In this document: positions 1 through 64,000 of the stretch, piece after piece
How positions within the stretch are numbered: position 1 is the stretch's first letter
Layout of the letters: the number at the start of each line of letters is the position of its first letter
From: Rhodamnia argentea
Lineage: Eukaryota > Streptophyta > Magnoliopsida > Myrtales > Myrtaceae
NCBI RefSeq assembly: GCF_020921035.1
Contig: NC_063157.1
Span: 21,221,015 to 21,285,014 of the forward strand
Length of the DNA: 64,000 nucleotides
Direction: 5' to 3'
Made by a program: the position numbers and the translations under genes
The notes under the pieces: model-generated
The model's input: only the letters and a program-made list of their open reading frames with translations
What the model was told of the DNA's origin: nothing
Databases searched by the model: none

Positions 1-584
1 GTAGAAGCTTGAGGAGAATGAGGAGCGATTTCCCCTTGTTCGCTTTTATCGCCTAATATCAAACATTTGTTTTGAACACGAGTACATATCTTTCAGTCGG
101 GTTAAAAAAAAAAAAGACGAGGAAACTCAAGACCCAAACTGTTGACACCCCTAACAATAGATTCAGGATAAATTGGTTAATTTTTCCTATTTCCACTACC
201 ATGTTTCAGAATGGGTCAAATATTTTGATCTCAAATGCAGTTGGGTATAGCAAATTTGAGCTGGAGATCTTCCTCTGATCAATTCATAGTGAATATGACT
301 CATTCTCCCCTGAAAGCAACAGAAAGAGGGCCAGAAAACATCTCCGGGAGCAGAAGCAGACATGTCCTGATTTGGCCATTCATTCATTGGATCTCATACA
401 CAGCATGTTCTATCTACAACAATCCCGCCTTTTGAAAGAACCATAGCTTTTACAAACAGTGACTGAAAATTTGACATGATCACGCTGGTCCAAGCAATGC
501 ACGCATTCTTATTCAAGGTACATGTGTGGAAATTTGATTTGGTTGCATCTTTGATTGGAAATGCTCGGTTGAGAACACCATTGT
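1..584. other. 3' flank of the glyoxalase II gene
   Basis: No coding region is supported here. The part next to position 584 is probably the 3' untranslated region of the minus-strand glyoxalase II gene. The short open frames show no family signature and no consistent splicing. An A-run at 105-120 is simple sequence. Confidence 0.5.
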
Positions 585-3500
585 TCAACCCCTCCACTTG
601 TCTTTGCGCTGCCTGATCTCCCTCAGACATTTGACGGGTGAGTTGCAGCCTACAATCTCCTGTAAAGTCGCAGAAGAATTTGCACAAGACAAGAAGCATT
701 AGAGCATCACTCTGTTGGGTAGAAAGGAGCTAAGAAAAGAGGAATTAAACACCCAATGCAAGTTCCGGTTTGTGCATTCATGAAGTTGATAGCAAAGGAG
801 GTTCTCATAAAGAATTAACTTCACCTGCAGCTCCGGTAAATCAACCCGCATAAAAGGGTTGGTCTCCATTTCTTCCTCAATGGTGGATGGAACGGTTGGG
901 AGGCCTTTTTCCCGTTGTTGCTGAGCCCATGATAGCTTTTGCTTTATCTTCAGGTTCTCTTGTTCAATGGTGAGAGCAAACAGCAAGTTCTTCACTGTGT
1001 ACTAGAAAATACAATTTGGGAACGTTGTTCACCATTTTAGCAAGGGAAATAATGTGAGAAACACCACATAACAATAAAAGGAAAATGACGCTTGCTTTCT
1101 GACATTGAGTATTTGAATGTAAGAAAAATCTGTATAAACTAGAATATTTCTGTTGCTAAGGAGCCAGTCGCCGTTGTCACTTCTCTATCTCATATTTTAT
1201 CTCACATAGTGCAATATCCAGAGTGCGCAGCAACACGCCGAAGAACATCTACAATTCAAAAAGCTTGGGAGGTGTGTATGATTGTTGAGAATGTCCTTAC
1301 CTCTTGATCCTATAGATAATGACCATGCAAAAGTGCAATATTTGTTTAGCCCCGTTTGTTTCGGGAAAATCAAATATTTGGAAAAGATTTTGCTAATTTT
1401 AATCATTTATATATCTCTTAGGAAAAGAGGTAACGGAAAATGTTTTTATTATCATCTAAGATACTTAAGCGTCAATTATTGTTAATAATGAAGATACTTT
1501 TCATCGACTCATTTTTTTTAAGAGACAACAATGATTAAAGTTAGGAATGTATTTTCCAATTGTTGATTTTCCGCAAAACAAACGAAGTTTAAATTACAAT
1601 ATTATTTTCACTCAAGCCTCATGCTTGTCCAAATAAACTGCTAAGAAGATTCGGTTAAACTCCTTCATACAATACGATCTCTCTTCTCTACATAAAAGCC
1701 ATATTGCTTGCATCCAAAATAATAAAAAATTAAGGTTTTTCTTTAGCAATCAAGTTAACCCATCTAACAAGGAAATAGTTAGGAATAACACAGCATAAGG
1801 AAAATGTGCGTATTCTCTCTCACAACAGTTGGCCAAGGGAAGGAGAAAAACCACATGTCAGCACTATCTATAATTTGTGCATAGAATATCTGAATAGATA
1901 ATCAGCCTAGGTATACTCTGTAGAGCAACTACGGCTACTTAGCTTTATTTAATCCAGCGAAACTATGCAGGCTACTCCCATAAAGCTGAAAGCAGAAATA
2001 ACTGAAGGAGTAAGCAACATCTGTATCTTACCTCATGGCCGCAGTAGACTCGAGTTGGTTTTGGCAATGACCCCAGTGTTACACAGAGCGATTGGTACAT
2101 CTGCTCTGCTGTGCCTTCGAAAAATTTTCCACACCCAGCAACGAACTGCATATGAAGATAAGCGTATTTGATTAAAGATGAATACAGAACTTGTCGAACT
2201 TTTAATAAACAGACCTTGGTCCAGCCACAACAGAGGGCCGCAATAATGCCAAAGTGTAGACACATTAAAACATAAGGTCAACAAAGCATATAGCCCTCAC
2301 GAAGTTTCTGCTTTTTTTTTTTTTTTTTGGGTCTAACACATGAAGTTTCTGCTTGAAGCAGCAACCATGTCCAAATAATTTTAAAAATTAACTCCTAATT
2401 TCAAGAAACGCATTTCACACATACTAGATCTTGCTCTTCAAGTTACGTGACTAATTGGTGGATAAAAAATGACCGCATCATTTATCACTGGTGCCAGTAA
2501 TGAGACAAACCATCAACTCACCAGTGTGTCGCCTGTGAAAACAGCAGGATCTTCGTCCCCTTTCCCAGTCACATAGTAACTTATGTGCCCTTTGGTATGG
2601 CTGGCAACAGCATAAGAGAAATTAAAGATATGGGGACGATAGCACCAAGCTCCAACGCAAAGTTTGTATCTCCCTTTCTTATAGGTAAGTCATTTAATTC
2701 GCAACAAGAAATTGACATGGGATAATATGTCAGATTATGGTTGGAAGACCAGCTAACGAGCTAATCTTCCCATGAGCATCAACATATAGATGTTCCTTAT
2801 TTTAAGGGGAAAAAGGCACCGAGATAAGAATGATAATGAGATCATTAGAGACCCAAATCCTAAGGAATGGCTTACTTTTACTGTGCATGACAATGAGTCA
2901 AAATGCATCGGACTATATATCACACCCCACAAGTTAAAATAAAAACTTACTACATGTAATAGCACAACAATCTTCAACTTCCAAGATTAAAAGAGAACCG
3001 AAAGCTCATCTTAGTGGATGGAGCAGTCAGACACACTTCAAAATGCAGAGCTTACGGAATGAATACCAGACAAGCTATTCAAATGCAGAGAGCGGTAAAA
3101 ATTCTCTCATTTTCTCTCACAATGCAGAGAGACTTCAATGTCCCCATTTATCAGAGGTATCAGTCTGCCAATACATTTGCATAGCGAGTGATGATTTAGG
3201 CACGAAGAAATTGAAAAGCATTACCAAGCAGTGTGAAGACATAGTATGTCGGTATCCTTCCCAAGAGACAGCTTATCACCATTTTCCACCTTATCAGTGC
3301 AAGCCTTTACATTGTCGATCGATCCACCATACACCTTGATCTCGGGTATCAACTGCTTTATCTTCTCATTTCCCCCAGCATGGTCCCTAGCAGAATCAAT
3401 ATGTGCAAGTTGACCCGTTAACTTACGCAATCAGCTAAAGAAGTGGACCTTGCTCCTTCATTTCGCATAACTAGTCTGTCACAGTCGAAAACGAGGCAAA

Positions 3501-4138
3501 CATCGTTTTCACAGAGTCCACAAAAATATCCTCTCAGCGAATTCTTAATCTTTGCCATATCAGTCCAAGTAAGAACAATCGTTGAGAAGCGAGATTCTCC
3601 TGAGATGTGCTAAACCGAAAAGGACTGAGCTAAGACTTTCTTGTGGACGAGACGAAGTAAAATAGACAGTGTATTAACCTTCTACCCAATCTAATTATGG
3701 CCGCAAAAAATAGCATAAACAAAAGAAGTGCAATTGATGCTTTCGTAAGCAAGATAACTCATCAAGTGAAGTGAATTTCAGTTCGTTTTCAGTCTACGCT
3801 GCAATATCCAAAATCCGAAAACCGAAGAATCGAAACCTCGCGACCGACCGACCGACCAGTGATGGTGAGTGGTGAGCACGAGCTTCAAGTCGACGCCGTG
3901 TTCCCGAGCTGCTTTCACGACCTTCTCGGGCTCCGCGGGATCCACGACCGCCGCTTCTCGGGTGCTCTCGTCGATGATCCTGTCGATTCAATCCGCGAAA
4001 CCACCAGAAAACAAGAAAGACGAAGAGCAATTAGGAGGGAAAGAATCGTCCGTGAGGGAAATCCGATTGGGAGGGGGGGAGGGTTGATTACAGGTACGCG
4101 TAGTTGTCGTCCAAGCAAGGTATGTGGTGGATCTTCAT
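585..4138 (-). CDS. GLX2: Hydroxyacylglutathione hydrolase (glyoxalase II), cytosolic type
   Basis: The enzyme hydrolyses S-D-lactoylglutathione to D-lactate and glutathione, the second step of methylglyoxal detoxification. Seven exons join in frame (minus strand): 4138-4092, 3979-3857, 3386-3225, 2600-2522, 2145-2032, 1001-825 and 659-585. They give 258 residues, the length I recall for Arabidopsis GLX2-2. The protein starts [16 protein letters not shown] with no transit peptide, which indicates the cytosolic form. The metallo-beta-lactamase metal motif TTHHHWDH places ligands at His54, His56, Asp58 and His59. HTKGH, FTGDTL and YCGHEY carry the His110, Asp134 and His173 equivalents. The substrate-binding stretch [12 protein letters not shown] is intact and the C-terminus ends DKWRG. 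All exons have GT-AG borders. The gene is divergent from RPL10, about 1.75 kb away. Nothing suggests decay. Confidence 0.95.
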
Positions 4139-4189
4139 GGCGATGATGTGCTTCTCGATCGAAATCGGTTGTTTGTTGTAGTGCCTCCG

Positions 4190-5005
4190 CGTACGGAAAT
4201 GAATTTATGCTTCAGAAATACTTTTAAAAATACTTTTAGATTATAAATTCTTTTGATAATGTAATTTCTCAAATTCATACGATAAGGGAGAAAAAAAAAT
4301 TCATACGATAAAAACTTTTATTTCTAAAAGAAATTTTTACTTTTAAAGTAAATTTTCACTTCTAAAGTTATTTTTTTTCCAATTTAAAAAGTTAAAAAAA
4401 AATTCTTAACTTAAAAGTAGTTCTTAGACAAAAAAACCATCACAAAGTACTTTTTGTCTCCCGTTCTTTTCATTACGCTCTCATCCTTTTTTCGATCAAA
4501 CTCACCTCCGTCGACTTCCCTCGCCGCCCATCGTTGACCATTGACACCCGTCGCCGCCGCCGACAATCGCCATCGCCAAACCCTACCGGCCACCGCCCAT
4601 CGCTACTTGTAACAATCGTCAACCGCCGACCACCAGTAGTGATTGCGGACCATTGCCCATCGCCACCCACCTCCGACCACCGCCTTTCGCTAGTCGCCGC
4701 TGTTGAGTCATCGTCTCTGGCGCATTAAAAATAAATAATAATTTTTTTAAAAATTTAAAAAGTTTAAAAATACAATAGAAATGCGGCGGCCGACATTAAT
4801 TCTTCATAGAATATTTTCTGATAATAATATTTTAGAAGTAGAAATTTTCAACCGTTACCAAACGAATTTCTATGATTGGAAATCAACTTCCGGAGCAGAA
4901 GTAGAAAAATCAATTTCTGCTTTTGATTAGAAATGAAAAAATCAATTTCTGACTATAAATTGATTTCTGAAACAAAAATATTATCATGTGCGCCCTAGAA
5001 AAAGC
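4190..5005 (-). repeat. Dispersed non-autonomous element, copy 1 (inverted relative to copy at 53210)
   Basis: The reverse complement of this stretch aligns by eye with 53210-53965. Shared landmarks are GGGCGCACATGATAATA at one end, a block reading GGTAACGGTTGAAA, a block reading ATATTCTATGAA, then a GC-rich GGCGGCG/TGGCGATGG core, and CATTATCAAA near the other end. The AT-rich flanks are better conserved than the GC-rich core. No transposase is encoded. A MITE-like or other deletion-derivative DNA element is likely. Boundaries are approximate. Confidence 0.6.
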
Positions 5006-5694
5006 ATCTCAAGTTTCAACACCACTTTGGTTTCCCTCCGTTCTTCTGGCTGGCTAGTGAGCTACCACGTCAGATATGAGGACATGTGCATCTAGGCATG
5101 CCCACATGGAAAAACCTGATCCGAACCGACCAAGTACATATCCGACCCAAAACCGAGTTGACTGGGAATAGCTAGCAAGCCTATCCGACTTGACCAGCAT
5201 TTGAAATGATCCAGATCCGACAAAATCGGAACACGCATAATGTGAATTAGGCCCGACTCGAAATCGAAAAAGATGGATCCTAAATGGATGCAAAATCGAT
5301 ATGGTACTAAGCATACAAATCTAAGCGAAACTTTCCAAGTTGGAATAATCGCACGTAATCATGATTAGAAATTGAATCTATCTAAATTGAGACCGATCCT
5401 ACTCGCTTGTTTGCCACCTCTATGGAAATCGAAATGAACTAGACATAGTATTAAACTATCCTAAACTGGAGATCGGTGAAGACAGGAGCCGACGCTGACC
5501 GAATTCTAAAACAAGACAAACCCAAAATTGTTCCGAACACAACTGGAGTTGCAGACAAATTTTATCTGCAAGTCGAAATGACCCGTATCCGTATATGGCC
5601 CGGGATCCCAGAGTAATCCGACCCGCCCCTTTGCCCCTTGGAGTCGCAGCGAATCGGGTCAAAATCTGACCAATGACCATTCAGCGAGGTTCGG

Positions 5695-5823
5695 TTGGGC
5701 TTTGGGCTCAAGAAACAGATTGTTGCGTTAGCCATGAGCTCACTGAGATGCGCGTCCAAGTCCACGACTCCAAATTGGCCACGTCCACGCGAACTCCTAT
5801 ATAAGGCATCCTCGCTAGGGTTT
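5695..5823 (+). promoter_or_regulatory. RPL10 promoter: site II pair, TATA box, telo-box
   Basis: Two TGGGCT (site II type) hexamers lie at 5696-5701 and 5703-5708. A TATA-like CTATATAAGG is at 5797-5806. A CTAGGGTTT telo-box is at 5815-5823. Site II plus telo-box is the usual signature of plant ribosomal protein genes. The motifs are seen directly; their activity is inferred. Confidence 0.6.
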
Positions 5824-5887
5824 CCGGGGTTTCTCCTTTGCAGCAAATTCTCGCCATTCTTTCCAGAACTATCGGTGGGAGGTCGCC

Positions 5888-8223
<2,336 letters not shown>

Positions 8224-11200
8224 GATATCTGGTGTCTAACTAGAATATTTCCTGATTTTGTATTCTGAACCTGTCTGTCTTAGTATCTCTGTTTTCTCCA
8301 AGTATTCGGAGTTGGATTGGGTTTATTATCCTGAAGGTTATGCACATTATATTTGACTTTCATTTTCTTCTATTACTCTGCATCAATAACTCGAGTATCT
8401 TATATACACTCAGCTGGGGCAGCAACGCGTGCTGCAAGTTTCTTTGTAGTTTGTTATGAGATGGTTATGAATGGTTGTGTTCGGTTTTTACTTGTTTATA
8501 TTACTTGGTGGCAATTGTTGGAATCTGGGTCTGCATATCGGTCCTCTGTTTTGACGTTTGGGCGTTTGAACGTGGTCCTTCCTCTGTTTTTGGGCTTTCT
8601 GCCTACTTGGGGCCTTTTCCCAGATTTCTTACAGTTCGGTCTTTCTACCTATTCAGGGCCTTTTTCTGTACTTCTTTTGATCCTTTATTTAGCATTAATA
8701 GGAGAATCACTTGGTTGATGAACGAGTTGTGTTTACTGAAACTTTTATCTCTGGAGATAGAATCAAATTTTTCATGCGTTTCACAATGTGCTGAATGTGG
8801 ACTTGTGGGATATGGGAACACTTCTTTGCTTTTAAGGATTAAGGAGAAGTTTTTTTTCCCTTCTTTGCACTCTGTTAAACAAACATCAGGACATCCTTCT
8901 CCGAGTTTCATCTCTGCGAAATGGCTGTACGAATGATTGTCATCTCATTTGCAACCGAGAAGCTGAAATTGCCGACCTTTTCCAACATAGGTTATATGCT
9001 GCCCTCTTACATGATTATGAGGGACGGACTTTCCAATAGGATCTGGTCGTTCTCAGTGCAGACATCCGTGGCTGGAGTACCTGTTTCTGGTTTCTTAAGC
9101 TTAGATGAGGCATCTCAAGATCAATGACTACTTTTCAACTTATCGGTTAGGTATTTACCTATGTCAGACGGTGCCTGTAGGAGGGGCTGAGTTCATGCAA
9201 GTCTTTTTTTTTTTCTCCTGGAGCACACTTTCCCAGCTTTAAAAATGTTCAGGTCAGATGGCTCGACTCGAGCCGTTCAAAGGCTCTTTCTTCGGTCATT
9301 TCAATTTCGATTCGACATTAACATCGGTTGGATGTTTGGTTGCTTTTTGTCAAATGAGAACTGTTTTTGGCTACCCCATTTGATAAAAGACGCTCGGTAG
9401 TGAGTGAATTGAACAAAAAGTCAGAGCTGGACGCTCAATCTCTGTTCACGCGATGTTCATCCACGGAGGATGGGAGTTAGTACAGTCAGCAGGGGCTGGC
9501 TTTGCCTGGGTTGACGTTGTCCGGGGGCTCGTTTTCATTAAATTCGATGCCAACTTAATCAACTGCCAACCGACTCCTCGGCCCTCTTGTGACTGAAACG
9601 TAATGCTTACGCTGTCTGTCCAACAAATGTCTCTCTCCCTTTGCCTGTCCCTCACGCCCTCAGTACGTGCTCGAGTACAAATTTTTGTCGGCGTTCATCA
9701 CGAGGCTTCCAAAATCAATCGTCGAGCTACGAATTGAGGAAACTTTGTAATTCGTAATCAGCTGACTATTCTCATTTCATGATATTGTGAAAATCGGATC
9801 ATTCCATACTCAAGATCGCTCGGAAATGAGATCCATCTCCCACCTCCACGGATCTCATTCTCGCGCTCGAAATGGGAAGTCATAGTTCTCGAGTCTTGTT
9901 CATACATGGGCGACGGATAAATTCCACCGATCACCATAAATGAATGAAAGAGAGTACAGATAGAAGTTCGTGCTTCTCAGCTGTGCGCATCTTCTTCACC
10001 TCACCATGCCATCTTGATGTTTCTATCTCATTAATGTGCTACGGCTCATCACCTCATGTTCCCATTGACCGGGCACTAGCGCTCTATATGTCCAATCTCC
10101 AAAGAAGCTCACCCTTCTTTATTAATTGAAGTACGAATTCTCACCGCCAAATCAAGATAAAAAAAAGGTCGCTCGCTTCGTCGAAAGGGTCGGCACCAAA
10201 CACGCGAGCGAAAGGGGTGCGCACCAGAAAGAACAAACAGGCGAATTTTTTTTTTCTCGTTCCAATCGATGATCTAAGCTGGAAAGATGAAAGTAAGGAG
10301 TTCAAGGGACCCTACCATGTGGATTTCAAAGATGTGGGATTTGCTTTCTTCTTTATGCACAAGGCCATGATGGTGTTGATTCTCGAGAGCGAAGTCAAAC
10401 CAACTTATCATGCACAGTCCCCTTTTCCCAAAGGCTTGACATGGATGGTCCCTTTTTTGGGGGATTTTTTTTTTAATTTGCCACATTCACAAGGACCAAG
10501 TGGCCAAAAAAAAAAAAAAACGTGTCTCTTGCATCGTGGGGTGGCCGTTCATCATCTCGATCCGACGGCCCCGACAGCTCTAGCCGAGCTATGTGAATAA
10601 TTTTCTTGGCCAACCGTTAGAGTGAATTATTAGAAGCCTCTTTTTCTTGGTGAGTAATTATTACAAGCTTCTTTTGTTCCTTATTTAAAGAAAACTTAAC
10701 GACTAGAATTTTGCTTTTATATCAGACACACAGAATAAAGATTAAAGCTTTAGTCACATGCAAGATGAATTTTATATAATGTGACTTATTATGCCTTTTT
10801 GGGCTGTCATGCAAACCAGTAGATTATGTTGGTTTGGTGAATTTTTTAGGTGAACGACATTAGCTTTTATTATACGACACAAATGAACAGACAAGAACAC
10901 AATTACACACAGTGTTAGAAGCCTACATGAATATATAGGTCTTAAAAATAGGATTTATTTAGGCTCATGATACGGCATCAATTTCCACATAATGCGATCG
11001 ACACTCATACCTTACATGAACTTTTTTGTAATTTTTTTTTCTAATTTTGATAGTATTTTAAATTTGACAGAGTGACGTTTACTCTTCAACGAACGAGTTA
11101 TGCCAAAGTTAGACGATGCATAATTTTTTTGGAAGTTATCGTACTCCCCGACCCCCTAAAATCTTTTTGCTATTGCCATTAATTCATGAAAATTCTCGTC

Positions 11201-11639
11201 TTCGTGTAATTAGTTGCCTTTTTTGAGATTCAAATGGAAGAACATCTTTCTTGAAACAACAGTCTGAGTATCATGTCCATCGATTTACAGAATCGACATT
11301 CTACCAACAGTTAGCTACCAAATGCATGTCAAAGTTTTATTAATGATTGATTTGGACAAATTCAACCACATCATCTTGGCCTTTCACGTCTTTCGTAAGA
11401 AATACTCGGTAAAAATTTTGAATATCCTTCGATATTGATTAATTGAATTTAGCAAAATGAGTCCACTTTTCAGCTACGACGTGGAAGAATCTATAAAGAA
11501 AAAAAATTACAAACGAGTCCTAAAATTTAAAAAGAAAATGCAATTAAGTATTTATATATAATATATATGTGTGTATGTATAAGATAAAAGAATACTGTCA
11601 CATCGTCTGGCTTCCCACTGTGCTCTTTCCCACTCAATA
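8224..11639. other. Intergenic region, no supported gene
   Basis: The first few hundred bases are RPL10 3' UTR. Open frames of 120-150 codons at 8353-8936 are T-rich, overlap each other in different frames and look like chance. The 10217-10600 frame contains homopolymer runs and no motif. Around 11550-11580 there is an AT/TG microsatellite. No RNA gene or transposon end was recognised. Confidence 0.4.
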
Positions 11640-12658
11640 CTTCAGTATCCCACTCTGCCTCTTTTCCATCTCTCACCCATCTGTGTCTCGGAACAAGGAG
11701 AAAGAAAAAGGCAAAATTTACTGAAGAAGAAGCATGTAAAGTCACCCATTTTTTTATTCCTCAAGCAACTTGTTGAAAGAAAACCCAAGAACTGCAACTT
11801 TAGGAGTTCTTGATTGTTCTCTCTCCTTGAGGCTTGAGCTGAGTCTCGAACTGACTCTCTTCTCATTATGTTCTACAGGCCAGGCAGGTAACTCACTCTC
11901 GCAACCCCCTCATGATGATGTTGTTATGATTGTTTCTGTAATTTCAGTAGGTACTGGCAAGCACTACCCTCTCTCTCCCTCTCCCGACCTTCTGTTTATC
12001 CAAGCCTGAACTTTGTTTTTTCTTTTTTGGTTGCTGGTGTTGTTTCTCAATGAAAATACTAGATGCCATACATTCATATCTAGACTAGAGAGGTGAGAAT
12101 CCTCTGCTTTTTATTCGTCCAATGTGTGTTGATACTGAGCTAGTGCGATCCATTTTTCTAAAAATGGTGAGATAAAGCGGGGGCCTTTTGTTTTAGCAAA
12201 GTTGTGCTTCTCCTTTATCAGAACAAAAGATAGCATTTGCTTTTCCTCTGAGGTGGCTTTTCTCTCTTGGATTCTCCCTGGTCTCTTGCTTTGTGGAAGT
12301 TGGGTGACTTTCTGGGCATGCATATTTTAAATCTTTAGTGTCTCTTGGGAATAATTTGCCATAGAGATTTCTCGGGTCTGCTTTCCTAATGTCGAAAAAG
12401 TCAGATCAAGAATGACCTCCTCGAGGAATTCAAAATGGGTCTGTGAGTGCATCTTGTCCGCTTCTTAGTTTTGGTAACACTCAAAAGTCCAGAGACAGCA
12501 TGATGTTGAATTGCGAGAAGTTATCTCGAAATAGATGATGGTCTGGGGTTGATTTCTGGAATTCACTAATGAGGTTTTTTCTCATTGCTGTTTCATTTTT
12601 TCTCATCAGCTGAGCAAGAAAGGAATGTTTGAGTTCAATTCAGATATTTGAATCACTC
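11640..12658 (+). promoter_or_regulatory. 5' leader of the LRR kinase gene with probable leader intron and a short upstream ORF
   Basis: CT-rich leader-like sequence lies at about 11640-11887. A good donor CAG|GTAACT at 11887/11888 and an acceptor TCATCAG ending at 12609 predict a leader intron of about 720 bp. Between the acceptor and the main start, an upstream ATG at 12625 opens an 8-codon frame ending in TGA at 12649-12651, only 7 bases before the main ATG and in a different frame. The splice sites are predicted, not shown. Confidence 0.45.
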
Positions 12659-15627
12659 ATGAAGCTTCTTCAAGCAGTCACTCCCACGACCTCATTGCTT
12701 TTCCGTGTACTTCTTCTCATCCCCTTAGTTGTTGCTGATCTGAATTCTGATATTCAAGCTCTCCTTGATTTCGCTTCGGCCGTCCCACATGCCCGGAAAC
12801 TGAATTGGAGCCCTTCTATTCCAATTTGCAGCTCTTGGGTAGGCGTAACTTGCAATGTAGATAAATCCCGGGTGACAGCGGTCCGTCTTCCCGCTGTTGG
12901 TCTTTATGGCTCACTGCCGTCAAACACGTTAGGAAAGCTTGATGCTCTTAAGGTCTTGAGCCTCCGTTCGAATTACTTAACCGGCAATCTTCCTTCTGAT
13001 GTTGCTTCCATTCCTTCCCTCCAATACTTATTCCTCCAGCATAATAACTTTTCTGGCTCTCTCCCGATCTCTTTGTCATCGCAGCTCAATGTATTGGATT
13101 TGTCCTTCAACTCGTTTAGCGGCGACATCCCGCTATCCATTCAGAAGCTCACTAGGCTTGCTACATTTTACGTTCAAAATAATTCCATTTCTGGTGCAAT
13201 TCCTGACCTTAACCTTCCCAAACTCAAACTTTTGAATCTGAGCTATAACAACTTGTCGGGCTCCATCCCGAATTCTCTCCAAAAATTTCCCAATTCTTCA
13301 TTCGTTGGGAACTCTCTTTTGTGCGGACAACCACTTAGCCAATGCCCCACTCTTTTCACCTCTCCTTCTCCATCCCCTGCATACTCAGAGCAGCCAACAA
13401 CAGGTCCTCTAGGTCAAAAAGTTGCTTCGAAAAAGAAACTCGGGTCAGGTGCTATTGTTGCTTTAGTTATTGGGTGTTTTGCGTTGCTCTTTCTCCTTGT
13501 GGTAGTTGTCCTTGTCTGCTACTCGAAGAGAAAAGATGGTGGTAATGTACTGAAAGTGAAGGGAACGAATGGCACAAGTCAAAATCCAAAGGACTTTGGA
13601 AGTGGGGTGCAAGAACCAGAGAAGAACAAGCTGGTTTTCTTTGATGGGTGTTCTTACAACTTTGATCTTGAGGACTTATTGAGGGCTTCGGCTGAAGTTC
13701 TTGGCAAGGGGAGTTATGGAACAGCTTATAAAGCTATTCTGGAGGAGGGGACGACCCTGGTGGTGAAACGGCTGAGGGAAGTTGCGGCTGGCAAAAAGGA
13801 GTTTGAACAGCAAATGGAGCTTGTAGGGAAGGTGGGACGACATGCCAATGTCGTGCCACTTCGTGCTTATTACTATTCGAAGGATGAGAAGCTCTTGGTT
13901 TACGATTACATGCCTTATGGGAGCTTGTTTGTACATTTGCATGGTATGTGTTTCCTTAACCATCCAGTAGTACATTCTGATCTAGTATTTTTTCCATTGG
14001 TTCAAGAAGACATCTTAGTTTCTTTTTCCCTTCACCTAAACTTCACAAAAGAAATCTCATATACTTAATCTGTGCACAAAGTTGAACAGTTCCTTTGTTC
14101 ATGATTTGACCTATGAAACTACAGGTATCTAAAAATTTGAAGAAATGGACATTGTGCCATTTCTTCATGTAGAATGACTAGTCTCTGCCAAAGGTGTTAT
14201 CTGCAGACTAATCTTGAAGATGGATTCTTCAAAATTTCAGAACAAAAAATGCAACCATGCACTTCATTGCCACATGTAGTTTTGTAAGTCTTATCTCACT
14301 AGCTAAAGATTATATGTCGTATTCTTTAGAAAAGGCTTGCAGATCTCACCTTCATGATGCGGCTTCAAATTAGGAGAAAAATTGCACGTAGTCAACGAGG
14401 AAGTTATACTTTATAGAGGCCATAAGAAGGGCTAAACCGGCATAGATAAGCTATAACTATTATAAGTTAAGAAGGAATAAGTTTGAGCTTGCTTCAGAGG
14501 AACACTTACTGCTCTTATTCTAAGTTATCTCATGAACCTATTTCTTTGCTCTTCTGTGTCCGTGCCTTTAGGAGATAGAGGTTCTGGAAGGACACCGTTA
14601 GATTGGGATTCTAGAATGAAGATCTCCCTCGGAACAGCCAAAGCGATTGCTCACATACATTCTGAACCTGGAGCTAAGTGTGTTCATGGAAACATCAAGT
14701 CCTTGAATGTCTTCCTCACCCAAGATCACGATGGTTGTGTTTCGGATGTTGGACTGACTCCTCTCATGAATTTCTCTGCAATAACTCCCCGAGTCATTGG
14801 TTACTATGCTCCGGAGGTGATTGAATCAAGGAAAGTTACTCAGAAATCTGATGTTTACAGCTTTGGTGTGCTCCTCCTTGAAATGTTAACAGGTAGACTT
14901 TAATTCAGTTTCGAATTTCAAAACCAATTAAATGGTTCTGTTTGGAAATTATTTATTTGAAAAAATATGAAGCAGAAAAGGTACCTTCGAATAAATTATT
15001 CGTTTGTTTCGGTGCATTTTTGTTTTGCTTTGAACATTTGGTTCAAGGCCAAGATGTGTACAATCGTGATATGTGGTCCATGGTAAGTACTTCTCTTTAG
15101 CCCAGATAGAGTACTGAGTTTTTCAAACACCACGAACTTTTGATTCAAAGATCAGTGATGCTCAAAGCTCATTATTTAGTGGCCATCTAGAATGAGGAAC
15201 AAGTACTACAAGTGTATCTGTCTTTTGCTAATTTTGTTTGTCTGAAACCAATGAAATTGGACATAAAATTTGTGGTTTGTTTCAATTCGATTTGATTCTT
15301 TTTTTCAAGGTTTTGTTTGGACAATGGGCAGGTAAAACCCCTCTCAATCATCCGGGACACGATGACGTCGTTGATCTCCCCAGGTGGGTCCGGTCGGTGG
15401 TTCGAGAGGAATGGACAGCCGAGGTCTTTGATGTCGAGCTGCTGAAGTACGAGAATGTGGAGGAGGAGATGGTGCAGATGCTGCAAATTGCTCTCACATG
15501 TGTCGCCAAAGTACCTGATACGCGCCCCAAGATGGACGAAGTCGTCAGGATGATTGAGGAAGTTCGGGAACCAGAGGTAAAGGATCGGCCTTCTTCTGGA
15601 GCCGAATCCAATGTGCCAACCCCGTGA
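12659..15627 (+). CDS. Leucine-rich repeat receptor-like kinase, probably catalytically inactive (At5g58300-like, LRR-III)
   Basis: This is a plasma-membrane receptor-like protein. Three exons (12659-13943, 14572-14892, 15332-15627) give 633 residues. The order is a signal peptide (residues 1-26), an LRR N-terminal cap with CSSWVGVTC, about five or six LRRs ([16 protein letters not shown] and similar), a Ser/Pro-rich stretch, a membrane segment near residues 263-286, and a kinase-like domain from about 335. The P-loop reads [11 protein letters not shown] and the VVKRL lysine is kept. The catalytic loop has HGN in place of HRD (about residue 467), and the metal motif reads DVG in place of DFG (about 487). 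This marks an inactive kinase that probably signals through partners. The upstream TTG in frame is not used as the start, because the ATG at 12659 directly precedes a good signal peptide. Confidence 0.93.
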
Positions 15628-17084
15628 GAATGGATTTTAGATTTTTCTTTGTCTCCCCTGGGCTGCAGTATTTAAGAGAGCAATTTGTTCTCTTGCAAGC
15701 TGTGATTTATATGTATGCTTTGCTCTGTAGTTGAATTCTGTATGGCTCTTTTATCCATTCTTGTGGAAGTGCTAGTGTTTATCTATTTGCCACCTCCAAT
15801 TGCACAGTGAACTAGCAAAGAATTGGCTTACAAGCTACCATTATGCCCTTGAGATCGTTCAGTGTCGGTTGCCTGGAAACCCGTTCCACGTTTTCGCTCG
15901 TTCTTGAAACGTCGTGATTTGCATCTTAGGCGGTAGAGATTGCATAAGAAAGTCAAGCTCAAGGTGCCTTTTTTAGCATCTGTTTTTGCGTGAGCGAAAG
16001 AGCTCGACTTGCTTGACATCAGATTGGACTAACAGTCGAGAGCTAGCTGGAAGCAGTCAATCGCCCTTACTAAGAAAAAGTTCACCTTGATGAAATCTAA
16101 GACATTGAAATCTGTCTGCATTTTCATACTTAATTTGGAACTTGTTTTTCACTGCTTTGACATTGACTTTGATTGTGCTTTTCTTGTTGCCTCTAGAGTA
16201 AGTATGGGGAAAAAAATTCACTCTTTGCTAGAGGAAGATTCAATGGCTTGTCCCTTATATTCATATAGAGGGGCCATTTTTTTTTAAGGCTCTGAGGGCG
16301 AGAGAAACTGTGAAACTACTTGTTCTGATTAGTCCATCTCTTGAATGAAGCAAACAGGCATTGAGTGACAAAAACAAGATGGTCTTCTTCAAGACAAAAG
16401 TCGAAACCAATAAGAAGCCAAAAGTTTGCAATTAGCTGGAAACTTCCTCATACATAAGAACTTCAACCTGTAAAACCCTTTGTCATGACATAAACACACG
16501 CTTACTGGGAATAGCACAGATGGAAGAAAACAGATGTAGGAATTAAGAGTCTTCTGCAACCAAAGCCCTCCCGATGCTTCGAAAACATCCTCCCGGCACT
16601 TTCGAGAAAGTCGAAAGATGACGTTTCCTTGGGATGATCCTAAAACAGAAGAGGACAGATCCTTATTTTATACGAGGCTTCCATTCAGTTTGGTTCGACT
16701 GAGGAACCGGGTTACATAGGTCTCTGTTCATCTAATAGCAATCGATGGGACCCTCCGAGCAATAACTTAAACAGCTACGTTCCGAGAGACAGATGAAGCA
16801 AAAGTTCCGAATCAATTGGACGTAATGAAAGATTCGAGGAAGGTGGTTCCTTCCTAGCTCAAACAGGAAGCTACTAAGCAAGTCAAATGGTGGCATTTCC
16901 CTCTTGGAACCAACGGCTTTTCGAACTGGTCGTTAGTTACAATGAGCATTTCTCGTGTAGCAGAGGAACATTACAAGACAAACCGCGTGAGCATTGTTCC
17001 CGCTATATTACATCCCCTCCCATTAGGAATGGAAACGTTATCTGCCACAGTCATCTTTTCCTCTAGAGAAGTAACAATTCAGCC
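15628..17084. other. Intergenic region and PHT1 upstream sequence
   Basis: The region contains the LRR kinase 3' UTR, then about 1.2 kb upstream of the phosphate transporter. I looked for P1BS (GNATATNC), the phosphate-starvation box, and found no clear match. An ACTTGTTCT at about 16318 only partly resembles the mycorrhiza-related CTTGTTC motif and is weak. No other gene is supported. Confidence 0.4.
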
Positions 17085-18728
17085 ATGGCAGATGCCAGCA
17101 AAGTCGTCTTCTCGGAGTTGGACAATGCCAAGACCCAACTCTATCATTTTAAGGCGATCGTCATAGCAGGGATGGGGTTCTTCACCGATGCGTATGACCT
17201 CTTCTGCATTACTGCAGTCACCAAGCTGTTGGGTCGCTTATACTACTACGACCCCAGCACCGGAGAACCGGGTGCTCTTCCGAAAAACGTCTCTAATGCC
17301 ATCCAAGGAGTCGCTCTATGTGGAACTTTAGCAGGCCAGCTCTTCTTCGGATGGCTTGGGGACAAACTCGGCCGCAAGAAGGTCTATGGGATCACCTTAG
17401 TCACCATGGTTGGATGCGCCTTGGCCTCGGGCCTGTCCTTTGGGTCCACAGCACACAGCGTGATCGGCAGCCTATGCTTCTTCAGATTCTGGCTTGGTTT
17501 CGGTATCGGAGGAGATTATCCGCTCTCAGCTGTCATCATGTCCGAATACGCCAATCAGAAAACCCGAGGAGGGTTCATCGCGGCTGTTTTCGCGATGCAA
17601 GGTGTCGGGATTCTATTTGCTGGGGCTGTTGCGATGCTGGTCTCAAAGATATTCCTGGCAGCATTCCCAGCCGATCCATTTGAGGTGGATCCTGTCTATT
17701 CCACTCAGCCGCAGGGTGAGTTCGTTTGGCGGATTGTCCTAATGTTCGGGGCGGTCCCAGCCGCCTTGACCTACTATTGGCGGATGAAAATGCCCGAGAC
17801 CGCGAGGTACACTGCCTTGGTCCAGGGAGACCACAAGAAGGCTGCGTCTGACATGGCCAAAGTCCTGGAGAAGGACTTAGGAATCGATGAATCACGATAC
17901 AACGCCAATACCAACGTTCCTGTCAACCCTCAGCCTTCGTACGGTCTATTGTCGAACGAGTTCCTCCGAAGACATGGGCTCCACCTACTCGGGACCATGA
18001 CCACCTGGTTCTTGCTGGACATCGCCTTCTACAGCCTCCAGCTCGCGCAGAAGGACATATACTCTGTCAGCGGCATCCTACACCGGCCAGGGACCATGAA
18101 CGCGATCGAGGAGGTGTTCGAGTTATCGAAAGCCATGTTCATTATCGCCCTGGTGGCGACGGTCCCCGGGTACTGGTTCACGGTTTTCTTGATCGACAAG
18201 ATCGGGCGGTTCCCCATCCAGCTCATCGGGTTCCTGGCGATGTCGGTCTTCATGGCAGTCCTAGGAATCAGGTACAAGCACTTCAGGGGCGTCTACTGCC
18301 CCAAAGGCTCTCCCAAAGAGTACTGCGAGGGCCATTCGATGACCTTCATCGCCTTCTACGGACTCACCCTCTTCTTCGCCAACTTTGGACCCAACTCCAC
18401 AACCTTCATAATCCCAGCCGAGCTCTTCCCCGCAAGGTTCAGGTCAACCTGCCACGGAATCTCGGCAGCGGCAGGCAAAGCCGGAGCCATCATCGGAGCA
18501 TTCTGGATTCAGACGTACACACAGAGCGACTCCGGGACTAAGAAGGCGATCATTGCACTGTCTGTGGTCAACCTGCTGGGCTTCCTCTTCACTTTCCTGG
18601 TGCCGGAGACAAAGGGCAGGTCCCTGGAGGAGATTTCTGGGGAGGATCTTCAGTACCAGGACCAGAATGGGAGTGACAGGACAAAAAGTGCTGGTGCTGA
18701 TGTGGTTCCTGAGACTCAGATGGTTTAG
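17085..18728 (+). CDS. PHT1: High-affinity inorganic phosphate:H+ symporter, PHT1 family
   Basis: A plasma-membrane major-facilitator transporter that takes up phosphate with protons. It is a single exon of 547 residues, normal for PHT1 (about 520-550). The family signature [13 protein letters not shown] lies at about residue 142, with isoleucine/valine variation only. Other landmarks are [11 protein letters not shown] in helix 1, [14 protein letters not shown] in the first cytosolic loop, a large central hydrophilic loop (about residues 230-300), [21 protein letters not shown] and the conserved [10 protein letters not shown]. Twelve membrane helices fit the hydropathy pattern. The coding sequence is GC-richer than its surroundings. 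The exact paralogue within PHT1 cannot be assigned by eye. The start is the ATG in CCATGGCAGATG, giving the usual MAD N-terminus. Confidence 0.96.
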
Positions 18729-20800
18729 GCCCTTGAGCTCCATGTCATTCTTGATTGTCTCTGCTCTACTCCCTGAAGATTTGTGGTAATAAACTTGGTT
18801 CGAGGATGAATAAACATGTAATCTTTCAATGTAAAGACTTAGCCGAGAGACAAGCGTCTGCGCCAATCGTTCCAAATCAAAGCTCTGTTTTTTTTTATGT
18901 AGAAATTATTTTCGATAATAAAAATATCTTTCGTTAATTAGTTATTTCAAGAAATACAAGCAGACCCTTTTTAGCAAAACATATTTTAAATCGCTCAATT
19001 TTTCACGAAATAAATGGAGCCCGACTCGAACGGAACCCCAGAAAAAGAATTCGTGTTGGATCGGCTCGAACAATCAGCCTCGCTATTACGTGCGTTTGCA
19101 CTGTTGGGCCTGTTATTGGGCCATCTCGGAAAGCCGCAGGCTCTTGTTGGGCCATAAAACTTGCACTGTCATCTCGCCCCATTTAATTAGTTATACAGCA
19201 TTTAACTTCCCATTTGTTTCTCGAATAATAAATATTTTTAAAAATATTTTCCCAAAGACTGATATCTGCTATCACTCGAGATACTCAGTCAATGAAAAAC
19301 GATATCTTCATCGAAGCAACAATTTATGTTTAAACATTTATGCCGACAAGGAAAATGTTATTTTTCATTATTATTTTTTTTGTGGGTTATGCAAGCTATC
19401 ATTGTTGAAAAAAATATATATATTCTTCAAATCGAAACAAAACGTGCCCTAAGTGAGTTAGATAATCTTAACCATATGCTATTAAATGGATTATCGTAAA
19501 TATAGAATTACATGGTATGGTGATGGTGGGTAAGAAAGGGCCGGCCTACTTAAGTGGTCAATTTTTTTTTTCCGACTAGACTGGAGACATAAATGCCAAA
19601 ATCTCTTGACATTTAAGCTGAGTTTGTCTTTGGCAAATTGGAGAGCTTCGAAGAGATGCGATTGCGATTGCAATTGCAAAGCTCTCCCCTCTGAAATCCT
19701 TTGGCCCAAGAGAGATAGAGAGGAGCTTTGATTATTCTTGAAATGTTGATGCGTTATTTTTTTTTTTTTTCAACTTTATCATCGCTAAGATGATTTCGGA
19801 AACTCCCTTTCGTGCCGCTGGCAAAGGGCTCATGCCACTGTCGAGCAGCTGGCAAGCCAGATTTGGCCAAACATGGCACCGATTGATCTTGTTCAATACG
19901 CTCTTGGATTAAAATCCATTAAATATTATTTACACTTTGAAAAAGGCCAGTCAACCTCAAATTTTTTATATTTTTCGAAAGACTTTTGCCTTCAAAAACC
20001 AACAAAACGCACCATTCATAATGTCGCATCATACTTGCATCGAGTCAAAATACATCTTATCTCTGTATCGGAGCCCACCACATATTTTCCTGGTGATTCT
20101 ATGAGACGAAACAAAGCATCGCAAACTTTTTTTAGGAGATAGAGTAAGATTTTGTGGAAAAACATCATCTCGGAAAAAATCGTGTTACGTCATCATCCGG
20201 TAATGGTACGTCAAGATCTTGAAATGAGAGGTGGAGACGGAGATGCAACGGACGATCCAGATCACATCATTTAAACTACCGTTTTCCTCGGATTACCTAC
20301 ACTGGGCCCCACTTCACCGCGGTTTTTTTCTCTCCCTGGGGCCCACCGCGGGGCCCTTAAACGCTGTGCTTAGTCGCTCCTCGAGTCCGACCTACATCGA
20401 AAAGTCGCAGCTTGACCCGACCCCCCCACATTCCCGACCCACGGCTCGCGTCGTGCCACGTGTAAAGCACAGCTAGCACCCGAGCCGTTTGTCAACCCCA
20501 AATCTCTTTTTTTTTTTTTTTTCTGCGGTATTCCAAGTTTGACTCCTTCGCCTCTTTCTTTTTGGCTTTTCAGCCATACAATTCAGAGCGCACCAGCTTC
20601 GGTTTAAAGAGTCGGTGTTCTAACTGTTTGCCAATTAATCATTGATCTAATCACGATTACCTCTTTGGCTTCTTCAAAATTCGGATCCACCCTTTTAGTA
20701 ATTCAACCACAATCAATATAAATTATTGAGAATATGATGATGGTTGTTTATGAGAATGCGCATATTCATACTGATTTTTTTCGATGACCGAGTCTACAAA
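18729..20800. other. Intergenic region, no supported gene
   Basis: Two AATAAA-type signals within 80 bases of the PHT1 stop suggest its 3' end. The rest is AT-rich with T-runs near 19565, 19758 and 20505. The GC-rich stretch 20280-20480 gives open frames, but no protein family was recognised. Confidence 0.4.
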
Positions 20801-20807
20801 AAAAATC

Positions 20808-21530
20808 TTTTGGGTTTGGTTCAGCATTTGAAATGGATTTTAAGAAAATACAAATGCCTTCAACCTAAAGAAATTTGAGAAAATGCTAATCATGTTCGGT
20901 AAAAACTCATTTGGAATGGGCTTTGATTAAACTGGTGTTTGGTAGAAACAATTTTGCAAATGAGCTTTGAATGCAAATTTCTTTTTTTTTTTAATCAAAA
21001 ATAACCTTCGTTGGACGGGTAAATGCCGGTGGCCATCGCCCGACCTCAAGCCCCCCTCGCCAAGGGTCGCGCTACCCAAGCGACGGCGGCTTGAGATTGC
21101 GCGACCTCAAGCGACACATGGGTTTGCGTGAGCAAGGAGCCGCCGCCGGGGTCACGCAACCTAGGCATTGTCACTTGGGCGGCGGCTCTCGCCCGGGCAA
21201 TCGATCCTTGCCGGCCCCTCGCCATTCCTCGGCTAGTGAACTCCACATCTCAATCCTCAATCAACAAAGAACATGAACAGTGTGAGAGAGGGGTAAAGTC
21301 GGAAAAATGGGAAATCGGCGAGGATAGTTTTGGAACGAAGAAAAGTTTTTTGGTATTTTACCAAATGCTGAAAGCCCAATGCTGATAGAGATCAGCATTG
21401 GATTTTTAGCTTCTTCAAGGATAATAGTTAGCCAAATGCTGGCCTAAAACTGAATCAAACGCTTCAATATTCTCCCAAAGAGCTTTGAGGGAAGAAAGTT
21501 TTTTGAAAAAGTTGTACCAAACCCACCCGA
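20808..21530. repeat. Putative non-autonomous DNA transposon with GC-rich core
   Basis: The left end reads GGGTTTGGTTCAGCATTTG. The reverse complement of the right end reads GGGTTTGGTACAACTTTTTC, so the two ends form an imperfect terminal inverted repeat. Sub-terminal sequence contains CCAAATGCTG-like units in both orientations. The centre (21010-21230) is GC-rich and gives overlapping open frames on both strands without motifs. No transposase was seen and the target-site duplication is unclear. The superfamily is not assigned. Confidence 0.45.
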
Positions 21531-21990
21531 AAGCAGTCATCTTTCATCCATTTTGAATTCCAATTCCTTGTCATACTTCCACAAAACATGTGTTCCTTTT
21601 CTTCGCTTGAGAAAATACCGCGTGAAGAGGCGCCCAATGCCAGAAAAACAGAGGTTGACTTGGGGGAACATACAAAACGAGACTCGTCCGGACATCGAGA
21701 TAACGGTCGCGCGAGGGAGACTGGGAATGTCCATGGACATGGTGTGCGCGAGGCGTGAACAGGTCAACACATGTTGGCCTCGGAACACGACAGCACCAGT
21801 CGCAGCCAACACGTAATCCGCCACCTCATCTGACGTGCCCTTTGATTTAAAGAATCCGAAAAAATTGGTTATTCAGCTCGCACTCCTATGCTCTGTCTCG
21901 TCTTTGGGCCATGATGTCCTGTCTGTGCCCGCCCCAATTCAATGCTACTTTATCAGCACCCAACGACATCTTCTTTCTCTTTTGTTGTTC
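21531..21990. other. Upstream flank of the EDR4-like gene
   Basis: Overlapping 87- and 95-codon frames run on opposite strands here, with no recognisable family. They are most likely chance. Sequence just before 22000 (TTTGTTGTTCTGC) leads into the GA-rich leader. Confidence 0.3.
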
Positions 21991-21999
21991 TGCTATTTT

Positions 22000-22004
22000 A
22001 GCTG

Positions 22005-22040
<36 letters not shown>

Positions 22041-23286
22041 GATTTTCAGTTCTGGGTCAATGGGTTTGACTGGGAAAGCTTCTTAAACACGGAAAAGAAG
22101 ACTCCCTGTGGTTCTTGAATTTCAAATTCCAAGAGAGAGAGAGAGAGAGAGAGAGAAGCAGTGAAGAAGCAAAGCAAGAAACAACCGATGTGGAAAATGA
22201 ACAGATGGGTTTGTGTTCTTCGGGGGCAAAGAAACGAAGTTTCCACCATTTTTCTCTATTCCCACTTTCTTTCTAGCAAGGTTCGTTTTGGTCTACGCTT
22301 TCACACTTGTACCCACACCCTTCTTCTTTTATAGCATTTGATCTAGATACCAGACAGACTTCCACTTATTGTTGCTTCTCAATTTAGAATCCCTATTCTA
22401 TTTTTCCTGTCTAGTTTTGTGTGAAAGACAAAAAGCCATTTGAAGAAGGAGGGGCTGTCTCGGATTCATTTTGGATCTTGCTCTGTTTTGATCTGCTTCT
22501 AGCGGGATTATGTATGTCAGACAAAGTTATTCCTCTTTATTTGTCTTAGTTTTGTTGTTCCGTGTTCATTAATTTCTTCTTATTTTCACTCTCTAGAATT
22601 GGGAATATTCCTCTGTAGGTGTGTTTCTGCTTTCTTTAAGGTTTGGCTGTATAGGCTTCGAATATTCTGGAACTGAGGTGGAGTAGATGTAGGACAATCT
22701 TCTTTCCTGTTTGTGTTTGTGGATCTCTTGTACGCCGTCTTGGTGATTGTTTAGTTATGGCATTTTCTCTGTGGTTTTAGAATTCGATTTCAGGCATCTG
22801 AGTGGGCTGAAATTAGACGGATTTCGTGTTTTTGCTGATCTCCGATGAATCCACATAGAATTTTAGAGAATCCTTTCGGTCACCAGGACAAAAACTCCTC
22901 GTTTCTTAGACAATTCCTGGTATGCTATGAAGGCAGTTTGATGTACTGTACTCTGTAAATTGCTGAATAAGTTCTGCTGGTTGTGGGGACAGTTGCTTAT
23001 TTGGGTTGTACTTGTGCATATACTTCTGTGGAAGGTTAGTTTGTTGGGCATGCTTTTCTGCATTTGTGACAACTGAGCAATGAACATTCACAGGTTGAGA
23101 TTATCGTTTCAATGTGCATATCTAATAGATGTGCTTTCCTTTCGTTTGCTTTCAGAACTGATGTTTCGTACCTTGTCGATTAGGATGCTTCATAACTGAG
23201 TCTTGGCCTTGATATCATCTCCGCCAAACATTAGTCAAAGGGATTTTATCTGAAAGAGATAAGAGCCATAAAAATTGGGGGAGATC
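22000..23286 (+). promoter_or_regulatory. Leader of the EDR4-like gene: two (GA)n tracts, probable intron, upstream ORF
   Basis: Pure GA repeats occur at about 22006-22037 and 22132-22157, typical of plant 5' leaders. A strong acceptor TTTGCTTTCAG ends at 23156, so a leader intron is likely, with its donor not fixed (possibly near 22280). After the acceptor, an upstream ATG at 23162 opens a 12-codon frame that stops at 23198-23200, 86 bases before the main ATG. Confidence 0.45.
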
Positions 23287-26053
23287 ATGACAGATAGTGC
23301 AGCTCCTAAAGTTCGACTTGTCAAGTGTCCAAGATGCCGGGAGCTCCTTCGAGAATCAGCAGATGTTCCTGTATATAGATGTGGCGGGTGCAGCGTGATT
23401 CTTCAAGGTAATTATCTTGGTATATTCTGTATACTTTGAGGAATTTGTGATTCTTCAGTGCTGTCAATGTTTTTGCAAGTTGAAAGACCCTTAAAGGGCT
23501 CATCTTGGGAATCTCTTACATGTAGAGCAGTAGAAGACCCTCTCCGCTTTCTGTTTCTGTATGTTTTCATGATTTTCTGTCCCAAGATTGCTTTGACCTA
23601 TACCATTATCCTCTTAATCTGCTCTCGCGAAAATCTGTACCTCTAATTTGCTAGGATGAGTTGACTTCATAGCTTTTGAAGCGAGTGATGACAGAAAGGT
23701 TGCCCTTCTTTATGTTTTTCTGATGACACCTTGTTGTTGGCACACAGCAAAATACTGGAGGAATGACGCCAAGGATACAGGGTCAGATATTCGTGAAGAG
23801 AGTAGCATCCCGACAGAGAAATCAGCTTATGGTAATGGTTCTGAGGATAAACAATCAAGCAGCACACGTAATGAAATGATGATTCCTTCATCAGAAGATA
23901 GTTCTGTAAATCTAAATGGTCTGGGCGAACGGGAGACATCTATCTGTCATAACCCGGAGCAGGCAGAAGAGGCACAGTTTTGTAACGGTGACCTCAACAA
24001 TGGGAAGAGCGGAAGCGAATCTGGGAATATTGACGTGGAGGAAAATGGAGAACTTGAGGAGCCTTGTTTGTCTGCTGCGGTTAGTTCTCATGATAACAAT
24101 CAGTCATCTCAAATTGGTGAAACGATGGAAGGTCAGCTAAAAGAAGAAAGTTTGCCAATCCCTGAAGCAAACTCTGTGCTAGAAGCAAATAATGGTGCGA
24201 TTGACTCCAAGAATGACAGCCCGAGAACGGTATCCGGAAGTAGTTCGCAGGTTACCGAAGAGGGTCTAGCGGAAGAAAACATATTAGCCAGTGACGCCCC
24301 ACTGTTGTCTTCTGGCGAACAGAAAGAGCAACTCCAGACTGATGTTGCAATTCGTCATGCTTTTGAGCGGATGACGTCTAAGGAAACATTTGCAAGCACG
24401 GAGTATGTTGACCCAGTCTCTGAATTCAGCGACGCATTAGGTGACATGTCCGTATCACCCGCTGCCAGAAGCTCTCATGCTTATGAAGGCAGCGTGTCTT
24501 CTTACGACGCCTTCGAAGATCAATACCATGACAGGGATTTCCATAAGTTTAAGTATCCTGGAGAGAAAATGAATTCTGTGCCTTCTAAAGAACGGCGAAA
24601 TAGGGGCAAGTATCGGGTGAATGGCTTGGTGGGTAGAGATGCTCGAGTTCGTCATCCAGATAGGCACTTTGCACTGCCTTTTTCTTCAGATATGGGGCTT
24701 TATGCCATGAAAGGAAGCAGATGGGTCCAAAATGGGATGGCAGAACCCTCGAGCCACGTCCCTCCTAGTAGATACCATATAGGATCAGAAAGAGATGAAT
24801 TACCGCCTAGGATTCCAAGGCAACCCGGAGCTGGCTATGATCATGGAAGTCCATCCAGTCAAGTGTACCCTGAGCATGACAAGTTGAAACTATTGAAAAT
24901 GGTCTATGAACTGGAGGACCAACTTAAGAGGACATGTAACCTGGATGAGGTGGCTAGCGAAAGGGTTTCTGCGGGATTCAACTGGAAGGAAAAGCATAGC
25001 CGTATGTACTATGATGGTGGCCTATTGGAGGAGAGCAACTCTCCAGGATTAAATGTACCTGGATATCTTAGGAGAAGCGAGCCACGCAATAATTGGCGAT
25101 CCTCAAAAATACCCTTCTCCGCCGAGATGACGAAAAGAAGTTACCAATACAACCACACCCATTTGCGTCATTTCCCTCCTGAGTATCGACGCTCTGAGCC
25201 GTTGCCTCCACCTAATATATACAATAGAGGCCTCTACGGTTTCCATGACACTCGGAATCCCTATAGTCCCTACAGCTCGTGTGCCTCAAGCCCTCAGCGT
25301 TATATGGATGATGAGCCCTCGATGGGGGATAGTGAGACTAACTCCAATCACCGGAGGTATAAGATCCGAGAATTTAACAATTATTTTAGGGAAAATCATC
25401 ATGTGGTGAAGAGGCATTTACGTCCTATAACTGGTGGTGCCCCACTCCTAACTTGCGACCGATGCTCAGAACTTCTGCAACTTCCTGCAGATTTTCTGTT
25501 TTTCAAGAAGAGGTGTCATCGACTAAGGTGCGGTGCTTGCAAGGCAGTGCTCAAATTTTCAGTTCAAAACCGAATTCATATAGTGCCATATGTGCGAGAT
25601 GCTGAAGCGCCTCCACCTAGCGAGGCCGAAGACTATGATGACTCAATGAATAGGCGGAGATATCCGCCGACTTCTCATGCCAATGGTTTTCCACAAGCGG
25701 AACCTGTGTCTTGCTCTGATGATTACGGACTTTCCATAGGTAAAAGCTGTTCAACAGAAGGCGATCCTGCTTTGTCGGCACAGTTTCATGCTCTAGACGA
25801 CAGTACACAGGAGAAGATGAAATCTTCTCTGAATCAGTGCCGAAACAAACAAAACAGTCTGCCTGGAATCTACAAATCAGCCTGTTGCTCTGGGCAGAAT
25901 GGAATGTCCCCCGATGCCGAGGGGCTCCCCCGTCGATCAAACTCACCACTTCATCAGCTTATGGGGTATTGTTCAGTGAGCCAGGTCTTTCGAGGGCCTG
26001 AACCGTCAGATGCAGGTGCAAGTTCATCTAGCCAGAAAAAGTCAGGATCTTGA
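23287..26053 (+). CDS. EDR4-like zinc-ribbon protein (DUF3133 family)
   Basis: Two exons (23287-23407, 23748-26053) give 808 residues. The N-terminus carries a small zinc ribbon, CPRC then CGGC (residues about 10-36), as in Arabidopsis ENHANCED DISEASE RESISTANCE 4. A long acidic, Ser-rich, disordered middle follows. A short possible coiled coil (KLLKMVYELEDQLKRT) lies near residue 385. The C-terminus (about 604-652) holds the DUF3133 domain with CDRCSELLQLP and CGACKAVLKFS, a second Cys4 zinc ribbon. EDR4 is reported as a negative regulator of powdery mildew resistance acting with clathrin and EDR1; the function here is inferred from the family. The ATG is chosen because it starts MTDSAAPKVRLVKCPRC, the usual N-terminus. 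Confidence 0.88.
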
Positions 26054-26840
26054 CGATTTCCTCGCATAGCTTAGGCCTGAGAGAACTGGAACACGAGCAT
26101 GTGATCAGGATCTATTACTGTTCTTCGGCGTTGAATCATTTCAAATTCTGGGCATTAAGAGAGCAATGCTGCAATGATAGTGTAGAACCTCTCCTATCCA
26201 TTATTTCGCCGCAGAGAGTTAGATACACTAGATGCAGATTGTGAAGTTCAGATTTTCAGTGGTAGAGTTTCTTTTTTAACAGTAGTGTATGTACACGAAG
26301 GTGCAAGGGAGGATCTCTCAATTGATTTGTTTGTTCTTGTAAGTTGTTATCCATATACCACCTCTACACATGTACACTGAATTTTCCGCAGCGTCTGTAT
26401 TTTATGTTCGTCCCCGCCGTGCATCCAAAACTAAAACGAAGCCGATGTAAAAAGGATTTGACTAGTGTTCGCTTTTCTTGAATTTTGAGGGATCATTTGG
26501 TTTCATTTTATCTGCTTATACAAGGCATTTCTTCCCAAAAACTCTCTTCCATCTGTTCTGATGCAAATTTTGTTCGAGCTTCTGGTTCGATGCATTGACT
26601 GTTCGTTCTCATGTTGTGGGATTGTCATGAACTAATCTTTATCTCATCTGGCGAGATTGAATAAAGCTTGGTGTTGGGAATCAGATAGTGAGTTAGATTT
26701 TTACTCTCTGGCCGCGGTGGCGGACCAATAAACTTAGATTAGAGAAGTTGCATATGCATATCAAGGATAGTCTTGCATTTCACCTATTAAATTTTCCCGT
26801 TTCGCCTAAAGAAAAAAAAAATCTATTTTTGTTTCGCCTA
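26054..26840. other. 3' UTR and spacer downstream of the EDR4-like gene
   Basis: The first ~450 bases look like 3' UTR, with no family signature in any frame. A 31-bp unit containing TTTCGCCTAAAGAAAAAAAA occurs twice in tandem at about 26801-26852. Confidence 0.4.
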
Positions 26841-26843
26841 AAG

Positions 26844-27078
26844 AAAAAAAAATTGATTTTTCAGTTTCCGACGAATAGCTACTCCCATTTCAACAAACTC
26901 AAGGTATCATCATAATTGTCATCGTATAATTCAATAGAAGATTTTATTCTTTTGAATCTTGCGACTAGTGAAAATTTTCTTTATATAACGTAAAATACCC
27001 TAAACCTCTCAATAAGTTCATTATTTTTAAGAATCTTAAATGCTTTTCTTGGTTTTCATTTTTCTAGAAAGACATTTT
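26844..27078. repeat. Direct repeat, copy A
   Basis: This ~235-bp block is repeated about 320 bp downstream. Shared stretches include TTCAACAAACT, AGATTTTATTCTTTTGAATC, TTTATATAACGTAAAAT, AAACCTCTCAATAA and TTTCTTGGTTTTCATTTTTC. The two copies differ by scattered substitutions and small indels. No coding potential. Confidence 0.8.
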
Positions 27079-27164
27079 ATTCTACCTTTTCTCTTTTATC
27101 TGACGTATGGTAGCAAATCTGCAAAAAAAGAAAAAAAGAAAAGAAAAGAAATACCTTTTCGTAA

Positions 27165-27395
27165 AAAAAAAAACCGATTTTTAAGTTTTTGACAAATAGC
27201 TTCTCCCGTTTCAACAAACTTGAGATATCAACATTATTGCCATCCGATCGATAGGAGATTTTATTCTTTTGAATCTTGGGATTAATTAAAATTGGCTTTA
27301 TATAACGTAAAATGCCTTAAACCTCTCAATAATTTCATAATTTTTAAAAATCTTAAATGCTTTTCTTGGTTTTCATTTTTCTAGAAAGACATACT
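27165..27395. repeat. Direct repeat, copy B
   Basis: Second copy of the block at 26844-27078, in the same orientation. It lies about 100-300 bp upstream of the likely SHPRH leader, so it may form part of that promoter. An A/G-rich simple-sequence spacer separates the copies. Confidence 0.8.
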
Positions 27396-27469
27396 TTTTT
27401 CTTGGACCGACTTATAGAAGTAAATTTTTTTTTAAAAAAAAAACCGACTTATGGTAATCCTGGAAAATT

Positions 27470-28092
27470 GTTAGTGTGCCCGAGGAGTTCGACCTTGCCG
27501 CGGCACAACCCAATCAAAAACCAAAGAACAGTTCCTGCGGATCACTTCACGGTGGTGAGATTAGCACCGCCCCTCCTTGCCCGCAGTCAGCGAGCCGAAT
27601 CCAATCCCAACACACGCACTGCAAATACACGAGCAGTCGCACTCGCCCCCTCCGCGCGTGAAATTCAGCTTCGCCTTGCAGCTCGATTCGAGCCTCGACC
27701 CGACCAGCGGCGCTTCCTCTTCCAGGTCGGTGACGCTCGTAGTTTGCTAATAGTAATTGTTCTTCGTTCATCATTGTCTGCATGGTGAATTGGTTGTTGT
27801 ATCTGCGGTTTATGGGAAAACCTGAGCTTGTTATCACACTTTGTGTTGATATTTATCTTCGCTTCTGATGCCCGTACTGTTAAGAATATTGGTAATAAGC
27901 ACCTGAGGCACTCTGTAAGCAACAACTGGAAAGTTTGTAACTTTGAATACACCGTCTCATTGGGTTGTGTTTAATGTGTCTTAACAAGTGCCTCGAAGGG
28001 CACATTTACAAGACCCTTTTTATCAAAAGTGTCGTTCTCTTTGTTATATTTTGATCACAGTCTGATTTGGTCTGAATGATGTGTATACAGGG
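27470..28092 (+). promoter_or_regulatory. SHPRH-like gene leader with predicted 5' UTR intron
   Basis: GC-rich leader-like sequence (about 27480-27726) ends in CTTCCAG|GTCGGT. The matching acceptor GTATACAG ends at 28090, two bases before the main ATG. This predicts a 364-bp leader intron (27727-28090). Inferred from splice signals only. Confidence 0.45.
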
Positions 28093-29771
28093 ATGGGGAG
28101 AAAGAAGCAAGCTCGGCCGCGTAGGTCGGGTGGGATAATTATAGGAAGTAATGGGCAAGACAACACTAAAGCAGATTGTGCTGAGGAAAATGTTGTACCA
28201 AATCAGAAGGTACAGAAGGACGGATTGGATATGAGTGATCCACCCTTTTTTGTAGATGTTGAACGCGCTTGTTGGGCATTGGATGAGCATTTTGATATAT
28301 CTGAACTTGTATTGACCGACTTGAACATACGAGGGGGATTTTCAGGTTTTAGAGTAGAAGATGGATTTTATCAGAGTTCAGATTACTCCTTTAGGTTCAG
28401 GGTGTACAACGTGAATGAGTTTGTGGCTCGAATTAAACTGGGTCATTGGCCTCTATTATCTTCTAAAGATGTACATTTGGAGTTGGTCGAGAAGTGCTCG
28501 GCTGAGAAGAATCAAAAGGTGGTTTTGTCGGGTTCTTTTGATGGACCAAACGAGGGAGTTTCTGGTCTTGTTCACTTGGCTAGTCTGAAGTTTATTTCAG
28601 TTAGGCCACTTGAGGGGATTGCTTTTTCAGAGGACATGACGACTGTAAGGGTAAGGGTGGAAATTCTCAAGAGCGCCTTCGACGCTTGTGAGTCACTTCA
28701 GGATAATACGAGGCAATTGTGGAAAAAGAGCATGATCAATGTCATGGCTTGGTTGCGACCAGAGGTTATGACTTCAGAGGCCAGGTATGGAATTTGTCAA
28801 TCTGAAACAGTGGGAAATGATTTGCATCCAGATGAAAGGGATAGCGCCACAGTAAACCGGAAAGATGTAAAGTTTGACGTCAGTGGATTTTATGAGGCCA
28901 TCAAGCCGTCAAAGTAAGTATAGCCGTGAATTCTTATTTGAGTTCTTTGAGATATCTCCTCATATGGTCTTTGTTGCTTGCTTCTTTGCTGTACAGAGCG
29001 GATCCAATGCTCGGTGATAAGATTCCCAACTTACTTCCTAAGCTTAGGCCATATCAACGTCGCGCTGCGTACTGGATGGTGCAGAGAGAGAAAGGCGCTT
29101 TAGGAAGTTCTGACACCCAGGGAACAAGTCAGTTAGTTTCTCCTCTATGTATGACTGTGGGTTTTGTTGACTCCGGTTTAAAAATGTTCTACAATCCATT
29201 CAGGTGCAGTTTCTCTATTCTTTCGTTGTACTTCTTAAATTTGTCAAAGAATTAAGAAGCTCATGACATAAATTTAAATTCCAGCGTGATTATGGGTAAA
29301 ATGGTTGAGTGTGGCTGAGTGTGGGTGGCATATCTCCATTTTTGAGCACATGATTTCTACATCCTGTAACCTTCACCCTCCCAGTTAAGTCCATCAGCTT
29401 AGTTGCAATGTTTACCCAACATCAAATGTAAGACATGGCATAGTTGTATGCCATAGACAACAGGGAGCAGGAATACAGTAAAAGGATTGACATGGAGGAT
29501 AATTGGAACAAGGGCTAACAAGATCCTAAACTTCGACTTGACATCTAATACCTGATATCGGATCGTTTGTTCTCAAAGTCTGTTGGCGAACTTGATTAGA
29601 TTACATCTTGCAACCATTTTCACGTAAATGGACTCACGATGATGGTAGTGGTTGGTTAATTGTTAATGTGGATAGAAATTAAATATGCTGCTGTTCGGTG
29701 CAACTTTACTTCCGGCTGTTACATGGGATGCTTTCCTCCACAGAATAGTTTCTGCTTCTGCCTTGCTTGAA

Positions 29772-29821
<50 letters not shown>

Positions 29822-32800
29822 TTATGATGATCAGCAACCTCAACATAAGGGTCATAAGACATTCACTTTGATAGCATCATTTGTCAGCTTTTTATGCCTT
29901 AGCTGAGCCAATTTTGTACCTGCATTATTATGATATGTTATAATTTTGCTTGGAAATGTTTGTTTTTCATTTCATGTTTTCCAGTGGTAATGTGGCAATG
30001 CACCCAGAAGTTTTTTCTGAACATGTATCTGGTGGTATCCTTGCTGGTGAGTCCAAAAGATATTTTGAGCTTAATCTTTTTTATTTCTATGCTAATATGA
30101 TCCTTAATGCTATTACTGCTGGAACTATTCACACCATAATGATCGATAATTCCAAACAGATGAGATGGGTTTAGGAAAGACTGTTGAGCTGCTAGCTTGC
30201 ATCCTTTCCCACCGTTGGTCAGCATCTGAGAGTGGACCATGCATCGATGCGGAATCACAATTGAGAGGAGAGAGTCAAATTCATATTAAAAGATTAAAAA
30301 GGGAACGGGTTGAGTGCATTTGCGGAGCTGTGACTGAAAGTTTCCGGTACACAGGACTGTGGGTTCAATGTGACGTCTGTGATGCATGGCAACATTCCGA
30401 TTGTGTTGGTTATTCAGCTAGAGGGAAAAAGGTGAAGGATGGTAGTGGACAACAGCAAAGAGAGAAGAACGTCGAGAAGTTCAGAAGAAAGAAAAACGTT
30501 CCCACTATTGTAGAGAGGGAGGGAAAATATGTCTGTCAATTATGCTTGGAATTGATGAGCGCTACTGAATCTCCTGTTCCAAGTGGGGCAACTCTAATTG
30601 TGTGTCCGGCTCCTATATTGCACCAATGGCAAACTGAAATTATAAGGTATAGAAGCTAATATTTTGATGTTATTGTCCATTTCCTTTCCAGAACTTTAGA
30701 TTTAGCATCATGTGTGAGCTGTATATTTCTATGTGTTATGGCTAGTGAGATTAATCTAGAGAGGTTGAATGGTTATAAAGTGAAATCTGATAAATTTTCG
30801 AGGAATAAATAGAATCAAATTGATATATGCAGGAACAGTTTGATATATGCATGAACCAGCTGCTCATATCAAGTGCAGTGCTTCTACAAACAGTTAATTA
30901 AATAAGCAGAGAAATAGAGGTAGATGCATGTAGATTTATAGTGCTTCGGCTTAGATCATGCCTACATCCACTCTCCCGGACTAACGGCAATCAACAGGCT
31001 GAATTTCGCTAGTAATTCTTTGAGACACTACAATTGTAGCTTCCACTGCTTCTACCCAAAACTGGTAGATCACACTACCAAAACTCACACGCTACTGCAA
31101 CACTTGCACGCTTCTCAAAAGAAATGACAATAAGTGTATCACACTCAGTAACTGAACTTTTCACTCAACAAATGTATCAAGAAGCAAAGCTCTCTTGGTT
31201 TCTCGGTTTTTTGCAATTCATCAGCTATATATATATATTGGCGTGTATTGATCTTCTTATCTAGTTGTCAATCCTCAAGTTGACCGTTGAATGGTCTTCG
31301 AGACACTTGATTTTGACATTATAGATATGCCACAAAATCGCTAGAGATTTGGCTGCCTATTTAATAAAATATTTAATTAATCTTGTAGCTTCCCCGAATG
31401 GAGTTGCGTATATTAGGAAATACTCCTTGTCTACGGATATAATTGATTATTGATTGGATTTTCCTTAGAGCAAATAATTCCGCAATTCCAGACCTGTGAT
31501 TACCTGTCAAATTTCTTTAGACATGAATTCATGGTCAAAAGAATGTCTGGGTCTTCAATTATCCAGCACGTGACAAGCACTTTCTTCTCAATTGTCAGCA
31601 ATATGTGAATCTACCCAAGCTCCTCGCTGGTGATCAACTTATGTATTGCTTTCTATCAATTATCCTAAGTACATTAGTGATTAGGGCTTCATAAACCTGT
31701 TTACCTATTGGTACCTCCAAGTCATCATGAACTTCCATTCTACTCAACTTGTTCACCCCTTAAGGTCTCTCTGGTCTTTTCAAGGCCTTTCACTTAGCAC
31801 TTTGGATTACTTCAATGGTGATAAAGCATTGCTCAATTTGAGGTCACCTGAATCGAAACACTATCTGCATTTATCAAGACATAAATAGCAAAAGATGGTT
31901 TTGTCAATGTCAAAATATCTTAAGAGGTTTTCTCAACATTATGTGCTTTCAGTAGTTGCCTATAGTGAATATTGACAAAGTTCGTTTGATGAGATTGATG
32001 GGTGGCCTGATCTTGAAAGCATACTATCATCTTTAGTAGTTTTGGGCTTCTAGATGTTTTTTTATGTTCAATGCATTTTGGTTCTGAATTTTATTATTAA
32101 ATAGTTATCAAGTAAAATTTCCATGTTAATGAGATGCTTCAGTTGTTGCATTTCTGGTGCATTGAACTTAAATTTCAGATTTTATGTGTGCCTTTGCTCC
32201 CCCTTGTAGGCACACAAATACTGATTCTGTGAAAATGCTGGTTTATGAAGGAGTGAAAAACACATCCTTTTCCGAAGAACCAGCAGTTGAAGTCGATGAA
32301 CTTGTTTCCTATGACATTGTACTGACAACATATGATGTTCTGAAAGAGGACCTGTCACATGACTCAGATAGGCATGAAGGGGATCGCCGCTTCATGAGAT
32401 ACCACAAGAGGTTCCATCAAAGCTCCATATTCATGATTTTCACATTTGTCCTTTACTAAGAACACAAGGCCCCCAGCCTAAACGAAAGGAAAAATTAAGA
32501 AGATTTATCATCAGTAACTTACCAGAACAATTTCTTAGATGCCCTGATGGTGGAGTGTAATGCTGGTTAAGATATGTTTACTACTTGCTTATAGGTATCC
32601 TGTTATTCCGACTCCACTCACTAGAATCTTCTGGTGGAGGTTATGTTTGGATGAGGCTCAAATGGTGGAGAGTAATGCTGCTGCTGCAACAGAAATGGCA
32701 TTACGATTACATTCTAAATATCGTTGGTGTATTACTGGCACTCCCATTCAGCGTAGACTGGATGATTTATATGGGCTCTTGAAGTTCCTTAAACTAAGTC

Positions 32801-35800
32801 CTTTTGATGTCCCTAGATGGTGGAATGAAGTTGTACGAGATCCATACGAGGTATGAAGTTCTTTATGATTTTCTTATGTGGAATAAGCTCTCATATTAGA
32901 CTTGCTTCCATTGGTACTTCAATATGAGAACACTCTTTTTTGCCCTTTGGCTGCAGAGGAGAGATGCGAGAGCTATGGAATTTACCCACAATTTGTTCAA
33001 GCAAATTATGTGGCGTTCTTCAAAAAGACATGTTGCTGATGAATTACATCTCCCACCTCAGGAAGAGTGTCTTTCATGGCTTTCTTTCTCAGCTATCGAG
33101 GAACACTTCTATCAGAGGCAGCATGAAACTTGTGTGGATTATGCTCGTGAACTTATTGAGAGTTTAAAGGCGGATATTCTCAAAAGAGAAGCTACAGGTT
33201 GTGCATCTTCTCTGATGGTTCATTTTGTGAGACTTTGAGATGGAATGTGACAACTCACACCTGCGTTTTTAGGTAGTGCATCTTCTGCACCATCTGATTG
33301 TATAATCACTCATGTGGAGGCTGCGAAGCTGCTGAACTCACTACTGAAGCTTCGCCAAGCATGCTGTCATCCTCAAGTAGGAAGTTCTGGACTTCGCTCT
33401 CTACAAAAGTCGCCCATGAGCATGGAAGAGGTCTTAACGGTATGTTTGCTTTTTAGCTTGATTGATAGATTATGCATGGGTCTTAAAGCGCTGAGGAGGC
33501 AAGTCCAAGAAGTATAAGATCAGTGATTGCTAACTTCTAGAGGAACTTTTTCCCAGGTTCTCATTGGTAAGACAAAGATAGAGGGAGAGGAAGCCCTGAG
33601 GAGGTCAGTTGTTGCTTTGAATGGGCTTGCTGGTATAGCCATCATAGAGGACAATCCTTCTCATGCTGTGTCCTTGTACAAAGAGGCCTTGGATTTAGCT
33701 ATGGAGCACTCAGAAGATTTCAGCTTGGATCCTTTGTTGAATATTCACATTCATCACAATCTTTCTGAGATACTTTTCAAGTCTTCGAATGGCTCACTGC
33801 AACTCCAGTTAAATGATGGACTAATTTTCGGAATCCCTGGGAACAAGGCCTCAAAGAGACCTTATTTTGGAGAATGCGATGATGAATATGCCACAAAGCG
33901 GCAAAAATTGAATGGAATCAAAGATGATAGTTCTGTTTCAAACACTCCAAAGGCACCTACTTTCACTTCTGACGTGTCAGTGGATGCCTCAAATGAAACA
34001 AATGAGTGCAATGCGAAGCCCTCTTTTGCGTCTAATTCTTTTAGTTATGATTATCTGGAAACAGTTTGCGAGACCTTCAAGCAAAAATTCCTGTCTATTT
34101 TCAATTCAAAGTTGATCGTTGCTCAACTGGACTTCAGAAAATCGTATGAGCAGGTTTGTTTTGTGTATGATCCTCTGTACTAGTGAAAGTTCATTCCATG
34201 CTAAATTAAGTTGATGTTTGTCTAAGTGGTTTAGGAGTTCTATAATTGAGCAAATTAGCCATATCATTCCTGTCTAAAATGTGTCAAACCTATTAGTAGT
34301 TAGAGCATTCAGGGATAAATTACTGGTTGATCTGTACCTTGGATCCATTTCATGACTGTTCAAGCCTCTAAGACAAATGATAGCCTAACATAGAACTAGA
34401 GCTTCGTTCTCTAGTTCTCTGCATCTACGATAACAAACGTGCTTGTGCTCTTAAGTTACTTGTCCTCTGAATTTAAATCCATTTTATATGGAGGCTCATC
34501 TTACTCACAAGAAGGATTAAGGAATAACTAACGGTTAATGGACACTAAGCTTTTAGGTCAAAACGGTCACCTAACAAGTAGCTTCCCTGTCTGCTTTCTC
34601 CAATCAAAGCAGAATACCTTTCACTTCTTCAGCGATTAGTATGTGTTTGCATTGCTTGATTAACAATATGTCCTTAATGACTGTCTGTAGGCAGCATGCA
34701 GTATCTAGCTTGTAAGGCTTTTATTTCCAGTTTTCTCCAATGTAATCATTGTTGTGCTTTTTATTTGCCTAGTTTCCTGGTTGACAACTGGTTGTCTAAT
34801 ACTACTTTTTGTGTCTTGAAGGTCTGCGATGCGTTTAATGAAGTGAAAAATCAACGTTCAGTTTGGTGGTTGGAGGTTCTTCATCATATCGAACAGAGTA
34901 CGGATTCCACGGGTGAGTTAATAAGAAAGATTGGTGAAGCTGTCCTGGGATCTACTAACAATTCAAGGTCATCTAAAATTGGCTCTGGGTGAGTCCTTTT
35001 GTTATTTTCTGCATCTTGTTCTTCTTCTAGTGCAAAAATGGCTCTTGGTGAGTCCTGTTATTTAAATATGAATGTTATACTTCTTGTAATACAAAAAGAA
35101 GAAATCCCCTCTGTTTCCTTTCCATATGCTATGATAATGCATATTCTTGCTTCCATGAAAAATTGTCTTTACTTTTGGCTCTGCCTTACATTGAAACTTA
35201 CCTGCCATTCTCCTTTGAAGTAAATTTTGAAAACCGTTTGGGAAATGATTCTTTTAGCCCCTAAGAGCGTGCAAGATCCTCCTCACATGCAATCTCTAAG
35301 CTGTGAAATGGAACTAAGTTGTGTCCGGTTTTGTTGTGTTAATCCCATATATGTGCAGATGATAAGCAGAGAGGAAAATGATTTTCTTTTGGTTTTTCAC
35401 CTTTATGTTTTTGGGGGTTTTGGGTTTGTTTGTTTGTTTGTTTTTTTTTTTTTTTTTGGGGGGGGATGGAAGTAGTTAAATTTCTTTGCTTGTCAATTCC
35501 TTCCTTGTTAAATTATTTATTTTCTAATTGTTCGCAAAAATTGGTAGCTAATCATGGTTTTGTGACATGGGCATCAAGTAAATAGCTGCTACTTTTTAAT
35601 TGCATAAGTTTGGGGGGGGTGTGGTGCTACATCTGTTCCCAATGGTTAATGACTGACTGTCACATACTTATACTGCTTCTTGCCCATCCATATAGTTTGA
35701 ATCATGTACATGGCTTGGTTGTATTTTTTTAGAGAGCAACTTTTTGAAAGATATACTTGTTTATGGTACAAATAAATTTTGACATCTACTCATCGTAACA

Positions 35801-38800
35801 GCTAGCACTCTGCTTATATCTTGATCCAGCTTTCGGAGCATCCACGGTCTAAAGTACTATATCCAGACTGGTCTTGATTCCCTGGAAGTGTCTAGGAGAG
35901 CTGTGCTTGATAGACTGTTAGAGATTGATGAGACAATGGACAAACCGAGGGATGAGGACATAGAGAGAGTAGGACATTGCCAAAACTGCCAGCCTAATGG
36001 TAATGGTCCTGTATGCATTCTCTGCGAACTAGATGAACTATTCCAGGTTCGCTACTGCTTGTTGTAGTTAAGATTAATAAATTACACCCTGAGATGTAGT
36101 ACAGCTCTCTTAATCTTTTCCGTTTGCAGATATATGAGGCTCGCCTCTTTCGCCTTAGCAATGCACGTGGAGGCATAATTATGTCTGCTGAGGAGGCATT
36201 AGATCTGCAGAAGAAGAAATCTGCGCTTAACCAGTTCTATAGGACTTTGTCACAAGCAAATAAAAATTCATCATCTACGTCAAGGGATGAGGATATCACT
36301 GGCAAGAGAGATACTGGCGAGAAAGTAGTGGTCAGTGATATATTCATCTCTTTAACCTTTTTATTGAAATTATGCTTGTTAGTCCATTTTCTTTGGTTCT
36401 TATCAGATTGTGCTGCTTAGCTTCTTGGACACTGCCTCAGTATTTTGAGTTTAGAATTGAACTTGGGCTTCTCATTATAGTATGTGGCGAACCAAACATC
36501 AACTGTCAAATGTACATTCTTTGTGAAGGAAAAAGCGTATTTTCTTCAAGTAATTTGGTTGCGGTTTAACTTATCTTAATTTGATTTTATTTCTTGAGCG
36601 TGATAGTGCTAGTTGTTGCAGATTCTAGTTGTAGTTTCAGCTTGGGATTCTAGATATCTGTTAAACTACTTTTGAATGATGGAAGTTAAGAATCTTATGT
36701 AAATGATTGTGGGTTCATAGGTTTCTAAGTCTCCCTCTGAGTTGGAGGTTGTGCTTGGAGTCATACGGGGCTACAGCAAAGTGCATTTGGGGAAAGAGGG
36801 TAAATCAGCAGCCACCAAGCAACTACGTCTTCTAGAGGTATTCCACTCTCGTCTTTCTTGATTTGATTTGGGCCAAGGGATTGGAAATGTGTTGGCTTAG
36901 AAATGCTTCAACCACATTATTTTTTTACAATAATATTAGGTTATACATGTTAATCTGGGGGGTAAATAGATCTAAGGCGTATTGATTTTAATTATGTCCA
37001 GAAACCCCACTCGAACTTTGGATGCTCATTGCAGTTTAATTGATTCCTTGTGACACTCCACAGTTTTGTGGTACAGGACCCAAACAGATGCCTATTGGAT
37101 GATTTGACTGGGGAGTTTGGTCTTAGTTGTAGTTATAATCCTCTTCTTAGACCATTTTAGGAACTGTTGTCGTTATTGTGATATCCGGATTTCATTACTA
37201 TTTTCGAGTCTCCGACACTATTTCCTGTTTTACCGTGTATAGGACATGAGGAAGGAGTATGCCTCTGCGAGGTCTTTGTGCATTGCTCAAGCTCAAGTTT
37301 TGCGAGCTCATGATGAGATCAAGATGTCAACCTCAAGATTGCGCCTCAGAGAAGATGAGAATGATAAATCTCTTGATGCTCTAAGTGTGGAAGAATTACC
37401 TGCGAATAATGTTCATTACTCAAATGAGAAATTCATGTCTATGGCTTTGTTATTACGTATAAAAGGGAAACTTCGTTATTTGAAGGTATGCAAAAGATGC
37501 TTTGCTTGAAGTTGGCTGCACATGGTGACTCAATTTCAATTTAGTGAATAAATACGAGGGGTGGTCCCAAACCGTTTTAGTTTCCTTGCCTCGTTTATGG
37601 CCATACCCTGGTTTTACCCATTTCTTTCTTGTTTTTTAGCATGATTTTTTCTTTTCTAATTTGTCCATGTCAGGGTCTGGTGCAAGCAAAGCAGAAGGTT
37701 TCCATGGAGAGCACAGATAATTCCTTCTTAACTCAAGATACAGCTACCTGTCCGGTTTCTCCTATGGAACAGAGAAATGAACACTCAGTGAATGCTTGTC
37801 AGGAAGCCTGCCCAATTTGCCATGAAAAACTAAGCATTCAAAAGATGGTTTTTCAATGTGGACATGTCACTTGCTGTAAATGTGAGTACTCTCTCTCTCT
37901 CTCTCTCTCGAATCTTGTGGGTTCCAGATGGGGGCAAGCGTATGTAACGACTTGCATGCATTATAATTTTTGCTCTTTCGCCCATAACATGATGTTGCTG
38001 ATAGTTTGAGGTCAGATATTATCATTTTTCTGTATTACAAAAGATTATCCATCAATGATGCTAAGTTTCAAAAGATTCTATCATGTTTATGATCATAGAA
38101 AAGGCACCATCAATTTTGAGCACGTAGGTAATTTGTTGTTTTGAACTCTATGTTAGTTGATTCAAATATTGGGTATCAAAGCCTTTGGCTTAACTATTCC
38201 CACCCATATGTTGTATTAGGAAGCGCCTTGGCTTTTATGTTGAGATCTGAGTCAAGAACCAATGCTGTCACTCTGGTTACCTGTAGCTTACTTCTCTTTC
38301 AATTGTTTTATAATTTTATTGTGCACCGTTGATTGGTTTGCCTCTCACTGAATTCTCTATGTTGTGTCCCTATTTGCTTCATGAAGGCCTATTTGAATTG
38401 ACTGAACGCAAACAAGGTCAGGCTGGAGAGTCCCAGAGAAGATGGGTGATGTGCCCCATCTGTCGACAACATACGGAGTTTGAAAATATTGCTTATGCTG
38501 ACGATAGACAAAATAAATCACCTAATTCTTCTGGGCTGCATGAATCTCAAGATAGCAGAAATGAAGCTTCTATCACTGTCCAAGGGTCATATGGAACAAA
38601 GGTATAACCTGTCTGAAAATAATTGAAGACATCGGAGATGTCTGAATAGTCTGCGTGGAAGTATTTCCAAACTGATAACAAGTATGTTTCCTGAAAACAT
38701 CACTTTAGAATTAAGAAGGATATATCTGTACCCCTGTGGATGAAGCAAAACACGAGATGGAGCTCACTTCCAACCATTATTTTAACTCTTTACGGCATCT

Positions 38801-40544
38801 CACCAGACCTGAGCATTATCATTGCTTTGTTGAGAAACTTTGTGCGAAGTTTCACTTCTTTGAGGTCCTTCCTTTTTGTGTGGATTGGTCTAGGTGATTT
38901 TTAAATTACATGCTTTATTCTGGTGGGGTCACGAGGTTGGTGGGGGTGGATGCTTCATGGATTTGTATCAGAAGTATGCTCGATGCACTTTCTAGCAACC
39001 TTAAAGGGAGTAGCAGCCTCGTCAAAATAGCTGCAATTTTATTACACCGCTTAATCCACAAGAATACTAAATAATTTGACTTTAGTTGAATTAGAGGGTT
39101 TCTCTTTTGCCCATGAGTTTAATTAGAGGTTGATTCAGTATTTTTGTCATTACAATTTTTTCTTTGGAGTTACAATTAGTTACTTCTTGTCTGTGGGAGT
39201 CTTATTGAAGATTGAGGCAGTCACGAGGAGAATCTTGTGGATCAAGTCTACTGAGCCAAACTCAAAAGTTCTTGTTTTCTCTAGCTGGAAGGATGTTCTT
39301 GATGTGCTGGAACATGCGTTCAAAGCTAACGGTATCTCTTATGCACGGATGAAAGGAGGGAGGTAATTAGGACAAGGAATGACATCTTCCCTTCTATATA
39401 TGGACATTTACTCTCTTCATTTTTATTGAGTAATTATTTGTTATGGACTTGCACCAAAAGAAACCGAGTTTTGTCAGTCGCAGGAAAAACCACAGGTTAC
39501 TTGTTTTATTAGGTTACTGATTAGACTCGATATGCACTGATGGAATCGAGATGCTGATACCATAATGATACTGGAAACAGGAAAGCGCACACGGCGGTCG
39601 GCCATTTCAGAGGACAAAACATGAGTGTAAAAGTAAATAAAAGGGAGCATTGCGAAGATATTCAGGTGTTGCTGCTCTTAGTCCAGCATGGGGCCAATGG
39701 GCTCAATCTCTTAGAAGCAAGGCACGTGATTTTGGTGGAACCACTGCTTAACCCTGCTGCGGAGGCACAGGCAATCAGCCGAGTGCATCGGATTGGGCAA
39801 GAAAATAAGACGCTAGTTCACCGTTTCATAGTAAGTTCATCTGATGACTTCTTATGCAATCTTGTTTGGTGTGACAAAGTACTGCATATCTATCTTGCTG
39901 TGCTGATACCGTATCCCCCATAGTAAAAATTGAAATTGATCCAGTTTGGAGTTGATTTTACACAAAACCAAATATTGTTAGTTGGAGAACTCAAATGAAA
40001 CCGATATCGACTCAAAGAATGGGTAACCCTCAAATGAAGACAGATACCCTGGGTTGAACTACTTTTGTTCGAGTTAATTTATGACATATAACTCTAAATA
40101 GAACTCTCATGACTGAGGTGAAGTGTGAAGTATGTTGACCTTTCAGGGGATCTGATGATTTCTTTTTCTAATTCGTGTCTGTGTTTGTGTGTTTAGGGTG
40201 GGGTTATAACCCAGAACGATAGGATACGACTCCAGAACTGCACATCTTTCTTCAAAACTTAGTCAGGCTTTTCTTTGTTCCTTTAGGTGAAAGATAGTGT
40301 TGAAGAGAGCATCTATAAGCTGAACAAAAGCAGGAACGGCAGTTCATTCATAAGCGGGAATACCAAAAACCAGGACCAGCCTGTCTTGACACTTAAAGAT
40401 GTGGAATCCCTGTTTGCGGCATCGCCTGCCACCCCACTGCAGACTGATGAGAAGCCTATGGAAAGCCTAATGCATTTGCCACCTTCCATGGCCGCTGCTG
40501 TAGCAGCTGAGAGAAGACTCCAGGAACAGACAGCTATTTCGTGA
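28093..40544 (+). CDS. SHPRH: SHPRH-like SNF2 ATPase / PHD / RING E3 ubiquitin ligase (At2g40770-like)
   Basis: Nuclear SNF2-family ATPase with a built-in RING ubiquitin ligase. Animal SHPRH and yeast Rad5 relatives act in replication-stress tolerance and PCNA ubiquitination; the role here is inferred. Nineteen coding exons: 28093-28913, 28997-29203, 29985-30046, 30160-30646, 32210-32410, 32595-32850, 32957-33197, 33273-33439, 33557-34153, 34822-34988, 35830-36046, 36130-36330, 36721-36837, 37243-37485, 37674-37881, 38387-38601, 39211-39362, 39581-39830 and 40287-40544. They total 5,067 bases and encode 1,688 residues with no stop. Walker A DEMGLGKT is at about residue 364. A PHD finger (CICGA to YVCQLC) follows at about 415-510. 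Motif II is DEAQ (about 613) and motif III TGTPIQ. The RING (CPICHEKL, CGHVTCCKC, CPIC) is at about 1374-1423. The helicase C-lobe ends in SRVHRIGQ (about 1590). The start MGRKKQ matches the plant orthologue. Confidence 0.93.
29779..29819. repeat. (TC)20 microsatellite in SHPRH intron 2
   Basis: An uninterrupted TC dinucleotide run of about 20 units, inside the 781-bp second coding intron. It is likely length-variable. Confidence 0.9.
30647..32209 (+). other. Large SHPRH intron 4, possible old insertion
   Basis: This 1.56-kb intron is the longest of the gene. The part from about 30815 to 31900 is unlike the T-rich ends. It contains CTACATCCACTCTCC and a TATATATATATA run, and it reads like the remains of an inserted repeat. 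No long frame, LTR or terminal repeat was identified. The intron lies between the exon that ends in motif Ia/PHD sequence and the rest of the ATPase. Confidence 0.3.
37889..37909. repeat. (CT)n microsatellite after the RING-exon donor
   Basis: A CT run of about ten units starts eight bases inside intron 15, right after the GTGAGTA donor. Confidence 0.8.
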
Positions 40545-41386
40545 CGACAGATATTTCCAGCAACGACATTGACCATCACAATGCGCACTCCTGAAAATTC
40601 TCGGGTTTCATCACTGTTGGCAGTTAAAAAGCTGTTTGACAACCCGCTTCCCTTAATTTTGTAGGATATGTTACCTGTGCTCTTCATTCCATAAACCATA
40701 CTCACACCTTGTACATACCCTAATTTGCTAGCTTTCAGATGCCATTTTAGTGTCTGATCCGTGTAATCTAGTTAGGAAATTCATTTGTTATCAGTGGACA
40801 ACCGTGTCTAACTCATTCTTTTAGCAGTCTTGCTCGTGCAAGAATTCCTGAGTTTTAATTGGGCGAATCTTTTGCGTCAATTTTTGTTGTCTCTGAACTG
40901 CTGTCCAATTTTAAATAGAATAATTGATTTGACTTAAAGCGAGCAGCTCGGCGCTCTCTTAAGTTGCCGTGTGAGTTCTGCCTTCTCCACACAAAAGGAA
41001 AGAAGCAAATTGCAAAGCGATTGCAGAAAGCCGCCCTTTAAAATCATGCAACGAATCTTGTATGGCTCTGGTGCGAGCGAAAGACAAAGAATCAGTAAAA
41101 AGACTGCAACCACCAAAAATGCTCATTCCACGTCGCGTTTACGTAAGTGATGAGAACGATATCGACAGTGACCTCTTCGGACCAGACCAAAACTTTGAAT
41201 CGCGTGCCGTCTGCCACTGCTGCCAACTTTTCACTCATTAACTGCAGCGCCGACACGTGTACAACTGTGGAGGCCACAGTTTCAGGACACCTGAACTCTT
41301 ATATAAGTCTAGGAATCGCCATACGCTTGCCTCTCTATCTCAGAAGATAGCACTGCATCGTCTCTACTCGAATCGAGAAGTCAAAC
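40545..41386 (+). promoter_or_regulatory. SHPRH 3' UTR, then upstream region of the 142-residue gene with ACGT box and TATA
   Basis: A perfect palindromic ACACGTGT (G-box/ABRE-type ACGT core) lies at 41253-41260. A TATA-like TTATATAAGT at 41299-41308 is 78 bases before the ATG. A further ACGT core, CCACGTCG, is near 41128. The set suggests bZIP or bHLH control, for example by ABA or light; this is inference. Confidence 0.5.
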
Positions 41387-41815
41387 ATGGAGACCACTTT
41401 CTGGAATGCCCACGGGCGTGCCCTGGGTGGTTGTATCGTTTCCCACCAGAAAACCGATGTCCATGCTCGAAATCTGTCTGTTCCATCATCTGGGTCATTC
41501 CTGAAGCTCCATAAGAAGCAATGGAACGGGGCGGATATTGGGCTAGCGGCCCGGTGTGCAAGTTCGTCGCCAGGTCCTGGTCCCGTGGCGGAGCTGGTGG
41601 AAGAAAGGGAATGGAACGAGATGAGGAATTGGTCAGAGAAATGCAGGGTGCAAGGAGTGGCGGAGTTGTTGGAGTGTCTGGAGAGAGAGGCGATCATGGG
41701 AGATGACGAAGGGAAAGAGCCGACGGATTACAGCAGGAGGGCTCGAATCTTTGACAAGAGCTCCGAGGTTTTCCAGGCTCTCAAGGAACGTGAGACACAG
41801 ACAGCTTCTCACTAA
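41387..41815 (+). CDS. Conserved-looking small plant protein, function unknown
   Basis: A single-exon frame of 142 residues, closely preceded by a TATA box and an ACGT palindrome. I do not recognise the family with certainty. The N-terminal half is basic and low in acidic residues. The C-terminal half, from VAELVEEREW, is charged and likely helical (MRNWSEKCRVQGVAELLECL, then an acidic GDDEGKEPTDY and a basic SRRARIFDKSSEVFQALKE). The regular spacing of Leu/Val and the clean ending near an intergenic region support a real gene. The overlapping antisense frames have no such pattern. No membrane segment or signal peptide is obvious. The gene converges with TFIIS. Confidence 0.65.
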   Translation: METTFWNAHGRALGGCIVSHQKTDVHARNLSVPSSGSFLKLHKKQWNGADIGLAARCASSSPGPGPVAELVEEREWNEMRNWSEKCRVQGVAELLECLEREAIMGDDEGKEPTDYSRRARIFDKSSEVFQALKERETQTASH

Positions 41816-42505
41816 CTTTGGACACGTGGCTGGACGATGCTGACAGCTTTTGTTGATTGTAATTCAGCTCCTTTCCCTTTCAATAATTTCGAAAGGTTGG
41901 GTAAGAAAAAATACCTTTGCCTATAGAGAAAACCAATGATGCGGTTCGAAAGTGTGCTTTTTATTTTTCTTTTTCAGAAAGTGAACAAACTGTTTCTCGG
42001 CAGTTGCATGCTTCTAGTCGAAAAGTAAGTCTTTTTGCCTTTAGGGAGATGTACGCACTCCTGTTTTGGTATCCCAATTGATTTGGTATCCCACGGTCAG
42101 AAGAGAATCTCTGACAACGTTCCAGCATTTCAGTTGGTCACCAAGAACATTCACTGTGCTTTTCAAAAGGGGCAAGATGAACTTTGCTCAAGAATCTCAT
42201 AGGCAAAACAGAAACTCAGAAATAGTACTAAAGAAAAAAGAGAAAAACAGAGAACCTCATATTTTAACAATAGCACAAACAAATAATAGCTCCATCCGAT
42301 CTGATATAGGTAGCTCAACAGAGTTAACGAACACTAACTAGGACACGTTCCTATAAATCCAGTAACGATGAGCTGCTCAAACTCGCAGTTCACAAAATTA
42401 ACTACCCTAAAAGATTAAATAGGCTAAACCTCTCTCTTCTAAGAATGCAGAGTGCAATGAACCAGTCATGCCATCAACGCCCTAACAGCTCCTAACCAAG
42501 TGATC
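41816..42505. other. Convergent 3' ends of the 142-residue gene and TFIIS
   Basis: The region lies between two convergent stop codons and probably holds both 3' UTRs. A CACGTGG core occurs just after the first stop (about 41822). No gene or repeat seen. Confidence 0.45.
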
Positions 42506-44880
42506 TTAACAAAACTTCCAATGGTTATTGCAGTTAACACAAGTGACGTATGTCGTCATTGGTTCGTCCGCGCTCCTCGTCTGCATCTGGTAGTAAGTGC
42601 ATTTTCTCTGGCCGCACCGGCCACACTTGAATTGATCAGTTGTGGCTTTTGGTCCAGCTCCTAGCTCACACTCGAACAAAGCTTTCTGCTTTATCTGTTG
42701 ATTTTGAAGTTGCCTCTCGTCACTAGCCATTTCTTCCGTGGTCATGTTTAGAAGCCTCTCCGGATTGATATAACCAAGAAGAACTTTTCTCCTGAAATCC
42801 AGGTTGTTGGGATCCTTAATATTAAACATTATGGACCTGTACTTCACCTTATGGGCGCCGTTCATACGACCCCAACTTTGGAACATGGTTGACTCAACTG
42901 AAGCAGCGATGCTAGATGGGTCACAAGCATTCACTTCGTTAACGATGTCTTTGCTGGCTTCACCAGAAACTCTGGACAGAGCCTCAAATAGAAGTTCCCG
43001 GACTCTGTCCCTCATCGGGTCGTCGCATTTAGTCACAGAAGCAGACAGCAGCTCAGCAGGATTAGGTGACGATTTGTTCACGTCGCAATTTGGCTTCTGT
43101 TCCTTAGTCGCAGTTATTGTTTCAACCTTGTCACTTCCTTGCAGATTCCTATTACAGACCGCTTTCTCAGTGACACCAACATCCAACCTTGAGATCTTCT
43201 CAGAACCAGGAGTACCATTTCGCTCTGTTTTCCTTACCTTTGTCGCTTCAGACTTAGGAATCCCCTCAATCCGGAAAGAGGAGGATTTTTTAACCTTGTT
43301 TTCCCCGGCTTTTGCAGACTCATTATGATCCACACTGACATTCTTCTTGCATCCATTTGATTCTTCCATAACAATCTGCTTCCATAGCTGAATCAAGTCG
43401 GAAGCAAAAGCTTGTATCTTCTTCCTAGGATGTTTTGTAAGGCGTCTAAGACCTTTCCCAACCTTAGAATTTTCAACCATGTAAGCATACGAATGAGTGA
43501 GGCAAGTAAGCACAAAGGCAGAGGCACATGCAAATTATAGCAGACATTATGAACTCCGAATTATGATATGATGAAGGACTCTTGCCATTTGAGTATGAAT
43601 ATGCAGGTGATAAAACTTCAGTAGCTGGATCATGGAAGGCCTTGGAAACCTATTTTTGCTGAACAGAGTTGGCGAAAGCTTACTTCATTACAGTTAAGGC
43701 CTAATTTTTCGTTTAAGACATGCCAAATAGCTCTTCCAGTATAACTCATGTTATGAAAGATAGCTGTTTGCATGCTAGGGACTACTCGTTCTGTTCAGAG
43801 GGCTAAAACTCAATGGTCATAATTTTGCAGCTCAATGTGAAGTCACTATTGTAATCTTCATACTCGATTGATGCATGTAATAAAGTTCAAAGCTTTCGCT
43901 CTGAGACTTGTTATGCCAACCAAGATTCATGAACTACTTGGGTAGGTAAAAAATCCGCAATTACCCATTACTAAGCCTTCCTACTATTTCATTGATTTTG
44001 AACAATTAAACGAGAGATTTACAGCCTTCCCTTCATGTCACTGGGGGTAAGCTGCTATCTTGAATAGCCTATAGGGAAATGAGCAGGTGACAGTACTATG
44101 ATATTGCAAAACCAAACGGTGGCTTATCCACCTCAAATTTTTTTCAAGGAAACTCGAACTTGTTTAACCGGTTTCCTGGGAAAAATTAGAATTGAAAAGT
44201 CTCACTTGGTGGGATCTCCTCAAAATTAAATACCGAAACATATGTTTACAGAAAAGAAAATAAAATCTTTGGTTGACCGTTTTCACAAAAATAAATGTGT
44301 GGTCTCAACAGCGCAGTTAGAAATCCTATCTGACGCCGCCCTTGACTATATTCCATTGCATTTACTCACATTAAATACGTCAAACAGCAAGCACAATCTA
44401 AAGCTCCACGGTACTCGTAAAGAGAAACTAATTTACGGAAAAGAGAGAGACAATTTCATTGATAACCACATTCTACATAAACAAACGCCGAAAGCAGAAC
44501 AGCATACAGCATCGAGCCTCCTCATCTAATTGTTCAACAAACAAAGCACAATTGAAGAAAACTCACTCTTACAGCTCCTGCTCAGCTGATAACAGAACCA
44601 CGACCATAACAGAGGGACAATGAAAAACAAGCACGCGAGCGAGCAGAATCAAATTGAGCCACGAGCCAAGTGAGAGAAGTAAAATTGGAAAAGGAGATGA
44701 AGAATAGGGATGCACCTGAGTGGAGACGAGGACTTGATAAGTGACAGGGAAGGACTTGAGGCGCTTCAAGGCGTCGATGCATTGCCGTTCCTCGTCGTCT
44801 CCTCCACCTTTCCCATTCACAGCCGTCGCGTCCGCAGCTTTGCTCGCCACTTGAAACACCTCCACCAACTCCGCCTCCAT
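42506..44880 (-). CDS. TFIIS: Transcription elongation factor TFIIS
   Basis: Nuclear factor that rescues backtracked RNA polymerase II by stimulating transcript cleavage. Two exons on the minus strand (44880-44716 and 43462-42506) give 373 residues, close to the length I recall for Arabidopsis TFIIS (378). Domain I (LW/TFS2N) is split by a 1.25-kb intron: CIDALKRLKSFPVTYQVL in exon 1, then VGKGLRRLTKHPRKKIQ in exon 2. Domain II (about residues 205-315) includes RDRVRELLFEAL and KYRSIMFNIKDPNN. The C-terminal zinc ribbon has CGRCGQRKC and CVNCNNHWKFC. The catalytic acidic pair lies in RSADEPMTTYV. The ATG at 44880 begins MEAELVEVFQVA, the usual start; the in-frame upstream TTG is not used. Confidence 0.95.
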
Positions 44881-45980
44881 CTCTCTCTCCCTCCCTTCCT
44901 TCAAGCTTCAGCTTCAAGAACCTCAACACACAGCACATATCAATCACTCCACATCCAAAAACCACCTCAAAACGCAGAGACAAGAGACACAAAGAAGGAA
45001 AAGATAGAAAAAAAAAAAAAACATCCTTTTCCAAACAAAAAGGCCCAAAACACCATCTAATATTAAGCAAACAACATCAATTATCCCAGGAACAAAAAGA
45101 TCAGCGAGAATAAGATGTTAAACGTAGCAAAGATTCCATCTATTTAGCCTCTGCATGCAACGACAAGCGACCTCCGCCGCTCGAAGAGGAGATACGAGCC
45201 GGGAACAGAAACAACGAAAGCGGAAGAGAAAAAGGAACGGACAACGCCGTGAGAAGACAAAATGCGGACTTACAGATGAGAAGCTCGGACGAGACTCCGA
45301 GGTGAAGATGGCTGTCACAAGAGAGTGCGAAGAAGAAGAAGAACAACAAAGGAAGGAAGGAAGGAAGGAGAAAAGGGCGTGAGCTGCTGGGACGCAGCGT
45401 ATAAATAGGAGAGGAGGGTTGGGCGAATGTGAATCTGACGGTTAATAGGGAGGCCCACGTGGGAATATCCTGGATTTTCCTCTCATCGACTTTCCTTTTT
45501 CCTTTTCTATTTATTTTTGGGTTGCCCAACTACTTACTTGTTAAGTGTGTTTAGCAAGCTTGGACCCAAAAAAAAAAAAAGTGTGTTTAGCAAGCCCTTA
45601 AGATTTATTTTTTCTTATATTTCGAAATACGAGCATTTCTATTTTTATTTTATTTTTTGGTCGGAAAATATTTCTATTTCGACACATGGAGCTTTATTTA
45701 TTTATTTATTTCGAAGTAAGAGTATTTCCATTTCGAAGCATGGAACATATTTCCTACTTTTCGATTTTCAAACATAATCTTATATTTATTTATTTATTTC
45801 AATCGTTTAGATAGTGTTTGGAGAGCAGATAATTAATGATGTTTTTTTTTTTTTAAGGTAAGTATATATTGATCATTCAAAAAGCTAGGTACAAAGGAGC
45901 CGGACACAAAAAAGTTAATTAATGATGTTTTAATAACAAGAAAAACGAAGATATTTTTGTTTCGAAAAGAATAAGGAGGA
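44881..45980. other. Upstream region of TFIIS
   Basis: The TFIIS leader probably runs to about 45350 through purine-rich sequence with GAA and GGAAG repeats. A GTATAAATAG box near 45401 is on the plus strand, so it is unlikely to serve TFIIS. From 45480 the DNA is AT-rich, with short ATTT/TTTA repeats at about 45690-45800. Confidence 0.4.
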
Positions 45981-46998
45981 GGGAAAAATCCAAAAAAGGG
46001 CACGAAGTCTTCAAATTTTCTCAAATAAGGGCCCCAAGTGAACTATGCTTCAAATAAGGGCTCAAAGTGACATAATATGTTTCAATTAAGGGCCCGAAGT
46101 GATCATAATGTTTCAAAAAAGGGTCCGGCCTGAAGGGCGTTTTCGTCATTTCACATTTTAATTTTTTTATTCATTTTTTCTCTTTTCTCCGATTTATGTA
46201 AATAAAAAAAACAAAAAAAAACAAAAAAACCTTCACAGGCGGGAGGCCCCCTCCCTTTGTGGCCGCCGGCCCGCCGCCGGCCCCACCGCCGGTGGGGGGT
46301 CGGCGGGCGGGGAGAAGGCTGGTGGGGTCGCCGGCGCGCGCCGGCGACCCCGCCCGGTCGAGGCGAGGGCCTCGGCCCTCGCCAAAACCGGGAGAGGGTC
46401 GGGCCCTCTCCCGGATCGCCGGCCGTCGCCCGTCGGCCGGTGGGGGTCGCCTTGACCGGGCGACCCCGACCCAGTCCGGGCGACGGCCGGGCGGTCCCGA
46501 TCCGGGCGGGGACCGCCGGCCCCTCACCCAGATCCGGAGAGGGCCCGACCCTCTCCCGGTTTTGGCGAGGGCCGAGGCCCTCGCCTGAGGGCGGGGTCGC
46601 CGGCGCTCGCCGAGGCGCCGGCGACCCCGCCAGGCTTTGCTGCCACAGCCCTCCGGCGGTGGGGCGGTGGCCACGAGGCGGGAGGGCTGCCCCTCCCGCC
46701 TGTGAAGGTCCTGTTGACGTTTTTTTTTTTTTTTTTTTTTTTTTTCTGGTGATAAAACAGATAACAAATAAAATAATAATAAAAAAAAATTAAATAAGTA
46801 AAAAGACTAAAATGCCCTTAAATCAGGCCCTTTTTTGAAATTTTATAGTCATTTCAAGCCCTTATTTGAAACAGTGTTCACTTGGGGCCCTTATTTGAAA
46901 AAATATGAGGACTTCGGGCCCTTTTTTGAAACAGTGTTCACTTAGGGCCCTTATTTGAGAAAATCGGAAGACTTCGGGCCCTTTTTTGGATTTTTCCC
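45981..46998. mobile_element. Foldback Mutator-like element with 9-bp target-site duplication
   Basis: The ends are GGGAAAAATCC and its inverse, GGATTTTTCCC. Both sides are flanked by TAAGGAGGA (45972-45980 and 46999-47007), a perfect 9-bp direct repeat. The outer arms (about 45981-46140 and 46810-46998) are made of degenerate ~40-bp tandem units with the core CAAATAAGGGCCC. The middle is GC-rich and also inverted: CTTCACAGGCGGGAGG at about 46232 pairs with its inverse near 46695, and CTCGGCCCTCGCCAAAACC pairs with its inverse around 46560. The whole element can fold into one long hairpin. It encodes no transposase. The 9-bp duplication points to the Mutator superfamily; long subdivided arms fit a foldback-type derivative. 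Confidence 0.85.
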
Positions 46999-47007
46999 TA
47001 AGGAGGA

Positions 47008-47813
47008 GATGGGAATATGAGTGTGCGGCTTGGAACTGGTCCGTTGGGAGCTGTTGGAGGAGGCGCGCTTGTTGCCGCGCGGGTTCGTTGCTCTTCCGGA
47101 CACGTGTCCATCGTCCAACCAAACGCTGACTTGTCTTCTTCCCTTTGTTTTTTTTTTTTTTTTTTTTGCCGGGACGAGAATTGACTGCCGGGCGATGGCT
47201 GCTCGCCAAGTGACACTCTTTGGATCCAAACTTTTACCAATTGACGCACTCGATCACACACTTTTTGCTTTCCTTTTCCGTCGTTTTCCCCATTTTTTTT
47301 TTAAGCTCAGCACTTTTTCTCTCTCTTCGACACGCAAACAATCCCACAAACACAATGTTGAGCGATAGAACTTTCGCCGAGCTTCACCGCGCGCCGGTCA
47401 GCCTGTGGCACCTCTCTGCCGCCCTTCGCCGCCGTGAATGGACCGACATTGTAGCCGTTTCCGGAAAAATAGAAATTACTGACTGCGTAAATTTTTCCTA
47501 CTTTCTTGTATCAAAACTCATCAAGTATAATAAAAATTTGCCATGCTTTAATGTCTTTAATCATGTATATTAATTTTTCGTGTTGAAAGTTATTATGCAT
47601 CTTGAGCAACTTACTCTTAATTACATATCTCGTCGGCCGTGTCAATAAGGAGGAAGCCTCTCCTTATAGATTTGGCTTGGAGCTCTCGGTCAATACTGTC
47701 AACAGGGTACCTACCGCGGGTTGAATGGTAGATGATCAGCAGTAAATGTAATTTATTCACGGTATCTTTTTATTTCCATAACTCTTTGACCTTCCATTTT
47801 TTTCTTGACCTAC
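47008..47813. other. Intergenic region with an unassigned short frame
   Basis: A T-run lies at 47147-47167. A GC-richer plus-strand stretch from the ATG at 47355 to about 47490 codes for ELHRAPVSLWHLSAALRRRE and ends in AT-rich sequence. It may be a chance frame or a gene remnant. No family was recognised. Confidence 0.25.
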
Positions 47814-48197
47814 TTCCCTAAAAAAAATCCCATTTTAAATTAAATCTCAATTCTATCTCAATTTTTTTTTATCTAAATAAAATCATAAACAATCGCTCTA
47901 ACTCTAAATCTGCCCGCGCATCTAAAAAAAGCCACTAATTTATTCGAAATTTACTATTGATATCAGAAAGCCGCTATTATTTCATACGAAGATAATGATA
48001 TTAACAAAGTTGCAAATTCTAATGATGAACTTTTAATTAAACCCAATGTTAACAATTTTAAAAAAACTAGTGACGGCTTTTTCACGCAGAGACAAATTGA
48101 GAGTTAAGGAGTAAAAGTTTGAGATTATTTTTCAAGTCAAAAGAAAGTTTGGAGCATAATAAAGATTTCGCCTAAAGTCCGAAGATTTTTTAGGGAA
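47814..48197. repeat. Short inverted-repeat element, family of 52071-52715
   Basis: The left end is TTCCCTAAAAAAAATCCCA; the inverse of the right end is TTCCCTAAAAAATCTTC. Inside the arms are repeated units of the type 'atctcaa..ctat/ctcc' and an AAAAAAGCC...CTA stretch present in both orientations. Length 384 bp. No coding content and no clear target-site duplication. Confidence 0.5.
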
Positions 48198-48907
48198 TTA
48201 GCCATTTTCCTCTTTCTGCTTGCAAAGAGCAAGCCTTGGAACTCTTTCCAGTCTCTGCATGATCAAAAACTGCCTTACTAGGAAAAGACTCATTCCCCTG
48301 TAACATTGATGATTTTGGGGCTTACCGATTATTGTTAAAAAGAATCCCAATCTCCCCTGCAGCTTTGATTCGTGAAATCCAGTGCTCACCAGCTCCGCTG
48401 GGCAAATGTGCAAACAAATCCAACTACAGTTCTCCAAAGATGTCCCAATGAAGTAACATTGACCCTACTTCACGCTGCGGGTGGGCTGAGTATCAGAACC
48501 CCCCAGCCCTCCCCTTCCTTACCAAAAAGTCATCACATAACAGTATGATCTTTACTCTATACCATTTTGAAAGGCGGCACAGTGCGTATCTCATTCTTAA
48601 GATGCATTAGGCCCAGAAGCATTCAGCTGATCAAACTTTTTCACCTGTTATGGCCATCGATGATTGCTGCAACACGCGATGGCAAAAAAAGAAAAAAAGG
48701 GACCAGAGGGAGATTAAAGAATTAAAGAGTGCTCTCGAAGACAAAGTATTCATTGAATAATCTGGAATTTAATGCCGAAAAAGGCCCCAGAATGGTACTG
48801 GCAACTGAAACTGCATTATTCAAGTTCACTTTTGTTCATGAACTCTCTCAAAAGAAAGGAGAAAAGGCAATGACAAAATCGGAATTGCCCAACTTTAACT
48901 CCCCAAA
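48198..48907. other. 3' flank of QCR10
   Basis: The region downstream of the minus-strand QCR10 stop contains its 3' UTR. No other gene is supported. Confidence 0.4.
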
Positions 48908-50525
48908 TCACTTGCCTTCAGGCTCTGGTTTCTCGAAGAAAGTTTTCTTCAACCAATCAAATGGCTGCAATGGAAAGGAGAGAATTATTAATATTTTGAA
49001 ACACAAATTCAGCCATGCTCATTCAGGAAAATCCATCACACGTATATTTTAATATTTTCAATAAATAGGACCTGACATCAGCCTACAAGAAATGAAGGAG
49101 AAAATGGAATAAAGGAGCTGATAGAGAAACTCCAATGAGATCACCAACCGCAGCAACACAAGAAACTTCTCAATACATAGAAGAAAACGTCTCTCATGCC
49201 CAGAAACAACATAAAGAAGAATGCTGATCCAGAGCATCTCTCACAAGTTAATATCAACAGCATTACAGGGTACCCCAGATCAACAAGGTTGACAGCTGAT
49301 CTACTACTGTTTATAAGTTACATAAGGTAACCTATGTCTCCAAGGTCAACAGCTGATTTATTGGCCAATTTTGAGTAACAAATTATCATTGCATCAACCA
49401 GTGGCCTAGTAGTCGAGTTAAACCACAGAACCAAATATTGTAACTACAAAAGTAGACACTATTGCTCTACTTCAACATCGTCATACTTCTTGACCATCAA
49501 CAAAAGAGGTCAACTTGATGGACGTTAACAAGCCTCCACATGACTTCAGGTACAGTATGCAAGAATTAAATTGACAGGCCTTTAGCCACGATCAGCCGAT
49601 GTGTTATAGTATAATCAGTTTGGTGGCAAGTTCTTAAGACATCCATCATTCAAAGGTTGCAAAAAAAGCAAGAAAAAATAAATCGAGATGCATGTAAAGG
49701 GGTAAGCTTGAGCAACATGAGTTTAACAACCTAATACTGTTTCCCACCACCTCAAAACTGAAGTGTCAAATGTTATCCCATATGGTCGTATCTCATTAAG
49801 CCAGCTTTGATTCATACCCACATAATGAAACAAAAATCTCACAATGTGAGCCTTTATCCTTGCAATGATGTACTTGCAATGGAAGTTTGACAAGTTCAAT
49901 CGCTTGGATCCATGAAAAAACTCCCAATCCGATAAACACACATAGATCCCAGATAAAATTGGATGAAAGATGGGAATTTTACAAAACCTCCCAGAACTTT
50001 GCGAGGAATACATTCTCAAAACATGATCCAAACATAACCCCGCGCATTGGCAACTAATCAAAGTGCATGAAATCAGACAAATGCTAGGAAGACGATAAAG
50101 CAGCACAGCATGAGGACTGAATCTTAACACACTATCAAATAGTCGACAAAAACACAATTAGCTCATAAAATTCGACAAAATTACATTAGCTAACACGAAT
50201 TTAAAAAAAAAAATCAATAACGTTGAAAACCAGCGCAATTAGCTAATGCCAATCAAACAAAACTCAACACCGCCGCATCCAGATGGAAACAACCAAGCCC
50301 CCAAAACATACACCAGATCAAATCGAACAAGCTTCTCATTGCTCGTTCCTCGATGATCCACGATGATAAACTAAAGTGAGAACTAACCTGGATTAGGTAA
50401 AGAGCGGTGGTGGCGGCGGCGACACCCCACATGGCGGCGGCCTGGACGTCGTCCGACTGAGGTCGCAGCCTAGGCTTGAGGAATTTGAACAGACCAGATC
50501 CACCGGACGATGCTATTGATGCCAT
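48908..50525 (-). CDS. QCR10: Cytochrome b-c1 complex subunit 10 (QCR10), mitochondrial complex III
   Basis: Small single-pass subunit of the mitochondrial ubiquinol-cytochrome c reductase. Two exons on the minus strand (50525-50388 and 48964-48908) give 64 residues. The gene is too short and too split to stand out without its splice sites. Exon 1 has a basic N-terminus, the stretch SDDVQAAAMWGVAAATTALY and the membrane helix. Exon 2 codes PFDWLKKTFFEKPEPEGK. The pattern VQAAAMWG, then helix, then PFDWLKKTF is the hallmark of the plant 6.7-kDa subunit. The donor CAG|GTTAGT and acceptor TTGCAG|CC are clean. The 1.4-kb intron is large for so small a gene. The in-frame non-ATG extension upstream of 50525 is not coding. 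Confidence 0.92.
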
Positions 50526-50870
50526 TTCTCTCTCTCTCTCTCTAGTTACTCGTATCGATCTCCCCAAATTGGAACGCAAAACCCTAATTTCGCGAAGCTT
50601 CGGGGCTCTTTAATGAGAGAATCTCTGCTTTCGGACGACGTCGAGGGTCAACGAGGCAAATGAACAGAGGACGGCGCACCGCAGCGACTTCTAGAAGGTA
50701 TACGCTTCTTCCTTCCGATTGGTGGAGTGTGGCGATCAGGTGAGTCGACGAACGAAAAAGGTTGTTTTTCTGAGCGACTCCCAGCCGTTGGATCTAAGGG
50801 GCAATCTCTACGTGTAATTAGGCCCAACAAACTAGCCCATTAGGCCCAAAAAACTAGCCCATCAACGATT
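50526..50870 (-). promoter_or_regulatory. QCR10 promoter: telo-box and duplicated site II module
   Basis: AAACCCTAA (telo-box) lies at 50578-50586, about 50 bases from the start codon. Further upstream a 22-bp unit, TAGGCCCAACAAACTAGCCC plus AT, is repeated in tandem at 50819-50840 and 50841-50862 with one base changed. Each contains GGCCCA (site II). Telo-box plus site II is typical of plant nuclear genes for mitochondrial and ribosomal proteins. Confidence 0.65.
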
Positions 50871-52070
50871 GGCGTGGGTTAGCTTAATAATGATGTTAAA
50901 TCCCGCCATCATAATCTAATGTCTAATATGACTAATTCGGTATTTATTTAGAAGAGTTTACGGATGTCATTATTGTACTCGCCCTACCGTCCATACTATA
51001 GGAAAACGACTTGCAATTAATGATGTTTTATTTACCGAAGGGGAATCGATGGATTTGACGAAAACGCGATCTAAATCAGCTACACGTGTCGCTTCACAAT
51101 ATAATAATTCACCGACTTTTGTCCTCGTCCCTGTTTTAATTAACATATAAAATTAATTAGAATTTATGATGTGATTTCGAGCGGTTAAAATGTCCAATCT
51201 CAAGAAAATAGAAAACTTCGTGATCATTGGAGTGTAAAAAAAAACCTAACCGAACCGAACCGGAAATTTTGAATCTTTTCCGTGGTTTTTATTTTGGCCA
51301 AGTAATGAGGATTAAAGGAGAGGGAGATGGACAATGCGTCTGCTAAAACCATTGTTTCATGCTGGATGAATGTATGGTTTGCTCAATTGAGAAAAAAGTA
51401 CAAGTAATTTTAACAGCATAAATGCTCTTTTTTTTATTAAAATAAATTCACTGGAAATATGGCAAACAGGAATAAGTACACGTTTTGGTTATTAATCAAT
51501 CGGGCCTTTTAGGTTACAATTTGGTTAATCGACGGTTTAGGTGCAGCCTAGTCCAAGCTCGTCATCAACAAAATTCCGATCCGACGAGGAAGATCCTACC
51601 CGGCACTTGGGTTTGTGGCCACGTGGCATTAGTATCTTAAAAAAAAAGACCTCTTCGTTTCGCCCATAAGACATCTCTCTAGAAATTACGCTCCACGATT
51701 GTAAAAATTGCGAGGCGCTTCTTAAGAAGCATATGAAGTTACTAGTTGAGTTGTTATTTTAAAAGATTAATTTTCGAAATATTATCCGTTCTTATTACGT
51801 ACGTAATTGACATTTGAAATGTCAAAAACTTCTAGTAATGGAATATATTAAGTAAGAAAAAGGACGGCTAGCATCATGGTGCCATACTGCTATCTATAAT
51901 TGTTCCTCTCCAACCTCGTCCTTGTTAGCATTTAGTGAGAATTGAATTCAATGTGCAGGGGAATCCCCCACTCACCTTTGCCTCTCATACTCTCTCACTT
52001 ATTGTCCTTGTCATGGACAGTGACATGTCGACGACAACTCGGTCGGATTCAATGAATCTATTCCGCTAAA
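50871..52070. other. Intergenic region, nothing recognised
   Basis: AT-rich DNA with no supported gene. A short tandem CCGAAC unit occurs near 51250-51265. Confidence 0.4.
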
Positions 52071-52715
52071 TTCTCTAAAAGACTTACCAGCTTTATATCA
52101 AGTTTCAAGTCTTTTCTCAAACAATTTGTTTATCTTAGAAAAAAATCATTAATATTATGTTCAGCCTCAAATCTACCCCAGATTTTTTCTTATCTCATAA
52201 AAGATCCCAAGCTTTAGTCTCAATCCCAAATCTACCCTAAAAAAATTTTTATCTAAGAAAAAATCACCAATTTTTAATATAATCTCATATTTACTCCATT
52301 ATCCCTCTGTCCAAATATCGCCCTTAGTCGTTTATAATTTTCAGACCCTAGAGTTGTTTCACCTTGGAGAATTTATTTGTTGGGGCAGATTTAATATCCA
52401 CGTAGAAATGCCACGTCAGCCCGTACTTATTGCCCATTACTTTGCTAATGTAAGTGTTTTTATCAACGTGAAAATGCCACTTCATATTGGAACTGGACCA
52501 CTGGATAGATTTAAAAATACATTGAAAATTTATGATTTTAAACAAAATTCAGAGCAGATTTGGTACTATACCTAAAATTTGGGGTTTTTTTTTTCAAATC
52601 AAAAAGAAGTTCGGGGCAGAATTGAAACTAAACCTAAAGTTGAGGGTTTTTACCGGGACAAAAAAAGTTTGGAGTGGATTTGAGACTAAACCTAAAGTTG
52701 GATTTTTTTAGGGAA
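52071..52715. repeat. Inverted-repeat element with tandem sub-units
   Basis: The left arm (52071-52300) contains several CTCAAATCTACCCC/CCCAAATCTACCCT units. The right arm (52540-52715) contains the inverse pattern, AAACCTAAAGTTG with GGCAGA/GTGGATTTGAGACT. The right end TTTTTTTAGGGAA matches the end of the element at 47814-48197. No transposase; the target-site duplication was not found. Confidence 0.5.
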
Positions 52716-53209
52716 TTAGGCTGAAGTGTTCATAGTATAAATGCACAAATATCATAAAGCTATATTCACTTCTGAAAAACAAATAATTAAAAAAATTAAA
52801 AAATAATAGCTCATATTGCTTGAAATAATTAATTCATGAATAAAACTTCATTGTTTACATTAATTCATATCTAAATATTTTTGCAAAAAAAAAATCATTT
52901 AGTAAATAATATAAATGATTATTGTTTTGAAAATATTTTTTAAATTATTCAATTTCCAAGCCTAAATTCCTAAGTTTATTACATATCCGAATAAATTCGT
53001 CCAACGGCCCGTGGGAAAACTCCTCCCGTCTCAAGCCCATTTAATGATCGAAAAGCTTAGCAACATTTATTGTATGAACAATAGGTGGTGGTGTCATAGA
53101 GAGAGGTCCGAAAAATAAATGCAAATTTAATTTTTCTCTTCCAAAAACGACACTGTAGAGTTCCTGGTCGGATCAAAGGGACCTTATGACGATATCATCG
53201 CCTTATGGC
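52716..53209. other. AT-rich spacer
   Basis: No gene, RNA or clear repeat seen. Strongly AT-rich between 52740 and 52990. Confidence 0.4.
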
Positions 53210-53965
53210 TATCTTGGGGCGCACATGACAATACTTTTGTTTCAAAAATTAATTTTTAACCAGAAGTTGATTTTCTTACTTCTGTTCTAGAAGTTGATTT
53301 CTAATCAAAGAAAATCGTTTAATAAAAGGACAAAATGTTTAATTTTGGAATAGAAATTCGTTTAGTAACGGTTGAAATATTTTACTTTTGAAACATTATT
53401 AACACAAAATATTCTATGAAAAATTATTGCCAATAGCCGAAAAATCTCTACTTCATTTCTAATTTTTTTTTAAATTTCATTGAAAATAATTTTTACTATT
53501 AAAAAATTATTTTCTTTTTAAAAATAAAAAATTATTATTTATTTTTTACTCCAACGGCGGTGGTCAACGATTGGCGATGACGTCCGGTGGCGGCGGTGCA
53601 ACGACGTGTCGTGGTTGTCGCGGCGGCAATAGGCGGGGGGTAGTAGTGGGTGGCGGTGGTTGGCGAGGGCGGCTGTTGGCAACGGTGGGGAGCAACGGCG
53701 TGGTTGGGAGAAAGAGGCGCTGAAAATGAAAATAAGTCAAAATAAGAGAAATATTGATGTTGAGAGATTTCTACTTCTAAAAGAGAAGTAACTTTTTTAA
53801 TTTATGGAATTGGCTCATAAACAATTCCGAAAGTAGAAATTTGTTTCGGAAATAGAAATATAGTGCCACGTAACCAAACAAATTTTTCTTGCATAAGTTG
53901 CATTATCAAACGGATTTTTGCTCCAGAGGTAATTCTAGAGCAGAAATTCATTTCGAGTGCGGATG
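53210..53965 (+). repeat. Dispersed non-autonomous element, copy 2
   Basis: Inverted relative to copy 1 at 4190-5005. It begins GGCGCACATGACAATAC and shares GGTAACGGTTGAAA and ATATTCTATGAAAAATTA with it. It then has a GC-rich core (53553-53720) of GGCGG/GGTGG repeats unlike copy 1 in detail, then CATTATCAAACGGATTTTT. No coding potential with motifs. Boundaries are approximate. Confidence 0.6.
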
Positions 53966-54736
53966 CCAATTCGGTTATAAAATTTTAAATTTTGTCAATT
54001 TTGTTTTGATATCTACGCGAAATTATAATTAAGACTCACTAGGCGATTTTCACCGAAAATTGTCAATGTCATAGTCCAATCATCACCGATCGTTCTCCGT
54101 GGCACACCGCCAAGTTAAGGATGTCCTGTAAAAATTGATCGGAAAGATTACGTTGGAATATCGCGCAAGGGTTTGAAATTAAATTGGTGAAATTGAAAAG
54201 TTCATGACTGAATTGGTATCCGTATAATAAATTTAAGGTTGTTTGAATAATTTCTCTGTTTTCAAGAGTGCTTTGCTCTGACGACAGATGTAGCAATCGA
54301 CCCCATTCCACGTGGGCCGAAACCTCGTAAGGAGCAAGCAAACGGGATGGTGACCACTCAGGGGGTGGACCTTACCTATCAGTCAGTTTTTTTTTTTTTG
54401 GTCGAGTACTTATGAACCAGTTAAGAAGGCCTCTTCACTGAATGTGTACTCTGTTGTCAGAAGCTTCGAATGAACCGGTTAAGACGGCCTCAGTGTAAGA
54501 TATTCCGATTCTCGATTAAGTTTCTTTGATCGCTAAAAACGAGCATTTTTTTTTCCTATTTGTCAAAAGAGATTGTTCAATGGCCGTAACGTAATTGGTT
54601 AGTGGAGATTCAAAAGAATTAGGCGAAGCAATTGTCCGTGAACGACGGAAGAATCACTTGCCCAGTGATAGATTATGCCTGAATTTATGTGTCAATATCC
54701 ATATCTTATGAAGATTTCGGTTGCTAAAAATAGAAT
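53966..54736. other. Intergenic region, nothing recognised
   Basis: No supported gene. Two similar ATGAACCAGTTAAGA/GAATGAACCGGTTAAGA stretches at about 54412 and 54468 form a short direct repeat of about 57-bp spacing. Confidence 0.35.
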
Positions 54737-55348
54737 GGGAAAAGTTGTCCAAAAAAATTTAAACCTATCTTACTTTAGTTAATTCAGTCATAAACCTTTC
54801 GATTTTGCTACTTAAGCCCTAAACCGTTTGGCACTTTACCAATTGAATCTATCCGGCCATTTTTAACTCGAAATCATTGACTTGGACAATTTATTTAAAA
54901 TTTAAAATTTTAATTTTTCCTTTTTATTTCTTTATTTTCGTTCCTTTTCTATCAAGTCTAGCGAGGGTCGCCGACCCTCGCGTGTGGTCGGCGAGGCCTC
55001 GCCGAACTTGATAAGAAAAAAATAGAAAGAAAAATAAAAAGGAAATGAAAAAAATAAAAAAAATAGAAAAAATATTTCTTAAAAAAAATATGAAAATTTA
55101 TCCACATTGGCATCAATCGCCCTTTTGGTACCACCAGCTTTCAAGTCATCGATTTCTAGTTAAAACTAGTCGGATGGATTCAATTAGCGAAGTATCAAAA
55201 TGTTTAGGGCTTCATTGGCAAAATGGAACGATTTAGGACCGAATTAGCCAAATGGCAATAGGTTTAGGATTCAATTGACAAATTTGAACGGTTTAAGACT
55301 GAATTAGCCAAATGACAATAGGTTTATGACTTTTTAGATAACGGTCCC
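54737..55348. repeat. 612-bp foldback element
   Basis: The left end is GGGAAAAGTTGTCC; the inverse of the right end is GGGACCGTTATCT. Both arms carry ~35-bp units of the type 'aattcagtc(c)taaacc...ttgccatttgg' in opposite orientation. Next inward, a T-rich stretch on the left (CCTTTTTATTTCTTTATTTT) mirrors an A-rich one on the right. The centre (54957-55016) is a GC-rich hairpin, GCGAGGGTCGCCGACCCTCG, followed by GGTCGGCGAGG, flanked by ATCAAGT and ACTTGAT. No perfect target-site duplication was found. Confidence 0.65.
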
Positions 55349-56700
55349 GATAAAATGCAAAAGGCACAGAGATTTTCTTTCTCGAACCTATATTGTCGTG
55401 GTTCGAGTGCCGTCAAAGCTCGAGACATGCCAAACTTGCCAACCGAAAGAGATTGGAAAGATAAGAAGATAAACGAAGAAAAGAGGGTCCTTGCTTCCAA
55501 ATCCAACTTGACAAATTGCTCCACCGTTTTTGTCCCTATTCACCACGCATCTACGAGTTAAAGCACACAAAAGGGCCTCGAGGATCGGCAGGTAAATTGC
55601 ACATTAACATTAGAATAATCCTAATTATGGACATCGACGACATGATTAAGGAAGCCTAGGGTTTCACGTGGATTTGGGACGGCCAATTGGAGATAAAAGG
55701 TTCAAAGCAGAAATGTTATCTCTCAACACACAAGTTCTTTTAGCTTTCAAATCCGATCTTGTACTGGAAAGATTAGGATACGCACCAAACATCATGCCGC
55801 TTTGACATTTTCGTGCCGTTCTCTTGTCTGCTTATGCTCCGTTTTCTTCTTTACATGGCGTTTTCAGGCTTTAACTATTTTCCTTTCAGTCAAGAAAAAG
55901 TCGCATGTAAGGAAAAAAATGAAAACATGATCGATCGAGACACCAATTAGTGACTTGGAAAAAGTCCAACACCACCCCCCCCCCCCCTACAAAAAAAAAA
56001 AAAAACACACCCTTTTAAGTGGATAAAAGTTATGAAAATCAGAAGATGTATCTAGATGTCGATAGTAATGTCATTGTAAGAAACTAGAAATCTTCAACAC
56101 GAGCAAGTGCATGGAAACCGGTATAAAATTCATGCCGTCGTTCTAGAGGCCAATCGATCTTTGATGGTTAAAGTTTCAGAAAAAAGAAAAGAAAAGGAGT
56201 AGCCGATATGATACCTCGAAATGCAAATTTTTTCCGCCGGGGGGGAAAGCATAACATTCGCCGGAGACAATAATTGAAGGTGCGCAAAAGTTAACCGAAG
56301 TTTCGGAAATCTTTGTGAAATGTTCTTGCATTATGAGGGGGCCAAGCCGACCCTCTTTCTTTTTTTTTTCTTGGTACAGAGTCGGAAGACACAAAAGGAG
56401 TAGTACTAAGCACTAAGTGAGTAAAGGGGTAGTAAGAAGATAAAGTCGAAAAACAGTGCGTCGGTCTCTTGCGTGGCCGTTCTTATCTCAACTGCAAGCT
56501 CACTCTTTCTGTAAAGAATCCAAAAAAGAGAAAAAAAAAAAAAACGATTGGACCCTTTTAAACAAAGCTTTTGAATCTTCTAAATTTATTGACCAAAACA
56601 AAAAAAAAATATTCTCAATTAAAAAAAAAATCTGATTATTGTTGCCAAAATTCTGCAATTTGTTTTCTTTTGCTTAGACCGGTTCGACCTATCGTTTCTC
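55349..56700. other. Intergenic region, nothing recognised
   Basis: No supported gene. A C13-type run followed by an A-run (about 55974-56005) is simple sequence. Small frames at 55355-55570 overlap on both strands without motifs. Confidence 0.4.
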
Positions 56701-57082
56701 ATGCACGTTCCCACCTTTTTTTTATTGGGCACATGAGGTAGGCCAAGGGCAAGGGGATTGAAGTGTGGGGGCCAATTAGAGGCTGACGTCAGCGGCGAAT
56801 CACCCCGTACGCGTCACGCACCGTTTTGTAAGCAGCACCAGTCCACCACCACCACCACGCCTTTTTGATTATTATTTTATCCTTTTTGTTTTCTGTCGGA
56901 TGTTTCCTCGTTCTTTCTCTCTATCCTTTCGAAGTCTCGAAATAAATAAACGTCGCTTTTCCTCTCATTTTCCGCTCATTTGCCGCTCTCTTTCCTTCGT
57001 CCCTCGCCCTTTCGAGTGACTCTGAGCTCTCCAGCCAACCTCCCCGAGAAGAGAGGAGGGAGAGAAGGACAGGCAAAAGGTA
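56580..57082 (+). promoter_or_regulatory. Upstream region of the WRKY54/70-like gene with TGACGTCA and a W-box
   Basis: A perfect palindromic TGACGTCA (TGA-type bZIP site) lies at 56784-56791, about 290 bases before the ATG. A TTGACC W-box core lies at 56589-56594. Both fit salicylate and WRKY control of this family, but activity is inferred. Confidence 0.45.
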
Positions 57083-58515
57083 ATGGGGGCTGATCGGCCG
57101 GAGAGGAGGGTGATGGAGGAGTTGCTGCTTCAAGGGCAGAGCGCGGCGGTCCAGTTCCAGCTTCTGCTCAAGAACCCGCCGAGTCGGGACGGTTCCGATC
57201 GCTCCGGGCCGTCGCCCGATGAGCTGCTGGGGAAGATCTTGAGATCCTTCGACGAAGGCCTCTCTGTCCTCGGCTCTTGCCGCGAGTCTGCGTGTGCTGG
57301 TCACGACCGCCAGGTCTCGCCGTGCTCCGGCGAGTCCAGCAAGAGCAAGAAGAGGGTCGATCTGAAGGGTCGGAGGGGTTGTCACAAGAGGAGGTACGAC
57401 CAAGAAAGGTTCACTTGTTGATTAATTTTCGCCCTTTTCGGATACCCTTTTTTGTTTTCTTGGGGTTTTCGTCATCGCTGAACTAATGAAGCTGAACAAA
57501 AAAAAAAAAAAATGGGCTCAGAATTTTGAGGAGTTCGAAATGTTTCATCTTCTTCACACAGATTCACCATGGATGCGCTGATTGATACTCACAATTGCCT
57601 TCCGGTACCCGACTGTACGGCAACTGTGATCGGCGGATTCATCATTTATTTCAAGTTCTTGGGATGATGATTTTCGGATTAAAAATCCTGCAGCAGCCAA
57701 ATTATCCACCAGTTTATGATCTGGGGTTTAATGCTTTCGAATTTTCCTTTTTCGTTTTGTGCTCGCAGGAAGGCATCTCAGGCGTGGATGACAGTCTCTT
57801 CCACTGTTGAAGACAATCATGCATGGAGAAAATATGGCCAAAAGGTGATCCTCAACGCCAAGTACCCAAGGTCTGTACCTTCAAGTATTTTCAAATTCTT
57901 GACCCACAAGAAAATCACTGTTCTTGAATCTTGGTCGCCTCTTAATTATGCCCAAAAAGGCAAAAAAAAAGAATGCTTTATTTGCACAGCATAAGCAATA
58001 GCCACTTAGTTTAGAAACCAAGCTGAAAGATGATCACTAAATTTCTTTTCTGTATCATGTTATGCGACTGCAGGAGCTACTTCAGGTGCACGCACAAGCA
58101 TGACCAAGACTGCAAAGCGCTCAAACAGGTCCAAAGAATGGAGGAGGATCCTCAGATGTTCCACATCACATACATTGGAGTCCACACCTGCAGCAGGGAC
58201 AACATCAAGGTTCCACGAATGCTCATCACAGATTCCGACACTTGTGTCGGTGAATCTTTCCCCGTAAAGCAAGAGCTCAGGGAAGAAGCCAAAAGCGACC
58301 TAACCAACGACAATGTTTCGTCCAGGGACTCCTTTCTCCTCGCGGGTCTTGAGTCGTGTCATCATCAGCCAAATGACCCAGCTTCAGTTTCCTCAGCAAG
58401 GATGGGTTTTGGGGATGTTGACGATTCTCTTGGCTACGAGTTGGAATTTCTGCGAAGCGGTGTTAGCTTCGACGACGAATTCCCCATTGAGGACACTGAG
58501 TTCCTTTGCCAGTGA
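57083..58515 (+). CDS. Group III WRKY transcription factor, WRKY54/WRKY70-like
   Basis: Sequence-specific nuclear transcription factor binding W-boxes (TTGACC/T). Three exons (57083-57393, 57769-57870, 58074-58515) give 284 residues. The N-terminus has [20 protein letters not shown], the helical motif of this subfamily, then a basic stretch, [20 protein letters not shown], as nuclear signal. WRKYGQK is at about residues 122-128. The zinc finger is Cys143-x7-Cys151-x23-His175-x-Cys177, exactly group III. The intron after KYPR is the conserved WRKY-domain intron. The C-terminus is acidic ([15 protein letters not shown]), likely an activation region. Arabidopsis WRKY54 and WRKY70 tune salicylate defence and senescence; the role here is inferred. 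Confidence 0.95.
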
Positions 58516-61500
58516 GGTGAGAGAGCATAGAAATTAACTTTGGTGTAAATAAAAGCCCAGTTTAGTCTGGGAAGTGCCTTTGATCTTTCCTTTTGTTCCA
58601 TGGGAAATAACAGCTTTCTATGAAAGGATGGTGTTGCTTGTCGGATTAATTACATGGTGAATGATTACGATGGATCCTTTTGTTTGCATTTCTCTTTTGA
58701 TCAAGTCCCATCATGAGCTAAAACCGTTTGGCCTCGGAGAAGAAAAGTATGCTTTAATCATTTGATGTCTTCATTAGTGGAACTTCTTTTCCACGCAAAT
58801 GGGACCCAGTCGATACTCTTAATATTTCAAACCCTAAGATGCGGAAAGAAACGAGTGAACAGAACAAAATGAATATGCTTTGGATCCGGATAATGTTTGG
58901 TATTCTCGGTTGCATCGACGCGATACTTAACGAAAAATTAAACTACAATTTTTGAAATTCACAATTTTTCTTTTGTTAGCGTGTATAGTCGTCGCTTTAC
59001 ACTATATGGTATTAAAGACCATGAGTTTTCTAGATGATTATCTTGAACGGATGCTTGAAAAGAAATACAATCGACATAATCCTAACTAGAATTTAACTTG
59101 AGAATGAGATGTCTTGAGAATTAAAGGGGGTCGATGTTCGAAAGGAAACGCTATATGATGTGCGTTTTGGTCCCCACTGCACCTTAAAACACATCAAATC
59201 ATAAGGCAGTCTTCCAAGAAGTTGCTAGGTATTTTATCTTGAGGGAGTATAAGAATCGATTTCTTCCACAAGAAGATGATGTTAAAAGCAAGTGGGGACA
59301 TGGCTGTCGCCAAAAGTGAGATTATCAAGGACCAAGAGTACGCAAAGAATTAAAGTGGAAATCTGGTGAAACAAGAAGCAAAACGAGGAGAGAAAACTAG
59401 GACATAGAGACAAAGAAAACGTCTCGCTCTCTCTCTCAATCAAACTGTTCCAACTATTGCTTTTGTCATGGATTTCAGCCTTTTAGTTAGGCATCCTGGA
59501 GTGTGTGGTTGTCATCATTTTTCAAGCGTTCCCACTTGAACCCATCGACCATCCATGGATGAACATGGAGAAAGACAAAACGTTGAAGTGGTTTCATGCT
59601 TTGAATCGAGCGGAACACGGCATGGACGTCTAGAAACTAGAATAGTTTATCTTACCAGGAGCAACTCTTGATGAAACTTGCAGACGCACAGTGATCGGGA
59701 CAATCGTGGTTCTCGATTGTGCTTGTCCAGATCCGAATCCTCGTATGAACAGAAAAAAGGGCATTACCTATTGCCCAAGGCATGGCGTATATCACAGAAA
59801 GATTGGGGGGCCAATTGGGTCATCACATCATGATCGTGATGTTAAATGATTCCAGAAGACCCACTTTCCACAGCAAATCACGAACCTTAAAAAAATCACA
59901 TTCTAGTCGTCCTTCAGTTGTTGGCCAGACAATGAAGGAACTGATTGCGACAACTCACATGTAACCCATTTTCCGAAGGACCGACCCCTCGTCCAAAAAT
60001 TGCACATCATGAGAAATTTCAAGGTGTGCTTCGATGACTCCTCCTATTTATTGAAAGATCATGACCGAGTCAGTACACACCCCCATGTTGGTTCCTCGAT
60101 CCCTTTTGCGCCTGAGTTCGTGACCACCCGGCCTCGGTCCCCAACCAAAGATCCCGTCTTAAATTTCACAAGACAGGACCATGCGTGTCTTGACGAAAGA
60201 GGCGTGTTTCGACGATCAACACCGTTTGCGAGACATTACCATCGTGACTAACGTGTGAAAGCCGGAGGCATCATCACTTTCGCTCAGATTCAATCCACAT
60301 GGATTGGATCTTCCAAGTTGTCAAAAAAAGGCACCTCCTTTCTCGATCATGAGAGGCAACTTTCCAGAGGTAGCTGAAGCTGGTTTTTCGCGGAATTCCC
60401 GTTCGCACGCACCTCTCTTTAGGGTTCCGCTCTATGTTTTGTTCCCATGTTCTGAGAAATGCGTACTTTTCGACATGTTGGACTTGGGTCTTGTTGGGAA
60501 GTGACAGCATACATGCTTTGAGGAAAGTGGAATGGATGTTCTAGAACCAAAAAGAAGAGAAAGAAAAATTGGAAAAAAAAAAGGAGCTGAATTTTCTCTT
60601 CTTTGACGACTCGATGTGATTGCGTATCCCGCTTGTAAAATCTGCTTTTTTTTTTCTAAGTTTATTTGGGAAGAGTTTGAGTTGGGCCATTAGATTTTAT
60701 GTTCCGGATTTTTATTTTAGGAAATGTTTATCAATTAATCGATCTCCGAGGGATAATTAAGGTTTTAATCTATTAAGATTAATTTATTTCCAATCAATCT
60801 CATAATAGTTCAAAGTTATCGGTTATTCGCGGTGAAGTTTATAATAGCCAGTTTTTGGATTTTATTTTTATTTCATGCGTTCTTAATTCGGAGCGCTACT
60901 AACATATAAGTGGTACCTAATTTTGCGAGTGAATACACTAATTGTTGAAATTTGTTTGTAAAACAAACAAAACAAAAAGTTGTCTTTCTAATCCCACATA
61001 TAATAGAAAGAAGAGTGCAAGTTTCTTTATTAGTTAGAAGGTTATTATAGTCTTTCAAAATAAAGAAATAGGCAAGTGGGATGGACTCCACTATACCCGT
61101 GTGCGGATGTGTGTGTGATTATGTGATTATTAGATGCACTTAGCACTTGCCACACTTGTGCGGTCACGGTCCAAATTTGGGACTATTCAAAAAAAATTTT
61201 ATTATTTTATTTTTCGAAATAGTAATAATAATTAACTATTGAACCCTATCGAAACAGTGCGACTATTCAAGTAGGAGTTAAAGTTAATTTCTATTTTATT
61301 ATTATTTAATTTCGAATTTTATACAATTAAGAGTTACAATTTTTAGACGCGACAGTTTTCGGACAATGAAAGGTTGTGTTTGTCCGAATTAGCTAGTTTG
61401 AACATGAATAGGTATGTCCGAACGGCAGTTTTCACACACAAACAGTTATGTCCGAATTGCTACTTTTCGGACATGAATAGGTGTGTTTGTATGGGAAGTT

Positions 61501-62116
61501 CGGACATCAAGAAGTGTGTTGTATTAGTATTATATAATGGAGAGTTCTGTTCATTTTCAGAAGTAACTTTTCATTTTTTTCATTTTCCTTCAAAAGAGAG
61601 ACATCAATCTTTCATTGTTTCACAGAGAGTTTTAGGCGATTTACTAGAATTACTATCCAATATTCTCACCGTGACTTTGTTGTATCATAAAGGAAATTTA
61701 CTAGAAACCCGCAGCAACTTCATGGGGCAAATTGATCCTAAAAGAAAGTGATTACACGCCTCAAAGTCCGACTACATTGCTACTATATTTTCCAATACTA
61801 ATTTAGGTCGATAATCTCCAAAATAGTTTGTAATTGTAAGGAGTTGCTAATTAAGGCAAATAAAAGTTAGTAACTTAATAGAAAAGTTGGCGAATTTAAA
61901 AAAAAAAAATAGACGTTGATAAGCAACTCATACAAGAGTTGATCATCCATGCCTAGCTCAAGGTCGTAATGTAATACGACAAAAACTGGTAAATCATTCT
62001 AATTTAGGTGGGTTTTTCCATGTAAGAGTTGGCAAATTAGAATAGTTGATAATTTATATAAAAGAAAAAGTCCGTAGGTAATGCAAAAGATGCTAATTTG
62101 CAAATTATCGAAAAGA
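58516..62116. other. Intergenic region between the two WRKY genes, no supported gene
   Basis: The first ~250 bases are probably WRKY 3' UTR. Frames at 59782-60510 have no motif and no splicing partner. AT-rich DNA follows from 60640. At 61340-61510 a phrase of the type 'GT(C/T)CGAA...CAGTT' with ACATGAATAGG recurs several times (61400, 61440, 61471), a degenerate short tandem repeat. Confidence 0.4.
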
Positions 62117-62505
62117 GTTAATATCACGAAAAAATCCAAACCGGTACACTTGTAATAAATTTATTCCGGATTATTTTTTTACAATAAAAAATCTCAAACT
62201 AATACACCTATAACAAATTTATCCAAAACTAAATTTTTGACAATTGAAAATCCCAAACTCGTTAGTTTTAGTTACATTTTATCATCATAATGTTGAGTTG
62301 GATGACACGTGGTAATTAAAGAGTTTATCATCTGTTTGTCACATCTGTATCGGTTTGAGATTTTTCGTGATATTAACCAAATTTAATGGAGAAATGATAA
62401 ATTCATCGCAAGTGTATCAATTTGGGATTTTTGATGGTCAAAAAAATAGTTTATGATAAATTTGTCGGGTAAACCAATTTGGGTTTTTTTTTGTGTGGTC
62501 GTAAC
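62117..62505. repeat. Short inverted-repeat element with tandem units
   Basis: The left end is GTTAATATCACGAAAAAATCC; the inverse of the right end is GTTACGACCACACAAAAAAA. Both arms hold units of the type AAATCCCAAAC...ACACTTGTAATAAATTTAT in opposite orientation, including a mirrored TTTTCGTGATATTAAC at 62360. Length about 390 bp, no coding content. Confidence 0.5.
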
Positions 62506-63011
62506 CAATATAAAAAGTTGGCAATTTCATAATAGCACCGGTGAATTCCCAACAAATTATCTGGAAACAAAACATCGGTTTTTTTTTTTTTTTTAACCAA
62601 CAGCTCTATTGCACCTACTAACAGGAAAAGAAATCTGTATTCTCTGGACACGAAATAATAGAATTCTACATCTCAGCATTCAGTAACAAGATTTCGTCAC
62701 ATCACTTTGATATCAATCTCTTCTTCTCTCTGGTAATCACTCTCTTCCTACACATTGTACAAAAGTTTTTAAGCCTTGTACCTCTCACTATCAAAAGCTA
62801 GTAAATGGGCGACAAATCGAAGTCCCTAATGTTTTGTTACATTGGGTCCTAAAGAATGTGCCTGGAATTATAAAAAAAATTACAATATGATGGCATCATG
62901 GAAAATGCCAATTATGAATGCACAATTCATCGATTAAAAGCAATTATTCAGAATGTCACCAGAAAAAAAATGTCATCTAAGCAACTACTTCCCTTGTCTT
63001 CTCGGTGCTCA
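62506..63011. other. 3' flank of the WRKY55-like gene
   Basis: A T-run lies at 62579-62594. The part next to 63011 is likely 3' UTR. No other feature seen. Confidence 0.35.
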
Positions 63012-63516
63012 TCAATCTTTTCCATTATCTTCGTCCTTTTTATCTTCCTTGGAAGCTGGGAAGATGAAGTCCATGCTGTTGGTACTGCTGCTGCCAGAAT
63101 TGAACATTACATCGGCCAAATCTGCCACTAGTGGATACTCAACTTCCTTACCACGTCTACTTCCGCCGGTAGAAGGACCCGCCTCGCTGCCGCTCCCGCT
63201 CCCGCTCCCGCTGCCCCCGATCGCCATGTTTCTGCTTCCACCCGCGCTGCCCATGCCGAAGTCCAGCGGCAGCCATCTGCTTGGCGGGACCGGGGCGGAT
63301 GCCGAAATTGGCTGCGTGGTCGCGACGTGAGCCGCCTCTAGCGAAGCTGGCGGGGGAGGGGGCGGGGGCAGAATCGATGGCGTGGTCGAGGACATATGGC
63401 ACGTGTGGTCGCCGCGGTACGTGACCTCGAACGTGAATGGGTCGCTGTCGAGCCGCTGCACTTGCTTCTTGGCGGAGCAATGGTACAACTTTTGATGTGT
63501 ACACCTGTAGTAGCCC
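63012..63516 (-). CDS. Group III WRKY transcription factor, WRKY55-like, last exon only
   Basis: This exon holds the second half of the WRKY domain. After the acceptor CTCGTAG at 63517-63523 (minus strand) it reads GYYRCTHQKLYHCSAKKQVQ and on to RGDHTC. The zinc finger is C-x7-C-x23-H-x-C, group III. The WRKYGQK half and the N-terminus are not in 63517-64000, so they lie beyond the right edge. A proline run (PPPPPPP), a Gly-Ser repeat (GSGSGSGSGS) and a Ser-rich acidic end with DEDNGKD follow. Arabidopsis WRKY55 is likewise adjacent to WRKY54. The ATG-started frame at 63545 begins in the intron and is not the true start. Confidence 0.88.
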
Positions 63517-64000
63517 CTACGAGAGAGAAATTTACACTTCAACATTGCCTGCTACACCGCCGTATTGAAAGATTGTTCTTTCTATTTAAAACTCTACAAT
63601 TCACATGCATTTGTGCATAAGCTTTCACACACATCTATCATGGAAACAAGGATTTCCTCAAGGGATTTTCATAAAGAACTGAGATCCCCTTCATTTATAA
63701 GGGGCAAATTAACCCTTAATTAATGATTATTCTTGTCGAATAATTCCTTCTAAGTCAGTGGTATTTGCTAGTAATAATGTAACATACAAGATCTCTCATC
63801 GTACTATGTGTTGTTCTGGTCAAAATGCTTCGTTCAATTTTAGGGGCATTCTTTCAAGTCATGATGACCGGCGAATTAGCATACCGTTCGGCACTTCCTC
63901 CTGACATCGATGTTCCCTAATTTGATGCTGACTAGTCAACTTTAATTGGTAAAATACGGGTCAAAGTCTCGTTGGATTCGATCTGATCTTCTAAATTTGC
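63517..64000 (-). other. Intron of the WRKY55-like gene, running off the window
   Basis: No WRKY-motif exon was found on the minus strand up to the window end, so this is intron sequence or the start of one. AT-rich, no other feature. Confidence 0.55.

Follow-up and report, generated by a model that had tools for sequence, protein, structure and literature searches.

Several described transposons resemble the element analysed here. Foldback (FB4) of Drosophila is non-autonomous and has long inverted arms with internal modules and a variable middle (PMC2955051). Tm1 of Meloidogyne and Muta1 of Aedes make 9-bp (in Muta1 8-9 bp) target-site duplications (TSDs), have arms built of tandem subrepeats and include non-autonomous copies whose middles are heterogeneous (PMC3169594, PMC5225508). 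In plants, the foldback Mutator-like elements (MULEs) MuTAnT of Medicago and FARE of Arabidopsis possess long palindromic arms and a foldback shape (PMC4486113), and Abermu MULEs, which are likened here by description, have 9-bp TSDs and GGG...CCC ends, with homologues in dicots too (PMC9168764). In two further papers (PMC3310237, PMC7385966) the word foldback is not used. Among the titles and abstract openings retrieved for foldback or palindromic Mutator elements, Eucalyptus Mutator/MULE elements and Myrtaceae foldback elements, which included few subscription papers, none describes the family reported below.

Here, we analyse an inverted-repeat element of Rhodamnia argentea, which is very probably a non-autonomous Mutator (MULE)-type cut-and-paste DNA transposon with a foldback structure.

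Structure of the element and its surroundings

The window, i.e., the whole stretch of 64,000 nucleotides that was analysed, corresponds to C8:21221015-21285014 in a 346.7-Mb genome of 74 contigs, in which C1-C11 sum to approximately 343 Mb; a set of eleven chromosomes would be in keeping with Myrtaceae. A domain scan of ten reading frames in the window (two of them matchless) identified plant-type genes for ribosomal L16/L10e, an LRR receptor kinase, an MFS transporter, EDR4 zinc ribbon, SNF2/PHD, TFIIS (42506-43534, minus strand) and two WRKY proteins, and the TFIIS reading frame lies approximately 2.4 kb from the foldback element. An Rfam scan of the window gave no matches at the gathering score. 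The parts of the element are listed in Table 1.

Table 1. Parts of the foldback element and their positions in the window
Feature	Position	Strand	Basis
Left target-site duplication TAAGGAGGA	45972..45980	.	direct sequence reading
Left TIR arm, with the 21-bp end GGGAAAAATCCAAAAAAGGGC, 5 units (29-32 bp) and an AT-rich spacer	45981..46230	+	
GC-rich (0.80) core of nested inverted repeats	46231..46709	.	
Perfect 51-bp inverted arm pair inside core	46361-46411 / 46536-46586		
Right arm, with an AT-rich spacer (including a T26 run), 6 units (29-31 bp) and the 21-bp end	46710..46998	-	
Right target-site duplication TAAGGAGGA	46999..47007	.	direct sequence reading

The element spans 1,018 bp (45981-46998), the 21 bases at one end are repeated perfectly in inverted orientation at the other, and the flanking copies of TAAGGAGGA match at 9/9 positions. 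Alignment of one half to the other runs from end to end with a local score of 413, whereas the highest-scoring of 200 dinucleotide shuffles reached 40, and the runner-up outside the element among the window's 1,018-bp stretches (500-bp steps) scored 113. An earlier sequence-only reading, which had reported an inverted repeat over all 1,018 bp with a perfect 9-bp flanking duplication, was therefore correct in both respects. Its wording "fully palindromic" is apt for the end-to-end pairing but overstates its quality, since left/right identity is 93.5% in the outermost 62 nt (gaps ignored) and 83% in the units and AT-rich spacer; one stretch of the core is 100% identical across 73 ungapped columns. 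The GC-rich core that it noted was also recovered (GC 0.80 in 46231-46709, compared to 0.33 and 0.31 in the left and right arms and 0.41 in the window), whereas the tandem units, given there as ~40 bp, measure 29-32 bp. These units start approximately with CAAAWAAGGGCCC and are spaced by 31, 29, 32 and 31 bp in the left arm (5 units) and by 31, 29, 31, 29 and 31 bp in the right arm (6 units). The predicted RNA fold approximates one long hairpin (-685.5 kcal/mol, a raw value without a shuffle baseline). As the same reading had stated, no transposase was recognised inside the element, and the four open frames spanning the core had zero Pfam matches at E 0.01.

Other inverted repeats are present in the window. 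One of them (54740-55350) is a second inverted-repeat element with units of ~30 bp (60-bp super-period), a small GC-rich core GCGAGGGTCGCCGACCCTCGC and a possible imperfect 9-bp duplication, AATAGAATG / GATAAAATG, matching by eye at 7/9 positions; its relatives are many and diverged (of 1,832 first-look candidates 40 were scored, and the best match other than the element itself has 73%). Another (62118-62494), an inverted repeat composed of tandem units (AAAAAATCTCAAACT..ACAAATTTATCC), belongs to a kind into which the foldback family inserts elsewhere; the family copy L011 lies within a related repeat. Three weak inverted repeats at 52052-52733 (score 67), 47810-48201 (score 46) and 1353-1584 (score 63) are perhaps older elements.

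A dispersed family with distinct target-site duplications

When the element was searched against its own genome, 40 loci were scored among 1,679 first-look candidates. The 21-bp end, with up to two mismatches, occurs at 517 genome sites (259 forward and 258 reverse), compared to 4 (1 + 3) for a reversed-pattern control. In prokaryotic contigs the 20-bp end had two matches, both bacterial, which were taken as chance, and the one inspected (L001) lacked an inverted partner; viral contigs scanned with the unit pattern gave no matches.

A first set of 40 copies, comprising the window copy and 39 fetched loci, was delimited by aligning the 62-nt end. Identical 9-mers were found on both sides of 33 of these copies, and all 33 TSDs are distinct. 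They are AT-rich (GC 13%, n=33), and the G-rich TAAGGAGGA of the window copy is atypical for the family. The remaining seven copies match at 8, 7, 6, 6, 4, 3 and 2 of 9 flanking positions, and include L043, whose right end is not recognisable in its stretch. Mispairing the flanks of the first 40 copies as a control gave 9/9 identity in 0 of 1,560 pairings and 8/9 or better in seven. Twenty further stretches (19 end sites and one continuation) yielded 12 paired elements, five with 9/9, four with 8/9, and the other three with 7, 4 and 1 of 9 matches, and ten loci from a search with the core all proved to be full elements (six with 9/9, three with 8/9 and one with 5/9). With the L070 copy (9/9) included, a perfect 9-bp TSD is present in 45 of the 63 copies examined, one of which is without an end, and absent from 18. 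Paired copies measured 463 to 1,254 bp.

The empty-site test joined the flanks of a copy with a single TSD copy and aligned them through the junction. From the 39 junction-spanning matches, self-matches (L011 on itself/L004, which are the same place, L028, L030 and L045) and the weak L019 were set aside. The joined flanks of L011, L015, L029 and L033 match uninterrupted diverged repeats through the junction at ~68-84% identity. Two of these matches fall in the window, at 54727-54873 for L029 (70%) and at 62118-62238 for L011 (74%), and the best match for L015 (82%) is a neighbouring copy of its target repeat, in L008, ~1.6 kb from the L015 insertion. The four empty sites are paralogous, not orthologous. 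The evidence of movement concerns only past insertions, seen through TSDs and empty sites.

The sequence-only reading had suggested a genome search for further copies with 9-bp duplications and named their absence as the result that would count against it; since many such copies exist, that objection falls. It had also proposed a fairly recent insertion, for which the support is moderate: the nearest of 38 other copies lies at a K2P distance of 0.030 in the arms (509 sites), and the nearest-neighbour median over 39 copies is 0.052. The insertion of the window copy is moderately old, and its TSD is intact.

The arms are similar in layout throughout the family. Of 40 copies, 25 show exactly the arrangement of five and six units and 12 more are compatible with it, the deviation being 1-3 bp or one unit with more than two mismatches; the exceptions are L029 and L041, each one unit short, and the single-armed L043. 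Arm length is 200-303 bp (39 copies). In these 39 copies (L043 left out), all 78 of 78 arms have the corresponding arm of a different copy as their nearest neighbour, so the arms are old, distinct and not homogenised, and on these sequence relationships the two arms travel as a pair in transposition. Distances are 0.122 to the corresponding arm in other copies, 0.232 to the own partner and 0.241 to the opposite arm of other copies; gene conversion as the process keeping the arms alike was ruled out because the own-partner distance is approximately equal to the opposite-arm distance.

Length and origin of the core

Length variation within the family resides in the core rather than in the arms, with core lengths of 40 to 759 bp (39 copies). 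Short cores (<300 bp) are found in 13 of these 39 copies and are scattered on the arm tree, where core length requires 11 Fitch changes, compared to a mean of 11.1 for shuffled labels (the observed value was not exceeded in 568 of 1,000 shuffles). A single short-core subfamily was ruled out, as 11 changes are no fewer than with shuffled labels. Core length does not track the arm phylogeny, and long cores from distant branches can be aligned to the window core across most of their length. It therefore seems that the long core is the ancestral state and that the variation is likely to stem from recurrent contraction; cores could also be mixed through recombination among copies.

Deletion ends were studied in 17 hand-picked pairs of aligned copies. 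In nine of them, representing six distinct short copies, one dominant deletion of 287-444 bp is centred 5.5-50 bp from the centre of the element, and direct repeats of 4-14 bp are present at its ends in eight cases and absent in one (a raw count, without a random-deletion baseline); the other eight pairs, which show scattered gaps (one against a longer copy), were not used. Palindromes are known to suffer deletions that span a hairpin and end in direct repeats, and the observed ends fit this behaviour. The core would contract repeatedly, probably when replication or repair jumps over the hairpin from one short direct repeat to the other, a step that the deletion ends suggest. In copies with a core longer than 300 bp, the core halves are more alike than the arms in 19 of 26 (means 0.895 and 0.871), which represents only a weak tendency towards core homogenisation.

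A more complete scheme is put forward tentatively, and we regard it as somewhat more apt to fail than to hold. Copies would start with a near-full palindromic core, perhaps built by the element itself through template switching, and would collapse independently and repeatedly near the centre and at short direct repeats that the self-palindromic modules of the core create, whereas the outer arms, as putative binding sites, would keep their five and six units. If this is true, the family is a natural record of the behaviour of a long GC-rich palindrome in a plant chromosome.

The core might instead be captured host DNA, acquired in a Pack-MULE-like manner and duplicated later in inverted form. 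That different middles occur is evident from L052, L054 and L067, where the same arms carry different, non-palindromic GC-rich cores, one of which has been amplified (108 first-look candidates, 40 scored). However, all 40 scored matches of the window core, from 206 candidates, lie between family ends (two judged from end coordinates alone) and include no donor locus outside the family, which leaves the suggestion of captured DNA in the sequence-only reading unsupported, and the core frames lack a Pfam match. Capture is unlikely, and a recurrently contracting core is the reading that we prefer.

Other kinds of middle were observed. The three copies L052:316-1424, L054:4773-5996 and L067:4739-5983 have the same ends and share a common non-palindromic GC-rich middle, which was amplified separately. 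At least 15 of the 40 scored matches of the L054 core adjoin listed family end sites (counted by eye), and its frames had zero Pfam matches at E 0.01. L046 and L048 contain part of the usual core first and then other DNA. A third kind of core links L050 with L062 and L065 with L069 by DNA, and its frames are similar across all four.

Mobilization and comparison with described elements

MULE TSDs are 8-11 bp (PMC6446971), usually 9 bp. In the present family, perfect 9-bp duplications in 45 of 63 copies (0 of 1,560 in the control) are combined with long terminal inverted repeats (arms of 200-303 bp, with window ends perfect over 21 bp), and the inverted arms consist of short tandem units, as in foldback elements. 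A 9-bp TSD by itself is compatible with other superfamilies; together with the long arms with units, the GGG...CCC ends and the plant host, it points to the Mutator superfamily. There is strong support that the family works like a non-autonomous MULE, and it is probable that it is one.

A transposase encoded elsewhere, presumably by a MULE, would bind the element ends in trans, and the ~30-bp units, approximately three helical turns apart, are probably arrayed binding sites. The enzyme would then excise the element, which would insert at a 9-bp staggered cut whose repair would generate the duplication.

The search for an autonomous partner covered 150 scored MULE transposases from 474 first-look candidates. 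None of these 150 PF10551 matches lies within 12 kb inward of any of 100 listed end sites (517 in total). In seven transposase loci (L070-L076) no family end pair surrounds the transposase, in stretches of 7.5-9.5 kb each, by which larger elements would be cut. A family copy lies beside the transposase in L070, and L075 contains an old decayed family arm near a 797-aa MULE ORF, with no left arm seen. As no transposase with these ends emerged from this partial search, movement in trans is something that we infer; the Mutator assignment of the sequence-only reading has good structural support (9-bp TSD and long arms). L076:1265-7352 (C6:26058500-26066000) contains a 545-aa MULE-transposase ORF between 147-bp inverted repeats (86%) approximately 6 kb apart, and is a candidate autonomous element with ends unlike those of the foldback family, its repeats being unrelated.

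Mobilization by a transposase of another superfamily, as in the P-type foldback element Galileo, is unlikely. Foldback structures have arisen convergently and are found together with different transposases (PMC3169594), and the absence of scored PF10551 matches near the 100 listed end sites is in keeping with this alternative. However, the TSD is exactly 9 bp in most copies, inside the MULE range, and the genome is rich in MULE transposases. In addition, Galileo-type P elements make TSDs of another length. A MULE-type transposase thus remains the preferred source of mobility. Although assembly artefacts can yield long palindromes, a chance or assembly product is refuted by dozens of loci with common ends and different TSDs and by the asymmetry of five and six units between the arms.

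In one plant genome, the family provides dozens of palindromes, each from an independent insertion and up to ~1 kb long. Such a set of natural copies would make it possible to measure how unstable palindromes are and whether hairpins trigger silencing of nearby genes. The element is a well-formed representative of a type of transposon already known, and the family differs from its described counterparts in several ways. FB4 belongs to another host, and the layout of arm units is nearly fixed in Rhodamnia. Tm1 and Muta1 have units of 12-15 bp in variable number, compared to 29-32 bp and five and six units here, and a transposase has been identified for them. MuTAnT inserts into TA microsatellites and is mostly 200-300 bp (PMC4486113), whereas the Rhodamnia family has AT-rich but varied TSDs and measures 463 to 1,254 bp. 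Abermu is an 8.2-kb autonomous element with TIRs of 138-145 bp, and the term "tandem repeat" is absent from the paper describing it (PMC9168764). In other organisms, foldback elements differ in the number of units among copies and arms (PMC3169594, PMC5225508), and it is worth noting that this number is nearly constant in the Rhodamnia family.
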